A stretch of 64,000 nucleotides of DNA from the NCBI GenBank assembly GCA_021202925.1, contig JAJQCD010000038.1, forward strand, positions 187,970 to 251,969, given 5' to 3'. The translations under genes were made by a program, and so were the position numbers. Positions 1-64,000 of this stretch are shown here, piece by piece. The stretch's first letter is position 1. Every line of letters begins with the position of its first letter. The notes below the pieces were generated by a model. That model ran no database searches, had not been told where the DNA came from, and saw nothing but the letters and a program-made list of their open reading frames with translations. The DNA is from Clostridiales bacterium (GTDB lineage Bacteria > Bacillota > Clostridia > Lachnospirales > Lachnospiraceae).

Positions 1-585
1 GTAATCGCTCAAATTGGTGAAACGGCGGCCTGCCATCTTGACCACATTGACATAGCCGACAAACTTCTCATTCTCACGGATCGGAAGCTGGAACGGTGCG
101 ATGCTTCTGCCGAATCTTCTCTCCAGCTTCAGGACAAGCTCGCGGAAGCTTGCATGATCATCATCCATATTGGTAACAAAAATCAGACGCGGCAGGTTCA
201 GCTTATCACAGAGTTCCCATGCCTTCTCGGTACCGACTTCGATACCGGCCTTGCAATTCACAACAATCACGGCCGCATCAGCCACGCTGACCGCCTCTTC
301 TACCTCACCCACGAAATCAAAATATCCCGGTGTATCCAGAATATTGATCTTCATCGGACCATTGTCTCCCTTGTACTCCAGTGGAATCAGAGAGGTCGAA
401 ATGGAAAACTGGCGCTTGATTTCTTCCTTATCGTAGTCGCTGATGGTATTGCCATCCGGAACCTTACCCATACGTTTCGTGACTCCGGTCACCAGCGCCA
501 GCGCCTCGGCAACCGTCGTCTTACCTGCCCCGCCATGGCCTAACAGCACGACGTTACGGATCTGCTTTGTTCCATATACGTTCAT
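1..585 (-). CDS. Elongation factor G-like GTPase, 5' part only
   Basis: The first 195 residues of a translational GTPase; the rest lies beyond the left edge. The P-loop GHGGAGKTT lies near residue 16, the DTPGYFDF switch II/G3 motif near residue 80, and the NKxD position reads TNMDDD. The start ATG at 585 has an AGGAGG site nine bases upstream. The altered G4 motif (TNMD instead of NKMD) points to the EF-G-like paralogue group (often called FusA2-type) rather than canonical EF-G, but this is an inference from a fragment. It has its own promoter and is divergent from tyrA. Confidence 0.85.
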   Translation of the reverse strand, partial: MNVYGTKQIRNVVLLGHGGAGKTTVAEALALVTGVTKRMGKVPDGNTISDYDKEEIKRQFSISTSLIPLEYKGDNGPMKINILDTPGYFDFVGEVEEAVSVADAAVIVVNCKAGIEVGTEKAWELCDKLNLPRLIFVTNMDDDHASFRELVLKLERRFGRSIAPFQLPIRENEKFVGYVNVVKMAGRRFTNLSDY

Positions 586-625
586 AAAATACCTCCTGTA
601 CATTATTCTTGCCCTTATAGATGAT

Positions 626-654
626 ATTCTACTAGAAAAGTTCGAATATTTCAA
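626..654 (-). promoter_or_regulatory. Promoter of the EF-G-like gene
   Basis: On the minus strand, TTGAAA and TAGAAT are separated by 17 bases, about 40 bases upstream of the start codon. Confidence 0.6.
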
Positions 655-739
655 GTTAAACTGATATTTTGCACAAGTTATTTTTCATCCATTATCTGAA
701 TTGCCTTCCATCGATTGTGGAGTTTAAAGCGTTAAAGTG

Positions 740-768
740 TTGACAACCCCATCCGGATGGAGTAGAAT
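740..768 (+). promoter_or_regulatory. Promoter of tyrA-aroA
   Basis: TTGACA (740-745) and TAGAAT (763-768) are separated by 17 bases, 36 bases before tyrA. The two genes downstream are probably cotranscribed. Confidence 0.7.
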
Positions 769-804
769 AACGGGGTATGTGAGTGTTCAGGGAGGAATGG
801 AGCA

Positions 805-1899
805 ATGGCAGATTCTACATTTGGTTTTATCGGACTGGGACTGATCGGCGGATCGATTGCAAGAGGAATCCGGCGGGCGCAGCCGGACGCACGGATCATG
901 GCATATATGCGTACCCGCTCCAGACTGGAGCAGGCACAGGCAGACGGAATTGTCGACGTGATTCTTGACGGTGTCACGGAAGAACTGCGTGCCTGTGATA
1001 TTATTTTTCTGTGCACGCCGGTGGAATACAATGCCGCCTACCTGTCACAGGTTCGTCCCTTTCTCAGGGACGGCGCAATTCTCACGGACGTCGGCAGCAC
1101 AAAGACCGACATTCACCGGGTTGTGACGGAGCTTGGCTTCGAAGACGTCTTCATCGGCAGCCATCCCATGGCGGGATCCGAAAAAACCGGCTATGAGAAT
1201 TCGACGGATCACCTGCTGGAAAATGCCTACTATATTATCACGCCAACTGCAAAATCACGCCAGGAGGATGTCGACCGTCTGATTCATGTGGCCCAGCTGA
1301 TCCATTCCATCCCGATTGTCCTCGATTATGAAGAACATGACCGGGTCGTCGCCGCCATCAGCCATCTGCCTCACCTGATTGCTTCGAGCCTGGTCAATCT
1401 TGTCAGAGACTCGGATAATTCGCAGGGGCTGATGAGGCGCCTGGCAGCCGGAGGCTTTAAGGACATTACCCGGATTGCTTCCTCGTCACCGGTGATGTGG
1501 GAACAGATCTGCATGACCAACACCGGCAACCTCATCCCGATGCTGGAATCCTATATTGGATCCCTGCAGGAGATCCTTGCTTCTCTGAAGGACCGGGATG
1601 CACAGGCAATCCATGACCTGTTTGACACCTCCCGGACTTACCGCAATTCCTTCTCCGAGAAGGCATCCGGTTCCCTCCTTCCGGATTATTCCTTCACGGT
1701 AGACATTGTGGATGAACCAGGCGCGATCGCGACGCTCTCCTGTATTTTAAGCGCACGCGGCATCAACATCTGCAACATGGGCATCAATCATAACCGGGAG
1801 CATGGAGAGGGTGCGCTTCGGATTACTTTTTACGATGAGGCCAGTGAAAAGGCCGCCTGGAATCAGCTCAGGAAATACAATTACGAATTGATCAAATAA
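805..1899 (+). CDS. tyrA: Prephenate dehydrogenase with C-terminal ACT domain
   Basis: Oxidatively decarboxylates prephenate to 4-hydroxyphenylpyruvate for tyrosine synthesis, in the cytoplasm. The 364-residue protein begins with a Rossmann NAD(P) motif (GLGLIGGS, about residues 8-15). It carries the family block SHPMAGSEKTGYENS with the catalytic-site histidine, and ends with an ACT domain (about 290-364) of the kind that gives tyrosine feedback control. The start follows a GGAGGA site. It lies 16 bases upstream of aroA, so the two form a small aromatic amino acid operon. Confidence 0.95.
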   Translation: MADSTFGFIGLGLIGGSIARGIRRAQPDARIMAYMRTRSRLEQAQADGIVDVILDGVTEELRACDIIFLCTPVEYNAAYLSQVRPFLRDGAILTDVGSTKTDIHRVVTELGFEDVFIGSHPMAGSEKTGYENSTDHLLENAYYIITPTAKSRQEDVDRLIHVAQLIHSIPIVLDYEEHDRVVAAISHLPHLIASSLVNLVRDSDNSQGLMRRLAAGGFKDITRIASSSPVMWEQICMTNTGNLIPMLESYIGSLQEILASLKDRDAQAIHDLFDTSRTYRNSFSEKASGSLLPDYSFTVDIVDEPGAIATLSCILSARGINICNMGINHNREHGEGALRITFYDEASEKAAWNQLRKYNYELIK

Positions 1900-1915
1900 C
1901 AGGAGCATATGAACT

Positions 1916-3193
1916 ATGAAATTCAGTAAGGCAAACCGACTTCGCGGAGAAGTCGCCATACCGGGAGACAAGTCCATCTCCCACCGTTCCGTGATGATCG
2001 GTTCCCTGGCAAAGGGAGATACCGTCATCCGGCATTTTCTGCAGGGAGCGGATTGTCTGTCAACCATCGCCTGCTTTCAGAGTATGGGCATCGACATTGA
2101 AAATCTGGGCGAGACGGTGGTTGTCCACGGCAAGGGACTTCACGGACTGCAAAAGCCGGACTGTGTCCTCGACTGCGGAAACAGCGGTACAACAACCCGT
2201 CTCATCTCCGGTATCCTCGCGGCACAGAACTTTTCTGTCACGCTGACCGGCGATGCTTCCATTCAGAAACGGCCCATGCAGCGCATTATGACGCCGCTCA
2301 GTCAGATGGGGGCGGACATTCGCAGCCTCCGGGGCAATGGCTGCTCGCCCCTGCAGATTACGGGAAGCCCTCTGCATGGCATTCATTATACGTCGCCAGT
2401 CGCCTCCGCGCAGGTTAAGTCCACAATCCTGCTCGCCGGTCTCTATGCCGACGGCGAAACACACGTCACCGAACCACAGCTTTCCCGCAACCACACGGAA
2501 CTGATGCTCTCTCACTTCGGAGCCAGTGTCCGCACAGAAGGCACAACCGCAATCGTGCAGCCCGCCGACGAACTCATCGCGCGCAGCGTCACCGTTCCCG
2601 GCGACATCTCTTCTGCTGCTTATTTCATTGCTGTGGGAATCCTGGTTCCCGGCTCTGAGATTCTGATCCGCAACGTCGGCATCAATCCGACCCGGGCGGG
2701 TATCCTCGAAGTCTGCCGTCAGATGGGCGCCGATCTGAAGCTGCTGAACCGGCGCGGCCAGAGCGAACCGATGGCCGACATCCTTGTGCGCACCTCCAGT
2801 CTGCACGGCACTGAGATTGGCGGAGCAATTATCCCGACCCTGATTGACGAATTGCCGATGATTGCCGCCATGGCCTGCTTTGCCGAAGGTACGACCGTGA
2901 TTCGCGATGCCACGGAACTTAAGGTAAAGGAAAGCAACCGGATCGAAGTGATGGTGCACAGCCTTTCCGCCATGGGAGCGGATGTGACGGAAACCGAAGA
3001 CGGCATGATTATCCACGGAGGAAAACCGCTGCACGGCGCAGTCATCGACAGCCGCCTTGACCACCGGATCGCCATGACTTTCGCGGTCACCGCCTGCTGC
3101 GTGGAGGGAGAAACGGAAATTCTGGGCGCAGAATGCGTCAACATTTCCTATCCCGGTTTTTATCAGGATCTGAACCGCCTGACACAATCCTGA
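1916..3193 (+). CDS. aroA: 3-phosphoshikimate 1-carboxyvinyltransferase (EPSP synthase)
   Basis: Joins shikimate-3-phosphate and phosphoenolpyruvate to give EPSP, the sixth step of the shikimate pathway. At 425 residues it has the normal length. Visible signatures are the N-terminal GDKSISHRS substrate loop (about 18-26), the CGNSGTTTRL block that is the first family signature, and KESNRIE near residue 341, the second. Each of the two globular halves is complete. Cotranscription with tyrA is likely from the short gap. Confidence 0.97.
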   Translation: MKFSKANRLRGEVAIPGDKSISHRSVMIGSLAKGDTVIRHFLQGADCLSTIACFQSMGIDIENLGETVVVHGKGLHGLQKPDCVLDCGNSGTTTRLISGILAAQNFSVTLTGDASIQKRPMQRIMTPLSQMGADIRSLRGNGCSPLQITGSPLHGIHYTSPVASAQVKSTILLAGLYADGETHVTEPQLSRNHTELMLSHFGASVRTEGTTAIVQPADELIARSVTVPGDISSAAYFIAVGILVPGSEILIRNVGINPTRAGILEVCRQMGADLKLLNRRGQSEPMADILVRTSSLHGTEIGGAIIPTLIDELPMIAAMACFAEGTTVIRDATELKVKESNRIEVMVHSLSAMGADVTETEDGMIIHGGKPLHGAVIDSRLDHRIAMTFAVTACCVEGETEILGAECVNISYPGFYQDLNRLTQS

Positions 3194-3281
3194 CATGATT
3201 TATGGGCTGCCCGCATGGCAGTCCATTTCTTAATATTCCCTTGCAAATTTCTTCCAATTCCCCGTAATCCCGGAAAACCAC

Positions 3282-3310
3282 TTGGCAATAAAACAGGATT
3301 CATGTATAAT
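3282..3310 (+). promoter_or_regulatory. Promoter of the SGNH hydrolase gene
   Basis: TTGGCA and TATAAT are separated by 17 bases. Transcription would start near 3317, leaving an untranslated leader of about 130 bases before the ATG at 3451. Confidence 0.65.
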
Positions 3311-3319
3311 TGGGATAGC

Positions 3320-3407
3320 CATTCAGACCGGGGCGCATCCCAAATCACCCGTTGCATGGTCTGAATGATCATCAGAACGACAAAGCCTGTCATTCGCAGC
3401 TTTTTCC
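3320..3407 (+). promoter_or_regulatory. Structured 5' leader of the SGNH hydrolase gene
   Basis: A perfect 10-base inverted repeat, CATTCAGACC (3320-3329) and GGTCTGAATG (3358-3367), starts almost at the predicted transcription start. It is followed at about 3380-3407 by a short hairpin (AAAGCCTG ... CAGCTTT) ending in a run of T. This is the shape of a leader with a conditional terminator. I do not recognise it as a known riboswitch class. Confidence 0.4.
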
Positions 3408-3450
3408 ATATGCCAGGCAGGTCAAAATCCAGAATCAGGAGACAAAACAG

Positions 3451-5085
3451 ATGAACATCACTTACAGGCGCATCAAGGCACTTCTTTTCAGTTGTGTCAT
3501 CGCAGTTACCACGGCATGTTCCGCGATCCCGGCCATGGCAGAGGAAGCCATCATCTCCGCCCCGTCGGAGTCCTCATCCTCGTCCTCTTCCCCATCGATT
3601 CAGACGAGTGCGGCCAACATTTCCGTCAGCTCCGGAACCACTCTCTGGGTGGTCGGCGACTCAACAGCCGCCTCTTTCAATGACACCAATTATTATTCTC
3701 CCCGTTATGGCTGGGGGACACAGCTGGGGCTTTATATCCAGGGACTGAATATCCAGAATCTGGCAGTCTCCGGCACCAGTTCCAAAAGTTATCTGGACAC
3801 CGAACAATACCGGTATCTGGTGAACAACATCAAATCCGGCGACTATCTCCTGATCGGATTTGGCCACAATGACGAACGGGCAGAACTGGGGCGCTACACC
3901 AGTCCCAGCGGTTCCCCATCGGTCGTCGGTTCATTCCAGTATTACCTGTATGAGAATTATATTCTCGTAGCCAGGGAGCACGGAGCGACACCGGTTCTGG
4001 TCACACCAATCGTCCGCCGGGACACCGGCAACAATTATAACGGTGAAAGCGGCCATATCACGACAACCGTCACCAATGAAGAAGGCACCTTCCAGGGCGG
4101 CGACTACGCGAAGGCAATCTGGCAGCTTGGTGTCGGCAAGAGTGTCACGGTTCTTGATCTGACCGCACGCACAAAAGCCGTTTATGAACAGCTCGGCGCA
4201 GACGGCGTAAAGAACCGCCACGCCTGGACCTCGCAGAGAGAAGCCAGCATCGACAACACGCATACCAACCTGTATGGTGCACAGTGCAATGCATGGTTCA
4301 TCGCGGACGAACTGCTCAATTCCAGCTGTGACCTGAAAAATTATGTGATTTCCAATCCGCAGGTACCGGAGTACACCAGCGCTTCCATCAATGCCGCCTA
4401 TCACGAGCAGGCATTCAGCGCTCCGACTTCGCTCAGTACCCTCTGGCCTTCCATTGGCGACTGGAAGGCAACCGTATTCGGTGACATCGATGGGCCCGAA
4501 TACCTGAACTATCTCTACTTCAACCTTTCGCAGGAAGGGAACGGCATCCGCATGGCAGTCGGTGAGAGTTCCGGCGGCGTCCGCTCCCAGTCGGTCGGCA
4601 AGATTGCCCAGGCCAGCGACGGAATCGCCATGTATTACCGCGAAGTACCGGCCGGTTCGAATTTCACCCTTTCTGCTGATGTGACCATCCACGCATTCGA
4701 TGCGAACAACCAGGCGTCCTTTGGCCTCATGGTTCGCGACGACATCTATCTGGACACCATCATCAACGACACGATGGGCGACTATGTGGCAGCGGCTCCC
4801 CTGATGCTCGGCTCTTCCGAGCCCTGGAACTGCTTCGCGCGCAAGAACGGCGTCCTGACCCGGGGCGACGGCCTTCAGATCGGTTATAATCCCGGTGATA
4901 CGGTTCATGTCACCATCAGCAAGGGAACGGATGGCTATACCTGCCAGTTCGGCGACAATCCTGCCATTTCTGCCGGATTCGATTTCGCACTGACCGCTGT
5001 CGATCCCAATTATGTCTACGTTGGCATGTTCGTCGCAAGGAACGCGGACGTCACCTTCCAGAATGTGACGCTTACCTATCAATAA
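3451..5085 (+). CDS. Secreted SGNH/GDSL esterase, rhamnogalacturonan acetylesterase-like
   Basis: Probable exported carbohydrate esterase of 544 residues. A signal peptide (basic MNITYRRIK, then a hydrophobic stretch ending AMA, about residue 30) is followed by a serine-rich linker (about 37-52). The SGNH blocks are GDST with nucleophile Ser70, a Gly in the SGTSSKSY region, GFGHND (135-140) and a D267-x2-H270 catalytic pair. The C-terminal 200 residues form a separate domain that looks beta-rich and could bind carbohydrate. No sortase motif or SLH domain is seen. An upstream in-frame ATG at 3352 was rejected because AGGAGA precedes 3451. Removal of acetyl groups from pectin or another glycan is inferred from the family. 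Confidence 0.8.
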   Translation: MNITYRRIKALLFSCVIAVTTACSAIPAMAEEAIISAPSESSSSSSSPSIQTSAANISVSSGTTLWVVGDSTAASFNDTNYYSPRYGWGTQLGLYIQGLNIQNLAVSGTSSKSYLDTEQYRYLVNNIKSGDYLLIGFGHNDERAELGRYTSPSGSPSVVGSFQYYLYENYILVAREHGATPVLVTPIVRRDTGNNYNGESGHITTTVTNEEGTFQGGDYAKAIWQLGVGKSVTVLDLTARTKAVYEQLGADGVKNRHAWTSQREASIDNTHTNLYGAQCNAWFIADELLNSSCDLKNYVISNPQVPEYTSASINAAYHEQAFSAPTSLSTLWPSIGDWKATVFGDIDGPEYLNYLYFNLSQEGNGIRMAVGESSGGVRSQSVGKIAQASDGIAMYYREVPAGSNFTLSADVTIHAFDANNQASFGLMVRDDIYLDTIINDTMGDYVAAAPLMLGSSEPWNCFARKNGVLTRGDGLQIGYNPGDTVHVTISKGTDGYTCQFGDNPAISAGFDFALTAVDPNYVYVGMFVARNADVTFQNVTLTYQ

Positions 5086-5106
5086 ATCACGATTGCGCGG
5101 CTACCG

Positions 5107-5150
5107 TAAAAGAACGGGGCATCCTGCAGACAGGATTCCCCGTTCTTTTA
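5107..5150. terminator. Bidirectional rho-independent terminator
   Basis: A perfect 13-base inverted repeat (5107-5119 and 5138-5150), extended by ATCCTG/CAGGAT inside, has an A run on one side and a T run on the other. It serves the two convergent genes that end at 5085 and 5189. Confidence 0.85.
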
Positions 5151-5188
5151 CTGCTTATTGATACCATCTCACCGGCACCTTATTTCTC

Positions 5189-5917
5189 TTACTCGTCCCA
5201 GTTGTGATACACGGCCTGGACGTCGTCGTCTCCATCGAGCAGATCCAGAATCCGGTTCATCTTCTTGATATCTTCCTCATTCTTCAGTTCCACATAGTTC
5301 TGAGGAATCATGGTCACATCGGCCTCCGTCATCGGAATACCCGCCTTCTCAAGTGCCTCACGAACCGCGCTGAAATCATCCGGGTCGGTAATCACTTCAT
5401 AGCTGTCGGCTTCCTCGGAAAAATCCTCTGCACCGGCATCCAGAACCTGCATCATCAGGTCATCTGCATCCATCTCGCATTCTTCCTTGTCAATGATGAT
5501 CTGGCCTTTTTTGTCAAACATGAACGATACGCTTCCCTGGGCGCCGACATTGCCGCCTCCCTTCGTGAACGCGCTGCGCACGTTCGCCGCCGTACGGTTC
5601 TTATTGTCCGTCAGGGTACTCACAATGATCGCTACGCCACTCGGCCCATACCCTTCGTAAGTAAGCACCTCATAGTTTACTGAATTCGCGTCGCCTGCGG
5701 CCTTCTTGATTCCCCGGTCAATCGTATCATTCGGCATATTGTTCGCCTTCGCCTTCGCGATGACATCGCGCAGCTTGCTGTTGTTCGCCGGATCCGGACC
5801 GCCCTCCTTCACCGCGACCGCCAGCTCGCGGCCAATCACCGTAAATACCTTGCCTTTCGCAGCGTCATTTCTCTCTTTCTTATGCTTGATATTGGCAAAT
5901 TTAGAATGTCCTGACAT
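5189..5917 (-). CDS. YebC/PmpR family DNA-binding regulator
   Basis: A 242-residue TACO1/YebC-type protein, full length for the family. The N-terminus [22 protein letters not shown] is shortened in the family only by a change at the usual W; the three-domain layout with an acidic central domain is preserved. Members are described as transcriptional regulators and, more recently, as factors that help ribosomes through difficult sequences. The gene is monocistronic, with its own promoter and the shared terminator downstream. Confidence 0.92.
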
Positions 5918-5984
5918 AAAAAATACAGCTCCTTATCTTCTCTCTTTTCGTCCGTCATGCCCCTCACCGGGACACATCCTGTTC

Positions 5985-6013
5985 ATTGTAGCACCATTCT
6001 TACATTCTGGCAA
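5985..6013 (-). promoter_or_regulatory. Promoter of the YebC gene
   Basis: On the minus strand TTGCCA and TACAAT are separated by 17 bases, about 70 bases before the start codon. Confidence 0.6.
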
Positions 6014-6036
6014 GAGATTTTCCGCCATCGAAACAA

Positions 6037-7113
6037 CTACAGGATATAGACTCCATTCGGATCAAAATCGAGATAAACCGTCTCGCCGGTCTCATAAACA
6101 CGACGGTTGACCGGATGATAGTCGGTGATCTGCACTTCCATCTCGCCGACGCTCATCTGATAATATTGATATGCGCCCATGAAGGTAGACAGCGTGACAG
6201 TCCCCTGGATCACACCCTGATCGGCGAGCCTGGCAGCTTCCGGACGAATGACCAGCGATGCTGCATCACCGGTTTTCGCTCCGGCATAATTCTGCACCTC
6301 GATCTCCTCGCCGGCCACGCAGATCTTTGCCGTATCGCCGGAGGCATTAACCACCTGGCAATCGAGGAAGTTGGCCTCGCCGATGAAATCCGCCACAAAT
6401 TTGGAATGGGGATGATAATAAATCTCACGGGGCGTTCCGATCTGCTCAACCTTGCCGCGGCTCATAATAATAATCTTGTCCGAAATACTCATCGCCTCGG
6501 ACTGGTCATGGGTCACGTAGATTGCAGTAATACCGACCTTCTGCTGGATCTTGCGGATCTCAGTGCGCATTGTCACACGCAGCTTCGCATCCAGATTGCT
6601 CAATGGCTCGTCAAAAAGCAGCACACCCGGCTCCAGCACCAGGGCTCGCGCCAGTGCCACCCGCTGCTGCTGGCCTCCGGAGAGCTGGTTGGTCATACGG
6701 GACTCCATCCCTTCCATCTCCACCAGTTTTAGAATATCCAGAACCTTTTCCCGGATCTCATCTTTTGGCAGCTTGCGGATCTTCAGACCATAAGCCACGT
6801 TATCAAATACGTTGTAATGCGGCAGCAGGGCGTAGCTCTGAAATACCATCGCCGTATCGCGCTTATTCGGCGTCAGGCTGTTGATCGCCTCGCCATCCAT
6901 ATAGATTTCGCCCTCGTCCGGGCTCTCAAATCCCGCAATCATACGCAGAATTGTCGTCTTGCCGCAGCCGGAAGGTCCCAGCAGCGTGACGAAGGTTCCC
7001 GGCTCAATATCCAGGTTCGCGTCCTGAACCGCGTAGAACTCTTTGCCGGTCTTGGGATCATTATAAATTTTTGAAATATGCTCCAGGCGCACGCCCTTTT
7101 TCTTCTTCTCCAT
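6037..7113 (-). CDS. ABC transporter ATP-binding protein, ferric iron / polyamine-type importer
   Basis: ATPase of a type I importer, 358 residues. Walker A GPSGCGKT is at 46-53, the Q-loop is in FQSYALLPH, the signature LSGGQQQR is near 144, Walker B LLFDEP near 165, and the H-loop is in VTHDQSEA. A TOBE-type regulatory domain fills the C-terminus. It is the last gene of a three-gene operon (lipoprotein, fused permease, ATPase), four bases after the permease. The gene order and fused permease match FbpABC/FutABC ferric-iron importers; a related phosphonate or thiamine substrate cannot be excluded. Confidence 0.9.
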   Translation of the reverse strand: MEKKKKGVRLEHISKIYNDPKTGKEFYAVQDANLDIEPGTFVTLLGPSGCGKTTILRMIAGFESPDEGEIYMDGEAINSLTPNKRDTAMVFQSYALLPHYNVFDNVAYGLKIRKLPKDEIREKVLDILKLVEMEGMESRMTNQLSGGQQQRVALARALVLEPGVLLFDEPLSNLDAKLRVTMRTEIRKIQQKVGITAIYVTHDQSEAMSISDKIIIMSRGKVEQIGTPREIYYHPHSKFVADFIGEANFLDCQVVNASGDTAKICVAGEEIEVQNYAGAKTGDAASLVIRPEAARLADQGVIQGTVTLSTFMGAYQYYQMSVGEMEVQITDYHPVNRRVYETGETVYLDFDPNGVYIL

Positions 7114-7117
7114 CCGA

Positions 7118-8827
7118 TCAGTCCTCCTCTTTGATCTTGCGGCTCACACCGAAAAATTTAATCAGCGTATTCATTACCAGCACCGCGCCATAGGTAATCG
7201 CAATCAGTACCGTAGCGTAGGCACAGGCGACGCCATAGTTGCCCTTCTCCGCCTGTTCATTGATCTGACAGGTAATCAGCAGGAAGTCCGGCGTTACCAG
7301 CAGGATAATGGCCGAAATCGCCGTGATACTGCGGACAAACGCAGTGACCAGACCACTGAAAAACGAATCCTTAATCAGCGGCAGCGTCACGGTCATGAAA
7401 ACATAGGCGGAATTGGCACCCATGTCATAAGCCGACTCCTCGATTGACTTATCGATCTGCCGCAGCGCCGAGATACCGCTTCGTGTACCGGTCGGCAGGC
7501 TTCGGACGATGAATACGATGATCAGAATCAGGCCGGTCCCGTAGAGACCGCTCATCAGACCGGTGCGGAACAGACCGTTCGCATAGCCGCGGATATAGCC
7601 GATACCAAGCACGGTACCGGGTACCGCCATCGCCAGCATGGATACAAACTCAATGAAACCTTTCAGCTTAAATGTCTTCTTGACCACGAGGTAGGAAATG
7701 ACCATCGAGAGGAATGCCGTCACCGGTGAAGCAATCAGCGAAAGGACAAAGGAGTCTTTAAATGCTTTCAGCCCACTCGTCTTAAGCATATACTGGAACC
7801 ATTTCAGACTGAGGCTGTAATCCCGCCCCCACAGCGTAAACAATGCTCCGAAAGGAACCATAATATAGAGAAGAATGACAAACGCCGCCACGATCGTACA
7901 GAAAATCGTCAGCGGAACCGTCACACTGGCATCCTCGATCAGCATCCGCTGACGGGAAGCCTTGCCAGTCAGAGTCGCCGCCGTCTTCTTTTCCAGATAA
8001 TATTTCTGGATCAGGAACAGCACCACCGTCAGGGACAACAGGACAACCGACATCGCAGCCGCGCCCGTCGAGTCATAAGCTCCCGTTACCTGCAGATAGA
8101 TCGTCGTTGCCAGTGTGTCATAAGAACCTCCGATCAACATCGGATTAGCGAAGTCCGCCACCGACTCGATAAACGTCACCAGAAACGCGTTTCCCAGACC
8201 CGGAAGCAGCAGAGGGAAGGTCACGCTCGTAAATACCTTCCAGCGGGTCGCTCCCATATCGCGGGTCGCTTCTTCCAGAGACGGATCAATGTTCTTCAAC
8301 AGTCCCTTTAACATCAGATAGCAGACCGGAAAGAAGGTCATCGTCTGCACAATCGCGATGCCCTTTAAGCCATATACATTCGAATCATAAATGTGCAGCA
8401 GCGACCGTGTGATCAGTCCGCTGCGCCCAAACAGCATAATCATCGACAGGGAAAGCACAAACGGCGGCGAAACGACCGGAAGCATCGACACCAGGCCGAA
8501 CAGCTTTTCCAGAAGTTTTGTTCTCAGCTTCACATATACCTCTACATATGCGAAAAGCAGTCCGATCGCCGTCGAAGCAAAGCCGACAATCAGCCCCAGC
8601 ACCAGAGTGTTTTTAAATGCCTGCCGGAAGCGTTCCATGCTCAGGACCCGCTTAAATACATCCGCCGTGATCCTTCCCTCCGAATATACGCTGTCGATCA
8701 GCAGCATCAGCAGCGGATATAGAATAAACAATGCCAGAAAGACCAGCAAAACTACGATCATGCTGATCAGGATCGGGTCAGAAAAAAACTTTTTGCGCTC
8801 CAGTTCAGCGCTCTGTCGTCTGGACAA
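7118..8827 (-). CDS. Fused ABC importer permease, FbpB-like
   Basis: A 569-residue membrane protein made of two tandem permease halves, each with about six membrane helices and an EAA-type loop contacting the ATPase (LEEATRDMGATRWKVF in the first half, IEESAYDMGANSAYVF in the second). This double-permease form is typical of the ferric-iron importer family. It sits between the binding protein and the ATPase. A strong hairpin separates it from the binding-protein gene, so it is probably expressed at lower level than that protein. Confidence 0.9.
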   Translation of the reverse strand: MSRRQSAELERKKFFSDPILISMIVVLLVFLALFILYPLLMLLIDSVYSEGRITADVFKRVLSMERFRQAFKNTLVLGLIVGFASTAIGLLFAYVEVYVKLRTKLLEKLFGLVSMLPVVSPPFVLSLSMIMLFGRSGLITRSLLHIYDSNVYGLKGIAIVQTMTFFPVCYLMLKGLLKNIDPSLEEATRDMGATRWKVFTSVTFPLLLPGLGNAFLVTFIESVADFANPMLIGGSYDTLATTIYLQVTGAYDSTGAAAMSVVLLSLTVVLFLIQKYYLEKKTAATLTGKASRQRMLIEDASVTVPLTIFCTIVAAFVILLYIMVPFGALFTLWGRDYSLSLKWFQYMLKTSGLKAFKDSFVLSLIASPVTAFLSMVISYLVVKKTFKLKGFIEFVSMLAMAVPGTVLGIGYIRGYANGLFRTGLMSGLYGTGLILIIVFIVRSLPTGTRSGISALRQIDKSIEESAYDMGANSAYVFMTVTLPLIKDSFFSGLVTAFVRSITAISAIILLVTPDFLLITCQINEQAEKGNYGVACAYATVLIAITYGAVLVMNTLIKFFGVSRKIKEED

Positions 8828-8860
8828 GGCCAGTCCCCCTTCCTCTTTCGGATATTTGGG

Positions 8861-8891
8861 AAAAAAGTATGCCGCGCATTGCGCGGCATAC
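8861..8891 (-). terminator. Intraoperonic terminator/attenuator after the binding-protein gene
   Basis: On the minus strand GTATGCCGCGC and GCGCGGCATAC form an 11-base perfect stem with a 3-base loop, followed by TTTTTT. It sits between the binding-protein gene and the permease gene. Partial termination here would give excess binding protein over the membrane parts, a common arrangement in importer operons. Confidence 0.85.
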
Positions 8892-8915
8892 TCCTCTCAT
8901 TCTCTTCAATACAGA

Positions 8916-10124
8916 TTACTCGGTCAGGAATCTGCCGGAATCCGCGCTGTCAGCAGAGCTTCCCAGTGCCTCAAAGAAATCCTCGACATACTGTGCGCTG
9001 TTTGCCTTGGCGTCCTCAAAATCATAATCGATCGTCAGGCTCAGATCCAGGCCAAACTGCTCCGCCTCTTCCGGCTGGGTCGCATTGGTGATTACCAGGA
9101 ACTGATAAGAACCGTTGTCTTTTGCCAGGTCAACACAATCCGGAGACAGTGCATACTCGATCCACAGCTTTGCTGCGTTCGGATGCGCGCATCCCTTAAA
9201 GATTGCAGTCGCGCCGATCTCAGCCGAGGTTCCCTCACTCGGAACGATCAGGCCGATGTTGTCATAGCCCTGCAGGATCTGGTAGATACCGTCATGCAGG
9301 AAGCCGATGCCGATTACGCACTCGCCCGGGCCTACCATCTTGGACGGGCCGGAACCGGACTTGGTGTACTGAATCACGTTCTGATCCAGAGCCTTGAAGT
9401 ATTCCATCGCCTCGTCATGACCCTTCATCTGCACCATCGTGTTAATAACCAGCTTCGCAGTACCGGCAGTGTTCGGGTTCGACAGCATGATCAGACCCTT
9501 GTAATCTTCCTTAATCAGGTCATCCCAGGACTGCGGTGCTTCCAGACCCAGACGCTCCAGCTCTTCGTTATTCACCATGAAGCCAAGGATACCGCTGTAG
9601 ATGCCATACCATTTGTTCTCCGGATCCTTATACTGATCGCCCATCAGATTCACCGCATTGATCGCGTCATAGGCTTCCAGAAGGTCGTCCGCCACTGCCT
9701 CATTGTACGGATCCGTCGTGCCGCCGAACCACACGTCGCCGGACGGATTGCCTGCTTCTTCCTTGACCTTCGTGTAAACCTCAGAGGTCGAAAGTCTCTG
9801 ATACTTTACGGTAATGCCATACAGCTTCTCAAAATTCTGACAGGCCGCCGCCAGATACTCTTCCTCACAGGAACCGTATACGGTCAGTTCGCCCTCTGCC
9901 TTAGCCGCTTCGATCAGCGCGTCCATATCACCGGACGCCGCTTCTGCTTCGGTCTCTGCCTCCGCTTCCGCCTCTGCCGCCTCGGTCTCTGCTGCTTCCG
10001 CCGCTGCTTCTGTAGCAGCCTCGGTTGCCGCTGCCGTTGTGGCGGATGTACTGGAACTGCCTCCGCAAGCCGTCAGCCCCAGAAGCAGAGAACCCGCCAG
10101 TAAAAGTGCCAGTCTTTTTTTCAT
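8916..10124 (-). CDS. Extracellular solute-binding lipoprotein, ferric-iron type
   Basis: Substrate-binding component of the importer encoded downstream, 402 residues. The lipobox LTAC places the lipid-modified Cys at residue 20. It is followed by an unusually long Ala/Glu/Thr-rich linker (about 24-65), probably a flexible tether through the cell wall, then a family 1/6-type periplasmic-binding fold starting near LIEAAKAEGELTVYGS. The domain resembles FbpA/FutA iron-binding proteins; I did not verify the iron-binding tyrosines. A start preceded by GGAGG and a candidate promoter (TAGAAA-17-TAGAAT, near 10155-10185) lie just upstream. Confidence 0.88.
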   Translation of the reverse strand: MKKRLALLLAGSLLLGLTACGGSSSTSATTAAATEAATEAAAEAAETEAAEAEAEAETEAEAASGDMDALIEAAKAEGELTVYGSCEEEYLAAACQNFEKLYGITVKYQRLSTSEVYTKVKEEAGNPSGDVWFGGTTDPYNEAVADDLLEAYDAINAVNLMGDQYKDPENKWYGIYSGILGFMVNNEELERLGLEAPQSWDDLIKEDYKGLIMLSNPNTAGTAKLVINTMVQMKGHDEAMEYFKALDQNVIQYTKSGSGPSKMVGPGECVIGIGFLHDGIYQILQGYDNIGLIVPSEGTSAEIGATAIFKGCAHPNAAKLWIEYALSPDCVDLAKDNGSYQFLVITNATQPEEAEQFGLDLSLTIDYDFEDAKANSAQYVEDFFEALGSSADSADSGRFLTE

Positions 10125-10227
10125 AATAAAAATTCCTCCTTCTTGTCAGATGGTTTTATTCTATCACAAAAATGGAGGAATTTCTATTATTTTTTACATC
10201 GATTTTTCTTAATTTTTACACAATTTA

Positions 10228-11169
10228 TCACAAATCCGACGGCAAGTCTGTTTCACCGGCCTGTTTCCTTTCCTCTGGCGGCAGCTTCGTCACACGAACC
10301 GAATGGATCATCCGGTCTTCGACCTTCAGTACAGAAAACCGATATCCCAAACAACAGACTTCCGGCTGCTCGCCTTCTTCCGGAATCCGATCGAGTCTGG
10401 AAATCAGCAAACCATTCAGCGTGTCGTAGTCGTCCAGATCCTCATCGGACAATTCGACACCCAGTTCATCACCGACTTCATCCAGAGGCGTCATTCCGCT
10501 CATGATCAGAGCATCGCCCTCGCCATGTACTATGTACTGCTCGTCCACATCATATTCATCCAGGATATTCCCGACGATCTCTTCCAGAATATCTTCCATT
10601 GTGACGAGGCCGGCCGTCTGTCCATACTCATCAATCACAATTTCCATATGGATCTTCTGGGACTGCATTTCCTTGAAAAGCGAATTGATGTTGCGCGTCA
10701 CCGGAATGAAATGCGCAGGTCTCATGACGCCTGCCACATTCGCAATCGCCATCCGCGCCTCCTGTGTGTTCTCCGCGTGAATCAGCACATCCCGCAGATG
10801 AACGGTTCCCAGAATATCGTCCAGATCACGCCCATATACCGGAAAGCGGGTGTTATTCCCCTCTTTCAGAATAAAACGCGCCGCATCCCGAAGTGTCATG
10901 GAACCGTCCAACGCCGTGATATTCTTTCGGTTCGTCATGATATCCTGCGCCTGCTTGTCACTCAGCTCGAATATATTAGTAATCATTTCCGCTTCGCTGC
11001 TTTCCAGTACTCCCTGCTCCTGCCCTTTGCTGACCATTGTCATGATATCCTCCTCGGTCAGGTTTTCCGCCTTTTTCCTGCGGTAACACCAGACCACATA
11101 GACAGCCGCCGCCAGGACGGCCAGGACTGTCAGAACCATGATCAGCAATATTCGGCTCCCATCTTCCAT
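10228..11169 (-). CDS. CorC/HlyC-type CBS-domain membrane protein
   Basis: A 313-residue hemolysin-family protein. One N-terminal membrane helix (about 7-28) replaces the multi-helix DUF21 domain of longer relatives. Paired CBS domains follow (about 75-205, including NTRFPVYGRDLDDILGTVH), and a CorC/HlyC C-terminal domain (about 225-300) ends the protein. Family members have been linked to magnesium and cobalt handling; CBS domains bind adenine nucleotides. The role here is uncertain. It appears monocistronic. Confidence 0.82.
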   Translation of the reverse strand: MEDGSRILLIMVLTVLAVLAAAVYVVWCYRRKKAENLTEEDIMTMVSKGQEQGVLESSEAEMITNIFELSDKQAQDIMTNRKNITALDGSMTLRDAARFILKEGNNTRFPVYGRDLDDILGTVHLRDVLIHAENTQEARMAIANVAGVMRPAHFIPVTRNINSLFKEMQSQKIHMEIVIDEYGQTAGLVTMEDILEEIVGNILDEYDVDEQYIVHGEGDALIMSGMTPLDEVGDELGVELSDEDLDDYDTLNGLLISRLDRIPEEGEQPEVCCLGYRFSVLKVEDRMIHSVRVTKLPPEERKQAGETDLPSDL

Positions 11170-11224
11170 ATTTTTATTCCTTAACTTTCTTTCGCTTTTC
11201 TGTCAACTGTTCCCATCTGCCACA

Positions 11225-11572
11225 TTATGTAGGCAGCTCCAGACTTACCATCAGAGCCCGGTCAACCTGCTCCAGCAGTTCCTCATCGATATGGCAGATC
11301 CGCTCGCGCAGTCTCTGTTTATCGATGGTTCGAAGCTGTTCCAGCAAAATAACCGAATTGCGCACCATATCACACCTGCGCGTATCCAGTTCCACATGCG
11401 TCGGCAGCTTCGCCTTATTCATCCTGGAAGTAATCGCCGCGCAGATCACCGTCGGGCTGTGACGGTTCCCCATATTGTTCTGAATGATCAGCACCGGCCG
11501 CACACCACCCTGTTCCGAGCCGACCACCGGCCGTAAATCCGCATAATAAATATCTCCTCGTCTGATAATCAC
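11225..11572 (-). CDS. MazF/PemK-type endoribonuclease (EndoA-like)
   Basis: A ribosome-independent mRNA interferase of type II toxin-antitoxin systems, about 115 residues. It keeps the family blocks [20 protein letters not shown] and RPVLIIQNN, the conserved IQN...S-P-T-V substrate pocket, and LPTHVE. The GTG at 11572 is preferred over the GTG at 11578 because it leaves nine bases after GGAG. It lies downstream of alr, as endoA does in Bacillus. However, the 100-base gap to alr has no room for the usual ribbon-helix-helix antitoxin. Confidence 0.9.
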
Positions 11573-11678
11573 AGTCACTCACTCCGTTTTCATTTCTACT
11601 TGATAAAAGTATTTCCTTTTCGAATCAAGCTATACATCTCTGTGATTAACTTATGCGGTTTTTCTTCCGATGCGACAA

Positions 11679-12866
11679 TCACGTCTGCGCATCAAATCCC
11701 TCATAGCGATCGTCAAAATAATCCTTCGTGCCGACGATTGCCCCTCCGCGCAGGTATACCCGTGGGACCCGTTTGCCGATGTCGCAGACCATTTCATAGG
11801 GAAATCGGCCGCACCGTTCGGACAAATCCTCCACCCGAATGGCAGCTTTCCCATCCTGTCCGATCAATGTCACTTCCGTGTCCACGGCAACGTCCGGAAT
11901 ATGCGACACATCCACCATGAACTGGTCCATACAGACACGCCCGAGTATCGCCGCTTCCTGCCCGTGAATCAGCACATATCCGTTTCCTGACAATCCTCTC
12001 GGATAACCGTCGCCATAGCCGACCGGAATTGTCGCCACACGCATGGGCCGGGAAGCGGTGAACGTCCCGCCGTAACTGATGCTCTGCCCCGGCATCACAT
12101 CCTTCACATAAGTAACATAGCTGTGCAGTCCCATGACCGGATGCAGATCAACCACATCTCTTCTTACTTCATCGGACGGATAAATGCCGTAAATTGAAAT
12201 ACCGGCACGCATCTGATTCAGTCCCATCTCCGGCAGATCAATGATCGCCGCACTGTTGCCACAGTGTTTGACCGGAATCACAACGCCCCGCTCTTCCAGA
12301 CGCTGCGCGAAAGACAGATATCTCTGATATTGCTCCCTTGCGGACGTTTTATCCGTTTCATCCGCTCTGGCAAAATGGGTAAACATCCCCTCGACGTCGA
12401 TACCGGGAAGCGCGGCGATCGCTGCCGCCCGTTCAATTCCGGACGCATCCGACGGCAACCCGATCCGTCCCATGCCCGTGTCCAGAGCCAGATGAATCTT
12501 CGCGCGTGTCCCCATCTCCACAGCCAGATCAGAAAGCGGCGCCGCCTGTTCCATGGTAAATATGGCCGGTCGAATCTCTTCCTCAATCAACGAACGATAG
12601 CGGTCCGGATGCGTCACGCCGAGAATCAGGATCGGCTTCGCGAAACCGTGTCGTCGCAAAATCAGCGCTTCCTCGATCGTCGCGACTGCAAATCCCTGCA
12701 CATATGGGTCAATGGTCTGCGCCACCGGTACCGCCCCGTGACCATACCCGTCTGTCTTCACGACCCCGATCATTCCGACCCCCGGCCGCAGATTCCTTTT
12801 CATAGATTTCATATTGTATTCGACCGCGTCCAGGTCAATGGACGCGTATACCCGCGTATAATTCAT
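11679..12866 (-). CDS. alr: Alanine racemase
   Basis: PLP-dependent interconversion of L- and D-alanine, supplying D-alanine for peptidoglycan. The 395-residue protein has the PLP lysine Lys37 in VVKTDGYGHG and the second catalytic tyrosine in SISYGGTFT. A beta-barrel N-terminal domain is followed by the dimer-forming C-terminal domain (CMDQFMVDV). Its ATG overlaps the stop of nnr by four bases, so the two are translationally coupled. Confidence 0.96.
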   Translation of the reverse strand: MNYTRVYASIDLDAVEYNMKSMKRNLRPGVGMIGVVKTDGYGHGAVPVAQTIDPYVQGFAVATIEEALILRRHGFAKPILILGVTHPDRYRSLIEEEIRPAIFTMEQAAPLSDLAVEMGTRAKIHLALDTGMGRIGLPSDASGIERAAAIAALPGIDVEGMFTHFARADETDKTSAREQYQRYLSFAQRLEERGVVIPVKHCGNSAAIIDLPEMGLNQMRAGISIYGIYPSDEVRRDVVDLHPVMGLHSYVTYVKDVMPGQSISYGGTFTASRPMRVATIPVGYGDGYPRGLSGNGYVLIHGQEAAILGRVCMDQFMVDVSHIPDVAVDTEVTLIGQDGKAAIRVEDLSERCGRFPYEMVCDIGKRVPRVYLRGGAIVGTKDYFDDRYEGFDAQT

Positions 12867-14467
12867 CTCCAGGTACTCCCTTCTGTCAGAATCGCATCCG
12901 CGATATCATGCGCCAGCAGACAGTCCGTGCCGGACCCTTCCGCCGCCTTCTCCCCCGCCAGCCCGTGCAGGTAGACACCATACGCCGCTGCCTCCGACAG
13001 GTCCATTCCTCTCGCAAGCAGGCCCGCAATTACACCGGTCAGCACGTCTCCGGATCCGCCTTTGGCCATCGCACTGGAACCGCTTGTATTCACATAAGTA
13101 TTGCCATCCTTATCCGCAATCACGGTCGCCGCATCCTTCATCACGCAGACCACACCGTATCGGCTGCTGTACTCCCGCGCGGCACACACCGGATCTGCCT
13201 TCAGCTCTGCAACCGGACGCGAACAGAGCCGTGCCATCTCGCCCATGTGGGGCGTAATCACGATATTCTCTGTAAAATACCTCATCAGATAAGGATTGGC
13301 CGCCACTGTATTTAACCCGTCTGCGTCAAGCACAATCGGCACATAGGCATAGGACAACACAGTCTCTGTCAGATATTCCACATAGGATTCCTGCCCAAGG
13401 CCCGGTCCCAGAACGATGACATCAGCCCAGTCGCACTGCTGCTCAATCAACGTCTTCGCTTCTTCGTCCTGCGACAGTTTGTCCGGATCGTAGACCGACA
13501 CAATTGCCTCCGGAAGCTGCGTCTGCAGAATCATCCGGTTCTCCGGCACAGTCAGAACCTTCACCAGTCCCGCTCCCGTCCGGTATGCTGCCAGCGCACT
13601 CAGGTAACCCGCACCACTCATTCCCCGGCATCCGGCTATCACCAGGACCTTGCCAAAACTCCCCTTATTGCCATCGGCGCGACGCTTCGGCAAGTGTTTC
13701 CGATCCTCCCGGGTCAGGGTTCTGCAATCATATCCGGAATACGACAGGCTGACGTCAGAAAATCCCACATCTGCTGTCTTCACCTCCCCGGCATAGGAGC
13801 GACCCGGATATAGAAGGAGCCCCGTCTTCAGAAATCCGAACGTCACAGTCACATCCGCCAAAAGCGCAATCCCCATCACAGCTCCGGTCTCGCTGCTGAT
13901 GCCGGATGGCATATCTACTGCAATCACACGCGGGCGCCGCTCTTTTTCCCGGAGCGTCTCCTGTCGTTCTCCACCGTCCATTCGCCCCCACGCCATGTCC
14001 GTCAGTGTGACGATCAAATCCCGGTAATCTCCCTCCAGATCCCTGGTTAATCCGATTCCAAAAAGCGCGTCGACAATCACATCATATCTGGTTTTCAGCC
14101 ACGGCACAGATTCACCGTCCCTGTTCTGCGTTCCGGCTGTATGCCATACCATGGTAACGCCAAGCGTCTCCGCAATCTTCTGCTGCTGCACATGTTCCAC
14201 CGTCGCACGTTCCGGATTCCCCGCCAACAGCACGGTCACGCGGTATCCCCTTCCCCGGAGAATCCGCCCGGCCGCAATCCCGTCCGCACCATTATTCCCG
14301 GTCCCACATGCGAGTAATACGCACGAACCCGCTTCACAGGACTCGCAGACCTCATCTGCAATCGCCAGAGCCGCCCGTTCCATCAAAACCAGCGATGGAA
14401 TTCCGATCCGGTTGATCGTATCCTGATCGACAAGCTTCATCTGCTTTCCTGTCACCACATAGCGCAC
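12863..14467 (-). CDS. nnr: Bifunctional NAD(P)H-hydrate epimerase / ADP-dependent dehydratase
   Basis: Repairs hydrated NAD(P)H. The N-terminal YjeF_N half epimerises NAD(P)HX (GTGNNGADG near 60-68). The C-terminal ribokinase-like half dehydrates S-NAD(P)HX using ADP, with the GSGDVLTG motif close to the end. GTG at 14467 is preferred because AAGGGG lies ten bases upstream and the product then starts like other family members; ATG at 14494 is also open. The gene stands between rex and alr, and its product shares the NADH theme with Rex. Confidence 0.92.
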   Translation of the reverse strand: MRYVVTGKQMKLVDQDTINRIGIPSLVLMERAALAIADEVCESCEAGSCVLLACGTGNNGADGIAAGRILRGRGYRVTVLLAGNPERATVEHVQQQKIAETLGVTMVWHTAGTQNRDGESVPWLKTRYDVIVDALFGIGLTRDLEGDYRDLIVTLTDMAWGRMDGGERQETLREKERRPRVIAVDMPSGISSETGAVMGIALLADVTVTFGFLKTGLLLYPGRSYAGEVKTADVGFSDVSLSYSGYDCRTLTREDRKHLPKRRADGNKGSFGKVLVIAGCRGMSGAGYLSALAAYRTGAGLVKVLTVPENRMILQTQLPEAIVSVYDPDKLSQDEEAKTLIEQQCDWADVIVLGPGLGQESYVEYLTETVLSYAYVPIVLDADGLNTVAANPYLMRYFTENIVITPHMGEMARLCSRPVAELKADPVCAAREYSSRYGVVCVMKDAATVIADKDGNTYVNTSGSSAMAKGGSGDVLTGVIAGLLARGMDLSEAAAYGVYLHGLAGEKAAEGSGTDCLLAHDIADAILTEGSTWR

Positions 14468-14560
14468 ATCCGTCCATCCCCTTTCCCAATCCATCTGTTG
14501 TCAGCTTTATCAAAGCACAAACCGCCCGAAATGTCAACTCCATATGCCACAGCGCACAGA

Positions 14561-14592
14561 AAAGCCGATGCGCAGCTACGCACCGGCTTCCA
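14561..14592 (-). terminator. Terminator downstream of rex
   Basis: On the minus strand GGAAGCCGGTGCG pairs with TGCGCATCGGCTT, giving a GC-rich hairpin followed by TTTTC. It separates rex from nnr. Confidence 0.65.
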
Positions 14593-14602
14593 TCGCCACT
14601 TT

Positions 14603-15268
14603 TTATTTTGCCTTTTTCAGTTCTTTTCTCTTCTTCTCATCCTGCAGTCTGCTGACGCGGTATGACAGGCGCATCAGGCTCTCCGACAAATGCACATTTT
14701 CCACGACAACATCATCCGGCACATTCAGATCGACATGAGCGAAATTCCAGATCGCATTGACGCCAGCCGCAACCAGACGATCCGCAATCTCATATGCCCG
14801 TGCCTTTGGAATCGTCAGCGCCGCCATCTGAATGTGATTCGCTTCAATAAATTCTTCCAGCTCATCCACACTGCGAATCTCTATCCCGCGAACAACCAGT
14901 CCGATCAGACGTGGATTGATATCAAACATTCCTTTAATGACAAATCCACGCTTTTCAAAATTTGCGTAGTTGGCAATGGCCTGCCCCAGATTCCCCGCTC
15001 CGATGATAATCATGCTGTGTTTCCGGTCGATCCCGAGGATCTTCCCGATCTCTTCATAGAGATACTTCACATTGTATCCGTATCCCTGCTGACCGAATCC
15101 TCCGAAATTATTCAGATCCTGGCGAATCTGCGATGCAGTCACCTTCATCTGGGCGCTCAGTTCATTGGATGAAATCCGCTCAACACCGGACTCCATCAAT
15201 TCTCCCAGATAACGATAGTATCTCGGCAATCTGGTAATCACCGCTTTTGAAATTTCTCTGCCTTCCAT
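14603..15268 (-). CDS. rex: Redox-sensing transcriptional repressor Rex
   Basis: Senses the NADH/NAD+ ratio and represses fermentation and energy genes when NADH is low. The 221-residue protein has an N-terminal winged helix (about 1-80, including SSNELSAQMKVTASQIRQDL), a Rossmann domain with GAGNLGQAIANY, and the C-terminal swapped helix. ATG at 15268 follows GAGGTGG; an earlier in-frame ATG would start upstream of the promoter. The promoter is a perfect consensus. Confidence 0.95.
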   Translation of the reverse strand: MEGREISKAVITRLPRYYRYLGELMESGVERISSNELSAQMKVTASQIRQDLNNFGGFGQQGYGYNVKYLYEEIGKILGIDRKHSMIIIGAGNLGQAIANYANFEKRGFVIKGMFDINPRLIGLVVRGIEIRSVDELEEFIEANHIQMAALTIPKARAYEIADRLVAAGVNAIWNFAHVDLNVPDDVVVENVHLSESLMRLSYRVSRLQDEKKRKELKKAK

Positions 15269-15305
15269 TTCCAGCCACCTCTCTGTTCGTATAACCACTG
15301 TTACC

Positions 15306-15334
15306 ATTATAACGCTTTGATAATTTATTGTCAA
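15306..15334 (-). promoter_or_regulatory. Consensus promoter of rex
   Basis: TTGACA and TATAAT on the minus strand with exactly 17 bases between them, about 38 bases before the start codon. Confidence 0.85.
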
Positions 15335-15394
15335 ATATGTTTTGTGCATATTTAGGTTATTTCACATGTATAACAGCAAATATTTCACCAAATA

Positions 15395-15423
15395 TTGAAA
15401 AAAAACAGGATTTATATTATACT
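15395..15423 (+). promoter_or_regulatory. Promoter of the ABC-F gene
   Basis: TTGAAA and TATACT separated by 17 bases, leaving a leader of about 85 bases before the ATG at 15517. The AT-rich intergenic stretch between here and the rex promoter may also hold Rex-type sites, but none matches the known motif clearly. Confidence 0.6.
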
Positions 15424-15516
15424 GTAGTAATTATTCCGCTCCGCGAATTTTTAAATATCCGATATCCCGCGGTTCCGGATGATTACGTCACTTTTACATG
15501 GAAACGGAGCAAGCAT

Positions 15517-17436
15517 ATGATTTTATCCTGCAGCCACATCAACAAGGCATTCGGCGCAGAAGAGATTCTGTCCGACGTCTCTTTTCACATAGAAGATCAG
15601 GAAAAAGCAGCGATCGTCGGCGTCAACGGCGCCGGCAAATCCACCCTTCTGAAGATCATCATCGGCGAACTGGCGCCCGATTCCGGCGAAGCCATCCTGG
15701 CCAAAAGCCGCTCTATCGGCTACCTGGCCCAGCACGAAGACCTGGATTCCGGGCGCACCATCTACGAGGAGCTGAAAGCCGTCAAACGTCCGATCATCGA
15801 GATGGAACAGCAGATCCGTGATCTCGAACAGAAGATGAAAGACACCAGCGGTCAGGCACTTGAAGAAACCCTCGCCTTATATGACCAGCTGAATCACACG
15901 TTTGAACTGCAGAATGGCTACGCCTGGCGGAGTGAAATCACCGGCGTCCTGAAGGGGCTTGGATTCACGGAGGAGGATTTTGACAAGCAGGTTTCCACTC
16001 TCTCCGGCGGCCAGAAGACCCGTGTCTCCCTCAGCAAACTCCTGCTTTCAAAACCAGACATCATTCTCCTCGACGAGCCCACCAACCACCTCGACATGGA
16101 ATCCATCTCCTGGCTTGAGAACTGGCTGCGCGGATACGCCGGCGCCGTAGTCATCGTCGCCCATGACCGTTATTTTCTGAACCGTGTCGTCACGAAAATC
16201 ATTGAACTGGAAAACGGCCACAGTACCGTCTACCTCGGCGACTACACCGCCTACAGTGAGAAAAAAGCCATGATCCGCGCCGCACAGATGCGTGCATACT
16301 TAAACCAGCAACAGGAGATTCGACACCAGGAAGAGGTCATCACAAAACTGCGGTCATTCAACCGGGAAAAGTCCATCAAACGGGCGGAAAGCCGGGAGAA
16401 AGCACTTGCGCGGGTGAACGTCCTGGAAAAGCCCGTCGAACGGAACGATGAAATGCGGATCCGGCTCGAACCGAACATCGTAAGCGGCAATGATGTGCTG
16501 ACGATCCGCGGTCTCGCCAAATCCTTTGGCGCACAAATGCTTTTTTCCGACATTGACATGGATATCAAACGCGGCGAACGGGTCGCCATCATCGGCAACA
16601 ATGGAACCGGCAAAACAACCTTGCTCAAACTGATCAACGGACTGCTGCCCGCAGATACCGGCACAATCACGCTCGGAGCAAAGGTCTATCCGGGATATTA
16701 CGATCAGGAGCATCATGTCCTGCACATGGAAAAGACCATTTTTGAGGAAATTCAGGACGCCTACCCGGATATGAACAACACCCGGATCCGCAACCTTCTT
16801 GCGGCGTTTCTGTTCACCGGAGACGATGTTTTTAAACGGATTTCCGACCTCAGTGGCGGTGAGCGCGGACGCGTTTCTCTCGCCAGACTGATGCTTTCAG
16901 AAGCCAATTTTCTGATCCTCGACGAGCCGACAAACCATCTGGATATCGTCTCAAAGGAAATTCTGGAGGATGCGCTGCGGGATTACACCGGTACGGTTCT
17001 CTACGTCTCTCACGACCGTTATTTTATCAACCGCACTGCTACCCGGATTCTGGAACTGACCGGGCATACCTTTATCAATTATATTGGCAATTATGATTAT
17101 TACCTGGAGAAAAAGGAGCTCCTGACCAGGCTGACTGTCTCCGCACCCGCTGTCTCAACCGGCAGCGTCGACGCCGCATCCGATTCCGGGACAAAGCAGG
17201 ACTGGAAGAACCAGAAGGAAGAACAGGCGAGAACCCGCAAACGCCAGAATGATCTCAAAAAGACCGAGGATGCCATCAGCCGTCTCGAAGAACGCGACGC
17301 CGAGATCGACGGGCTTCTCATGGAAGAATCGGTCTATACGGATGTGGCCAGGCTGATGGAGCTGAACCAGGAGAAGGAATCCATTCAGAAACAGCTGGAA
17401 GAATTGTATGCGAAATGGGAAGAACTGGCGGAATAA
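15517..17436 (+). CDS. ABC-F family ATPase
   Basis: A soluble twin-ATPase of 639 residues that acts on ribosomes. Two nucleotide-binding domains carry Walker A GVNGAGKST and GNNGTGKTT, signatures LSGGQKTR and LSGGERGR, and Walker B LLDEPTNHLD / LILDEPTNHLD. An interdomain linker rich in Arg/Lys/Glu (about 245-310) and a C-terminal coiled coil (about 555-635) are typical of the Uup/YdiF type. Members include translation factors and antibiotic-protection proteins; which one this is cannot be decided. ATG at 15517 was chosen because GGAG precedes it and the domain starts there. Confidence 0.92.
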   Translation: MILSCSHINKAFGAEEILSDVSFHIEDQEKAAIVGVNGAGKSTLLKIIIGELAPDSGEAILAKSRSIGYLAQHEDLDSGRTIYEELKAVKRPIIEMEQQIRDLEQKMKDTSGQALEETLALYDQLNHTFELQNGYAWRSEITGVLKGLGFTEEDFDKQVSTLSGGQKTRVSLSKLLLSKPDIILLDEPTNHLDMESISWLENWLRGYAGAVVIVAHDRYFLNRVVTKIIELENGHSTVYLGDYTAYSEKKAMIRAAQMRAYLNQQQEIRHQEEVITKLRSFNREKSIKRAESREKALARVNVLEKPVERNDEMRIRLEPNIVSGNDVLTIRGLAKSFGAQMLFSDIDMDIKRGERVAIIGNNGTGKTTLLKLINGLLPADTGTITLGAKVYPGYYDQEHHVLHMEKTIFEEIQDAYPDMNNTRIRNLLAAFLFTGDDVFKRISDLSGGERGRVSLARLMLSEANFLILDEPTNHLDIVSKEILEDALRDYTGTVLYVSHDRYFINRTATRILELTGHTFINYIGNYDYYLEKKELLTRLTVSAPAVSTGSVDAASDSGTKQDWKNQKEEQARTRKRQNDLKKTEDAISRLEERDAEIDGLLMEESVYTDVARLMELNQEKESIQKQLEELYAKWEELAE

Positions 17437-17466
17437 AGTACAGATGAAAGCATTTTCAGCAAATAA

Positions 17467-17500
17467 AAAAAATCGGTGAAACGAATCTCACCGATTTTTT
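17467..17500. terminator. Shared bidirectional terminator
   Basis: AAAAAATCGGTGA (17467-17479) and TCACCGATTTTTT (17488-17500) form a stem with A and T runs on both sides. It ends the ABC-F transcript on the plus strand and RNase P RNA on the minus strand. Confidence 0.88.
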
Positions 17501-17516
17501 CTGCCAAAAAGCAAAG

Positions 17517-17897
17517 TATGAGCAAGACGATAAGCCGGGTTATGTCGTTGAATGGTCATCTGTCTAGGCCGTGCGTCGCCGCCCGGCTCAAGCAACCTAC
17601 CCGAAAGCAGACGGGCCGCCTTATGCTTTCTGTTCGGTTTTGCTTCGGATGGGGTTTACATGTGCCCTGTCTGTTGCCAGACAGGCGGTAGTCTCTTACA
17701 CTGCCCTTCCACCCTTACGTCAGGAATGAAACCGCCATGCCCTGCGCATGGCTCATTGCTGACGCGGTACATTTCTGTTGCACTGTCCCTGGAGTCGCCT
17801 CCGCCAGACGTTATCTGGCATCCTGCCCTGTGAAGCCCGGACTTTCCTCTCCCGCCGCCTTTCGGCTGTGCGGCAGCGACCATTTGTCTTACTCAGA
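17517..17897 (-). ncRNA. rnpB: RNase P RNA, type A
   Basis: Catalytic RNA that removes 5' leaders from precursor tRNAs. Conserved blocks are visible on the minus strand: GAGGAAAGTCCGGGCTTC near 17848-17865, GAAGGGCAGTGTAAGAGA near 17694-17712, GGTAGGTTGC near 17590-17600 and the terminal GGCTTATCG. The P1 helix forms between GAGTAAGAC (17886-17894) and GTCTTGCTC (17520-17528). Ends are set by P1 and by the promoter, to within a few bases. Confidence 0.93.
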
Positions 17898-17902
17898 GTC
17901 TG

Positions 17903-17931
17903 ATTATAACCGTCGTTTTCGGAACTGTCAA
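17903..17931 (-). promoter_or_regulatory. Consensus promoter of rnpB
   Basis: TTGACA and TATAAT on the minus strand with 17 bases between them, placing the start about seven bases before the P1 helix. Confidence 0.85.
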
Positions 17932-17953
17932 GCGATACCTTTTCTCTCATCCG

Positions 17954-19609
17954 TCATACATCAAAACAGCTTCCTCCGATAAATTCACGCAGAATCGAAT
18001 TGCCCGGAATGTATTCGCTGCTGACTCCGAGAAAATAATCGAGGAATTTCAGCAGGCGTTTCGCCTCCGCGTACTCCTCACAGTCCCTTGGCACACCGAA
18101 CAGGAGCGGCTCCGCATACTGCTTAAGCAGGGCAAACTCATAAACCAGCGCCGAATTAAACATCACATCCGCATCCTCCTGATAGGGGAAAATATTCTCT
18201 TCCTCTCCCCTCCGCACAGAAGGCCAGGCACGAATCGTATCCTGCGCAGTCGCGCCGCGCGTTCTCGCATCACGGATGATGCGGCGGATCAGGCGCCCAT
18301 CTGTTGTCGGAATCCGGTTATGTTCATCGACATTTAGCTGCGTCAGCGCACTGATATAAATCTTGAACTTGTTTTCGCGCGGAAGCGATTCGGACAGCTT
18401 CTCATTCAGGCAATGAATTCCCTCAATCACCAGAATGTCATCTGCTCCCAGTGTGAGTGTTCCGCCCCGGTACTCCCGCTCGCCGGAAATAAAATTATAA
18501 ACAGGCAGATTAATGGTACGTCCCGCGAGCAAATCGGACATATCCCGATTGAACTGCTTCACATCCACACATTCCAGCGCCTCATAATTTTTACTGCCGT
18601 CCGGATTCAGCGGACTGTCCACCCGGTTCACAAAATAATTGTCGACGGAAATCGGATGCGGATTCAGCCCCTTTGCGCGAAGCTGGATAGAAAGCCGGTG
18701 GGAAAACGTCGTCTTTCCGGATGAGGACGGCCCGGCAATCATGACAAACTTCTTATCCGGCTGAGCCGCGATCATCTCCGCGATGTCTCCCATCTTTTTT
18801 TCCATGATCGCTTCCTGAATCAACACCAGGTCATTGAATCCGCCCTCGGTAATCCGTTCGTTCAACGCCCCGACCGTCGGCACGCCAAGCTTCCCGGCCC
18901 AGGCATCCGAATCACACAGAACCGAGAACAGTTTTTCCCGCGGCTGAAATGGAGGAACCGTCTGCGGAGCCGATGCATCCGGCAGCATCAGCACCATACC
19001 GTGCCGGTACAGGAACAGGTCAAAATACCGGATGTAAGAGGTATTCGGCGTCATATAGCCGTAATAATAATCCTCAAATCCACCGATGCTGTAAAGATTG
19101 ACCCGGGATACACGACGGAATCGAAACAGCTTTTCCTTATCGAACATCCGGTGCCTGCCAAACAGTTCCATCGCGTCATCGGTATGCACGCTTCGTTTCA
19201 CAATCGGAAGTTCTGCCTCCACATACTCCCACATCTTTGCTTTCACCCGATCCAAAAGGGCAGCATCCAGCACAAAGTCCCCCTTTGGTTCGATAAACAG
19301 GCCGCTTCCGATGGCATATTTCACCGACACCTTTTCCACCCGGTCAAAACCCACCGTCTCATAAAAAGCCTTCATCATCACCAGGAGTGCGCTTCTCTGA
19401 TACGTCTTCATTCCCGGCTGTTCCCGCGCGGTCAGGAAGGACACTGTACTGCCATCCTTCGCCGGTTTACCGAGTTCCTGCAACTTTCCGTCCACCACAG
19501 CGAGCAGAATATCGCTGTCATAACGCTCCTGGAATCTGGCCGCCACAAACTTCAGCAAAATACCATCCTCATACTCATGCGTCTCCCCCGCTATATTCAG
19601 ATGAATCAT
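17954..19609 (-). CDS. Nucleoside kinase with N-terminal TGS domain (uridine kinase-like)
   Basis: A 551-residue protein with a TGS-like N-terminus (about 1-60), a middle region resembling the second additional domain of threonyl-tRNA synthetase, and a C-terminal uridine kinase-like P-loop domain starting at GPSSSGKTTFSHR (near residue 295). The phosphate-acceptor region DNYFVNR and the LIRRIIRDARTRG block follow. It probably phosphorylates uridine, cytidine or a related nucleoside. It follows nif3 in the same direction after 61 bases. ATG at 19609 has GGAGG eight bases upstream. Confidence 0.85.
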   Translation of the reverse strand: MIHLNIAGETHEYEDGILLKFVAARFQERYDSDILLAVVDGKLQELGKPAKDGSTVSFLTAREQPGMKTYQRSALLVMMKAFYETVGFDRVEKVSVKYAIGSGLFIEPKGDFVLDAALLDRVKAKMWEYVEAELPIVKRSVHTDDAMELFGRHRMFDKEKLFRFRRVSRVNLYSIGGFEDYYYGYMTPNTSYIRYFDLFLYRHGMVLMLPDASAPQTVPPFQPREKLFSVLCDSDAWAGKLGVPTVGALNERITEGGFNDLVLIQEAIMEKKMGDIAEMIAAQPDKKFVMIAGPSSSGKTTFSHRLSIQLRAKGLNPHPISVDNYFVNRVDSPLNPDGSKNYEALECVDVKQFNRDMSDLLAGRTINLPVYNFISGEREYRGGTLTLGADDILVIEGIHCLNEKLSESLPRENKFKIYISALTQLNVDEHNRIPTTDGRLIRRIIRDARTRGATAQDTIRAWPSVRRGEEENIFPYQEDADVMFNSALVYEFALLKQYAEPLLFGVPRDCEEYAEAKRLLKFLDYFLGVSSEYIPGNSILREFIGGSCFDV

Positions 19610-19670
19610 CTCTTATGCCTCCGTCCCAGATTATTTCATGATCCACGCCTTGTAAAGATTCCTCCCTGCT

Positions 19671-20468
19671 TCAGAACACACGCGCCGGGAATGCCTCTCT
19701 GGCCTGTACGCACTCCAGTTTTCCATCCGATTCCCGTTCCAGATACTCCGCCGTAAAAGGAATAAACAGATGTTCCAGTCCATAATGTCCCGCATCGATC
19801 ACTGCCATGTGATTTGCTGCAGCATCAATTCCGTCATGGTGACCGATGTCCCCGGTGATCAGCACAGACACCCCCCTGGCAATCCCATGACGAATCATAC
19901 TGCCGCCTGCCCCTGGTGAAATCGCAATTCGCGTAATCGGCTCTGTCACCGCTTCGGTCCCATACACCGTCACAAATGGCAGCCCAAAACGCTCTCTGAC
20001 CAGATCGGCAAGTTCCGTCACCGTCATCGGAGCCGGCAGATGCCCTGCCTTTCCGATGCCGACCGGAACACCGTCTGCCTCTGCCGTCGTCTCCAACGGT
20101 TCCTCAGCAATCATCCCCAGCCGCTCTGCCGCCAGATCCGCCATACATCCCGGCGCAATATCAAAATTCGTGTGCATGGCAAAATAACTGATGTCTGCCC
20201 GGATCATCTCCAGCACACGCCGACTGACAAAATCTGTATCTGTCACCTGTCGGAGCGGTTTAAAAATCAGCGGATGGTGCGTAACAATCATATCCGCTCC
20301 CTCTTCCTTTGCCTGACCAATCACCGCGTCCGTGGCATCGAGCGCCACCAGAACCTTCCGCACTTCCTTCTCCGATCTTCCCACCAGAAAGCCCGGATTG
20401 TCCCACTCACAGGCATATGTGCGCGGAGCCAGCCGTTCCAGACATGCCACAATCTCACTGCATTTCAT
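19671..20468 (-). CDS. Nif3-like dinuclear metal centre hexameric protein
   Basis: A 265-residue member of the Nif3/YqfO/DUF34 family, with the conserved metal-ligand block VTHHPLIFKPL (about 62-72), AMHTNFD (about 100) and the C-terminal GDIGHHDG / DAGHYGLEH block. The biochemical role of the family remains uncertain, although a GTP cyclohydrolase I link has been proposed. It overlaps trmK by 14 bases, a pairing conserved in Firmicutes. Confidence 0.88.
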   Translation of the reverse strand: MKCSEIVACLERLAPRTYACEWDNPGFLVGRSEKEVRKVLVALDATDAVIGQAKEEGADMIVTHHPLIFKPLRQVTDTDFVSRRVLEMIRADISYFAMHTNFDIAPGCMADLAAERLGMIAEEPLETTAEADGVPVGIGKAGHLPAPMTVTELADLVRERFGLPFVTVYGTEAVTEPITRIAISPGAGGSMIRHGIARGVSVLITGDIGHHDGIDAAANHMAVIDAGHYGLEHLFIPFTAEYLERESDGKLECVQAREAFPARVF

Positions 20469-21168
20469 GCAAAATCACCTCGATTTCCTCCACTTGGTTT
20501 TGTACTTCTTCCAGGCGGGCGATCGCAGCCGCACCTTCTTCCCGTTTAAGACGACTGGCAATCAGCTGATACTGTTCCCGCTCCCGCGCAAGCAGCTGCG
20601 CAAGTACCGGCGACCGGTCGCGAATCAGCAGCGCGCCAAACCGATACTCATACTCGTTCTCATAATGCATCGCCCCTGGCTCAACCAGCATAACGACATA
20701 AAACTTACCATCCTCAACGAGCATCGTTTCTTTCACAACCGCCAGGCCCAGTCTCTCCAGCCCATGGCGGAATTCCCCCAGTTCCGACTGCGGAGACAGG
20801 ATCCAATGTCGCACCCGGCCTCCATCCCCGGAAATATGTCTTCTTCCATCCCCGAGAATCCGCAGCATCAGCTCGCCGCCCATGCCCGTGATAACAACCG
20901 TTCCCGCCTCTCCTGGCCAGAGTGCGGCCAGTCCGTCGCTCAGACGGGTCTCTATGCACATCGAAAGCCCATACTGCCGGATGTGGGCTTTTGCCCTCTG
21001 AAGCGGCCCCTCACGCACATCCATCGCGATCGCACGCTCCGCCTTTCCCAGCTGAATCAGCCGAATTGGAACAAAGCCATGATCCGTTCCCACATCCGCC
21101 ACGCACATACCCGGTTCTCCGCCAGGAACCATATCTATGATCGTTTCCAGTCGTTTTGATAACTTCAA
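20455..21168 (-). CDS. trmK: tRNA (adenine(22)-N1)-methyltransferase
   Basis: SAM-dependent methyltransferase that modifies A22 in the tRNA D-loop. The 237-residue protein begins with the class I SAM motif CVADVGTDHGFVPI (about 22-35) and continues with the GMGGELM block near 95. A coiled-coil-like C-terminal tail (about 190-237) fits TrmK. It stands 16 bases after rpoD and overlaps nif3, so it is part of the rpoD operon. Confidence 0.88.
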   Translation of the reverse strand: MKLSKRLETIIDMVPGGEPGMCVADVGTDHGFVPIRLIQLGKAERAIAMDVREGPLQRAKAHIRQYGLSMCIETRLSDGLAALWPGEAGTVVITGMGGELMLRILGDGRRHISGDGGRVRHWILSPQSELGEFRHGLERLGLAVVKETMLVEDGKFYVVMLVEPGAMHYENEYEYRFGALLIRDRSPVLAQLLAREREQYQLIASRLKREEGAAAIARLEEVQNQVEEIEVILHEMQ

Positions 21169-21184
21169 TATCCTTCAAGCTCCT

Positions 21185-22306
21185 CTAATCCAGATAATCC
21201 TTCAGCTTCCGGCTTCGGCTCGGATGGCGCAGCTTTCTCAGCGCTTTTGCCTCAATCTGGCGAATCCGCTCCCTGGTCACATGGAAATCCCGGCCAACCT
21301 CCTCAAGCGTACGCGGCCGGCCATCCTCCAGTCCAAAGCGAAGTTTCAGTACTCTCTGCTCCCGCTCCGTTAACGTCGAGAGAGCCTCGCCGAGCTGCTC
21401 TCGCAGCAGGGAATACGCCGCCTGCTCCGCCGGAACCGCCACATGATCGTCCTGAATAAAATCCCCCAGATGACTGTCCTCTTCCTCGCCAATCGGCGTT
21501 TCCAGCGATACCGGATCCTGTGAAATCTTGCGAATCTCTCTCACCCGCTCCACCGGCATCTCCAGCTTATCTGCGATTTCTTCTGCCGTCGGTTCCCTCC
21601 CCAGTTCCTGTACCAGCTGGCGCTGCGTACGCACCAGGCGATTGATGGTTTCCACCATATGGACCGGAATGCGAATGGTGCGGGCCTGATCTGCGATCGA
21701 GCGCGTGATCGCCTGACGAATCCACCAGGTCGCATAGGTATTGAATTTATAGCCCTTGCGATAATCGAACTTCTCGACCGCCTTGATCAGCCCGAGATTG
21801 CCCTCCTGAATCAGATCCAGAAACTGCATACCCCGGCCAACATACCGCTTGGCAATGCTGACCACCAGGCGCAGGTTCGCCTCCGCCAGTCTCTTCTTCG
21901 CCTCCTCATCGCCGAGTTCCATCCGCTTAGCCAGTTCAATCTCTTCCTCCATGGTGAGCAGCGGAATCTTTCCAATCTCTTTCAGATACATGCGGACCGG
22001 GTCTTCCACTCCGACGCCCTCCGGCGCCGACAGGTCGATCTTCTCTACATCGATCTCTTCCTCCTCCGCCAGTTCCTCTTCCGGAAACAGATCGGGATCC
22101 ATCTCATCATCTTCCCCGACACGCAGCACATCTACATGATGATGTTCCAGAAAATCATAAATCCGATCCAGCTTGTCCGGATCCTTCATCTCCTCCCCGA
22201 AGACCTGTTTGATTTCCCCGTTTTCCAATACGTTCTTCCTCTTCTTCGCCTCTGCCAGCAGAAGGTTCAGCTTTTCTTCAAATGTCTGCTTCTGTTCTTC
22301 CATCAT
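21185..22306 (-). CDS. rpoD: Primary RNA polymerase sigma factor
   Basis: The housekeeping sigma-70, 373 residues. Region 1.1 (about 1-75) is followed by region 1.2 ([16 protein letters not shown]), region 2 with the -10 recognising [14 protein letters not shown], region 3, and region 4 with the helix-turn-helix in [21 protein letters not shown]. The size fits short Firmicutes SigA. It lies downstream of dnaG in the standard macromolecular-synthesis arrangement. Confidence 0.97.
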
Positions 22307-22362
22307 TATCCGCCCTTTCCCCGAATGCGGTTCTTCCGGGCCATGCCACCCGGCAAAATCCG

Positions 22363-24132
22363 TCAGTCGATCGTTATATCAAGCGTCTTCAGTGTCCTCT
22401 GCTCATTCATCAGCCTTTGCAGCTCGGCCAGATCCGTCGTGGCGCGAATCGCTTCATCCAGACTGTTTCTGCGAACCCGGTACACGGTCTCGGAAAAAGC
22501 CTTCCTCTGTTCGTCATTACTCAGCGATTCGTCCAGGCTTGCATGAAACAACGCGGCCGCCTCTCTGTATTGTTCTTCATCATTGATAAAATGATTCAGA
22601 ATCTCTGCAGGATTTAAATTCCCTGCCGCATATCCGTCAAATACCATCTGCGCCGTCCGGTGATAAAGCGGATCCTTAAAATCATCCGGCCCCACGATTC
22701 CTTTCAGTTTCTCAAACAGCTCCGGCCGTTCAATCAGCCAGGTGAGAAGCAGACGCTGCGATTTGCGGATTCCATCATCTTTATCCCGTTTTTTCCGGCG
22801 TTCCCGCTCCTCCCCCGCCGAAGTCACACGCGTCGATACCGCTCCCGGGCGATTTCCCAACCGGTTCACCAGACGTCGCAAATCTTCATAGGGAATCATC
22901 TGCTCATCCGACACAGCCCGGATGTAATTGTCCCGTTCCAGCGCCTCCGGGAATTCCAGCAGTTTTTTCGCCGTCTCGTTGTAAAATTTTGTCCGCTGTT
23001 CCGGATCATTCATGGAATAATTCCGCTTCAGCACATCAATCTCAAAAAGGAAGCTGTTTTGCGCCTTCTCAATTCGCTCCCGAAATTCATCCGCACCCCG
23101 GTTCTTGATAAACTCATCCGGGTCCTTATAAGGCTTCAAGTTCAGCACCCTGGTCGAGATTCCCACCTCCCTGAGGATCGGGATCGCCCGCAGCGCTGCC
23201 TTCACCCCAGCGCCGTCGCTGTCATACGTCAGCACGACCGTATCCGTGTAGCGCCGAAGCAGCATCGCATGCCGCTCGGTAAAGGCTGTCCCCAGCGATG
23301 CCACCGCATTGGTAAACCCCGCCTGCTGCATCGCAATCACATCCATATATCCCTCACATGCCAGCATGTATTTTTCCCGGCTTGTGCGTGCGTAATTGAG
23401 CCCGTACAGATTCCGGCTCTTATCAAAAACCAGCGTCTCCGGTGAATTCAGATACTTCGGTTCCCCATCGCCCATCACCCGGCCGCCAAAGCCGACGACC
23501 CGGCTGTTTACATCCATAATCGGAAACATAACCCGGTTCCAGAACTTGTCCCACGTTCCTCTGGCCTCCATCGTCACCAGTCCGGAATCCCGCAGAACCT
23601 CATCCGCATAGCCCTTCGATTTCAGATATCGATACAGGTCATCGCTGGTCTTGTTCGCAAAACCCAGGCCAAACCGTCGGATGGTCTCATCTGACAACGC
23701 CCGTTTCTTAAAATAATCGTAGCCAATCTTTCCCTGTGGACGACGAAGCTGATAATAAAAATAATTGGCCGCTACCTTATTGATCTCCAGAAGCAGGGCA
23801 CGCCGATCCGCCTTCGCCCGATCCTCTTTTGAATCATCCACCTCCGGCAGCTTGACACCGGCCCGGTCCGCGAGGATTTTCAGCGCCTCGGCGAAGGATT
23901 CGTTCTCATATTCCATCACAAACGTAATCACATTGCCTCCCGCCCCGCAGCCAAAGCAATAATACATCTGTTTCTGCCCGGAAACGGAAAACGACGGTGT
24001 TTTCTCATTGTGAAACGGACACAGGCCAAAATAATCCCGTCCCTTTTTCTGGAGCTTGACATAACCGGAAATCACATCGACAATGTCATTCCGGGTTCTC
24101 ACCTCCTCAACAACCTCATCCGGATAATACAA
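22363..24132 (-). CDS. dnaG: DNA primase
   Basis: Makes RNA primers for replication. The 589-residue protein has an N-terminal CHC2 zinc finger ([12 protein letters not shown] ... [10 protein letters not shown], about 38-68), the catalytic TOPRIM domain ([13 protein letters not shown] near 262 and YDSDGAG near 310) and a C-terminal helicase-interaction domain. It starts with TTG at 24132, behind GGAGGAG. rpoD follows after 56 bases. Confidence 0.96.
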
Positions 24133-24251
24133 AAAGCACTCCTCCTCGCCGTATTCCCGTTATTCAGCCGGTCATGTCCACGGATTTAAGGACAGCAAAC
24201 GCCTCCGTCCACATCCGGAAAGCATCGGCCCAAAGCCGTCAGCTGCTCCTC

Positions 24252-25262
24252 TCACCTGACCTGCCAGCCTTTGGGAACAAACAATTCCTCAAACAGATGA
24301 ATCGCGTAAATATCACTCATTCCCGCGATATAATCGCACACCACCCGCTCCTTTGGTTCTCCCCTTTGTTTCATCATCAGAAGATACTCCTCCGGCAGCT
24401 TATCCACATGCTTCATATAATAGTCATAAAGGGTCACAATCAACTGCTGCGCCCTCCCTTCTTCTGCCTTCGGAATTTCATTTGTATAAACATTCTGGAA
24501 CATCCAGGTGCGAAGTCCCTGCACCGCCTCCTCAAATCCGGGCGACATGATGATCTCCGGCCTGTCCATGCTCTGGTAAATAATATCATGAATCAGATTA
24601 TTCAGCCGCTCCCGCACACTATGGCCCAGAATACCCGTATACACCTCCGGCAATTCCTCCTCCCGGAAGATCTTCGCGCGAATTGCGTCGTCTATATCAT
24701 GATTTATGTAAGCGATCTTGTCCGAAATCCGGACCACACTTCCCTCAAGCGTGGACGGGTGACCACTCGTGCGGTGGCTGCGAATCCCGTCCCGTACCTC
24801 CCGCGTCAGATTCAGACCTCTCCCGTTCTTCTCCAGAACTTCCACTACACGCACACTTTGCTCCGAATGAACAAATCCGAACGGCGAAAGTTCATCCAGA
24901 ATGCGCTCTCCCGAATGCCCGAACGGCGTATGCCCCAGATCATGTCCCAGCGCAATCGCCTCCGTCAGATCCTCGTTGAGCCGCAGCGCGCGAGCAATGG
25001 TCCGGGCAATCTGCGACACCTCCAGCGTATGAGTCAGCCTCGTCCGGTAATGATCCCCCTCCGGAGCCAGAAACACCTGAGTCTTATGCTTCATTCGGCG
25101 AAACGACTTCGAATGCAGAATCCGATCCCTGTCCCGTTGATAATCCGTGCGGATATCGCAACGCTCCTCCGGAACATCCCGTCCCGCACTATCCCGACTC
25201 AAAGACGCGTAAGGACTCAGATACTCTGCTTCCCATTCTTCTCTCATCTCTCTGATATTCAA
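24252..25262 (-). CDS. dGTPase-like HD-domain triphosphohydrolase
   Basis: A 336-residue deoxyguanosinetriphosphate triphosphohydrolase homologue. HD-domain metal ligands appear as TRLTHTLEVSQ (His) and LGHDLGHTPFGHSGE (the HD pair), with DKIAYINHD farther on. TTG at 25262 is the likely start: GGAGGAGG lies seven bases upstream, whereas frames opening earlier place that site inside the gene. Family members hydrolyse dNTPs to nucleosides and control dNTP pools. It precedes dnaG, a frequent arrangement in Clostridia. Confidence 0.85.
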   Translation of the reverse strand: MNIREMREEWEAEYLSPYASLSRDSAGRDVPEERCDIRTDYQRDRDRILHSKSFRRMKHKTQVFLAPEGDHYRTRLTHTLEVSQIARTIARALRLNEDLTEAIALGHDLGHTPFGHSGERILDELSPFGFVHSEQSVRVVEVLEKNGRGLNLTREVRDGIRSHRTSGHPSTLEGSVVRISDKIAYINHDIDDAIRAKIFREEELPEVYTGILGHSVRERLNNLIHDIIYQSMDRPEIIMSPGFEEAVQGLRTWMFQNVYTNEIPKAEEGRAQQLIVTLYDYYMKHVDKLPEEYLLMMKQRGEPKERVVCDYIAGMSDIYAIHLFEELFVPKGWQVR

Positions 25263-25443
25263 GCAAACACCTCCTCCGTCTCGCCACCGGCTCATACGCA
25301 CCATATTTACTAGTATATCATGTTTTCAGAATTTTTAATACTGTTTTTGCGAATTTGACAAATCCTCCTCCATGCTCCACATAATGATGAATCATTTCCC
25401 GTACCCTGTCTCACTGATTAGATTCCCGAATTTTCATTATAGC

Positions 25444-25477
25444 AAAAAAGCCGGGATCCTGTAAAAGATTCCAGCTT
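25444..25477 (-). terminator. Terminator of the distal tRNA-Leu
   Basis: On the minus strand AAGCTGGAATC pairs with GATCCCGGCTT, with wobbles and one mismatch, followed by TTTTTTGC. Confidence 0.7.
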
Positions 25478-25490
25478 CTCTTTCTTTCGT

Positions 25491-25573
25491 GCAGAAGATG
25501 GGAGTCGAACCCACAAGGTATTACTACCACACGGACCTGAACCGTGCGCGTCTGCCAATTCCGCCACTTCTGC
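25491..25573 (-). tRNA. tRNA-Leu (CAG), copy 1
   Basis: An 83-base class II tRNA with acceptor GCAGAAG/CTTCTGC, anticodon loop TTCAGGT (anticodon CAG), long variable arm and GGTTCGACTCC T-arm. CCA is not encoded. It is identical to the copy at 26105-26187. Confidence 0.97.
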
Positions 25574-25680
25574 GAACCATCAGATGCGGCAGACATCCAC
25601 CGCATCGACGACTCATATTATAGCAAAGCAGTTCTGCATTGTCAACTGCTTTTCTGATATTTCAGCAACCTTTCTGCAAC

Positions 25681-26040
25681 CTATTTCAGCAGTTCCTCTT
25701 TCTTCGAGAGAATCGCCTCAACCGCTGCACAGGCCGGACAATCACAATATTTTCCGCCCGCTGCCTGAATCTCCATGCCATGTGCCGCCATCTTCGCGGC
25801 TACTTCCGCTCCAAAATGCTGCGCCGCCGCCTCGGAGCTCATAAACGCGATCAGCCCCTCCACTGGCATGATGTCCTCCTCCAGCTCTACGAACAGCTTT
25901 ACCGTCTCCTCTGCCTGACGTTCTGTACCAACCGCATCCAGCCAGGCCTGCGCCGCTGCTTTCGCTTCCGCGCTGCAGGATGGAGCCGCAATTAAAGCCT
26001 TCGCCTTCTCCACAACAAAATCCACCGCCGAATTGCTCAT
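25681..26040 (-). CDS. Conserved 119-residue protein, often mislabelled Hsp90-like
   Basis: A small acidic, alanine-rich helical protein that I recognise as a family common in gut Clostridia and sometimes named 'molecular chaperone Hsp90', although it shows none of the Hsp90 ATPase motifs. Near the C-terminus is the conserved YCDCPACAA, a Cys-x-Cys-x2-Cys cluster (about 98-103) that could bind metal or act in redox chemistry. The start has AAAGGAG eight bases upstream. It lies between two identical tRNA-Leu genes. Function is unknown. Confidence 0.8.
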   Translation of the reverse strand: MSNSAVDFVVEKAKALIAAPSCSAEAKAAAQAWLDAVGTERQAEETVKLFVELEEDIMPVEGLIAFMSSEAAAQHFGAEVAAKMAAHGMEIQAAGGKYCDCPACAAVEAILSKKEELLK

Positions 26041-26070
26041 AATAGATTCTCCTTTCTGCTTTTATATACA

Positions 26071-26100
26071 GGAAAAGCTCTGATCACTCAGAGCTTTTCC
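26071..26100. terminator. Terminator of the proximal tRNA-Leu
   Basis: GGAAAAGCTCTGA and TCAGAGCTTTTCC form a perfect 13-base stem around TCAC, five bases after the tRNA 3' end. Transcription of the 119-residue gene must therefore start after it or read through. Confidence 0.8.
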
Positions 26101-26104
26101 TCAT

Positions 26105-26187
26105 GCAGAAGATGGGAGTCGAACCCACAAGGTATTACTACCACACGGACCTGAACCGTGCGCGTCTGCCAATTCCGCCACTTCTGC
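26105..26187 (-). tRNA. tRNA-Leu (CAG), copy 2
   Basis: Same 83-base sequence as 25491-25573, anticodon CAG, no encoded CCA. Confidence 0.97.
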
Positions 26188-26303
26188 GAATCACCTCACC
26201 GATCGTCTCTTATCGACTCAGCTTCTTTATTATAACAGTTTTTTCTCTAATTGTCAACAATTTTCTAAATTTCAAAATTGTATAACAAAATCGAAAAAAT
26301 CAG

Positions 26304-26376
26304 CTCCCCGAGTAGGACTTGAACCTACGACAGCGCGGTTAACAGCCGCGTGCTCTACCGACTGAGCTATCGAGGA
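26304..26376 (-). tRNA. tRNA-Asn (GTT)
   Basis: A 73-base tRNA. The anticodon stem CGCGG/CCGCG encloses loop CTGTTAA (anticodon GTT). The T-arm GTAGGTTCAAGTCCTAC is intact and CCA is not encoded. Confidence 0.96.
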
Positions 26377-26403
26377 ATGTACACCGGATACATCCGGTGC
26401 CAT

Positions 26404-26486
26404 GCGGAAGATGGGACTTGAACCCACACGACAATACTGTCACTAGATCCTTAGTCTAGCCTGTCTGCCAATTCCAGCACTTCCGC
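26404..26486 (-). tRNA. tRNA-Leu (TAA)
   Basis: An 83-base class II tRNA; anticodon stem CTAGA/TCTAG encloses loop CTAAGGA (anticodon TAA). Acceptor GCGGAAG/CTTCCGC, no encoded CCA. Confidence 0.96.
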
Positions 26487-26566
26487 GAACTTGATTATTC
26501 TAGCACATTTCTTTTGAAATTGCAAGCATTTTCCCGAATTTTTCTTGAATTCCGAAAGGAATTTCC

Positions 26567-26595
26567 CGTGTGGAAACCGTAACGGTTCCCACACG
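26567..26595 (-). terminator. Hairpin after rplT
   Basis: A near-perfect 14-base stem (CGTGTGG... / ...CCACACG) 11 bases past the rplT stop. It lacks a T run directly after it, so termination is likely but may be imperfect. Confidence 0.55.
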
Positions 26596-26605
26596 TATCG
26601 GGTTC

Positions 26606-26962
26606 TTAAGCCAGCTTGCTCTTCGCCGTCTCTGCCAGTTTTGCAAAGCCCTCTGCGTCATTGATCGCCATATCGGACAGGATCTTGCGGTTCAGCTCGA
26701 CTCCGGCCAGCTTCAGGCCATACATGAACTTCGAATAGGACAGGCCATTGATGCGGGCTGCCGCGTTGATCCGGGCAATCCACAACTGACGGAACTGTCT
26801 CTTCTTCTGCTTCCGGCCCTCATAAGAATTGGCCAGCGCCTTCATCACGGTCTGCTTCGCTACTCTATACTGCTTGGAACGGGCGCCTCTGTATCCTTTC
26901 GCCATCTTCAGCACTCTGTTGTGCTTTTTCTTTGCATTCAAACCACCTTTAACTCTTGCCAT
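26606..26962 (-). CDS. rplT: 50S ribosomal protein L20
   Basis: The 118-residue L20, which binds 23S rRNA early in large-subunit assembly. The N-terminus [19 protein letters not shown] and the block [17 protein letters not shown] are diagnostic. It is the last gene of infC-rpmI-rplT; in Bacillus L20 represses this operon through its leader. Confidence 0.99.
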
Positions 26963-26995
26963 GGTTAATTCCTCCTTCTCACATAAGTCAGTCTA

Positions 26996-27193
26996 TTACA
27001 GATATGGTAAAATCTTCTTCATTACCTTTGCGTTGGTCTGATCGGTAACGATATCTTTTCTAAGATTTCTCTTTCTCTTGGTAGACTTCTTAGTCAAGAT
27101 GTGAGACTTGTATGCTTTATTTCTTACCAGCTTACCGGTTCCGGTCTTTTTGAATCGCTTTGCAGCAGCTCTGCTTGTTTTTAATTTAGGCAT
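26996..27193 (-). CDS. rpmI: 50S ribosomal protein L35
   Basis: The 65-residue L35 with the family start [15 protein letters not shown] and a strongly basic composition. It lies between infC and rplT. Confidence 0.99.
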
Positions 27194-27221
27194 AATGTTC
27201 TTCCTCCTTAAACGATCTGTA

Positions 27222-27728
27222 TTACTTCTTGGCAGTTAAAAACATGACCAGGCTTCTTCCCTCCACCTTGGAAGGTTTATCAATCATAGCAATATCCTTG
27301 AGACTCTCCGCGAAATCATCCAGAATATATCTGGACTTGGACATATGAGCCATCTCACGACCTCGGAACCGCAGGGTAACTTTGACTTTGTCGCCTTTCT
27401 CAAGAAACTTCCGCGCTGCGCCCACTTTGGTGTTTAAATCATTGGTGTCGATGTTCGGGGATAACCGCACTTCCTTGATCTCGATGATCTTCTGCTTTCT
27501 CCTGGCTTCCTTCTCTTTCCTTGCCAGTTCGTAACGATACTTTCCATAATCAACTATCTTACAAACCGGCGGTTTCGCTCCGGGAGCGATCTTCACCAGA
27601 TCCATCTCCGCTTCCAGGGCAATCTTATACGCTTCCCTCGCGGACATGATTCCAAGCTGCTCTCCATTCTCACCAATCAGGCGGACTTCCTTGTCCCTGA
27701 TCTGTTCGTTAATCATTAACTCGCTAAT
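27222..27728 (-). CDS. infC: Translation initiation factor IF-3, ATT start
   Basis: IF-3 (168 residues) keeps ribosomal subunits apart and checks the start codon. Blocks [22 protein letters not shown] and the C-terminal [13 protein letters not shown] are diagnostic. The start is placed at the ATT at 27728-27726, because GGAGGTG lies exactly seven bases upstream. An in-frame ATG at 27749 would put the ribosome-binding site inside the gene; ATG five codons downstream is another option. A non-canonical start is the classical feature by which IF-3 represses its own translation. Confidence 0.96.
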
Positions 27729-27995
27729 TGTCGTACACCTCCATCTCAAACATATTTATACGGTCCTGTCTCACTGCAAGTCGCACGATACAACGCCGAA
27801 TACGTCCACTGTCCGTCCTCCGACCCGCCTGTGCGTAAAAAAAGTAGGTAGAAGCATCTCTACCCACCATCTCAGTCAAAGCTTCACATGCGCATATCAC
27901 CGCCGCAAACACGTGTCTCTTCTCTATGAACCCGGGTCGCTCACTGGCGCCAGGGTGAGGTGGATACCTACTTTCCTGCTATTGTTTTCACAACT
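27729..27995 (-). promoter_or_regulatory. infC-rpmI-rplT leader with attenuator (L20-leader type)
   Basis: A leader of about 265 bases lies between the promoter and infC. It contains several GC-rich hairpins, among them a strong terminator at 27837-27867. Position, length and architecture match the L20-controlled transcription-attenuation leader of Bacillus. I infer the same control here; the L20 binding element was not modelled. Confidence 0.7.
27837..27867 (-). terminator. Attenuator terminator in the infC leader
   Basis: On the minus strand GTGGGTAGAGA pairs with TCTACCTAC across a short loop and is followed by TTTTTTT. It lies inside the leader, about 110 bases before infC, so it must be conditional. 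Confidence 0.8.
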
Positions 27996-28001
27996 CTATA
28001 T

Positions 28002-28030
28002 ATTTTACTCCTGATTTCTGTCTCTGTCAA
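28002..28030 (-). promoter_or_regulatory. Promoter of infC-rpmI-rplT
   Basis: TTGACA and TAAAAT on the minus strand with 17 bases between them. Confidence 0.8.
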
Positions 28031-28102
28031 GAACTTTTTTACGTATGCACCAGTACTTTTTTAATACGCCCCGACACTCATAATATTTTCATATAAGTAT
28101 GG

Positions 28103-28144
28103 AAAAGACCCGCCCGCTTCACGAGAAACCAACGGATCTTTTTT
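28103..28144 (-). terminator. Terminator after the DUF1540 gene
   Basis: On the minus strand AAAAGATCCG and CGGGTCTTTT pair (one wobble) around a loop of about 20 bases. Confidence 0.5.
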
Positions 28145-28162
28145 CAATCGCATATAAAATTA

Positions 28163-28477
28163 TTACCGCATCTGGAACGTCGCGCACTCCGTCTGCTCCG
28201 GGCGCACCGCACCGTCGCCGCTGATGCCGATCGAATCGGCCACACAGTGGCGTCCTTCATTGTAAATACACTGTACCGCCTCGCAGTCCACATTCAGTCG
28301 GTTTTCCGGCGTTTTGAAAATATTCCGAAAGGAACCCTCCCGATTTTCATCGAAGCTGCCACAACAGGTATCAGCCTTTTCCCTCGCATCGTGTCCATCC
28401 ACAATAATCGCCTGCCTGCAACAGCAACGATCCGCATTGTGAAGGCAACTGGTCACATTGCACTGTAATCTGGTCAT
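28163..28477 (-). CDS. DUF1540 domain protein
   Basis: A 104-residue cysteine-rich protein with two DUF1540 modules. The first spans about residues 5-45 (CNVTSCLHNADRCC) and the second about 63-101 (CEAVQCIYNEGRHC). Each has four spaced cysteines that suggest a small metal-binding unit. The family is common in spore-forming and gut Clostridia; function is unknown. GGAGG lies 12 bases before the ATG. Confidence 0.82.
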   Translation of the reverse strand: MTRLQCNVTSCLHNADRCCCRQAIIVDGHDAREKADTCCGSFDENREGSFRNIFKTPENRLNVDCEAVQCIYNEGRHCVADSIGISGDGAVRPEQTECATFQMR

Positions 28478-28542
28478 AATCCACGCATACCTCCTTTTAT
28501 CGATTTTATGATCAGGAGTTAGTATGCGTTTTATTGAGGATA

Positions 28543-29928
28543 TTATTCAGCAGGCTTTCCTTTGCCTTCCCTCAACTCCGGTAAGAGCGTCAGCAGCATG
28601 GTCGCAAAACAAGCCGTTCCGCCAATCAGATTGGAAATCGGCTCCGCCGCGAAAACGCCATTCGTCCCCAGACCGGCCATTCGCGGCAACAGAATCGTCA
28701 GCGGAGTTACAATGATAACCTTGCGGAAAATCGAGAAAAAGACGGCCCGCTTCGCTTTGCCCAGCGCAACAAACACCGCCTGTCCCGCAAACTGCAGCGA
28801 CATGAAGACAAAACCGAAATAATAAATCCGCATCGATGGAATCGCTGCTGCGACCAGATCCGCGTCACGATTGAATATACGGATGAAAAATTCCGGAAAC
28901 GTATTGATCAGCAGCCAGATCACCAGGGTATAGCCAATCACAAGAGAAGATTCAAAGGCAATCGCCTTCTTTACGCGGCCATACTCGCCGGCTCCATAAT
29001 TGAATCCCATCACCGGCTGTGAACTGTTCGTGATCCCCGTCACCGGCATCGTGACGATCTCGCGGACTGAGTTTACCACCGTCATCACGCCCACATACAG
29101 ATCGCCGCCATAGACCGACAGTGTCGCATTGCAAACAACCTGCACGATGCTGTTAGTGATCTGCTGTGTAAACCCGGACAGCCCCAGTCCGATAATATTT
29201 TTTACATGCTGCGTGTCCGGCTTCATGCACGACACACGCAGTTTCAGAATTGCCCGTTCTCCGGTCAGAAACCGGATGATCCAGGCCGCTGAAAGCGCCT
29301 GTGAAAGGATGGTTGCCAGTGCGGCGCCCTGCACGCCCATTCCGAATACAAAAATAAATACCGGGTCCAGGATAATATTGGAAATCGCTCCGAGCAGCAC
29401 CGTCATCATCCCGATCGTGCCAAATCCCTGCGAATTGATGAAATGATTCATACCCAGGCCAGCCAGCACAAACGTATTTCCCAGCAGATAGACGCTAACA
29501 TACGCGTTGGCATAGGGGAACGTCTGGTCGCTGGCGCCAAACAGATACAGCATCGGCTTCTTAATCAGCAGCCCGACCACCGTCAGGATCACGCCGAACA
29601 GAATCATCAGGAAAAACGAATTGCCCATGATCCGCTCCGCTTCCTCATTGTTGCCACGTCCGCGTTCAATCGAACAAAGCGGCGCACCGCCCATGCCAAA
29701 CAGATTGGCGAACGCCAGTACCATGGTAATGATCGGCAGACAGAGTCCGAGACCTGTCATGGACAGTGTCGCATGTTCCGGAATCAGGCCAATATAAATC
29801 CGATCGACAATGTTATAAAGCACGTTGATCAGCTGTGCCAGCGTCATCGGCACCGCCAGGCTCAGAATATTCCGCGCCACACTCCCTTTTGAAAAATCAT
29901 TGGTCTCCCGTTTGTCTGAAACCGCCAT
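28543..29928 (-). CDS. MATE family efflux transporter
   Basis: A 461-residue multidrug and toxic compound extrusion protein with about 12 membrane helices in two homologous halves, starting with the typical NDFSKGSVARNILSLAVPMTLAQLINVLYNIVDRIYIG region. It probably exports cationic compounds using a sodium or proton gradient; the substrate is unknown. It is not obviously in an operon. Confidence 0.92.
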   Translation of the reverse strand: MAVSDKRETNDFSKGSVARNILSLAVPMTLAQLINVLYNIVDRIYIGLIPEHATLSMTGLGLCLPIITMVLAFANLFGMGGAPLCSIERGRGNNEEAERIMGNSFFLMILFGVILTVVGLLIKKPMLYLFGASDQTFPYANAYVSVYLLGNTFVLAGLGMNHFINSQGFGTIGMMTVLLGAISNIILDPVFIFVFGMGVQGAALATILSQALSAAWIIRFLTGERAILKLRVSCMKPDTQHVKNIIGLGLSGFTQQITNSIVQVVCNATLSVYGGDLYVGVMTVVNSVREIVTMPVTGITNSSQPVMGFNYGAGEYGRVKKAIAFESSLVIGYTLVIWLLINTFPEFFIRIFNRDADLVAAAIPSMRIYYFGFVFMSLQFAGQAVFVALGKAKRAVFFSIFRKVIIVTPLTILLPRMAGLGTNGVFAAEPISNLIGGTACFATMLLTLLPELREGKGKPAE

Positions 29929-30014
29929 CGTATCTCCATCTCCCTATCTGTATTCTGTCAGTTTTTCACATCCGCAGTCATTGCCTGTTTCCAACACGTC
30001 GCATAAAAAGCTGC

Positions 30015-30791
30015 TTACCGGCTCAGGATCTCACGGGTCAGAATCTCCCCGATCGTTCCGTTCCCGGCCACGATATCCGAACGCATACGCGCATCCACCG
30101 GATTCCCGTCAAATCCCGTCACACTTCCGCCCGCTTCCTGCACCAGAAGCATCCCGGCTGCAAAATCCCACGGTTTCAGATCCCGTTCAAAGAATGCTTC
30201 CGTCCGCCCGGCAGCCACATATGCCAGTTCGATTGCCGCCGATCCCATACGCCGGATATCCGCACTTCGCAGGAATATTTCTTTGAAATCCCGAAAATTC
30301 CGATCCGCGGTTTCCTTCGCATATGGCGTCGTACCAATTGAAATCAGACTACGGATCATCTCCGTCTCTGCGCTGACATGAATTGGTTCCCCGTTCAAAA
30401 ATGCTCCTCTGCCATATTCTGCCGTATACATCTCGTCGGTATACGGCTGATAGATTAATCCCATACAGACTCTTCCCTCATGCCACAGCCCAAGGGAAAG
30501 CGCACTTTCCCGATAATCATGGATCAGATTCAGCGTCCCGTCCACCGGATCAAGAATCCATACGTCACCGGAAAAATCAACGTCATCGTTGTTCTTCTCC
30601 TCACCCATAAACTGAATGTCCGGATACCGTCGATACAACTGTTCTCTCATGTGTTCCTGAACCTGGAAATCTACCTGTGTGACGAAATCCGCCAGTCCCT
30701 TCTCCCGAACCATCGAAGCCCGCTCCTTATCCAAAAACAGCGGAGTAATCTCCCGCACCAGCTTCTCCAGTTCTCTCATTTCCACCTTCAT
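30015..30791 (-). CDS. Inositol monophosphatase family protein
   Basis: A 258-residue magnesium-dependent phosphatase. Metal-site blocks are GEEKNND (about 65) and DPVDGTLNLIHD (about 83-94), and the third ligand is in KPWDFAAGMLLVQEAGG near 208. Family members release inositol from inositol-1-phosphate or act on related sugar phosphates. ATG at 30791 has GGAGG eight bases upstream and is preferred over the in-frame ATG at 30806. It follows the flavodoxin-like gene in the same direction. Confidence 0.88.
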   Translation of the reverse strand: MKVEMRELEKLVREITPLFLDKERASMVREKGLADFVTQVDFQVQEHMREQLYRRYPDIQFMGEEKNNDDVDFSGDVWILDPVDGTLNLIHDYRESALSLGLWHEGRVCMGLIYQPYTDEMYTAEYGRGAFLNGEPIHVSAETEMIRSLISIGTTPYAKETADRNFRDFKEIFLRSADIRRMGSAAIELAYVAAGRTEAFFERDLKPWDFAAGMLLVQEAGGSVTGFDGNPVDARMRSDIVAGNGTIGEILTREILSR

Positions 30792-30832
30792 TCCAGACTC
30801 CTCCATTCCTGGTTTCTGCGGTTATCGGCTTT

Positions 30833-31450
30833 CTAACGAATGAAGTGCGTCGAAACCCGTGGCTCCTTTTCCGGAAGTCCAAACTTTTCCTTTCCCAAAG
30901 CGATGCTCTTCATCAGGAAGGTCATGTTGCGCGCCAGTGCGCGCACCGTCTGCAGGCCTTCCTCGTCCTGCACGGCTTCTCCCTTTTCGCGGCCATGAAC
31001 GCTGTTCCAGTATTGACTGGTCGCAATCGGCATTCCGCTGATTCCGAAATATTTATTGAGCTCATCGTAAGTTGCGGAGCATCCGCCTCTCCTTGCAACA
31101 GCCACACTTGCGCCGACCTTCATGGTCTTGTCAAATCCCGTACTATAAAACAACCGGTCCAGGCAGGCGATGAGCGTGGCGTTTGCCGAAGCGTAATAAA
31201 CAGGACTTGCCACAACAAGGCCGTCGCACTCTTCAAATTTGGGCGCCAGTCTGTTAACCACATCGTCAAACACACATGTTCCGTTCTGGAAACAATACCC
31301 ACAGGCTACACAACCACGAATCGCCTCCTTACCCACCGATACGATCTCCGCATCGACACCTTCTTTGTCGAATACCCGTTTCATCTCATCCAGAGCAATC
31401 GCCGTGTTGCCATCCACCCTCGGACTACCGTTCAACATCAGGACCTTCAT
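30833..31450 (-). CDS. Flavodoxin-family NAD(P)H:FMN reductase-like protein
   Basis: A 205-residue flavodoxin-fold protein that binds FMN through SPRVDGNT (about 9-16), with SPVYYASANATL near 83. A cluster VACGYCFQNGTC (about 48-60) gives a Cys-x2-Cys and a further Cys, as in iron-sulfur flavoproteins, although the full set of four is not seen. ATG at 31450 behind GAGGTGG is preferred over GTG at 31459. A candidate operator palindrome lies about 90 bases upstream. Confidence 0.85.
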   Translation of the reverse strand: MKVLMLNGSPRVDGNTAIALDEMKRVFDKEGVDAEIVSVGKEAIRGCVACGYCFQNGTCVFDDVVNRLAPKFEECDGLVVASPVYYASANATLIACLDRLFYSTGFDKTMKVGASVAVARRGGCSATYDELNKYFGISGMPIATSQYWNSVHGREKGEAVQDEEGLQTVRALARNMTFLMKSIALGKEKFGLPEKEPRVSTHFIR

Positions 31451-31535
31451 ATCCGCCACCTCTTTCTCTTTTCCATTGTGCCTGGCATGCCGTTCATGCC
31501 GTTAACATAAATTTAACCCTTTTTACCACAAAAAT

Positions 31536-31571
31536 AATAGTATAATCTCACAGCAGTAAAATTATACTATT
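31536..31571. repeat. Inverted repeat, copy 1
   Basis: AATAGTATAAT (31536-31546) and ATTATACTATT (31561-31571) are perfect 11-base arms around 14 bases. It lies in the promoter region of the flavodoxin-like gene. A related copy lies 430 bases away. Confidence 0.7.
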
Positions 31572-31779
31572 CTAATGTGACGATTTCTGGTAAATACACT
31601 GCCTTTCCCATACCTGACTCTTTTCTCATGTCTGCTTCTTCGTGTATCTACGGTAAATCAATTATACCCCGGGAAAACGCATATTGCAACAGGTTTTCGT
31701 CGTTCCATATTGTCCGGAAAGCCATGCTTTTGATTGTTGCGTGTCTGACCTTTCTCGATAAGAGGAACAGTAAGAAGAA

Positions 31780-31878
31780 ATAAAAATGCCTCTCCTGTCG
31801 GCCAACGGGAGAGGCGGTGTCCGTAAGGACATTTTACCAATTTCAGGAGCATCCACTTTGGAGTGGGCTTCCTTTTCA
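31780..31878 (-). ncRNA. Candidate small RNA of about 98 bases
   Basis: A free-standing transcription unit. It has a strong promoter (31884-31912), then three hairpins: CCACTCCAAAGTGG, TGTCCTTACGGACA, and an intrinsic terminator GCCTCTCC/GGAGAGGC (31788-31795 and 31808-31815) followed by ATTTTTA. A frame of about 80 codons crosses it, but that frame runs through the terminator and has no ribosome-binding site. I cannot assign it to a known RNA family. Confidence 0.6.
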
Positions 31879-31883
31879 ATGTC

Positions 31884-31912
31884 ATTATAATGCAAATCAA
31901 TATTCATTGCAA
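31884..31912 (-). promoter_or_regulatory. Promoter of the candidate small RNA
   Basis: TTGCAA and TATAAT on the minus strand with 17 bases between them. Confidence 0.7.
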
Positions 31913-31967
31913 GCGGTTTTTACTGGTTTTGCCGTTCGCAGAAAACGAAAAAATTAAATACAAAAAT

Positions 31968-32002
31968 AATAGCATAATCTTGATTGACAAAATTATACCA
32001 TT
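31968..32002. repeat. Inverted repeat, copy 2
   Basis: AATAGCATAAT (31968-31978) and ATTATACCATT (31992-32002) match copy 1 with few changes, and the flank ACAAAAATAATAG is shared. Between here and 32111 I see nothing else. Confidence 0.65.
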
Positions 32003-32110
32003 ATTTTAACATTTGAATTCCACGTCTACTGACGATCCTCCTTCTCTTATAATCTGATTTCGTACACGCGTTTGAGTAGATTTTTGAGAATCCTGAGTAT
32101 ATCATGGTGC

Positions 32111-32133
32111 AAAACCTCAATAAAATCAAGGCT
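32111..32133 (-). terminator. Terminator of tmRNA
   Basis: On the minus strand CCTTGAT and ATTGAGG pair (two wobbles) around TTT and are followed by TTTT, seven bases after the tmRNA 3' end. Confidence 0.65.
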
Positions 32134-32139
32134 TCTAAG

Positions 32140-32476
32140 TGGAGCTGAGGGGAATCGAACCCCTGTCCGAAAACCAATTCCCTGTTCTTCTACTATCATA
32201 GTCTGCTGTTTGACATTCCCTCCGCCGCACGGGAACAGATACCCTTACAGTTTCAGTAGCTTCATCATACGCCCATACACGCAAAGCTTAATGCATGTCG
32301 TTTCTCACAAAGTCGATGCCAGACATTTCAGATGTGAGTGTCTGAAAGCTGACAGCAGCCCTTAGGCTGCGTATGCTAAATTATCTTCAGCGTTTAATTT
32401 TAATTTTGCCATTTCACGCATCGCATGCGGATAGCTTCACCAGCTGCATGATCCCCGTCGAAACCAGTACAACCCC
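32140..32476 (-). ncRNA. ssrA: Transfer-messenger RNA (tmRNA)
   Basis: Rescues stalled ribosomes with SmpB. The tRNA-like ends pair as GGGGTTG (32470-32476) with CAGCTCC (32141-32147), and the T-arm AGGGGTTCGATTCCCCT is intact. The tag frame, read from its probable GCA resume codon, ends NAEDNLAYAA then TAA, as in other Clostridia. CCA is not encoded: the genome reads CTT after the discriminator A. Its partner gene smpB lies 16 kb away instead of next to it. Confidence 0.95.
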
Positions 32477-32507
32477 TTACCGGTTCGCCGCGACCTCGGC
32501 TATTGTG

Positions 32508-32536
32508 AGTTTACCATTCAGCGACCGGTTTGTCAA
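32508..32536 (-). promoter_or_regulatory. Promoter of ssrA
   Basis: TTGACA and TAAACT on the minus strand separated by 17 bases, about 30 bases before the mature 5' end. Confidence 0.75.
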
Positions 32537-32578
32537 TGGAAGAATCCGGATTGTAAGAATTGTAAGAAAATTGTATCA

Positions 32579-32606
32579 GCGGCCGGACATATCCCTGCCC
32601 GACCGC
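32579..32606 (-). terminator. Hairpin after ilvE
   Basis: GCGGTCGGGC and GTCCGGCCGC on the minus strand form a stable stem about 40 bases past the ilvE stop. The T run after it is interrupted. Confidence 0.6.
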
Positions 32607-32648
32607 TTCTTTTGTCTTTCAATTATGTCAGAATCTTTCCTCTGCACC

Positions 32649-33674
32649 TTACAGGATCGTGTGAATCCATCCTTCCGGAGCCTCGACGGTACCCATCTGA
32701 ATACCGGTAAGCGTATCATACAGCTTCTTTGTAATCGGCCCCATCTCTTCCATACCGCTCGCGAAGCAGATCTCCTTCTCGTGATCGACAACCTTGCCAA
32801 CCGGAGAAATGACCGCCGCAGTGCCGCACAGACCGCACTCGGCAAATTCGCCAATTTCCTCCAGCGTCACCGGTCTCTGTGTGACGCGCAGTCCCAGATA
32901 ATGCTCTGCTACATATACCAGCGAACGTCTGGTGATGGACGGCAGAATGGAGTTGGACTTCGGGATGACAATCTCGCCGCCCTTGGTCACAAACAGGAAG
33001 TTCGCGCCGCCGGTCTCCTCCACGAAGGTCTGGGTACCCGAATCCAGGAACATATTCTCATCAAAGCCTCTCTGATGTGCCAGCACATACGGATGCAGGC
33101 TCATTGCGTAATTCAGTCCCGCCTTGATATCGCCGGTTCCGTGAGGAGCCGCACGGTCAAAATCGGATACACAAATCGTCAGCGGCTTCGCGCCGCCCTT
33201 GAAATACGGGCCGACCGGGGTCACCAGAATACGGAACTGATATTCGTCAGACGGCTTCACACCGATAACCGGGCCGGTTGCAAACATATAAGGGCGAACA
33301 TACAGCGTCGCTCCGCTTCCATACGGCGGCACCCACGCGGCATTCGCCTTCACCACCTGCTCCATCGCGTCAAGGAAACGCTCCTTCGGAAACTGCGGCA
33401 TCTCCAGACGCGCCGCGGAATTCATCATGCGTTCCGCATTCAGATCCGGGCGGAAGGTAACGACATGGCCGTCCTCTGTCGTGTAAGCTTTCAGTCCCTC
33501 AAAAATCTCCTGGCAGTAATGCAGAATACCTGCGCACTCATTCATTGTCACATTCGGATCTGTCGTCAGCGTGCCCTCATCCCAGGCTCCGTTTTTGTAA
33601 ACAGACACATAGCGATAATCCGTCGTCATATAGGCAAATCCCAGATTGCCCCAGTCCAGATTTTTCTTCTCCAT
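32649..33674 (-). CDS. ilvE: Branched-chain amino acid aminotransferase
   Basis: PLP-dependent class IV transaminase, 341 residues, for the last step of valine, leucine and isoleucine synthesis and the first step of their breakdown. It shows the substrate-site YVRPYMFATGP, the PLP-lysine region GLNYAMSL and the C-terminal ECGLCGTAAVISPVG. GGAGG precedes the ATG by seven bases. It is transcribed alone, between the glycyl radical enzyme island and ssrA. Confidence 0.95.
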   Translation of the reverse strand: MEKKNLDWGNLGFAYMTTDYRYVSVYKNGAWDEGTLTTDPNVTMNECAGILHYCQEIFEGLKAYTTEDGHVVTFRPDLNAERMMNSAARLEMPQFPKERFLDAMEQVVKANAAWVPPYGSGATLYVRPYMFATGPVIGVKPSDEYQFRILVTPVGPYFKGGAKPLTICVSDFDRAAPHGTGDIKAGLNYAMSLHPYVLAHQRGFDENMFLDSGTQTFVEETGGANFLFVTKGGEIVIPKSNSILPSITRRSLVYVAEHYLGLRVTQRPVTLEEIGEFAECGLCGTAAVISPVGKVVDHEKEICFASGMEEMGPITKKLYDTLTGIQMGTVEAPEGWIHTIL

Positions 33675-33777
33675 GATTCATCCTCCATCTGTATTTTCTT
33701 CATAGACCGATCCCCGACTTTTTCCGGCCAAGCAAGCCAAACCTCCGTCTCCTGTACCGTCCTGCTCAATTATCCCG

Positions 33778-33806
33778 ATTATAACGCCGTTGTCCACCAA
33801 AATCAA
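33778..33806 (-). promoter_or_regulatory. Promoter of ilvE
   Basis: TTGATT and TATAAT on the minus strand with 17 bases between them. The leader of about 100 bases has no T-box motif that I can see. Confidence 0.65.
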
Positions 33807-33878
33807 TCATTCTTTTCGGTTTTCCCCATTCATTTCAGTCATATCTTTTATAACCGCCACCCCCGGGGTCACGGTCCG

Positions 33879-36269
33879 CTATGATGCAAGGTGTGCAGTT
33901 CTGGCTATGATAGCGTTCTGTACTGTTAAATCAAGCTCCGTAAAATAAGCCATATAACCGGCTACCCGCACAACGATATCCCGGTAATTTTCCGGATCCT
34001 TCTGCGCCGCCCGTAACGTTCTATCATCCACAACATTGATTTGAATATGAAGACCATCCTGCTGTACATATTCTTTAATCACACTTTCAAGAATATGCAG
34101 TCCCTTTTCTCCTGCCACTCCGCTGGGATCAAAGCGTAAATTCATCAAAGTACCATCATAAAGCTCACACTGGCACATATTTCTGCTCATGGAATTAACC
34201 GTAGCTGTTGGGCCTTCCGTATCCCTCCCCATCATCGGCCCCGCATTGTCGCTTAGCGGCGTGTAAGCAAAACGTCCATCTGCGGTTGCTCCGACCTTAT
34301 ACCCCATAGTAACGCTCACCGTCTGCGCCTGATTGCAGAAACAATAATGACCATGGCGTGCATCAGTCATTTGCTGAACATAATGCGCAGTATCGCGAAT
34401 CAACTCGCAACAAATACCATCCACCTCCTCATTATCATTTCCATATTTCGGTACTTTGTTCAGAAGTTCCAGCCGCAACCGCTCATTTCCCTCAAAATTC
34501 TGATCCAGAATTTCGGTCAGTTCTTCCAAAGTGAGCTTCTTTTCATCAAACACATACTGTTTCACCGCTACAAGAGCATCCGCAAGCGAAGCCGGACCAG
34601 TGCAGAAGATACCAGAATAAGTGTGATTTGCTCCTCCCGACTGTACAGCTATCCCTTTCTCAATGCACCCCTCCAGCAACATAGAAGAATAAACGCACGG
34701 AATCCTGGTACAATGATAAGCCACAATCTGATTAAAACCCTTATGCAACAGATCATACCAATGTCTCAATTCCATCTTTACTGCCTTCATCACATCGTCA
34801 AATGTTTTTAAAGACTCTACGTCGACAACCGGTCCAAGAAGCTTTCCCGTCAGCGGATCTACGCCACCATGCATGACCAGTTCCAGACACTTTGGGAAGT
34901 TTACATAACCGCCGTACGGGCTTCCATCCGTTCCACCCATACCAGGATGTGGCTCCACACATCCAAGGATAATCCATTCTCTGGCTTCCTCCAACGTGCC
35001 GCCTTTCTCCTGCACAATCTTCAGCGCAGCCTGATCCCCAAAAAAAGCCGGGTTAGCCTGGCCATCCTGTATCATCTCACAGCCTTTCCGCCATATGTCC
35101 TCCGGCGTTTTTTCATGAACACGAAGTGCAACAGCCGGCTGAGAAAATTTCAACTGTGAAGCAACATTCAGCGTCATACGCGTGACTGCGTTTGTAACAT
35201 CTGCACCCCTGCGATCCACGCCTCCCAGCATCAGAATCTGCCACAATGGATATCCGGCAAAATCCCTGCTGTAATCATCCGGGCGAAGCATAATAATTTC
35301 CATGGATTTTACAAAAAGGCACGAAATCAGTTCCTCTGCAAAGGCCTCCGTGATCGCCCCCGTCGCCACATCCTTCTCATAGAGAGGACCCATGTACTCG
35401 TCAAACCGCCCGAATCCATTTGCAGAAGCATTCGTTTCAATATAAAGTCCATGATAAATAAACCACATAAATTGCAGACCTTCATAAAACGTCTCCGGCG
35501 GATTCTCCGGTACCTTCCTGCAGATTCTGGCAATTTCCAGAAGCTCCCGTTTTCTCTGCGAACTGTTTTCCTTTTTGCTCATACGCTCTGCCAGATCCGC
35601 ATAACGCCTGGCATAACGAATCATTCCTTCCGCACAGATGATACATGCGTTCCAAAAATCCAGTCTGGGCTGTGCATCCACATCAACGCCTTTTTCCACC
35701 TGTTCAGCTATTCTGTCCCTGCACATCTGAATATAACCCTTCAGGCCGCGCTGAAACATCAATGCATAATCCGGAACAGTCTTACCACTGGCAATCGCAC
35801 GTCCACCCACTGACAAGACACCTGATTTCCTGGCTTCCTGAACGTCAGTCGTTAAAAACGTCTCCGATGCCTCCTCTGTACTCTTCCCCATCCACCATTT
35901 CATTGTTTTCAGAATCGTCTCCCGATCCTCTGGCAGAACATCCAGCGGATCATTCGGGCGAACGGGCAGACGATCCAGTCCTAACATTCCATTTTCATCT
36001 TTTTGAAGGAGCCATTGTCCGGTATATTCCGGGAAAACAGATGCGCTGCGAATCCGTTTATTCGTGCTTCCCACCAACAGTTCCCCATCCCGAATCAGCA
36101 ACTCCATATGATCCAGCACATAAGCAAATACTCTGGCCCGGAAAACAGGGGCTGCCTCGCCGCCGAATTCCCGATATGCTTCCGTTACTAACACCAGCCG
36201 CTCCGCCGACAGACTCGGCCTGGCATTTACCACAATTTCTCTCATTTTCTGAATTCGTTCCGCTATCAT
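33879..36269 (-). CDS. Glycyl radical enzyme, dehydratase/lyase class (GRE1)
   Basis: A 796-residue oxygen-sensitive radical enzyme. The thiyl Cys437 lies in GCVEP together with Glu439, the general base typical of the eliminases (glycerol, propanediol and hydroxyproline dehydratases, choline and isethionate lyases) and absent from pyruvate formate-lyase. The radical glycine is Gly771 in RVAGYMAYF. It is clearly a paralogue of the enzyme at 37248-39644. It is the last gene of the unit SDR - GRE2 - activase - GRE1. No microcompartment genes are nearby. The substrate is unknown. Confidence 0.9.
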   Translation of the reverse strand: MIAERIQKMREIVVNARPSLSAERLVLVTEAYREFGGEAAPVFRARVFAYVLDHMELLIRDGELLVGSTNKRIRSASVFPEYTGQWLLQKDENGMLGLDRLPVRPNDPLDVLPEDRETILKTMKWWMGKSTEEASETFLTTDVQEARKSGVLSVGGRAIASGKTVPDYALMFQRGLKGYIQMCRDRIAEQVEKGVDVDAQPRLDFWNACIICAEGMIRYARRYADLAERMSKKENSSQRKRELLEIARICRKVPENPPETFYEGLQFMWFIYHGLYIETNASANGFGRFDEYMGPLYEKDVATGAITEAFAEELISCLFVKSMEIIMLRPDDYSRDFAGYPLWQILMLGGVDRRGADVTNAVTRMTLNVASQLKFSQPAVALRVHEKTPEDIWRKGCEMIQDGQANPAFFGDQAALKIVQEKGGTLEEAREWIILGCVEPHPGMGGTDGSPYGGYVNFPKCLELVMHGGVDPLTGKLLGPVVDVESLKTFDDVMKAVKMELRHWYDLLHKGFNQIVAYHCTRIPCVYSSMLLEGCIEKGIAVQSGGANHTYSGIFCTGPASLADALVAVKQYVFDEKKLTLEELTEILDQNFEGNERLRLELLNKVPKYGNDNEEVDGICCELIRDTAHYVQQMTDARHGHYCFCNQAQTVSVTMGYKVGATADGRFAYTPLSDNAGPMMGRDTEGPTATVNSMSRNMCQCELYDGTLMNLRFDPSGVAGEKGLHILESVIKEYVQQDGLHIQINVVDDRTLRAAQKDPENYRDIVVRVAGYMAYFTELDLTVQNAIIARTAHLAS

Positions 36270-36304
36270 GCCTGCTTTCCTTTCTCTACTTCAGTCTTCC
36301 ATTC

Positions 36305-37234
36305 CTATGCGATCTCTTCTCCCAGAATCTCCGCCTGCATCCCTGCCTCCGCAAACACGTCGCGAATTTCCAGCATTCTCTCATGAGACGGAGCCTGAAA
36401 AACATGTGCTTCCCGTCCAATCCCTTTACACTTGCTGATACCGAGCTCATGATAGGCCAGAAGCGTCACTGCTTTTAATCCGTTTACTCTGTAAAAATCC
36501 CTCGTAGCCAGTATAACATCCGGCATATCATTCACGTCGTGAATCAGAGGCATCCGCATTATGATCTTTTCCCGAATCTCCGGATCCGCCGCCAGTCTCC
36601 GCAGGTTATCCAGAATCAGGGTATTATCGCGACCAGTATACCGTCTGTGTCCTTCATTCAGAATGCACTTCATATCATACAGGACATACTGCGCTTTCTG
36701 TGCCAATTCAAAAAGGCGTCCCCCATCCCCGCAGCCGCTCGTATCCAAAGCAACCGTAATATTCTCCTCACGCGCCGCATCCAGCAACGCCCCCGCAAAC
36801 GATGCCTGAGACAAGAGTTCACCGCCACTGATCGTCATACCACCGCCGCTTTTTCCATAAAATCCTCTGTCGCGAATCACGACCTTCATAATCTCTTCTA
36901 CCGTTTTCCACTCGCCGTCTACGCTCATGGCCTCAGCAGCACAAACCTCCACACACTTCATACAATTGACGCATTTGTTGCGATCAACGGTCAGTCCTTC
37001 GTCCCCGTGAACAATTGCACCCTCGGCACAGACCGTAATACAGTATCCGCAACCGATACATTTTGACGAACTTCGCATCAGCTGTGGCTCCATCGCGATC
37101 AACTCCGGATTATGGCACCACTGGCAGGCGAGCGGACACCCCTTCAGAAACACAGTTGTCCGGATTCCCGGCCCGTCTGCCGTTGAAAAACGCTGAATAC
37201 CACCAACCAAACCCTTTTGTTCTCTCTCCACCAC
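36305..37234 (-). CDS. Glycyl radical enzyme activating enzyme (activase A)
   Basis: A 309-residue radical SAM enzyme that makes the glycyl radical. The radical SAM Cys-x3-Cys-x2-Cys motif is in CPLACQWCHNPE (about 33-40), followed by an inserted two-cluster ferredoxin segment (CIGCGYCITVC and CVNCMKCVEVC, about 59-95), as in activases of dehydratase-type enzymes. GGGMTISGGE is the SAM-binding segment. It lies between two glycyl radical enzyme genes (13 and 35 bases), so it may serve both. The start is a GTG; another a few codons later is possible. Confidence 0.92.
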   Translation of the reverse strand: MVEREQKGLVGGIQRFSTADGPGIRTTVFLKGCPLACQWCHNPELIAMEPQLMRSSSKCIGCGYCITVCAEGAIVHGDEGLTVDRNKCVNCMKCVEVCAAEAMSVDGEWKTVEEIMKVVIRDRGFYGKSGGGMTISGGELLSQASFAGALLDAAREENITVALDTSGCGDGGRLFELAQKAQYVLYDMKCILNEGHRRYTGRDNTLILDNLRRLAADPEIREKIIMRMPLIHDVNDMPDVILATRDFYRVNGLKAVTLLAYHELGISKCKGIGREAHVFQAPSHERMLEIRDVFAEAGMQAEILGEEIA

Positions 37235-37247
37235 AATTTCCTTCCAA

Positions 37248-39644
37248 TCAGGCCAGATGTGCCGTCCTCGCGATAATCACATCCTGAACCGTTTTATCCA
37301 GTTCCGTAAAATATGCCATATAACCAGCCACACGCACAACAATATCCCGATAATTTTCCGGATCCTTCTGTGCTGCCCGCAAGGTCTTATCATCTACCAC
37401 GTTTATTTGAATATGAAGTCCATTGCCAGCCACATATTCTCTGATCAGGCTTTCGATAATCTCCAGTCCCTTTTCTCCCGCAACACCACTTGGGTCGAAA
37501 CGAAGATTAACCAACGTTCCATCATACACCTGATCCTGGTGCATATGCTTACTCATCGAATTGATCGCCGCCGTAGGACCGTCGCAATCCCGTCCCATCG
37601 CCGGTCCGGCATTATCACTGAGTGCAGTGAATGCATAACGACCATCCGCTGTCGCTCCGACCTTATAACCCATCGTCAGGTTGACGGTCTGCGCCTGATT
37701 ACAGAAACAGTATTTTCCGCCTCTCGCATCCGTAAATTCCTGAACATATTTTGCGATATGCGAAACGATGTCATCGCAGATGTTGTCTACCTCTTCATTA
37801 TCATTGCCATACTTGGGAGCCTTATTTACCAGTTCAAGACGCAGACGTTCATACCCCTCGAAATTCGCATCGAGTGCCTGAACCAATTCACTTATGGACA
37901 GCTTTTTGTCCTGGTATACAAACCTCTTCACTGCCATCAATGCATCCGCCAACGATGCCGGGCCTGTGGCAAAAATACCAGTATATGTATGTTCCGCACC
38001 ACCATGCTGAACCGGCATTCCTTTCTCGATGCAGCCTTTGATCAGCACGGACGAATAAATGCAGGGAAGTCTGGTACTGTGGAAGGAAATCACGGTATTG
38101 AAGCCTCTGCGTATCATATCATACCAATAGTCAATCTGTTTCTTCGTTGCCTCCATGACGTCTTCAAACGTCTGGAACTCCGACAATTCACCGGTCTTTG
38201 GCCCAAGCTGTTTTCCCGTCAGGGGATCTATGCCATTATGCATCACCAGTTCCAGACACTTTGGAAGGTTCAGATAGCCTGCAGATGGATTGCCATCCGT
38301 TCCGCCTCCGCCCTGATGTGGCTCCACACAGCCCAGGATCACCCAGTCTCTGGCATCTTCCAGAGAACCTCCCTTGTTGATTACTGTCTGTATCCCACAG
38401 GGATCTCCAAAAAACGCCGGGTTCGCCTGCCCATCCTGAATCATTTCACAGGCTTTTCTCCAGATATGCTTCGGCGTTCCATCATGAACCCGCAGTGCAA
38501 CGGCCGGTTGTGCCAGTTTAATCCGGCTGGCTGCCTCAAGCACCAGCAACGTGACAGCGTTGGTCACATCTTTTCCCTGCCGATCCACTCCTCCCAGCAT
38601 CAAAATCTGCCACAACGGAAAACCGGCGAAATCCCGGCTGTAGTCATCCGGACGAACCTGAACAATCTCAGTCGCTTTAATAAACAGACACTCCATCCAT
38701 TCGATCGCCTCTTCCTCCGTAATGCGGCCCTCTTTCAGATCCCTCTCATAATACGGCCCCATAATCATGTCAAAGCGTCCGAATCCACACGCGGAACAAT
38801 TATTATCTACATACAGAAGATAGTATATAAACCACTCAAATTGCATGGCCTCCCTGAAATTCCTTGGCGGATTTTCCGGCACCCGCCGACAGCTTTCCGC
38901 TATCTCCTGAAGTTCCTTTCTGCGCTGCTCATCATCCTCCTCAGATGCCATTCGCTCTGCCTCATCCGCATAGCGATTCGCAAAACGAATCACTGCTTCA
39001 CAGGCCACGATTCCCGCCATCCAGAAATCAATCTTTGGCTGAACCAGGACTGTGCGCTCCGTCGTCTCCGCAATCTTATCCCGGCACATCTGAATATATG
39101 CTTTTAATCCCCGCTGCATCATCAATGCATAATCCGGCACCGTCTTCCCACTCGGCAGAGAACGACACCCAACGGCAATGATTCCCGCTTTCCTGGCTTC
39201 CTGAATATCTTCCGGCATATTTTCCTCAATATATTCCTCCAGGCTTCGCCCCTTCCACCAGGCCAGCGTCTCCAGAATCTCTTCCCGTTCTTCCGGGAAC
39301 ACCACCATCGGATCCGTCGAACGCTCACAGAGGTGATCCAGGTTCAGAACTCCGTCCGCATTCCGCTCCGCCAGCCATTGCCCCGTATATTCCGGGAAAA
39401 TAGACGCGCTGCGCACTCGCTTATTACAGCTTCCAACCAACAGCTCACCCTCCCGGATTACAACAGTCATATGATCCAGTACATAAGCGAATACATGCGC
39501 GCGAAACAGCGGAATTGCTTCGCCTGCATACTTCTGATACGCTTCCGTCGCAAGACGCAGACGCTCAGAAGAAACACTCGGTTTCGTCTCAAGAAGTCTC
39601 TTTTTCATTTTCTCGATACGGAAATTCAACACATGATTCATCAT
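37248..39644 (-). CDS. Glycyl radical enzyme, dehydratase/lyase class (GRE2)
   Basis: A 798-residue paralogue of GRE1, with Cys439-Val-Glu441 in GCVEP and radical Gly774 in RVAGYMAYF. Both enzymes share the segments YSRDFAGxPLWQILMLGGVDR, ANPAFFGD and PKYGNDNEEVD. They differ just after the catalytic cysteine (PHPGMGGTDGSP in GRE1, PHQGGGGTDGNP here), which suggests related but not identical substrates. ATG at 39644 was chosen because GGAGG lies ten bases upstream; an earlier frame start at 39677 precedes that site. It follows the SDR gene. Confidence 0.9.
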   Translation of the reverse strand: MMNHVLNFRIEKMKKRLLETKPSVSSERLRLATEAYQKYAGEAIPLFRAHVFAYVLDHMTVVIREGELLVGSCNKRVRSASIFPEYTGQWLAERNADGVLNLDHLCERSTDPMVVFPEEREEILETLAWWKGRSLEEYIEENMPEDIQEARKAGIIAVGCRSLPSGKTVPDYALMMQRGLKAYIQMCRDKIAETTERTVLVQPKIDFWMAGIVACEAVIRFANRYADEAERMASEEDDEQRRKELQEIAESCRRVPENPPRNFREAMQFEWFIYYLLYVDNNCSACGFGRFDMIMGPYYERDLKEGRITEEEAIEWMECLFIKATEIVQVRPDDYSRDFAGFPLWQILMLGGVDRQGKDVTNAVTLLVLEAASRIKLAQPAVALRVHDGTPKHIWRKACEMIQDGQANPAFFGDPCGIQTVINKGGSLEDARDWVILGCVEPHQGGGGTDGNPSAGYLNLPKCLELVMHNGIDPLTGKQLGPKTGELSEFQTFEDVMEATKKQIDYWYDMIRRGFNTVISFHSTRLPCIYSSVLIKGCIEKGMPVQHGGAEHTYTGIFATGPASLADALMAVKRFVYQDKKLSISELVQALDANFEGYERLRLELVNKAPKYGNDNEEVDNICDDIVSHIAKYVQEFTDARGGKYCFCNQAQTVNLTMGYKVGATADGRYAFTALSDNAGPAMGRDCDGPTAAINSMSKHMHQDQVYDGTLVNLRFDPSGVAGEKGLEIIESLIREYVAGNGLHIQINVVDDKTLRAAQKDPENYRDIVVRVAGYMAYFTELDKTVQDVIIARTAHLA

Positions 39645-39709
39645 AAGATATCTTCCTCCATTTTCTCCGTCTCCCATAGTGTAACAATCTCCACGACAGA
39701 TTTCACAAA

Positions 39710-40522
39710 CTACTGCTGCTCCTCGTCAAACCGAAACACTCGACTCACCTGCCAACCTCCATCCACGAAAACAGTCTGACCAGTCATATAACGCCCCGCT
39801 TCGCTTGCCATATAAAGCGCAATTCCCAGATAATCTTCCGGAACAGCAACCCTGCCCATAGGAACCTGATCCATGCAGTGGTTCCAATAATCCTGTGAAC
39901 GGCATGCCATCATCGGGGTGTCGATCCAGACCGGCGCAATCCCATTCACAGTCACTCCTTTCTTTGCATAGGCCACCGCAAACCATTTTGTTATTTGCTT
40001 AAGCGCCGCCTTTGTCACACCATACGAAAAGCCGTCCGGTGTGTTCACCGTATCGCAACTCATGGTGTTGATATTGATGATCCTGCCTTTTCCTCTGGCA
40101 GCCATCACATTTCCCACCATTCGATTGATATTCAGGCTCCCAATCATGTTCACATCCACATGTGTGCGGAACAGTTCCTCATGATCCTCCAGTGTGTTGT
40201 GTCTGACGCAGACTGCTGCTGTATGAATGCAAATATCGATTTTTCCGAACTGTTCCAGAATGCAGTCAATCATCTTCTGTACCTGATCCTTCTTCTCAAT
40301 CTGCACATTCAGTGCCAGACAGGGAACCTGCTCCGTTCTCAGTTTCTCGCAGATACGCTCCGCCTTCTGCATGGTCTTGCTGGCTATTACCACGGTCGCT
40401 CCGTTTTTTGCGAATCCATATGCATACATTTCAGCCAGCCCTCCTGCCCCCGTAATCAGCACCACCTGATTTTTTACAGAAAACAGCTCTTCAATCTTTC
40501 CGTAATTATCCTTCAGATCCAT
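39710..40522 (-). CDS. SDR family oxidoreductase with altered cofactor motif
   Basis: A 270-residue short-chain dehydrogenase/reductase. The catalytic residues are present as Ser in NINTMSCDT and the Tyr-x3-Lys pair in YGVTK, and the C-terminal GQTVFVDGGW is standard. The nucleotide motif reads TGAGGLAE instead of TGxxxGxG, and the NNAG block reads HTAA. It is first in the left arm, behind AGGTGG and a promoter, so it probably oxidises or reduces the substrate or product of the glycyl radical enzymes. The substrate is unknown. Confidence 0.87.
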   Translation of the reverse strand: MDLKDNYGKIEELFSVKNQVVLITGAGGLAEMYAYGFAKNGATVVIASKTMQKAERICEKLRTEQVPCLALNVQIEKKDQVQKMIDCILEQFGKIDICIHTAAVCVRHNTLEDHEELFRTHVDVNMIGSLNINRMVGNVMAARGKGRIININTMSCDTVNTPDGFSYGVTKAALKQITKWFAVAYAKKGVTVNGIAPVWIDTPMMACRSQDYWNHCMDQVPMGRVAVPEDYLGIALYMASEAGRYMTGQTVFVDGGWQVSRVFRFDEEQQ

Positions 40523-40645
40523 AATCTTCCACCTGGTAAAAATACCGATCCTGCCACTGGCAGTTCCTTTCGTATGTTTTGGTCAATGAAAAATAGTCCC
40601 CAGGAATCCCCCGGAGACCTCTTTGCCTCTTTTCTACAATTCAGA

Positions 40646-40674
40646 ATTTTATCAATTATTGCTTACCCTGTTAA
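40646..40674 (-). promoter_or_regulatory. Promoter of the SDR-GRE2-activase-GRE1 operon
   Basis: TTAACA and TAAAAT on the minus strand with 17 bases between them, leaving a leader of about 120 bases. Confidence 0.6.
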
Positions 40675-40760
40675 GATTTCAGAGTTCCTCCTCTTCTCGA
40701 AAATCTAAGTGTTCAAATCATTTTTGTTTATAATTAAAAAAAATGTTTTATCCTGATAAA

Positions 40761-41291
40761 TCAAACCATTGCAGTCGTTACATAAAGAATCGTATCCCCA
40801 TCACTCAGGCTGCGATACCGATGCGGTGTCCTGCCGCGAATATAAATCGCATCTCCTTCTTCCATAATATATTCGTCCGAATCATTCAGAACAATTTTTA
40901 ACCGCCCTTTCTCAACAACAAAATATTCGTCATGCTCATGTCCAAGACTGACCTGCTCTGTATTATCTCCCGCAAACAGCGTAAAACAGGTTCCGCGCAT
41001 CATGACTCCGTAAGGCGTCATCAGCTCGTTTCTGACGTGATAGGTGTTTCGATAAACTTCTCTTCTGTCACATTTTCGAATAAGCGGATTATATTCCATC
41101 GACTCGGTAATCAGCATCGAAAGATCATACTGAAGCGCGACACATATCTTTTCCAGATTTTCCAGTGTAGGGCTGGTTCGCTCATTTTCGATATTGCTCA
41201 GATAAGCAGCGGAAAGCTCCGTGCGCTTTCCCAGTTCCTTTAACGTCAGGTTGTTTTTTAAACGGATAGAGCGAATTCGTTCACCAATCAT
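40761..41291 (-). CDS. XRE-family regulator with C-terminal cupin domain
   Basis: A 176-residue transcription factor with an N-terminal HTH_3 domain (about 5-60, LTLKELGKRTELSAAYLSNIE) and a cupin sensor domain (about 105-175, with LGHEHDEYFVVEKGRLK and the late RTPHRYRSL). The His/Glu set of the cupin could hold a metal or bind a small ligand. This architecture is typical of local regulators of catabolic genes. It stands at the centre of the island, so it probably controls both arms. Confidence 0.9.
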   Translation of the reverse strand: MIGERIRSIRLKNNLTLKELGKRTELSAAYLSNIENERTSPTLENLEKICVALQYDLSMLITESMEYNPLIRKCDRREVYRNTYHVRNELMTPYGVMMRGTCFTLFAGDNTEQVSLGHEHDEYFVVEKGRLKIVLNDSDEYIMEEGDAIYIRGRTPHRYRSLSDGDTILYVTTAMV

Positions 41292-41327
41292 AATTGTCTC
41301 CCTGCATGAATTCCTTCCTTAATTAAA

Positions 41328-41396
41328 TGCATAATGCAATGACGGATTCTATAAAGAATCTACAGACATTATAACTGCTCCATTTGCGAAAGGCAA
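41328..41396 (-). promoter_or_regulatory. Promoter and palindromes upstream of the XRE-cupin gene
   Basis: TTGCCT (41391-41396) and TATAAT (41368-41373) are 17 bases apart on the minus strand. Downstream lie two palindromes, GATTCT-ATAA-AGAATC (41345-41360) and TGCAT-A-ATGCA (41328-41338), in good positions for autoregulation. Confidence 0.6.
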
Positions 41397-41463
41397 CTTT
41401 TTTATATGTGAACAAAAATTTTTTTTCATAAAATTCCCCTTTTTCTCCTCGCAAGTCTCCCTA

Positions 41464-41496
41464 TTGACATTCCGCCATTTACGCATATAATAAATG
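41464..41496 (+). promoter_or_regulatory. Promoter and overlapping palindrome for the right arm
   Basis: TTGACA (41464-41469) and TATAAT (41486-41491) are 16 bases apart. The inverted repeat CATTTA (41476-41481) / TAAATG (41491-41496) overlaps the -10 box, as a repressor site would. TAAATGC also occurs near 41324 in the XRE leader. Confidence 0.65.
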
Positions 41497-41604
41497 CGCA
41501 CCACCACACGCCTGTGGAACGACCTGTTCCTGGTATGTGACTGACTGGGCGACAGGGAATCCACCTGCAACAAAAATATCTATTGAACGGAGGCTGCTGT
41601 ACCA

Positions 41605-42816
41605 ATGAAAAATCAATCCAACCTTTATGTCTCTGTTACTTCCATGTTTCTGATGGGCTTTTACTGGTTTGGAAACGCATTCATCCTGACCTATGCCAGC
41701 GTTTATCTCCTCGACAGAGGACTCAACAATACAGAAATCGGCATCGTTTTATCTGTTGGCGCTGTTTTGTCCATTTTTCTGCAGGGAATCCCCTCTGCCA
41801 TGGCAGACAGTCTCCCTCAGGTTTCTCTGAAATCAATCATGACCATCTTTCTGATCGGAGAGCTCGCTCTCACAATCCGGATCCCGTTTTGCGGTGCAGA
41901 CAAACCAATGCTGATGATTGCCTACGCACTTCTGGAAGCACTGGATTGGTCACTTCTTGCCTATATCAACACACTATCCATGGACTATGAAAACAGCGGC
42001 TATCAAATTGACTTTTCCGTTGTACGCGCGTTCGGATCTGCCCTTTACGGAATCGCATCCCTGTTATTAGGGATCGGTAGCAGTCACTTCGGACTTGGGA
42101 TTCTGATGCCTGGCCTGTTTCTGGTGCGTTTCGTTACGCTCATTCAATGCCTTCTTATGGTCAATCCACATATCCGTCAGACCAGCAGCTCCTTTTCCAG
42201 GCAGAAAAGGGCACCATCCGGATATCTCAGCCTTTTTCATGATCATCCTCGTCTGCCCTTTTTGCTGTTTGGTTTTTTCTGTCTCTGGATCAGTGGTACC
42301 TCCACGAATAATTATCTCATCCACACGATCCACAAGGTTGGCGGGAACAATACCAATCTGGGTGTGATTTCCAGCACCAGCGCGTGGATGGAGGTTCCCT
42401 TCATGCTCCTGTGCGGAATGCTGCTACACAGACACTCCAGTAGCACACTTCTGCGATGCTCCGCATTCTTCTACATACTGAAACCGACGATTATGTTGCT
42501 CGCAACATCTATTCCAATGGTAGCTCTTGGCCAGTATATGCAAGGGCCGTCCTACGCCATGTTCACCATTGCCTCCGTCTATTACATGAACCATGTTGTT
42601 CCTCCCAAAGACAGTGCCAAGGCCCAGGCAATTCTGGGGATCAGTACAAAGGGAATGAGCGGCATTGTCGCGAATCTGGTAAGCGGAATTATCCTGGATC
42701 ATCTGGGCATCAACGGCATGCTTGCCTTTTGTATGCTTTGCACAATCTGCGGCTTCTGTTTCATTCTGCACTTTACCATCATGCATCAGAAAACAGGCGT
42801 CAGCAAACAAGTGTAA
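41605..42816 (+). CDS. MFS transporter, MFS_1-like / LacY-HcaT type
   Basis: A 403-residue carrier with 12 predicted membrane helices in two bundles. The N-terminus (GFYWFGNAFILTYASVYLLDRGLN) resembles proton symporters of the lactose permease and 3-phenylpropionate carrier group. It is the first gene of the right arm of the island, 110 bases after a strong promoter, with GGAGG 11 bases before the ATG. A role in substrate entry or product exit is inferred from position only. Confidence 0.85.
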   Translation: MKNQSNLYVSVTSMFLMGFYWFGNAFILTYASVYLLDRGLNNTEIGIVLSVGAVLSIFLQGIPSAMADSLPQVSLKSIMTIFLIGELALTIRIPFCGADKPMLMIAYALLEALDWSLLAYINTLSMDYENSGYQIDFSVVRAFGSALYGIASLLLGIGSSHFGLGILMPGLFLVRFVTLIQCLLMVNPHIRQTSSSFSRQKRAPSGYLSLFHDHPRLPFLLFGFFCLWISGTSTNNYLIHTIHKVGGNNTNLGVISSTSAWMEVPFMLLCGMLLHRHSSSTLLRCSAFFYILKPTIMLLATSIPMVALGQYMQGPSYAMFTIASVYYMNHVVPPKDSAKAQAILGISTKGMSGIVANLVSGIILDHLGINGMLAFCMLCTICGFCFILHFTIMHQKTGVSKQV

Positions 42817-42835
42817 AAATTTTATTAAAATACAA

Positions 42836-42864
42836 TTGACATTTTATAAATCCCTTGCTATAAT
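42836..42864 (+). promoter_or_regulatory. Consensus promoter before the symporter gene
   Basis: TTGACA and TATAAT are separated by 17 bases, just after the MFS gene. The start would be near 42871. Confidence 0.75.
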
Positions 42865-42875
42865 TTGTGCCAATG

Positions 42876-42918
42876 AACGCGAAGAAGTGGCTCCGAACCA
42901 TTTTTTCGCGTTTTTTTG
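42876..42918 (+). terminator. Terminator directly after the symporter promoter
   Basis: AACGCGAA (42876-42883) and TTCGCGTT (42905-42912), with TGG/CCA pairing inside, form a stem followed by a T run. It starts about five bases after the predicted transcription start, so the symporter gene is reached only by read-through. Confidence 0.8.
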
Positions 42919-42970
42919 TTTTATTCAAACAATTCTACATAATTAAACGGAAAACAAAGGAGGAACAGTT

Positions 42971-44350
42971 ATGGATTTACATCTCGCGACAATTGATTAT
43001 CTGGTGATCATTCTCTACATGATCGGAATGCTGGTAATCGGATTTATCTGCTCAAAAAGGGTATCTACAACCGATGATTATGCTCTGGGTGGCCGTACAC
43101 TGAACATGCCGGTCATGATCGGCACCAGCGTAGCTACATGTATGGGAGCTTCCGCTGCTTTCGGTAACATGGGACTCGTTCAGACCAATGGCGTAATTTC
43201 CGCACTGATTACCCTGGGGCTATGGCATGTGGGCTGGATCGTACTGATTGTCTTTTCAAAAGCACTCCGGCGTTCCGGTGCCGTCTCACTGCCTGACTTC
43301 ATCGGAAAACAATTCGGTCAGACGTCCTCCATCATCGCTTCTCTGGTGACGGTCATTCAGCAGATCAGTTCCGTCGGTGCACAAAGCGCCTCCATCGGCA
43401 CCCTTTGCGCACTCTTTGGTCTCTGCACCAAAAATACAGGTATTGTCCTCGGAGGGATCATTATTCTTGCCTATACGATTACCGGTGGCTTCCTGGCCGT
43501 CTGTGTTACGGACGTCGTGCAGGCCGTCATGCTCGTTGTCTGCCTGGTTATTATCATTCCGGTTCTTTCCTTCACAATGGCCAGCGGACCGGCAGCAGCA
43601 TTTGCTGCAGTCAGCTGGGACTGGAGCACGATTGATGTAAAGGATCTGGTCGCTCTGGCACTTTCTTACTTTATCGCCGCCGGTGCGCATGCCTCTTACA
43701 CACAACGTATTCTCGCCAGCAAGGATGAAAAAACCGCATTCTGGGGATCAGTCATCTCCGATGGCATCGGTTGGGCCGCTGAGTGGATTGTTATCCTCAC
43801 CGCATGCTGCATTCCACTGGTTATGCCGGAACTGGGCGACTGGGAACAGTTCTCTGCTGCCATGATCGGTACTTACTTCCCGCCGGTACTGAAGGGGCTT
43901 TTTATCGCGGCGATTCTGGCCTGCGTCATGTCTACGGCGGACAGCTTCCTGATTATGGCTGGTTCCACCTTCGCCACTGATATCGTAAAGAAACTGAACC
44001 CGTCCATTTCCGACAAAACGGAATTGTTAATCAGCCGTGTCACTACCCTGGTCGTCTCGATCCTCGGTATCTCCTTCGCTCTCCGCGGTGGCAGCATCTT
44101 CCGCATTTTCAACTATGGAGCAGCCGCATACGGCGCGGCAATCTTTATTCCGCTTGCCTGTGGCGTATTCTGGAAAAAAGCGCATCCGATCGGTGTCAAT
44201 ATCGGTATGATCCTGGGCTGTGCCGTAACCCTGATCTGGAATCTGTCCGGACTGAATAGTGCAACCGGCTTCGGCGGCGTCATCATTGGTGTGGCACTTT
44301 GTTTTATCGCCGTAATCGGATGCACCTGGATTCTTCCGGAACGGAAATAG
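42971..44350 (+). CDS. Sodium:solute symporter family transporter
   Basis: A 459-residue SSS-family protein with about 13 membrane helices. It begins with DYLVIILYMIGMLVIGF and shows the family region DDYALGGRTLNMPVMIGTSVATCMGAS. Members import sugars, amino acids, choline or organic acids with sodium. The RBS AAAGGAGG lies nine bases before the ATG. It is the best candidate for the importer of the island's substrate. Confidence 0.9.
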   Translation: MDLHLATIDYLVIILYMIGMLVIGFICSKRVSTTDDYALGGRTLNMPVMIGTSVATCMGASAAFGNMGLVQTNGVISALITLGLWHVGWIVLIVFSKALRRSGAVSLPDFIGKQFGQTSSIIASLVTVIQQISSVGAQSASIGTLCALFGLCTKNTGIVLGGIIILAYTITGGFLAVCVTDVVQAVMLVVCLVIIIPVLSFTMASGPAAAFAAVSWDWSTIDVKDLVALALSYFIAAGAHASYTQRILASKDEKTAFWGSVISDGIGWAAEWIVILTACCIPLVMPELGDWEQFSAAMIGTYFPPVLKGLFIAAILACVMSTADSFLIMAGSTFATDIVKKLNPSISDKTELLISRVTTLVVSILGISFALRGGSIFRIFNYGAAAYGAAIFIPLACGVFWKKAHPIGVNIGMILGCAVTLIWNLSGLNSATGFGGVIIGVALCFIAVIGCTWILPERK

Positions 44351-44385
44351 GACATTGCTCAAAATTTATCAGTGGAGTGTAAATA

Positions 44386-44904
44386 ATGGAATCGATAAAA
44401 GCAGAATTGCGATTGAACCCATCTGATGTATTTCGTGTTTTTCTGTACAGTTATTACTGTCACCCACGCATCCTTCCGATGCTTGTAGTCACACTGTATG
44501 GCATCTGGCTGCTGATTCTGGCTGTCAGACGGCAAAACACGACTGTTGCGGTCATCGCCCTGTTTATCATTTTATTTTTCACCGTATTCCAGGTCTGCCT
44601 GATCCGGATTCGCGCAAACCGGGCAGTAAAAGGCAATCCACTTTATGCCTCCCCCTTTTCTTTTGTCTGCGATGAAACCGGATTTACCATACAGCAAGGC
44701 ACACATAAGGTGTCCTGTCCGTGGGAAAACATACATCATGTCATGATCACAAAAAATTATCTGGTATTTTATCCAGAAAAGGTGTATTCTTATCCCATAC
44801 CTCTGGCTCAGCTTTCTTCCGGACAGGTTCGGATCCTTGCTCTGACAGAGCGCTACATGAACGCATCAAAAATCAAATATATCAAATGGCAACGGAGATC
44901 ATAA
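44386..44904 (+). CDS. YcxB-like membrane protein
   Basis: A 172-residue protein with two membrane helices (about 28-48 and 53-73) followed by a soluble domain (about 80-172) that has the YcxB-like pattern FVCDETGFTIQQ ... CPWENIHHVMITKNYLVFY. The function of this family is unknown. It sits between the symporter and activase B, with its stop one base before the activase start, so it belongs to the operon. Confidence 0.75.
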   Translation: MESIKAELRLNPSDVFRVFLYSYYCHPRILPMLVVTLYGIWLLILAVRRQNTTVAVIALFIILFFTVFQVCLIRIRANRAVKGNPLYASPFSFVCDETGFTIQQGTHKVSCPWENIHHVMITKNYLVFYPEKVYSYPIPLAQLSSGQVRILALTERYMNASKIKYIKWQRRS

Positions 44905-44905
44905 T

Positions 44906-45799
44906 GTGAAAGCGTGTATCAGCAATATTCAGAAATTTTCGGTTGATGATGGCCCGGGGATCCGGACTACAGTATTTTTCAAAGGCTGCAACCTGCGATG
45001 CGCATGGTGCCACAATCCGGAATGCATCAGCCCTGTCTCTGTCCTGCAATTTACCAAAAGCGCCTGCACTTGTTGCGGGCGTTGTGCCGCTGTATGTCCA
45101 GCTGGAGTACACAGCATCGGCGCAGATGGCCACCTGATTCGACGGGAAGCCTGCCTGGGTTGCGGTGCCTGCGAAAAGGCATGTCATTCTCAGGCGCTAA
45201 AACAAAACGGCCTGTTCTACTCGCCGGAAGAAATAATGGATATCATCCTCAAGGACAGAGAATTTTACATTGACAGCGGCGGCGGCGCCACCTTTTCCGG
45301 CGGCGAACCCATGCTTCAGCACGAATTCCTGAAGCAGCTCCTTTTTCTATGCCGTGACAATCAGATTTCTACGGCAATAGACACCGCAGGTAATGTGCCC
45401 TATGAGTGGTATGAGGAGCTCCTTTCCCTGACGGATTATTTCCTTTATGACATCAAGCTGGCTACGCCCGCTCTCCATCAACAATATACGGGCGTCGATA
45501 ATACACAGATTCTTGCCAATATCCGCAAACTTTCCGAGGCTGGCGCAAACCTGATTGTTCGCGTACCTGTAATTCCCGGTGTCAATGATGCCACAGAGGA
45601 GCTTGAAAAAATTGCGAACATTCTGACAGAAATTTCACCTCAGTTGGTTCAACTGCTGCCCTACCACAGCTATGGAACCGGAAAATATGAATCATTTGGC
45701 TTGAAAAACCCGCTTGGTGTGTTAACTCCACCATCTCGGGAATTCATGGAGCAGGCACTTCAAATGTTCCTGCGCAACGGACTGAGAACATCATTTTAA
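44906..45799 (+). CDS. Glycyl radical enzyme activating enzyme (activase B)
   Basis: A 297-residue radical SAM activase. The Cys-x3-Cys-x2-Cys motif is in CNLRCAWCHNPE (about 28-35), two ferredoxin-type cluster motifs follow (CTCCGRCAAVC and CLGCGACEKAC), and GGGATFSGGE lies near 125. It starts with GTG at 44906, one base after the previous stop, and precedes the GRE3 gene by 19 bases, so it is the dedicated activator of that enzyme. Confidence 0.93.
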   Translation: MKACISNIQKFSVDDGPGIRTTVFFKGCNLRCAWCHNPECISPVSVLQFTKSACTCCGRCAAVCPAGVHSIGADGHLIRREACLGCGACEKACHSQALKQNGLFYSPEEIMDIILKDREFYIDSGGGATFSGGEPMLQHEFLKQLLFLCRDNQISTAIDTAGNVPYEWYEELLSLTDYFLYDIKLATPALHQQYTGVDNTQILANIRKLSEAGANLIVRVPVIPGVNDATEELEKIANILTEISPQLVQLLPYHSYGTGKYESFGLKNPLGVLTPPSREFMEQALQMFLRNGLRTSF

Positions 45800-45818
45800 A
45801 GAAAGAAGGGTTTATCTT

Positions 45819-48098
45819 ATGGCTGTAAAGGAAATGAAACTGGATGATCGCCTGAAACCGATCATGGAACACCACATTGAACTTTTTGACCGCGCAGAAA
45901 TTCCGGTTCGAGATCAACTCTACGAAGAGGCGTTCGCCTGGCATAAAGAAGAACCGACGGCGCTGCGTTTTGCCTATGGTTTGAAAAATTTTCTTGAGAA
46001 AAAGAAAATCAGTCTCCAGGAATACGATATTCTGGCTGGCTTTGCCTATCGCTATTCTTACAACACTACCATGCCTATCGATTTCCCGCGCGACTACGAT
46101 CCAAGGCTGCGTCCGGCAAGAATGATCTCTCAGAAAATGGAAGCAAGCATGTGTCAGGAATACTACGGGTTCCCTGATGACTGCACAGAAATGGAAGATT
46201 TCCATTTTTTTGAAAGTGCCATTCGCGGCGGTGGAATCAAGCACTGGGAATCCGGACACATTCTTCCCGGATACCATAACATCCTTCATAAGGGATTTGG
46301 GGGCCTGATCGCAGAATGCGATATTGCCCTGAGCAAAGAGCACTCCGATCAGGAGAGGATGTTCATCACCTCAATGAAGATCTGTGCCGAAGCCAGTGCC
46401 AGCTACATTCTGCGGTTCCATGAACTGGCGTTAAAGCTACTGAAAGACTGCAATAACCCGATACACCGGGCCCAGCTACATCGCATCGCATCTGCCTGCG
46501 CAAATATCGCCTATCAGCCTGCTTCCAATTACTTTGAGGCTGTGCAGTTGCTCTGGCTCAGCCACGAAATTATGTACGGCGAAAGCATTCCGACTTCTAC
46601 TTCGCTCGGACGCGTGGATCAATATCTTGATGAATACTACTGCAGGGACGAGGAAGCCGGTCTGATCGATTATGAGGAAGGCAGTATTATCCTCCAGGCA
46701 CTGTGGATCAAATTCAGCACAACCATCCATGCCTATCAGAACATTACGCTTGGCGGCTGCGACGCCAACGGCAATTATCAGGCAACCCCTGTAACCTATA
46801 TGGCACTTCAGGCAACCCGTTTGCTGAGAAACGATCAGCCCTTGCTTTGTCTGCGTTACGCAGACAATATTCCCCAGGATCTCTGGGAGGAGAGCGTCGC
46901 GCTTCTGAAATGTGGTCTTGGTTTCCCTGCGTTTTTCAGCGATGCCAATACCGTCGCGACTCGCATCCGCGCCGGTCATACACCGGAAGACGCTCACAAT
47001 TTTGCACTCATAGGCTGCGTAGAACCAGGCGCCCCTGGTGCAGAATACTCCAAAACCGAAGTTCTGCGTGTCAACTGGGCCAAAGTTATGGAACTCTGCC
47101 TTGCAGGAAAAAATGCATATGGCTCAGACGAAAAACTGGCACCCTATCGTCCTCATGCGCTGTCCGAATTCACGGATTTTGATTCCTTCTACAACTGGTA
47201 TAAGGAAGAACTGCTTCATTTTACCTACCGCGCCATGCGTGTCATCAATCTGATGGATAAACCGTGGCCATTCTACTATCCCACCCCATGGCTGAGCCTC
47301 ACCATGGACGGATGTATTGCAAACGGAATGGACGTCACTGGTGGCGGAACCCGCTACAATAACTCCGGTATCAATACAGCTGGCATGGCAAACGCTGTAG
47401 ACTCACTCGCCGCAATCCGTAAAGCTGTATTTGAGGATCACCGCGTGACTCTTCAAGAATTAGCAGATGCCTGCGCATGCAATTTCGAAGGTCAGGACGA
47501 TCTGCTGCATTATCTGAAAACAGAATGTCCGAAATTTGGTAATGATGATGATCGCACGGACGCGCTCATGGCTGACCTGACCGCCGCTTATGCGAAAATG
47601 ACTGACCGTGTCCGCAATCCCAGAGGCGGCAAGTGGCAGTTAGGTCTTTATACAGTCGAAGATCACGCAAAACTCGGCACTTTGACCGGCGCACTCCCGG
47701 AAGGACGCCTTGCCGGCGTCAGCCTGGCAAATGCCATGTGTCCAGTACAGGGTGCCGACCATGTAGGACCAACCGCCGTCATCAACTCCATCTTAAAAAC
47801 AGACCAGAGCGTGGCCACCAACAACATGGTGTTGGACTTGAAGTTCAATCCTGCTTTCATGGAAAAACCCGCACATATTGAAGCACTAAGGTCTATGATC
47901 CACTCCTATTTTCGACGGGGTGGCCTGGAAATCCAGTTCAATGTCATTGATCGTGCCACACTGGTGGACGCGCAGAATCATCCGGAAAAACACAGAAACC
48001 TGGTTGTTCGTGTATCCGGTTTCTCTGCTTACTTTATCACGTTAATGAAGACAACACAGGATGAGATTATCAATCGAACCGAATATGCAGCCATCTGA
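45819..48098 (+). CDS. Glycyl radical enzyme, dehydratase/lyase class, divergent (GRE3)
   Basis: A 759-residue glycyl radical enzyme of a different branch from GRE1 and GRE2. Cys400-Val-Glu402 is in IGCVEPGAPGAEYSKTE and radical Gly734 is in RVSGFSAYF. The glutamate again places it among eliminases. The N-terminal half (for example EMEDFHFFESAIRGGGIKHWESGHILPGYHNIL) shares little with the other two, so it probably acts on another substrate or a later step. It is the last gene of the right arm. Confidence 0.9.
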   Translation: MAVKEMKLDDRLKPIMEHHIELFDRAEIPVRDQLYEEAFAWHKEEPTALRFAYGLKNFLEKKKISLQEYDILAGFAYRYSYNTTMPIDFPRDYDPRLRPARMISQKMEASMCQEYYGFPDDCTEMEDFHFFESAIRGGGIKHWESGHILPGYHNILHKGFGGLIAECDIALSKEHSDQERMFITSMKICAEASASYILRFHELALKLLKDCNNPIHRAQLHRIASACANIAYQPASNYFEAVQLLWLSHEIMYGESIPTSTSLGRVDQYLDEYYCRDEEAGLIDYEEGSIILQALWIKFSTTIHAYQNITLGGCDANGNYQATPVTYMALQATRLLRNDQPLLCLRYADNIPQDLWEESVALLKCGLGFPAFFSDANTVATRIRAGHTPEDAHNFALIGCVEPGAPGAEYSKTEVLRVNWAKVMELCLAGKNAYGSDEKLAPYRPHALSEFTDFDSFYNWYKEELLHFTYRAMRVINLMDKPWPFYYPTPWLSLTMDGCIANGMDVTGGGTRYNNSGINTAGMANAVDSLAAIRKAVFEDHRVTLQELADACACNFEGQDDLLHYLKTECPKFGNDDDRTDALMADLTAAYAKMTDRVRNPRGGKWQLGLYTVEDHAKLGTLTGALPEGRLAGVSLANAMCPVQGADHVGPTAVINSILKTDQSVATNNMVLDLKFNPAFMEKPAHIEALRSMIHSYFRRGGLEIQFNVIDRATLVDAQNHPEKHRNLVVRVSGFSAYFITLMKTTQDEIINRTEYAAI

Positions 48099-48134
48099 TA
48101 TCATACTTCACTGAAAAATATGATATAAAAACGA

Positions 48135-48175
48135 CGCAGTCACGATTTCCGCCAAACATGCGAATCATGGCTGCG
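48135..48175. terminator. Terminator between GRE3 and smpB
   Basis: An imperfect 13-base stem (48135-48147 and 48163-48175) in the gap between two convergent genes, followed by T-rich sequence on the plus side. Confidence 0.65.
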
Positions 48176-48194
48176 CCTTTTCATATATCCCTGC

Positions 48195-48656
48195 TTATCG
48201 CAGCTTTTCCTTATAGTCCCGTTCGACCTCACGCTTCATGTCCTTCTTCGCCATGTCGGCGCGTTTGTCATAGAGTTTCTTGCCGCGGGCAAGCCCGATC
48301 TCAACCTTCACCAGGCTCCCCTTAAAATACACCTGCAGTGGAACCAGGGTCAGTCCCTTCTCGCGAATCTTCCCCTCCAGCTTATCGATCTCACGACGAT
48401 GCATCAGGAGCCTGCGCGCGCGCAACGGATCCTTGTTGAAAATATTGCCCTTCTCATAAGGATTGATATGCATCCCATAGACATAAACTTCTCCTTTGTC
48501 GATGCGGACAAAGGCTTCCTTGATGCTGCAGTGCCCCATGCGGATGGACTTGACCTCTGTCCCGAACAGTTCAATGCCGCATTCAAACTTCTCATCAATA
48601 AAATAATCGTGGTACGCCTTCTTATTGTTGGCAACCAGTTTAAATGAATCCTTCAA
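48195..48656 (-). CDS. smpB: SsrA-binding protein SmpB, TTG start
   Basis: Binds tmRNA and delivers it to stalled ribosomes. The 153-residue product contains [29 protein letters not shown] and ends with the basic tail [19 protein letters not shown], as expected. TTG at 48656 is preferred because AGGAGG lies eight bases upstream; this also leaves a 16-base gap to rnr instead of an overlap. Confidence 0.96.
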
Positions 48657-48672
48657 ATTCTGTTCCTCCTCG

Positions 48673-50622
48673 TCACTGGACGTTTGATGGCCGGAAATCA
48701 ACGGTGCGTGTCAGCCGGTCCGCACCGGTCACTTGCACGCAAATCTTCTGCCCCAGTTTAAATGTACGGCCGCTCGCCTCGCCCCGCAGCTCCATCCGTT
48801 CTTCCTCAAACACATAATAGTCATCGTCCAGTTCTCTCACATGCACGAGTCCCTCCACCGTGTTTGGCAGCTCCACATAAAATCCCCACTTCGCCACACC
48901 GGAGATCACGCCGGTGTATTCTTCACCTATCCGTTTCGACATATATTCGCATTTCTTCATTTTCACCGTCTCACGCTCGGCTTCGTCCGCGCGGCGCTCT
49001 GTCTGGGAACACTGGATCGACATCTGCGTCAGAATCCGTTCATAATGAGCAATCCGCTCCTCCGTGAGTTCCCCATGCAGATTTTCTTTTATGATCCGAT
49101 GAATCTGCAGATCCGGATATCTCCGGATCGGAGAGGTAAAATGCGTATAATAATTCGCCGCCAGACCAAAATGTCCTCCACACATGGGCATATATTTTGC
49201 CTGTTTCATGGATCGCAGCGTCAGGCGGCTAAGCAACGCTTCTTCCTCGCTCCCCGCAATCTTCGTAAGCAGTTTCTGCAGTTCCTTCGGATGAATCTCT
49301 CCGTTTCTCAGCCGGATGGAGTAACCAAAATTGTTGATAAAAACGCCCAGCTTCCTCATCTTCTGCGGATCCGGCCGGTCATGCGTCCGATAGAGGAACG
49401 GCAAATCCTGCCAGAAATAATCCTCCGCCACAGTCTCATTCGCCGCCAGCATAAAGTCCTCAATGATTCGTGTCGCCTCATTACGCTCATAAGGACGAAT
49501 ATCCACCGGACGGCCCTTCGCGTCCAGAATCACCTTTGTCTCCGGAAAATCAAAATCAATGGCGCCACGCGCCCACCGCTTCGCCCGCAGGATACGCGCA
49601 AGTTCCTTCATACGATCAAACAGTTCCACAAAATCCTGATATTCCCGCATGGTATGCTCATCCCGGTCGGTCACAATCGCATTCACCGCCGTATAGGTCA
49701 TGCGGCGATCAACCCGGATAACCGTCTCTGCAATCTCATGCCCAAGGATTCGCCCCTGTTCGTCGATATCCATGATGCAGCTTAAGGTGAGTCGATCTTC
49801 CCCCTGATTCAGGGAACAGATTCCATTGGAAAGCCGGTGCGGCAGCATCGGCGTCACCCGATCCACCAGGTAGACGGATGTTCCCCGTCGGAGCGCCTCC
49901 TCGTCCAGAGGGCTTCCCTCTGTCACATAATGACTCACATCCGCAATGTGTACGCCAAGCCGATATCCAAAAGGTTCCCGGCTGACCGTCACCGCATCGT
50001 CCAGATCCTTTGCGTCTTCCCCATCAATCGTCACCGTCTGCCAGTCCCGCAGATCCCTGCGGCCAGTCCGGTCAGAAGGGCGCACGGCATCCGGCATCCC
50101 CGCCGCCTGCTCCATCACCTCCGGCGGATACTCATCCGGAATTCCATAAGCCCGGATAACAGAGCGGATATCCGTCCCCGGATCATTCACATGGCCGATT
50201 ACTTCCGTGATCCTGCCCTCCGGCTTCCTGCGCCCCAGCCCGTAATCTGTAATCTCCGCCACAACCTTATGCCCGGTCACTGCCCCCATGTCGTTTCCTT
50301 CCGGGATAAAAAGATCGGTACCGATCCGCTGATTGTCCGGAACCACAAATCCATAATGCTTATGCTTCTGATAATAACCGACCAGCGTCCGGTTCGCCCG
50401 TTCCAGAACCTTCACGACCTCGCCTTCCATGCGATTCCCGTGTCTACCCGGCCATACCGCGATCTGCACCCGGTCGCCATGCATCGCTGACTTCGTGTGC
50501 TCTGCCGCAACGTAAACGTCGCTCTCCATTCCTTCTACTGTTACAAACCCGAATCCCTTCGGATTCCCGATGAAGGAGCCAGTCAGGCATGACTCTCCAT
50601 CTTTTAACCGTTCACCCGCCAT
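48673..50622 (-). CDS. rnr: Ribonuclease R
   Basis: A 3'-5' exoribonuclease of the RNB family that degrades structured RNA and works with tmRNA in quality control. The 649-residue protein has an N-terminal cold-shock domain, the RNB domain with [11 protein letters not shown] and its metal-binding aspartates (about 235-245), and a C-terminal S1 domain ([15 protein letters not shown]). ATG at 50622 is preferred; an upstream GTG lies inside the secG terminator. Confidence 0.94.
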
Positions 50623-50647
50623 ATCATCCTCAATCCATGTGACAAAA

Positions 50648-50680
50648 AAGCACCCTTGCTTCTTATCCACAAGAGTGCTT
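50648..50680 (-). terminator. Terminator between secG and rnr
   Basis: On the minus strand AAGCACTCTTG and CAAGGGTGCTT form an 11-base stem (one mismatch) followed by TTTT. It ends 25 bases before the rnr start, so rnr and smpB depend on read-through or on an unseen promoter. Confidence 0.8.
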
Positions 50681-50695
50681 CGTCTTCCTTCTTAA

Positions 50696-50926
50696 TTACC
50701 ATATCAGGTTCAGCACCAACGCCAGAACCACAAATAAAACCGCCGCGGCTGTCGTCAGCTTCGCAAGATTTCCCTCCATGGAACGTCCTTTATTCTTCCC
50801 CCAATAGGAATCCGCCATACCGCCAATCGCGCCAAGCCCGGTCTGCTTGCCTTCCTGCATCAATACAACAATGGTCAGGAAAACGCATATAAGAACGAAA
50901 ATCACGCACAGTATAATTTTCAACAT
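50696..50926 (-). CDS. secG: Protein translocase subunit SecG
   Basis: A 76-residue subunit of the SecYEG channel with two membrane helices (about 3-22 and 53-74) and the GGMADSYWGKNKGRS loop. The secG-rnr-smpB order is conserved in Firmicutes. Confidence 0.95.
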   Translation of the reverse strand: MLKIILCVIFVLICVFLTIVVLMQEGKQTGLGAIGGMADSYWGKNKGRSMEGNLAKLTTAAAVLFVVLALVLNLIW

Positions 50927-50962
50927 TGTATTTCCACCTCCTAAGACTCACACAACAGCAAT

Positions 50963-50991
50963 ATCGTACCATAGGTCACCAAAAAAGACAA
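50963..50991 (-). promoter_or_regulatory. Promoter of secG
   Basis: TTGTCT and TACGAT on the minus strand separated by 17 bases. Confidence 0.55.
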
Positions 50992-51032
50992 GTCTTTTTT
51001 CACCGTTTCTGCGGCATTTTCAGGCAAAGGCA

Positions 51033-51845
51033 TCACATCATTGACCGGTATTCCTGCTTCCACTTCGCGATCCGCTTCGCCTCCCCTTCCTGGCGTCGCG
51101 GCAGATCACGTTTAAAAAGAACCTCTAACTGACCGGCTGCCTCCGACCCGGCTGCGCGCTGCCTGGCCGCTTCCATATCCGCATCCCATTTTTCCTGCAG
51201 CTCCGGAGTGAGCCTGAATTTCTGCCGTTCACCAGGCTTCAGTCTGGCATCGAGCTTCGAAAGATAATAAATCCGTTCAAGAACACTCTGCTGATTCCAT
51301 GCCACATAAGAACGGCTGTAAGCGTCAAACGCTTCCTCCAGCCGGAACATTCTGGCATAACAGGAACCCATATTATTCAGGACACAGGCCCGAAAATGAT
51401 CATCAACAACCGAATCCGCCTTCCAGTCGGCCAGTTCCTGATACAATTCCAGCGCCCGCCTGTACTGACGAATAGAAAAAAACTCATCTGCCTTCCGTTT
51501 CCGATACTCCGCCGGATGCTTTTTGCGGATATCCGCTACCGTCTGGCGAAAACGACTGATCTGCGCCCCCGTACAGTAATCGCACTCCTGTAGGATCATC
51601 ACCAGCGTCTCGTCCGGATTCTCCCCGCTCTTTTGCCAGCGCTCAATCTTCAGCGCCAGAAAACCATGGTTCAGTTCTTCCCTCAGAAAATTCAGCAGCG
51701 CGTCGCTGACAAAGCCATCCATCACCAACAACGGATAATGCACAATCACATACGAAAGCTCCTGTGACGAATAGATCCGGATGCCCATCTCCTCCGCGTA
51801 AAAAGGGCGGGTCACATGCTCTTGCTTACATAACAATAAACTCAT
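51033..51845 (-). CDS. TPR-like protein of a conserved three-gene operon
   Basis: A 270-residue protein I cannot assign. The middle part (about 110-200) has TPR-like helix pairs (SIRQYRRALELYQELADWK, NNMGSCYARMFRLEEAFDAYSRSY), and the C-terminus is charged and helical. It overlaps the preceding Hsp70-like gene by four bases, so the two proteins are made together. TPR proteins are common co-chaperones and scaffolds; that role is inferred. Confidence 0.75.
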   Translation of the reverse strand: MSLLLCKQEHVTRPFYAEEMGIRIYSSQELSYVIVHYPLLVMDGFVSDALLNFLREELNHGFLALKIERWQKSGENPDETLVMILQECDYCTGAQISRFRQTVADIRKKHPAEYRKRKADEFFSIRQYRRALELYQELADWKADSVVDDHFRACVLNNMGSCYARMFRLEEAFDAYSRSYVAWNQQSVLERIYYLSKLDARLKPGERQKFRLTPELQEKWDADMEAARQRAAGSEAAGQLEVLFKRDLPRRQEGEAKRIAKWKQEYRSMM

Positions 51846-53065
51846 ATCATAACCTCTTGCATCACCGAGACTCCGGTCGATGGAAACAGTTCGCCGAATC
51901 CCTGATCCTTTACATTCACACGCATCGTCCGTTCATCCGGAAATGTAATCCGAATCCGTACCTTGACCGTGCGATCCTCCCGTTTCGGGAAACCATCCAA
52001 CGAAACCGAAACCGTCCGTTTCTTCTTCGCATCCGCCGCGACAATAAAGTCCACCGTATCCTGATGATCCGGAATGACATCAAGCACCGCTTCTCTGCCG
52101 TACCAGCTGTCACCGGCAGCAGCCAGAATCACCGATGTTTCCTGGCCTTTGCGCAGAACATTCATGGTAACCGTTGACTGCAGCCGCCCATCGCAAAGAA
52201 TTGTGTACGGATAAGCGGTCTTATCCCGCAGGAGATCCTGCGCCAGATACGCCGCACCCTTTGCGAATACATCGGTTTCCATATAGACTCTCCGCTTGAC
52301 GCAAAGCATCTTCATAAACCCTTCCGCCCAGTCACGGTTCTCAAATCCCTTTCCGGTCAGAAATACCGATGAATACAGCTTTTTCTGCATCATCCGCTCT
52401 CCGCACGAACAGAGAATCTTGTCTGCCAGCTTTGCTCCGGCCGGAGTATTCAGAATATCCAGACTGATGCTCCCTTCTTCCAGGTTCTCATACTCACAGA
52501 CAACCGTCGATTCCCTGGCGCCCCGTTGCAGCTTCATCTCGTAATAACGGAGGCGTTCTTCCGAAAGATCAAACATTCCTACTGTTCCACACCAGATTTC
52601 CTTCTTCTGGCTCATGATATAATATACAAAGCCCTCCGAATGGGAAATCACACGGACATGCTCCTTCTCCACCCCCAGTTCCTGCGCACACTCGCCGAGG
52701 ACTGTGATCAGCTTCGGGCCTGACTTGCGAACGGAAAAGACGATACCCTCTGTTTTTGTCTCTCCATTCTCTTTCAGAAACTGCTGCACGGCTTCCCTGA
52801 CAAAACGCTTCAGAAGCTCCCGGCCTTCATAGCGGGTTCCCCCCAGCGTCGCTGTCCCATTCTTCAGCATCTGGCTGACCAGCTGATCGACAAGGACACA
52901 GTCTTCCGTCAGATTGTGTGCATAGGCGTCTTCGCCGATAAACCAGGCATCTTCTTCCCTGCGTCTGCAGATTACAGTCGGATACAACCGCGGCTTCTCC
53001 TCCGGCACACAGTCAATCCGCGTATATTCATCACACAGATCAATACCTACAATCATTCCATCCAA
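51842..53065 (-). CDS. DUF5716 family protein, divergent Hsp70/actin-like ATPase
   Basis: A 407-residue protein annotated in this family only as DUF5716. Reading the sequence, I find the segments of an Hsp70-type nucleotide domain: MIVGIDLCDEYTRI at residues 4-17 (phosphate 1), VISHSEGFVYYIM at 139-151 (connect, cf. the NEPTAAALAYG position), VGMFDLSEERLRYY at 162-175 (phosphate 2), VFLTGKGF at 234-241 (adenosine) and AKGAAYLAQ at 268-276. The tail (about 350-392) with RIRITFPDERTMRVNVKD resembles part of a DnaK substrate-binding beta domain. Usual Gly/Thr residues of both phosphate loops are changed, so ATP turnover may be weak. Function is unknown. Confidence 0.75.
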   Translation of the reverse strand: MDGMIVGIDLCDEYTRIDCVPEEKPRLYPTVICRRREEDAWFIGEDAYAHNLTEDCVLVDQLVSQMLKNGTATLGGTRYEGRELLKRFVREAVQQFLKENGETKTEGIVFSVRKSGPKLITVLGECAQELGVEKEHVRVISHSEGFVYYIMSQKKEIWCGTVGMFDLSEERLRYYEMKLQRGARESTVVCEYENLEEGSISLDILNTPAGAKLADKILCSCGERMMQKKLYSSVFLTGKGFENRDWAEGFMKMLCVKRRVYMETDVFAKGAAYLAQDLLRDKTAYPYTILCDGRLQSTVTMNVLRKGQETSVILAAAGDSWYGREAVLDVIPDHQDTVDFIVAADAKKKRTVSVSLDGFPKREDRTVKVRIRITFPDERTMRVNVKDQGFGELFPSTGVSVMQEVMI

Positions 53066-53092
53066 ACCTCTCTCTTTTCCATCTGTCCGGCC

Positions 53093-56000
53093 TTACATGA
53101 TGCCGAATAATTCTTCCATCATCGCGCCATCTGTCACATACTTTCTCATTTTCTCCTTCAGTGTATCCTCTTCCTTAAGCGACAGACAGAGACTCATTTC
53201 GTTCAGAGCGGAAAAACGGCTGTCCGCATTCTTTTTCTGATTTACATCACAGGAAATGCTCTCTTCCCGGACCATTCTGCGGTCACCGTCCTGCGACTCA
53301 TAAATCTGATATTCCAGCAATTCACCCTCGAAGAGTACCTTCTTCCAGACATATATTCCCGGATATACCTTCTGCATCTCCTCACAGGCAAATTCCTCCT
53401 CGTCCGGAAGAATGCGCACAGAAAGTTCCGGATGACTCTCCCGTCCGCCCCGATACTCCACAATCACCTTGTCCATGATCGAATCCGGCAATGGCATCAA
53501 CCGCCCCAAATCCTGGAAATAAGCAAACACACGTCCCTCTCCCAGAAGCAGTTCTACGATTTCAGCCGCCAGCTCCTGTCGCTCCGGTTCCAGCGATTGC
53601 AGCGTCGAATAATACTTTGTCAGCGCGAGCAGATAAATCGTCGGAATCCGGCTTCGGTCTCCTGCACTGCCCACCACGCCTTCCAGATATGCGAATACCC
53701 GGACGCCCGTATCCTTCTCCCGCAGAAAATAGTCCGCCGACTTCCAGGTAAAGTAGGCCTTCATCACCAGTTCACTCGTGCGCCTGCCATCCACATACCA
53801 GTCGAATACCTGATCGATGCGGTCTGTCTCTCCGGAAAACATCATCTGGGCAAGCAGCCGCTCCGGCAGATCAGAAAGTTCCACATGATCGTGAACTCCC
53901 TGGCTCAGAATCCGGAACATCTGTCTGGTCGAACCATTGAAATGCTCGCATAAATAATCCAGCATTGCACTGTCAAACTGATTATCAGAAAACAGCATGC
54001 AGCAAAGCTTAACCAGTGCTTCTTCCTCCTCAAACAGCCCCCTCAGAATCAGTCCGGAACACAGCTTTTGCAGTCGTACAGTCTGGATACCCTCGCAGCC
54101 ATATTCACTCACTGTCCGGAACGCATCCCGCAGATACCCCTGCTCAATCAGCGCCTCGCAGGCGCCGGCGCGTTCCTCCCGGCCCAGTTTTGCCAGATCC
54201 AGGTCGGACAGAAAATCCAGATTTTCTCCGGCCAGACTTTCCTTATCATCCAACTGTCCCCGATAATAGGCAATCAGCAGCGACAGAATCCTGCGCCGGA
54301 ACAAAGGATGCAGCTTCAGATCTGCAATCGCCTTCTTCAGCGCCAACGCATCCGCACCGCCGCTGATTCCATGTGCTGCGATCTCTCCGCATTCCTTTAA
54401 GCGAAGCATCGTATGGTTTGGATGAACCTCATAACATCTGTCCTCCAGAGCCGAAATATCCGTCCGCTCCAGCGCCGGGAGTTTCCGATACGAGATGTCC
54501 GCATAACGATTGCCATAGGCATCCTGGAACAGGATCAGCGGTCGATGGGAAAACAACGGCACATAAGCAGTCCCATTGGTCACAGGGAAGGCGTCTTCCC
54601 CCTCAATTTCCTCATAACAGACCACTACATACCGGATATTCGGATTCTTTACACGGATCCGGTACGATTTGAGAATGGACGGAAGCACACGGGCCACCCG
54701 TTCGTCAATCATCTCCCGGTAGATCATATGATCATACAACACTACAAGCTGCCGGGTGATGCGCGAATGCAGAAGCTGTTCCATCGTAAACTTCTCAATC
54801 TCCCGTTCATACTGCTTGTAAAGCGGCGTCTCCGGATTCATATAACGAATGATATTCACATAGAGTCTGGAACGACTCTCCTCATCCATATTCCTGTCGT
54901 AGGAAAAATACATCAGCACTTCCTTCGGCAGCAGGTACGGATAATCCCTTGGCAGTGCATACAGGAAATATTCATACAGCCGCGTCAGGCTGATCCCTGC
55001 CTCCAACGCCTTCCGATACCAGTCAAAGCAGCCTTCTTCTCTCCGGTCGCCCCGGATCAGAATACTGCAGACCGCACTGAGGATTGGCTTCTCCGCATAC
55101 GTCTCATACAGAGTCTCAAACAGACGGCAGGCAACCCGGTTGTAATACTTCATCACTGTGGCCAGCTGCGCCGCCCGCAGCGCCAGATCATATCCCACCA
55201 GCTGCCGCCGCGCCGCAAAACAGAGTACCTGACGTTCAAAGCTCCCCAGCTTGCCAAGTAAAGCCGGATTCTCTTCGTATCGTTTCCATGCTTCCAGATA
55301 GAGCCACGGGCTATGACAGCCGCTGTCGAAATACTGTCTCAGCTGATCCAGTACATTCGACGGCTCCTCCGACAATTGCGGCTGCAGCTTCAACAGGATC
55401 AGATAAAGCCCCGCATGTTCATATTCTGAATCCGGATCCGCAATGGCGCGGTTCACCACACGGATAATCGCCTCTCTCTGTCCTTCCCGCTGTTCGACCA
55501 GATACAGCAGATACTGATGCGCACAATATAACACCCGTTTCTCCAACCGGTGCTGATTGATCTCACCACGGCAGCTTTCCAGAAGCTCTGCTGTCTTCTC
55601 CATATCCTGCCGCAGATACGCAAGCTCCGCCAGACGCAAAAGCACCGGTGCCGTGTCTCCGCCCTTCTCTCTCAGGGCCTCCAGCTCCTCCTCCATCTTC
55701 TCCGCAAGCGAACGTCTTTTCTGCTTCAATAATACCGGATCCGCATCGGCCGCCGTCTCGTAATCCAGCCGGTACGACAGATAACGGGCCAGTTCCGCCT
55801 GACCATTTCTGCGGCTGACCGCGCCCCGCTCCGCCCCTTCAAACGCCTCCACCGGCACAGAAAAACGATTCTTGACAGAAGAAATGCACACGGCTCCCAG
55901 ATTCCTGCCCATATGCAGACGCCCCGGATTCATCACATAGCGAACCGTGCAGACGCCATTCTGAAAATCCTGTGAATGAAAACTCTTTTTCGGAATCTCG

Positions 56001-56716
56001 ATGAAATCCCCCTCTGCGGACACATCAAACTGCACATATCCCCAGGTTTCCATCCATACTTCCAGCTCTGCCTCCTGCCGCTCTGTCAGGTTCTCATAGC
56101 GGCGTACCGTCTGATCGCATGTCAGACGCACCGGTTGCTTGACCCGCAGAGCAACCAGAAACTCCTCCATCTGATTCTGCCGGTTCAGACGGCTCCTCAG
56201 TCCGTCATACAAAGCCCGGACATGCAGATCCTGCATGAACGGCGCTTCCGTGAAATCCTGATATTCAAACAATCGCAGCGCCAGCTCCTGATCGGACTTC
56301 GCGAGCTGCGCGAAATCCGCCGGTTCCTTTAATCCCTCCAGCACTCTCCCGGACGCCCCCGGATCGATGGCAAAAGAAAAAGGCACCTTTTTCTCTCCGC
56401 CGTTTGTGACAAGATAAAAAGCACCCGCAATCACATCCTCCTTCGACAACTGCCTTCCGTCAACCTCGTATGTAATGTGATTGCGATTGCCTCCAAATGA
56501 CTCATTATGAATGTGGACACGCATATTGGACGAGTACGCCAATCCTTTAATGAACCGGCCCTCCCTGTCCGACACAAACAGCTTGCCTCTGGTCACTTCG
56601 CCAGCCGGTATCGTATCTTCCACTGACTCCGGCGAAACAACAACCTCCGGGCGATCCGGATCCACAATCCCCTTCGCCAGGCGATTAATTCTCTCTCTCA
56701 TTCCTTTTATCCTCAA
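53093..56716 (-). CDS. DUF5717 family protein, 1207 residues
   Basis: The first gene of the three-gene operon. The N-terminal region (about 30-130) contains beta-rich segments with GEVTRGKLFVSDREGRFIKG, followed by long helical, TPR-like stretches (about 340-960), and the C-terminal part has a VVEYRGG...LSVRILPDEEEF beta region. No signal peptide or membrane helix is visible, so it is probably cytoplasmic. The family is known to me from Lachnospiraceae only as DUF5717. It could be a large scaffold for the Hsp70-like protein; this is inference from operon structure. Confidence 0.75.
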   Translation of the reverse strand: MRIKGMRERINRLAKGIVDPDRPEVVVSPESVEDTIPAGEVTRGKLFVSDREGRFIKGLAYSSNMRVHIHNESFGGNRNHITYEVDGRQLSKEDVIAGAFYLVTNGGEKKVPFSFAIDPGASGRVLEGLKEPADFAQLAKSDQELALRLFEYQDFTEAPFMQDLHVRALYDGLRSRLNRQNQMEEFLVALRVKQPVRLTCDQTVRRYENLTERQEAELEVWMETWGYVQFDVSAEGDFIEIPKKSFHSQDFQNGVCTVRYVMNPGRLHMGRNLGAVCISSVKNRFSVPVEAFEGAERGAVSRRNGQAELARYLSYRLDYETAADADPVLLKQKRRSLAEKMEEELEALREKGGDTAPVLLRLAELAYLRQDMEKTAELLESCRGEINQHRLEKRVLYCAHQYLLYLVEQREGQREAIIRVVNRAIADPDSEYEHAGLYLILLKLQPQLSEEPSNVLDQLRQYFDSGCHSPWLYLEAWKRYEENPALLGKLGSFERQVLCFAARRQLVGYDLALRAAQLATVMKYYNRVACRLFETLYETYAEKPILSAVCSILIRGDRREEGCFDWYRKALEAGISLTRLYEYFLYALPRDYPYLLPKEVLMYFSYDRNMDEESRSRLYVNIIRYMNPETPLYKQYEREIEKFTMEQLLHSRITRQLVVLYDHMIYREMIDERVARVLPSILKSYRIRVKNPNIRYVVVCYEEIEGEDAFPVTNGTAYVPLFSHRPLILFQDAYGNRYADISYRKLPALERTDISALEDRCYEVHPNHTMLRLKECGEIAAHGISGGADALALKKAIADLKLHPLFRRRILSLLIAYYRGQLDDKESLAGENLDFLSDLDLAKLGREERAGACEALIEQGYLRDAFRTVSEYGCEGIQTVRLQKLCSGLILRGLFEEEEALVKLCCMLFSDNQFDSAMLDYLCEHFNGSTRQMFRILSQGVHDHVELSDLPERLLAQMMFSGETDRIDQVFDWYVDGRRTSELVMKAYFTWKSADYFLREKDTGVRVFAYLEGVVGSAGDRSRIPTIYLLALTKYYSTLQSLEPERQELAAEIVELLLGEGRVFAYFQDLGRLMPLPDSIMDKVIVEYRGGRESHPELSVRILPDEEEFACEEMQKVYPGIYVWKKVLFEGELLEYQIYESQDGDRRMVREESISCDVNQKKNADSRFSALNEMSLCLSLKEEDTLKEKMRKYVTDGAMMEELFGIM

Positions 56717-56785
56717 AAAAAGTGGGCATCCACTTCATTTCCCCAAAATCCGACTGATATCCAACTAATAATATCATATTTTCAC

Positions 56786-56814
56786 TTGATTTAAAAGGTG
56801 TAAATTGGTATGAT
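56786..56814 (+). promoter_or_regulatory. Promoter of the DUF4364 gene
   Basis: TTGATT and TATGAT separated by 17 bases, about 30 bases before the ATG. The divergent DUF5717 gene must have its promoter in the same 128-base gap; its boxes are less clear. Confidence 0.6.
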
Positions 56815-56844
56815 TAAGAAAAAGTTAAAGGAAGAGAACGTAAG

Positions 56845-57372
56845 ATGCTATCGGAACCGATGACCCTATACAAGCTGATGAATCTCTATATGCTCCGGCA
56901 GGTGAATTTTCCACTGACCAACTCTCAGCTGACCGATTTTTTCCTCCAGCACGAATATGCCAGTTACTTTACACTGCAGCAGGCTCTCAATGAACTGGCC
57001 GAAGCCGGGTTGATCCAGGTTGAATCCACCCACAGCACAACCCGCTACTCCATCACGCGGGAAGGGGAAGAGACTCTTGGGTTCTTCGGGAAGAACATCT
57101 CACCAGCCATCGTGCAGGATATGGATGCCTATCTGAAGGAGAATCGATTCCGTATGCGCGACGAAGTTGGCGTCATGTCCGATTATTACAAGTCAACCAG
57201 CCAGGATTACATCGTTCACTGTGAGGTACGCGAGGGCCGTGAACCTCTCATCAGCCTGAACCTCTCCGTGCCGGATGAGGAACAGGCGCGTTCCATGAGT
57301 GACCTCTGGAAAGAACAGAGTCAGGCCATCTATCAGTTCATCATGAAAGCGCTGATGGGAAGCGGCGAATAA
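56845..57372 (+). CDS. DUF4364 family protein, winged-helix-like
   Basis: A 175-residue protein with an N-terminal winged-helix pattern (about 5-75: LTDFFLQHEYASYFTLQQALNELAEAGLI, then STTRYSITREGEETLGFF) and a C-terminal beta domain. DUF4364 is common in Lachnospiraceae; a regulatory role is likely from the fold, but no target is known. It is divergent from the DUF5717 operon and ends at a strong terminator. Confidence 0.82.
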   Translation: MLSEPMTLYKLMNLYMLRQVNFPLTNSQLTDFFLQHEYASYFTLQQALNELAEAGLIQVESTHSTTRYSITREGEETLGFFGKNISPAIVQDMDAYLKENRFRMRDEVGVMSDYYKSTSQDYIVHCEVREGREPLISLNLSVPDEEQARSMSDLWKEQSQAIYQFIMKALMGSGE

Positions 57373-57385
57373 AGGCAGAAAAGAG

Positions 57386-57416
57386 AAGCAGCCAGATCAC
57401 TCCTGACTGCTTTTTT
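57386..57416 (+). terminator. Terminator of the DUF4364 gene
   Basis: AAGCAGCCAG and CTGACTGCTT form a hairpin (57386-57412) followed by TTTTTT. It also stands in front of the convergent galE. Confidence 0.85.
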
Positions 57417-57419
57417 GTG

Positions 57420-58442
57420 CTATTCGTCATATCCGTTCGGATTGTTTTTCTGCCACCGCCAGGAGTCCTCACACATCTCCCGTATTCCGTTCTTCGCTCT
57501 CCACCCCAGTTCGTTCAGGGCTTTCGTCGGATCACAGTAGCACGCCGGTACATCACCGGCCCGACGTTCTTTAAAGACATAGTTAATCTTCAGATCGTTG
57601 GCCTCCTCAAAGGCATGTATCACATCAAGCACACTGTAGCCAATGCCGGTTCCCAGATTATAAATCCAGACACCGCCCGCTTCCCTGCTCATCTTGTCCA
57701 GCGCCTTCACATGGCCGTCCGCCAGATCTACGACATGAATATAATCACGGATGCAGGTTCCGTCTGGCGTATCATAATCATTGCCAAAGACGCCCAGGCA
57801 CACCAGCTTGCCCACCGCCACCTGTGTAATATAAGGAAGCAGATTGTTCGGAATTCCCTTCGGATTCTCCCCGATCCGTCCGCTGCGGTGCGCTCCGATC
57901 GGGTTGAAATAGCGAAGTAGCATAACCTTCCACTCCGGATCCGCCGTATGCAGATCCGTCAGAATCTGTTCCAGCATTCCCTTGGTACGGCCATATGGAT
58001 TCGTAATCTCTCCTTTCGGGCACTCCTCCGTAATCGGAACAAACGCCGGATTGCCGTAAACCGTCGCGGAAGAACTGAATACAATGCTCTTCACGCCATG
58101 GCGGCGCATCGCATCACACAGGATCAGCGTTCCGGTAATGTTGTTGTGATAATATTCCAATGGCTTGTACACCGATTCCCCCACTGCCTTCAGCCCGGCA
58201 AAATGAATCACAGAATCGATTCGTTCATTTTCAAATACCCGCTCCAGCGCTTCCCGATTCAGCAAATCTACCTCATAAAAAGTGACCCGTTTCCCGGTAA
58301 TCTTCTCCACACGCGCAAGCGACTTTCTGCTGGAATTGCACAGGTTGTCCACGACAACCACATCATATCCCGCATTCAGAAGCTCCACACAGGTATGACT
58401 CCCGATGTATCCCGCGCCGCCTGTCACTAAAATCGTCGACAT
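57420..58442 (-). CDS. galE: UDP-glucose 4-epimerase
   Basis: Interconverts UDP-glucose and UDP-galactose for the Leloir pathway and glycan synthesis. The 340-residue SDR-type protein has the NAD motif TGGAGYIGSH (7-16), the catalytic Ser in FSSSATVYG and the Tyr-x3-Lys in YGRTK. All family blocks are complete. It is transcribed alone. Confidence 0.96.
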   Translation of the reverse strand: MSTILVTGGAGYIGSHTCVELLNAGYDVVVVDNLCNSSRKSLARVEKITGKRVTFYEVDLLNREALERVFENERIDSVIHFAGLKAVGESVYKPLEYYHNNITGTLILCDAMRRHGVKSIVFSSSATVYGNPAFVPITEECPKGEITNPYGRTKGMLEQILTDLHTADPEWKVMLLRYFNPIGAHRSGRIGENPKGIPNNLLPYITQVAVGKLVCLGVFGNDYDTPDGTCIRDYIHVVDLADGHVKALDKMSREAGGVWIYNLGTGIGYSVLDVIHAFEEANDLKINYVFKERRAGDVPACYCDPTKALNELGWRAKNGIREMCEDSWRWQKNNPNGYDE

Positions 58443-58492
58443 TGTGTCATCCTCCTTCAGTCCTGATTTTCCGACTTTGAACTTACCCCTAT

Positions 58493-58521
58493 AGTATAGA
58501 CGGGAACAGCAAAAAAAACAA
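58493..58521 (-). promoter_or_regulatory. Promoter of galE
   Basis: TTGTTT and TATACT on the minus strand with 17 bases between them. Confidence 0.6.
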
Positions 58522-58581
58522 TGTGATCTTTTTCACAAAATAACAGAGTATTTTTTGCCATTTCCGTACATCCGCAGGTGA

Positions 58582-59202
58582 TCATTCCAGCTTCTGTCTC
58601 AGCTTGCCGAGCGCCTTCTTCTCAATCCTGGAAACGTAAGACCGGGAAATTCCCAGTTCCGCGGCGATTTCCCGTTGCGTCTTCGGTTTTGTGCCAAAGA
58701 GGCCATAACGCAGCCGGATCACCGTCTGTTCCTGTTCCTTCAGAGACGAAGCAAAGGCCTCGCGCAATTCCTGAATGTTCTGATCGAGGATAATATCTTC
58801 AATCGCTTCCCGGTTCTCCGTCTCAATCACATCGACCAGGCTGACCGCCTCCCCGTCCTTGTCTGTCCCGATCGGTTCATACAGGGATACTTCCCTGGAA
58901 TATTTTTTCCCCGCACGAAGCAGCATAAGGATCTCATTTTCGATACATTTTGCCGCATAAGTGCCAAGCCGGGATCCCCGTTCCGGCCGGAAAGTCCCGA
59001 CCGCCTTGATCAGTCCAATCGCCCCGACCGACAACAGATCGTCCATATCATAATCCGTGTTCTGATATTTCTTCGCCACATGGGCTACCAGTCTCAGATT
59101 CCGCTCAATCAAAGTGCTTCTCGCATCCTGGTCGCCGTTTGCCGCGCGCTCCAGGCACTCCCGTTCTTCGCCGGGTGTCAATGGTTTGGGAAATGTGTTC
59201 AA
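58582..59202 (-). CDS. Sigma-70 family factor, sporulation sigma-K-like
   Basis: A 206-residue sigma factor with region 2 (RNLRLVAHVAKKYQNTDYDMDDLLSVGAIGLIKAV, then the -10 reading TYAAKCIENEILMLLR) and region 4 (REIAAELGISRSYVSRIEKKAL). The FPKPLTPGEE start and SLYEPIGTDKDGEAVSL loop match sigma-K/E proteins. It starts with TTG at 59202 and has no hydrophobic pro-sequence of the kind Bacillus cleaves. The gene is not interrupted by a skin element. A long hairpin covers the region just upstream. Confidence 0.85.
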   Translation of the reverse strand: MNTFPKPLTPGEERECLERAANGDQDARSTLIERNLRLVAHVAKKYQNTDYDMDDLLSVGAIGLIKAVGTFRPERGSRLGTYAAKCIENEILMLLRAGKKYSREVSLYEPIGTDKDGEAVSLVDVIETENREAIEDIILDQNIQELREAFASSLKEQEQTVIRLRYGLFGTKPKTQREIAAELGISRSYVSRIEKKALGKLRQKLE

Positions 59203-59204
59203 AC

Positions 59205-59257
59205 GAAAGCCGCCTAAAAGCTAAACTTACCTTCAGTTTATGCTTTTGGCGGCTTTC
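59205..59257. other. Long hairpin between the AICAR formyltransferase gene and the sigma factor gene
   Basis: GAAAGCCGCC (59205-59214) and GGCGGCTTTC (59248-59257), extended by AAAAGC/GCTTTT and TAAACT/AGTTTA, form a stem of more than 20 pairs. Read from the left it has T-rich sequence after it; read on the minus strand it may end the purine transcript. The candidate ribosome-binding site of the sigma gene (TTTTAGGCGGC) lies in its 3' arm. Confidence 0.65.
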
Positions 59258-59288
59258 TGGTGCTTTTACAATTATTTCCTCTTCCCGA

Positions 59289-60467
59289 TCAATGATGGAA
59301 CAGGCGAATGCCGGTAAAGGCCATCGCAATCCCGTACTTATTGCAGACCTCGATTACGTTGTCGTCGCGCACGGAACCGCCTGGCTGCGCGATGTATTTC
59401 ACGCCGCTCTTGTGTGCCCGCTCGATGTTATCTCCAAACGGGAAGAACGCATCGGAGCCGAGTGCCACATCCTGCATCTGATCCAGCCAGGCCCGCTTCT
59501 CTTCCTTCGTGAAGACCGGCGGTTTTACCCGAAAGGTTTTCTCCCACTGTCCGTCTGCGAGAACATCCATGTATTCTTCTCTGATGTAGACGTCGATTGC
59601 GTTGTCGCGGTCGGCCCGCTTAATCCGGTCGATAAACGGCAGATTCAGCACCTGTGGCGCCTGCCGGAGGAACCAGTTGTCCGCCTTCTGACCCGCCAGC
59701 CTCGTACAGTGAACGCGGGACTGCTGACCGGCGCCGATGCCGATTGCCTGTCCATCCTTCACATAACAGACCGAATTCGACTGCGTATATTTTAACACGA
59801 TCAGCGACACCACCAGATCGATTTTCGCCTGCGGCGGAAGTTCCTTATTCTCCGTCACCACATTCGCAAGCAAGTCTTCATTAATATCCAGATTATTCCG
59901 GCCCTGCTCAAAGGTTACGCCGAATACCTGCTTGTGCTCGATCGGATCCGGCACATAATCCGGGTCGATCTGAATGATGCAGTAATTGCCGTTCTTCTTG
60001 GATTTCAGAATCTCCAGCGCCTCCGCGTCATAGCCAGGGGCAATCACGCCATCCGACACCTCCCGTTTGATCAGCCGTGCCGTATCCACATCGCAAGTGT
60101 CCGACAGAGAAATAAAATCGCCAAAGGATGACATCCGGTCCGCGCCCCGCGCCCGTGCATATGCGCTGGCAAGCGGAGACAATTCGCCCATATCGTCCAC
60201 CCAGTAAATTTTTGCCAGTGTATCACTTAAGGGCAGGCCAACCGCCGCGCCCGCCGGGGACACATGCTTAAAGGATGTCGCCGCCGGGAGTCCGGTCGCC
60301 GCTTTCAGCTCCTTCACCAGCTGCCAGCCGTTCAATCCGTCCAGCAGATTGATATAGCCGGGTCTGCCGCTTAAGACCGTGATCGGCAGATCCCTTCCAC
60401 CCTCCATGAATATCTTTGCCGGTTTCTGGTTTGGGTTGCAGCCATATTTCAGTTCCATCTCATTCAT
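59289..60467 (-). CDS. AICAR formyltransferase, stand-alone
   Basis: Transfers a formyl group to AICAR, the penultimate step of IMP synthesis. The 392-residue protein corresponds to the transformylase half of PurH (LKYGCNPNQKPA, SFKHVSPAGAAVG with the catalytic Lys-His pair, SNSVCYVKDGQAIGIGAGQQSR, SDAFFPFGDN) and lacks the IMP cyclohydrolase half. That activity is supplied by the gene 46 bases upstream. AAGGAGG precedes the ATG. Confidence 0.93.
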   Translation of the reverse strand: MNEMELKYGCNPNQKPAKIFMEGGRDLPITVLSGRPGYINLLDGLNGWQLVKELKAATGLPAATSFKHVSPAGAAVGLPLSDTLAKIYWVDDMGELSPLASAYARARGADRMSSFGDFISLSDTCDVDTARLIKREVSDGVIAPGYDAEALEILKSKKNGNYCIIQIDPDYVPDPIEHKQVFGVTFEQGRNNLDINEDLLANVVTENKELPPQAKIDLVVSLIVLKYTQSNSVCYVKDGQAIGIGAGQQSRVHCTRLAGQKADNWFLRQAPQVLNLPFIDRIKRADRDNAIDVYIREEYMDVLADGQWEKTFRVKPPVFTKEEKRAWLDQMQDVALGSDAFFPFGDNIERAHKSGVKYIAQPGGSVRDDNVIEVCNKYGIAMAFTGIRLFHH

Positions 60468-60513
60468 CCGTTTTTCCTCCTTGCATCTGCCAGTCTGGCT
60501 GATTTCGCATCCT

Positions 60514-61227
60514 TTACTGGTTTTTGTTTACGATTCTTGTCTCATATTTCCCGCTTGCAATATCTATGTAACGCACAAACAGCGAAACCTTATTATCCTC
60601 GTTCAGACTTGACCAGAGAAGCGCCGTCAGCCCGTCGATATCATCCGCAATCTCCACCCGTTTCGGCTCACCCTCAAAACTGGGAAGCGGGTTTCCGTCA
60701 TGCATATAAGTATGGATGAAATGTCCCTCTCCCGCCGCCGGATTTTCATATGCGTAGGTAAAACGATGACAGGAATCCGGGTTCCCTTCGTTGCTCTTTA
60801 AGATCGACAGCGCATAATTGTAGCGGCCGTTCTCCACATGCATAATTCCGGAAATACGGGGCGTATAATTCGGTCCATCCGGCTCAAAACAGCGGGAACG
60901 CAGCGTCTGCTCAAAGGTCATCTGCTGATCCATCCCCTCATAAATCGTATCCGTCTGATCGCCATTCGTGACGATCGTCTTGTTACCCAGCACACGCACC
61001 GGTGCATAGATAATCAGACTGGGATCCTGAAGCTTCGCCGGATCAAACGCCTGCGTCCGGATCCCCTCGCCATCCTCCACAAACACACGGTTGCGGGAAT
61101 TTTCACTCCTGCCCATGATAAAATATGCGGCCACCGCTTTCTTCCCATCCGCAGATTTTCCGATCACGATACCGCGGCCCGGATACGCGTTGCCCTTCAG
61201 TTCCTCTCTCAGAGACAATCTGTCCAT
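60514..61227 (-). CDS. IMP cyclohydrolase, PurO-like
   Basis: Closes the purine ring to give IMP. The 237-residue protein matches the IMP cyclohydrolase-like family first known from archaea (YPGRGIVIG near 15, GNKTIVTNGDQTDTI near 97, EPDGPNYTPRISG near 138), not the PurH type. It is cotranscribed with the AICAR formyltransferase. AAAGGAG precedes the start by five bases. Confidence 0.9.
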   Translation of the reverse strand: MDRLSLREELKGNAYPGRGIVIGKSADGKKAVAAYFIMGRSENSRNRVFVEDGEGIRTQAFDPAKLQDPSLIIYAPVRVLGNKTIVTNGDQTDTIYEGMDQQMTFEQTLRSRCFEPDGPNYTPRISGIMHVENGRYNYALSILKSNEGNPDSCHRFTYAYENPAAGEGHFIHTYMHDGNPLPSFEGEPKRVEIADDIDGLTALLWSSLNEDNKVSLFVRYIDIASGKYETRIVNKNQ

Positions 61228-61256
61228 ACATACTCCTTTCCAAAAAACGTCTTTTC

Positions 61257-61874
61257 TTACGGTTTCTCCCAGTACAAGGTACCTTCCCTTCGCTCCCTCA
61301 GCGCCAGATCGATATCATAGAGATATTCCAGGCAGGAGAAGGTCTTGCTGATCACGGATTTCAGACGCAGGAATTCGCTCTCGCTGCGCGGAGCCTGCTT
61401 CACACCATACGCAATACAGGCAATTTCCAGAACCGTCATCCGCCCGCGGCCGTAATCCAGAATCCGCCGGATCATATCGGTCTTATCCAGATAGGAAAAA
61501 ACAATCCGATCCACGACCCGGCCCACAGCCCGGATGGCTTCCCGATGTGCCGGCAACAGCAGACAGTCGGCCAGTTCTGTCTTAAAACGGGCAAGCGAAT
61601 CAAAATATCCCTGCAACAGATGCTCGTCCGCATAGGACGTCGCCACGATCGAGACTATCCCATCGATCACCTGATCCGCACAGAAGACCAGACGCTTTTC
61701 CCTGTCATACAGTCCCATCTGCCCGTAAGTATGACCCTTGAGCGGCAAAGCCTCCAGATGGTATCCGCCATAACAGAAGAACTGGCCCTCACGAACCGGC
61801 TGATAAGGAAAATCGCGAATCTCAAACGACCGCTCAAAATCGTCGGTGATTCCCTGCCCTGTCTGCTCGAACAT
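61257..61874 (-). pseudogene. Metallo-beta-lactamase fold hydrolase, 3' part after an in-frame TGA
   Basis: This 205-residue frame continues the gene at 61878-62285 in the same reading frame. It holds the remaining metal-site residues (LPLKGHTYGQMG, FCADQVID, LPAHREAI) and a C-terminal helical domain. It could be translated from the ATG at 61874, two codons after the TGA, by termination-reinitiation, or it may be dead. The two parts together make one 342-codon protein of normal domain length. Confidence 0.7.
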
Positions 61875-61877
61875 CTC

Positions 61878-62285
61878 TCAGAGTTCCGGCCTCATCTCCG
61901 GCGAAATTCCGATTGTCCGCAGGACCTCCGCCCTCCCTTCGCGGAATGGAAGGGAATGACTGTAATAAAGGCAGTCATAACTGTGCCGCTCCTCCTGGGG
62001 GTTCATAAACAGCCTGGCCCCTTTCCGGGCAAACTCCGACGCCAGCCCACAGTGATCCGTGTGCTTGTGAGTCAGGAAAATATCCAGGTTCCGAACGTCA
62101 ATTTCCAGCTCATACAGGGCTGCCTCCAGATCCCGCATGCATGACCTTCTGCGAAAACCCGCGTCTACCATCAGGCTCCGCTGCCCGTTCCGTCCGGGAA
62201 TAATAAAAATCCGCATCTCGCTGACTCCGCTGGATTCGCCTCCGTACAGCTTTACCTCGAACACACCCGGCACTCGTTCGATCAT
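61878..62285 (-). pseudogene. Metallo-beta-lactamase fold hydrolase, 5' part, interrupted by TGA
   Basis: The 135-residue frame contains the hallmark THKHTDHCG (about 72-80) but not the later metal ligands, and ends at TGA (61880-61878) after SPEMRPEL. Without the other fragment the active site is incomplete. TGA is a normal stop elsewhere in this window (aroA, XRE-cupin gene), so it is not read as Trp. A sequencing error, a recent nonsense mutation or programmed read-through are the options. Confidence 0.75.
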
Positions 62286-62393
62286 CTCCGGTCAACCTCC
62301 TCCCGATTCCCCGGCTTAACCCATATCAGTGTATCATAAAGTTCTCAAAAAGAAAATACCCAGTTGCCGGTCAGAAAGTCGATAAAAAAACAG

Positions 62394-62422
62394 TAGCATT
62401 TCGAAAAAGAATCCGCTATAAT
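62394..62422 (+). promoter_or_regulatory. Candidate promoter of pyrBI
   Basis: TATAAT (62417-62422) with a poor TAGCAT 17 bases upstream. The leader of about 100 bases shows no PyrR-binding attenuator that I can recognise. Confidence 0.5.
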
Positions 62423-62524
62423 AGGGAACGAATCAGATGATACGCTGTCCGGATGGCCATGAGTCATACAGGCAGCCGATGTCTCTGAACAGTTACCTTA
62501 CTACTAATATAAGGAGACGCAACT

Positions 62525-63448
62525 ATGAGACACATGTTAAACCCTCTCGATTTTTCTGTGGAAGAAATCGATGATCTGTTGTCCCTGGCGATGGACATCG
62601 AACACAACCTTCCAAAATATGCCCATGTATGTGACGGCAAAAAACTTGCGACCCTGTTTTATGAACCAAGTACCAGAACCCGGCTAAGCTTTGAATCGGC
62701 GATGTTGAATTTAGGTGGGAGCGTACTTGGTTTTTCTTCCGCCGATTCCAGTTCCGCTGCCAAGGGAGAGAGCGTCTCGGATACGATTCGCGTCATTTCC
62801 TGCTATGCGGATATCGCAGCCATGCGCCACCCCAAAGAGGGCGCTGCGCTTGTCGCAGCTCAGAAATCCGGTATCCCGGTCATCAATGCCGGAGACGGCG
62901 GCCACCAGCATCCAACGCAGACGCTGACTGACCTTCTGACCATCCGTTGCCTGAAGGGACGCCTGGACAACCTGACCATTGGACTCTGCGGCGACCTGAA
63001 ATTCGGCCGCACGGTTCATTCTCTGATCAACGCGATGGTGCGCTACCCGAATATTCGTTTCGTGCTGATCGCACCGGATGAGCTGAGGATTCCCAGCTAT
63101 ATCTGTGAAAATGTACTCTGTGCCAACAACGTTACCTTCACCGAGGTCGGCAATCTCGACGCGGCGATGCCGCTCCTGGATATTCTGTACATGACCCGTG
63201 TCCAGCGGGAGCGCTTCTTCAACGAGGACGATTACATCCGTCTGAAAGACTGCTACATTCTCGACCGGAAAAAGATGAAACTGGCAAAGGAAGACATGTT
63301 CGTCCTCCATCCGCTCCCTCGCGTCAACGAGATCTCCGTGGAAGTGGACGACGACCCAAGGGCAGCCTACTTCCGCCAGGCACAGTATGGCGTGTATGTG
63401 CGGATGGCTCTAATTATGACATTACTGGGGGTGGAAAAACCATGTTGA
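62525..63448 (+). CDS. pyrB: Aspartate carbamoyltransferase catalytic subunit
   Basis: Condenses carbamoyl phosphate and aspartate in pyrimidine synthesis. The 307-residue protein has the [13 protein letters not shown] carbamoyl-phosphate site (about 47-59), the KGES loop, HPTQTLTDL and the HPLPRVNE region. It overlaps pyrI by seven bases, so the subunits are made in a fixed ratio. Confidence 0.97.
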
Positions 63449-63870
63449 ATATCAGCGGATTGACGGAGGGCGTTGTCCTCGATCACATTCAGGCCGGAAG
63501 AAGCCTGGACGTATACTATCATCTCGGTCTGGACAAGCGGGACAGTGAGGTCGCCATCATCAAAAATGCCCACAGCAACAAAATGGGGCGCAAGGATATC
63601 ATCAAAATCGACGGTCCGGTTGACAATCTGGATCTGACCATTCTGGGCTATATCGACCACAATATTACGGTCAATATCATCAAGAACAGCCAGATCGCTG
63701 AGAAACGGACGCTCAAGCTGCCCAAGAAAATCACGAACGTGATTCAGTGCCGGAATCCGCGCTGCATCACCTCCATTGAACAGGAACTGCCGCATGTTTT
63801 TGTTCTTACGGATGAGAAAAAGGAAGTTTATCGCTGCCTGTACTGCGAGGAGAAATACGAGAAGCACTGA
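63442..63870 (+). CDS. pyrI: Aspartate carbamoyltransferase regulatory subunit
   Basis: Allosteric subunit of 142 residues that binds nucleotides in its N-terminal domain and contacts PyrB through a zinc domain. The zinc ligands are Cys-x4-Cys in CRNPRCI and Cys-x2-Cys in CLYCEEKY. Presence of pyrI predicts an allosterically controlled complex of the enterobacterial type. Confidence 0.95.
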
Positions 63871-63883
63871 GTTCCTGTCATAC

Positions 63884-63932
63884 AAAAAGAACGTGCAGCG
63901 CGCCCATCGTATCATGAGCGTTCTGCACGTTC
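63884..63932 (-). terminator. Terminator of the partial gene at the right edge
   Basis: GAACGTGCAG (63889-63898) and CTGCACGTTC (63923-63932) form a perfect stem; on the minus strand it is followed by TTTTTG. Read on the plus strand, it could also end pyrBI but lacks a T run. Confidence 0.75.
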
Positions 63933-63939
63933 CGGTATC

Positions 63940-64000
63940 TTAGCGCTCAGCCATCGCCTTCGATTCGGTTTCGGCTTCGCTGAGTTTCTGCGTGATATAT
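63940..64000 (-). CDS. C-terminal end of an unidentified gene
   Basis: The last 19 codons and stop of a minus-strand gene that continues past the right edge. They read as a charged helix (KLSEAETESKAMAER). The terminator directly after it supports a real gene end. Too short to identify. Confidence 0.5.
   Translation of the reverse strand, partial: YITQKLSEAETESKAMAER

Follow-up and report, generated by a model that had tools for sequence, protein, structure and literature searches.

Three adjacent genes on one strand

The window (the whole 64,000-nt stretch that was analyzed, from a member of the Lachnospiraceae) contains three adjacent open reading frames, all on the minus strand and lying where the initial annotation had placed them (Table 1). 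The DUF5717 and DUF5716 genes were separated by 27 bases, and the DUF5716 gene overlapped the TPR-like gene by 4 bases. For the DUF5717 and DUF5716 genes, the start taken is the earliest one possible, a TTG, but each also has an ATG slightly downstream (by 5 and 3 codons, respectively), which leaves the true starts unsure. The two proteins are members of the Pfam families DUF5716 (PF18980) and DUF5717 (PF18984, PF18983), neither of which has a function assigned in its Pfam description; their relation to Hsp70 and to a larger operon was worked out in the present analysis. Module proteins gave no NCBIfam match below E 0.02, no PDB chain was matched by DUF5716 or DUF5717 with phmmer, and our literature search on DUF5716 or DUF5717 returned no relevant paper and no description of the module. 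The promoter and terminator scan yielded about as many sites as shuffled sequence did. The claim that neither GrpE nor DnaJ accompanies the genes held for the six genes of the window that were scanned with Pfam (the three of the module plus rnr, DUF4364, and a sigma factor), and the GrpE and DnaK of this genome sit on another contig; however, the operons of sister families described below do include a GrpE-domain protein.

Table 1 Coordinates of the three genes and of their predicted parts in the window
Feature	Position	Strand	Description and evidence
DUF5717 gene	53093..56716	-	1207 aa; PF18984 E 9e-255, PF18983 E 5e-85
DUF5717 first beta domain	56357..56653	-	about residues 22-120
DUF5717 second beta domain	55835..56140	-	about residues 193-294
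DUF5717 alpha-solenoid	53474..55828	-	about residues 297-1081, beta insertion 684-747; AF2, weak fold matches
DUF5716 gene	51842..53065	-	407 aa; PF18980 DUF5716_C E 9e-93
Hsp70 nucleotide-domain relic	52208..53065	-	about residues 1-286; hhalign, residue alignment
Phosphate-1 equivalent	53015..53056	-	residues 4-17; DnaK G10-T11-T12 = C-D-E in window protein
Phosphate-2 equivalent	52553..52570	-	residues 166-171; DLSEER replaces DLGGGT
SBD-beta-like C-terminal part, no alpha lid	51863..52207	-	about residues 287-401; hhalign, VIA
D-x-G-F/L-G signature (DQGFG)	51893..51907	-	motif count across rows
TPR-like gene	51033..51845	-	270 aa; TPR_12 E 3e-5, below Pfam's cut-off

Distribution and gene order in the Lachnospiraceae

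The module was present in 198 of 200 genomes of the Lachnospiraceae and was about as common as GrpE (197 of 200); all genome samples were even draws, not censuses. The co-occurrence survey proposed with the initial annotation favored a linked set, DUF5716 and DUF5717 being found in the same 198 genomes. PF18980 was missed in two genomes, of which one (G213) showed no DUF5717 either and the other (G217) had DUF5717 at a contig end. In one genome (G172), DUF5717 stood apart from the DUF5716-TPR pair. The module was mostly single copy in the sampled genomes, and its flanking genes were shared.

Gene order was read in 42 family loci (40 hand-picked from DUF5717 matches, L005, and the window; G154 and G172 were excluded). 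The gap between DUF5717 and DUF5716 ranged from -200 to +120 bases in 40 of the 42 loci, the largest being 926. The TPR gene came next in 35 loci, was fused to DUF5716 in six, and fell past the contig end in one; six of 42 overstates the fusion rate because three of the picked loci (L105-L107) were chosen as apparently fused. Chance clustering of the three genes was ruled out by the co-occurrence and by this arrangement.

DUF5717, the TPR protein, and a membrane-hairpin protein

The AF2 model of DUF5717 residues 1-1200 (pLDDT 86, pTM 0.61) showed two tandem PapD/ASH-like beta domains followed by a long alpha-solenoid with further beta domains, which agrees with the helical protein originally described. 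Its fold matches included HYDIN/central-apparatus, CEP192, and PapD-type domains and scaffold solenoids, with weak matches of the solenoid itself to Ctr9, SKI complex, and Naa15 entries. DUF5717 is probably a scaffold. The assignment of the third protein as TPR-like was upheld by its TPR_12 match and by homology: it is a short homolog of the TPR protein of approximately 387 aa that ends the sister operon (hhalign, E 3e-33 over 182 columns; TPR identity 0.30 without two generic TPR proteins). In 20 of the 42 Lachnospiraceae loci, the cluster included a further gene, whose coiled-coil product is predicted to form a membrane hairpin (2-TM); this gene was tied to the module where present and was absent from the window's genome.

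A larger operon in sister families

Relatives of DUF5717 were found in ten other families of the same order (59 genomes), so the description of the module as limited to one bacterial group was incomplete. Their operon is larger and encodes, in order, an Ig-like protein, the solenoid, Hsp70-A, a GrpE-domain protein, Hsp70-B, Hsp70-C, Hsp70-D (with vWA), and the TPR protein. The Pfam scan covered two of the GrpE-domain proteins (L069, L065) and a single full Hsp70-D; the others were assigned by profile. Six parts, from solenoid to Hsp70-D, were present in 25 of the 40 sister loci read and fewer in the other 15, many of which ended at contig edges; these counts come from the stretches fetched, with downstream extensions for 20 of the 40. 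The TPR gene was found in 14 of the 25 six-part loci, and one locus (L100) had only a generic TPR protein. The solenoid gene stood apart in G407 and G367, with the Hsp70s elsewhere, and G357 presented a second reduction of the larger operon. DUF5717 was not seen in 102 of 196 genomes of the order-wide sample; thus, the larger operon is patchy. Beyond the order, solenoid-profile matches in 9 of 243 genomes of the class were partial (E 9e-10 or weaker, frames of 230-725 aa) and were set aside as generic TPR. Our literature search turned up no account of this four-Hsp70 operon with its GrpE-domain protein.

Hsp70-A, Hsp70-C, and Hsp70-D were not found in the 41 Lachnospiraceae genomes searched, in which the inactive paralog, the scaffold, and the TPR protein stayed. 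Relocation of the active partners within the family genomes was considered and rejected after 17 extra Hsp70s had been classified; two fragments in G151 (120-aa frames) were left unclassified. From these comparisons, the three-gene set of the Lachnospiraceae is probably left over from an originally much larger operon that encoded four Hsp70s.

DUF5716 as an Hsp70 relative without its ATP site

Profile comparison places DUF5716 among the relatives of Hsp70 and shows both a nucleotide domain and a substrate domain that has no lid; the initial annotation had called it Hsp70-like from the order of its segments and its beta tail. The profile built from DUF5716 alone matched Hsp70-C over 411 columns (hhalign, E 6e-26), and six of its seven PDB matches were DnaK (best E 2.8e-4). 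The AF2 model of a natural relative, a fusion protein whose Hsp70 part is 26% identical to the window protein, reached a pLDDT of 93.9. In the fold searches with this model (Foldseek and VIA), the best 50 matches per list were all Hsp70-family by their titles, with Ssz1 among the nearest of those listed, and VIA aligned its residues 7-439 to DnaK 2-551. The outcome that the initial annotation had named as refuting, a predicted structure lacking the actin/Hsp70 fold, was not seen for this relative. The SBD-beta tail was seen in both the hhalign and the VIA alignments. No SBD-alpha lid was found, the window protein ending 7 residues past the SBD-beta alignment in hhalign.

The five Hsp70 segments previously pointed out do align with Hsp70 in order, but they lack the residues that a functional nucleotide site requires. 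None of the 43 DUF5716 sequences kept all six core residues (G10, T11, K70, E171, G197, and T199), and none kept more than two, whereas all six were kept in every one of the 87 rows of Hsp70-A, -C, and -D (these represent 83 distinct sister-family loci, with 21 loci accounting for the 25 Hsp70-D rows). K70, E171, and the glycine-rich phosphate-2 motif each occurred in 0 of 43, and the columns of DnaK E267, K270, and S274 were gaps in all 43. D8 (31 of 43), D194 (25 of 43), and the G341 equivalent (42 of 43) were retained. Misalignment was dismissed as the cause of the missing site: the patterns [DE]xGGG[TS] and DxGT[TS] were found nowhere in the 43 DUF5716 and 33 Hsp70-B sequences, and both were found in all 87 Hsp70-A, -C, and -D rows. 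The label "ATPase" is not borne out by these residues, and DUF5716 has most likely lost its ATPase cycle.

The D-x-G-F/L-G signature was found in all 43 DUF5716 rows, 28 of 33 Hsp70-B rows, 11 of 28 Hsp70-C rows, and no row of Hsp70-A (34) or Hsp70-D (25). By sequence comparison, DUF5716 descends from Hsp70-B, which the same comparison indicates to be already inactive in the sister operon.

Proposed role and alternative explanations

We consider it somewhat better than an even chance that DUF5716 is a nucleotide-independent pseudo-Hsp70 that forms part of an adaptor or scaffold complex. It would keep the Hsp70 body and the lidless substrate-binding beta domain without the ATPase cycle, and would probably associate stably with DUF5717 and the TPR protein. 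Such a complex would hold client peptides or partner proteins independently of nucleotide; clients might be handed to the housekeeping DnaK, as the non-hydrolyzing Ssz1 supports Ssb in yeast, and the 2-TM coiled-coil protein may tether the complex to the membrane where it is present. Without an ATP cycle no GrpE would be needed, which agrees with the absence of an operon-own GrpE-domain gene. The sequences themselves show the homology, the lost catalytic residues, the gene order with its fusions, the co-occurrence, the descent from Hsp70-B, and the absence of Hsp70-A, -C, and -D from the family genomes searched; complex formation, client binding, the DnaK link, and the membrane tether are inferred. 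Against this reading, no J domain was found in the operon proteins that were scanned with Pfam, and DUF5716 diverges fast, so that client binding may have been lost too.

One alternative is a purely structural role with no chaperone activity: DUF5716 and its partners would build an assembly, either cytoplasmic or linked to the membrane, in which the Hsp70 part is a building block only. The missing ATP site, the resemblance of DUF5717 to known scaffold domains and solenoids, and the linkage of the 2-TM gene are all consistent with it; we nevertheless regard it as rather unlikely, given that the SBD-beta part is still recognizable in the profile and in the relative's model, that every DUF5716 sequence keeps the D-x-G-F/L-G end, that its partners in the ancestral operon included a GrpE-domain protein and Hsp70s whose sites are intact, and that the window's genome has no 2-TM gene. 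A locked state in which DUF5716 binds ATP as a structural cofactor without hydrolyzing it would recall Ssz1, which binds ATP, cannot hydrolyze it, and has no lid (PMC7083937). The place of Ssz1 among the best 50 folds listed and the retained D8, D194, and G341 positions argue for this state, but the phosphate-2 motif, K70, E171, and K270 (a gap) are each kept in 0 of 43 sequences, which makes it quite improbable.

An active Hsp70-type ATPase chaperone is scarcely credible: the fold and the segment order would suit one, but the near-empty set of core residues and the lack of a module-linked GrpE in the window speak against it. Descent from a conflict or defense system related to GAP1-N2, kept or domesticated, is compatible with the other readings and is suggested by a part list that resembles one theme of those systems (PMC7159879). 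We hold it to be very unlikely, because no GAP1 or GTPase domain was found among the operon proteins tested by Pfam, and because near-universal presence, mostly single copies, and shared flanks point to vertical descent. PADLOC, too, was blank for the three window proteins, and its two weak matches among five relatives (ZorA3, E 1e-3; PDC-M61B, E 2e-7), both on sister proteins, were dropped.

Returning to the nucleotide-independent pseudo-Hsp70, we tentatively suggest, at somewhat less than even chances, that the ancestor of the order had a multi-Hsp70 machine in which three active Hsp70s and an inactive one worked alongside a GrpE-domain protein, a vWA domain, a scaffold of ASH-like and solenoid parts, and a TPR protein. 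One large family would have dropped the enzymes and kept a near-universal, nucleotide-free client-holding complex, a bacterial counterpart of the RAC principle. The three-gene set is mostly single copy and is found in nearly all sampled genomes of one large family, and its evolutionary steps can be followed clearly. Nature has here run an experiment in which an inactive Hsp70 outlived its active paralogs, and the role of an Hsp70 body without ATP is therefore directly testable. The sister operon, with its four Hsp70s and GrpE-domain protein, would be a chaperone machine for which we found no published description.

Comparison with known systems

Compared with DnaK and canonical Hsp70, DUF5716 is without the active-site residues (including the gapped E267, K270, and S274 columns), the lid, and a local GrpE, and is shorter (407 aa vs. 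629 aa for the genome's own DnaK). As for actin and MreB, the best 50 fold matches listed for the DUF5716 relative were Hsp70-family chains. In the fungal RAC, Ssz1 retains ATP binding and acts at the ribosome as the partner of Zuo1, a J protein (PMC7083937). DUF5716 appears by sequence to be a lidless Hsp70 as well, but its residues for ATP binding and for hydrolysis both look lost, and no J-domain match was found in the operon proteins scanned by Pfam. The GAP1-N2 theme of Kaur et al. (2020; PMC7159879) combines HSP70, GrpE, a second HSP70 without a peptide-binding domain, and FNIII fused to DnaJ/TPR. It shares with the present operon an HSP70, a GrpE, a second, degenerate HSP70, and a beta-sandwich/TPR protein. 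In contrast to that theme, no GTPase or GAP1 was found in the operon proteins scanned by Pfam, and the present operon has four Hsp70s in its full form and is near-universal in one family when reduced.

Genes of the module and their surroundings

The three module genes were found on the minus strand, all at the coordinates proposed by the initial annotation (Table), with 27 bases separating DUF5717 from DUF5716 and a 4-base overlap between DUF5716 and the TPR-like gene. An ORF downstream on the same strand, judged by eye, is presumably smpB-like. Curated family libraries gave no function for the module genes, and the Pfam entries for DUF5716 and DUF5717 read "unknown function".

Elsewhere in the window, the genes for a glycyl radical enzyme (under every cut-off among the 11 NCBIfam models listed) and its activase stood beside transporter genes. 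The SigK-like sporulation sigma factor gene near the module scored above the subfamily cut-off (NF004471) and below the equivalog one (TIGR02846). An ORF overlapping the end of the tmRNA on the opposite strand had no NCBIfam match at E 1e-10.

Features of the window and of loci (L) in the comparison set
Feature	Location	Strand	Size	Match or remark
DUF5717 gene	56716-53093	minus	1207 aa	
DUF5716 gene	53065-51842	minus	407 aa	
TPR-like gene	51845-51033	minus	270 aa	
rnr	downstream of module	as module		RNB domains
DUF4364 gene	upstream of module	divergent		
RNase P RNA	17515-17895			
tmRNA	32137-32476	minus		
ORF	32373-33884	opposite to tmRNA	503 aa	
Glycyl radical enzyme	45819-48098	plus	759 aa	
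Activase	44906-45799	plus		
SigK-like gene	58582-59202	minus		
Sister Ig-like protein			~390 aa	PF18984 positions 13-304
Sister solenoid			~900 aa	PF18984 positions 323-851; PF18983
Hsp70-A				PF00012, E 6e-78
GrpE-domain protein			280-650 aa	C-terminal GrpE, PF01025, E 7e-11 and 5e-12 (two scanned)
Hsp70-C				PF00012, E 2e-63
Hsp70-D	L147:11787-13862			PF00012, E 8e-92; C-terminal VWA, E 7e-10 (sole full protein scanned)
Sister TPR protein			~387 aa	
2-TM coiled-coil gene	L110:5221-6405			representative, with 22 relatives
Aminotransferase-like gene	L183:6096-7208; L068:11378-12463; L108, upstream gene			by eye

Occurrence and gene order in the family

The window's family is presumed to be Lachnospiraceae, from the NCBI placement of the relative L005 (Lachnoclostridium sp. 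An14). In an evenly drawn sample of 200 family genomes (199 genera), PF18980 (DUF5716) was matched in 198, and the PF18983 (DUF5717) matches came from the same set; as a yardstick, housekeeping GrpE was found in 197 genomes of a sample of that size. Every positive genome except G329 had a single PF18980 match. G217, with no PF18980 match, carried a DUF5717 gene truncated by the contig end, and neither family was detected in G213. Across the phylum, DUF5716 occurred in 2 of 149 genomes, both from the window's family. Among 196 genomes of the order, PF18983 was matched in 94, of which 35 belong to the window's family and the remaining 59 to ten further families; the 102 without a match included every listed member of several families.

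Gene order was read in 42 family loci. Forty were chosen from DUF5717 matches (three for their fused appearance), and the window and L005 made up the rest. DUF5717 and DUF5716 shared a strand in all 42, and in 40 they were spaced by -200 to +120 bases. In 35 loci the next gene was the TPR gene, and in six (L105, L106, L107, L131, L133 and L140) it was fused to DUF5716 in a single frame; in L143 the contig ended before it. In two genomes read later, DUF5717 was separate from DUF5716-TPR (G172) and contig ends divided the module genes (G154).

A gene of 344-429 aa adjoined the TPR gene in 20 of the 42 loci. Its product has coiled-coil-like arms flanking a hydrophobic two-helix hairpin, and hydropathy showed two hydrophobic segments in 22 of the 23 proteins of an alignment that took in three other-family contigs; neither of two proteins scanned reached a Pfam cut-off. 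Among 21 searched genomes whose module has no such neighbour (the window's included, that of L005 left out), only G331 had a clear copy, its module being located at a contig end; two gave weak matches and 18 none. This 2-TM coiled-coil protein is an optional yet linked member of the module.

An aminotransferase-like gene (FHGSDLE..., by eye) lay near the module in 17 of the 42 loci, directly upstream in 14 and divergent in 16. Sister locus L068 had this gene as well, and valS was near it in seven family loci and three sister loci.

A larger operon in sister families

Forty sister loci were read from other-family matches, with downstream extensions for twenty. Their usual order was Ig-like protein, solenoid, Hsp70-A, GrpE-domain protein, Hsp70-B, Hsp70-C, Hsp70-D and TPR protein; the six parts from solenoid to Hsp70-D were complete in 25 of 40 loci, 14 of which had the TPR gene. 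The 2-TM gene also occurred at L151, L148, L162 and L153, with valS beyond it in three. Hsp70-D relatives at other sister loci were about as long as the vWA fusion of L147. In two f81 genomes, G407 (L093, L160) and G367 (L096, L158), the operon was scattered, the solenoid gene standing apart and Hsp70 genes of A, C or D size lying elsewhere.

The window's DUF5717 is one gene for what are two in most sister loci: because the Ig-like protein and the solenoid match separate stretches of PF18984, it joins two sister genes. Hsp70-B of L069 matched both DUF5716_C (E 2e-33) and HSP70 (E 2e-14). The window's 270-aa protein aligned with the 387-aa TPR family over 182 columns, including the non-TPR start (hhalign E 3e-33), vs a probability of 40 with the solenoid profile, and is a short form of the sister TPR protein.

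Descent of DUF5716 and loss of active Hsp70s

In a DnaK-rooted IQ-TREE phylogeny of 77 of the 164 aligned rows, the 18 sampled DUF5716 formed a single group (SH-aLRT 99), whose nearest relative was Hsp70-B of L065 (100), a locus with the entire operon series, where both Hsp70-D and the TPR gene are broken into two ORFs apiece. DUF5716 and 20 sampled Hsp70-B formed one group (100), which joined Hsp70-C (100); long branches among some Hsp70-B and DUF5716 leave the finer order unsure. Hsp70-B was thus inactive at a stage when Hsp70-A, -C and -D had not yet been lost. In 10 genomes with all parts, mean pairwise identity was 0.73 (Hsp70-A), 0.69 (Hsp70-C) and 0.73 (Hsp70-D), vs 0.34 (Hsp70-B), 0.25 (solenoid), 0.28 (GrpE-like protein) and 0.30 (TPR protein), and 27 genomes gave the same pattern; Hsp70-B evolves in the manner of the scaffold proteins.

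An Hsp70 search of 41 family genomes found a DnaK-like match in each (its frames broken in G286) and, in some genomes, additional Hsp70s. Seventeen extra Hsp70s, two short G151 fragments being left out, scored at most 332 bits against the A, C and D profiles, vs 1070-1333 for three profile members; the same search recovered Hsp70-A, -C and -D in each of the four sister genomes it covered. At L206 (G281) and L207 (G343), Hsp70 matches in open frames of 1516 and 842 aa fitted no tested profile.

G357 (family f89, 96% complete) kept only the Ig-like protein, solenoid and Hsp70-B of the operon. Its Hsp70 search gave DnaK and one weak partial match (E 2e-15), taken for a putative MreB-type protein, and its Hsp70-B grouped with other-family Hsp70-B, apart from DUF5716. 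G357 is a second reduction of the operon, so an inactive Hsp70 and its scaffold were retained twice.

Proposed role and relation to known systems

The initial annotation had read DUF5716 as an active ATPase, a reading that we disfavour since the residue tests speak against it. The favoured account is that DUF5716 would be a nucleotide-independent pseudo-Hsp70, complexed with the scaffold and the TPR protein, and that this complex may act as an adaptor or client holder. The reduced module lacks the GrpE-domain gene as well as the active Hsp70s, which is what one would expect of a remaining Hsp70 that does not cycle. A scaffold that binds no client is the main rival. In the adaptor or client-holder account, the assembly of a complex, its binding of clients and any transfer of these to DnaK are inferred.

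A search for DUF5716 or DUF5717 across the full text of 5.39 million papers turned up a single paper, on an unrelated subject, and searches on the operon gave no description, as judged from result listings. Kaur et al. 2020 describe systems centred on GTPases, some of which include HSP70, GrpE and either FNIII-DnaJ or FNIII-TPR proteins (PMC7159879). The part list resembles that of the sister operon, but none of the operon proteins that we scanned showed a GTPase or GAP1 domain. The published analogue of the proposed pseudo-Hsp70 is Ssz1, which is lidless, binds ATP without hydrolysis, does without a classical nucleotide exchange factor and hands nascent chains on to Ssb (PMC7083937).
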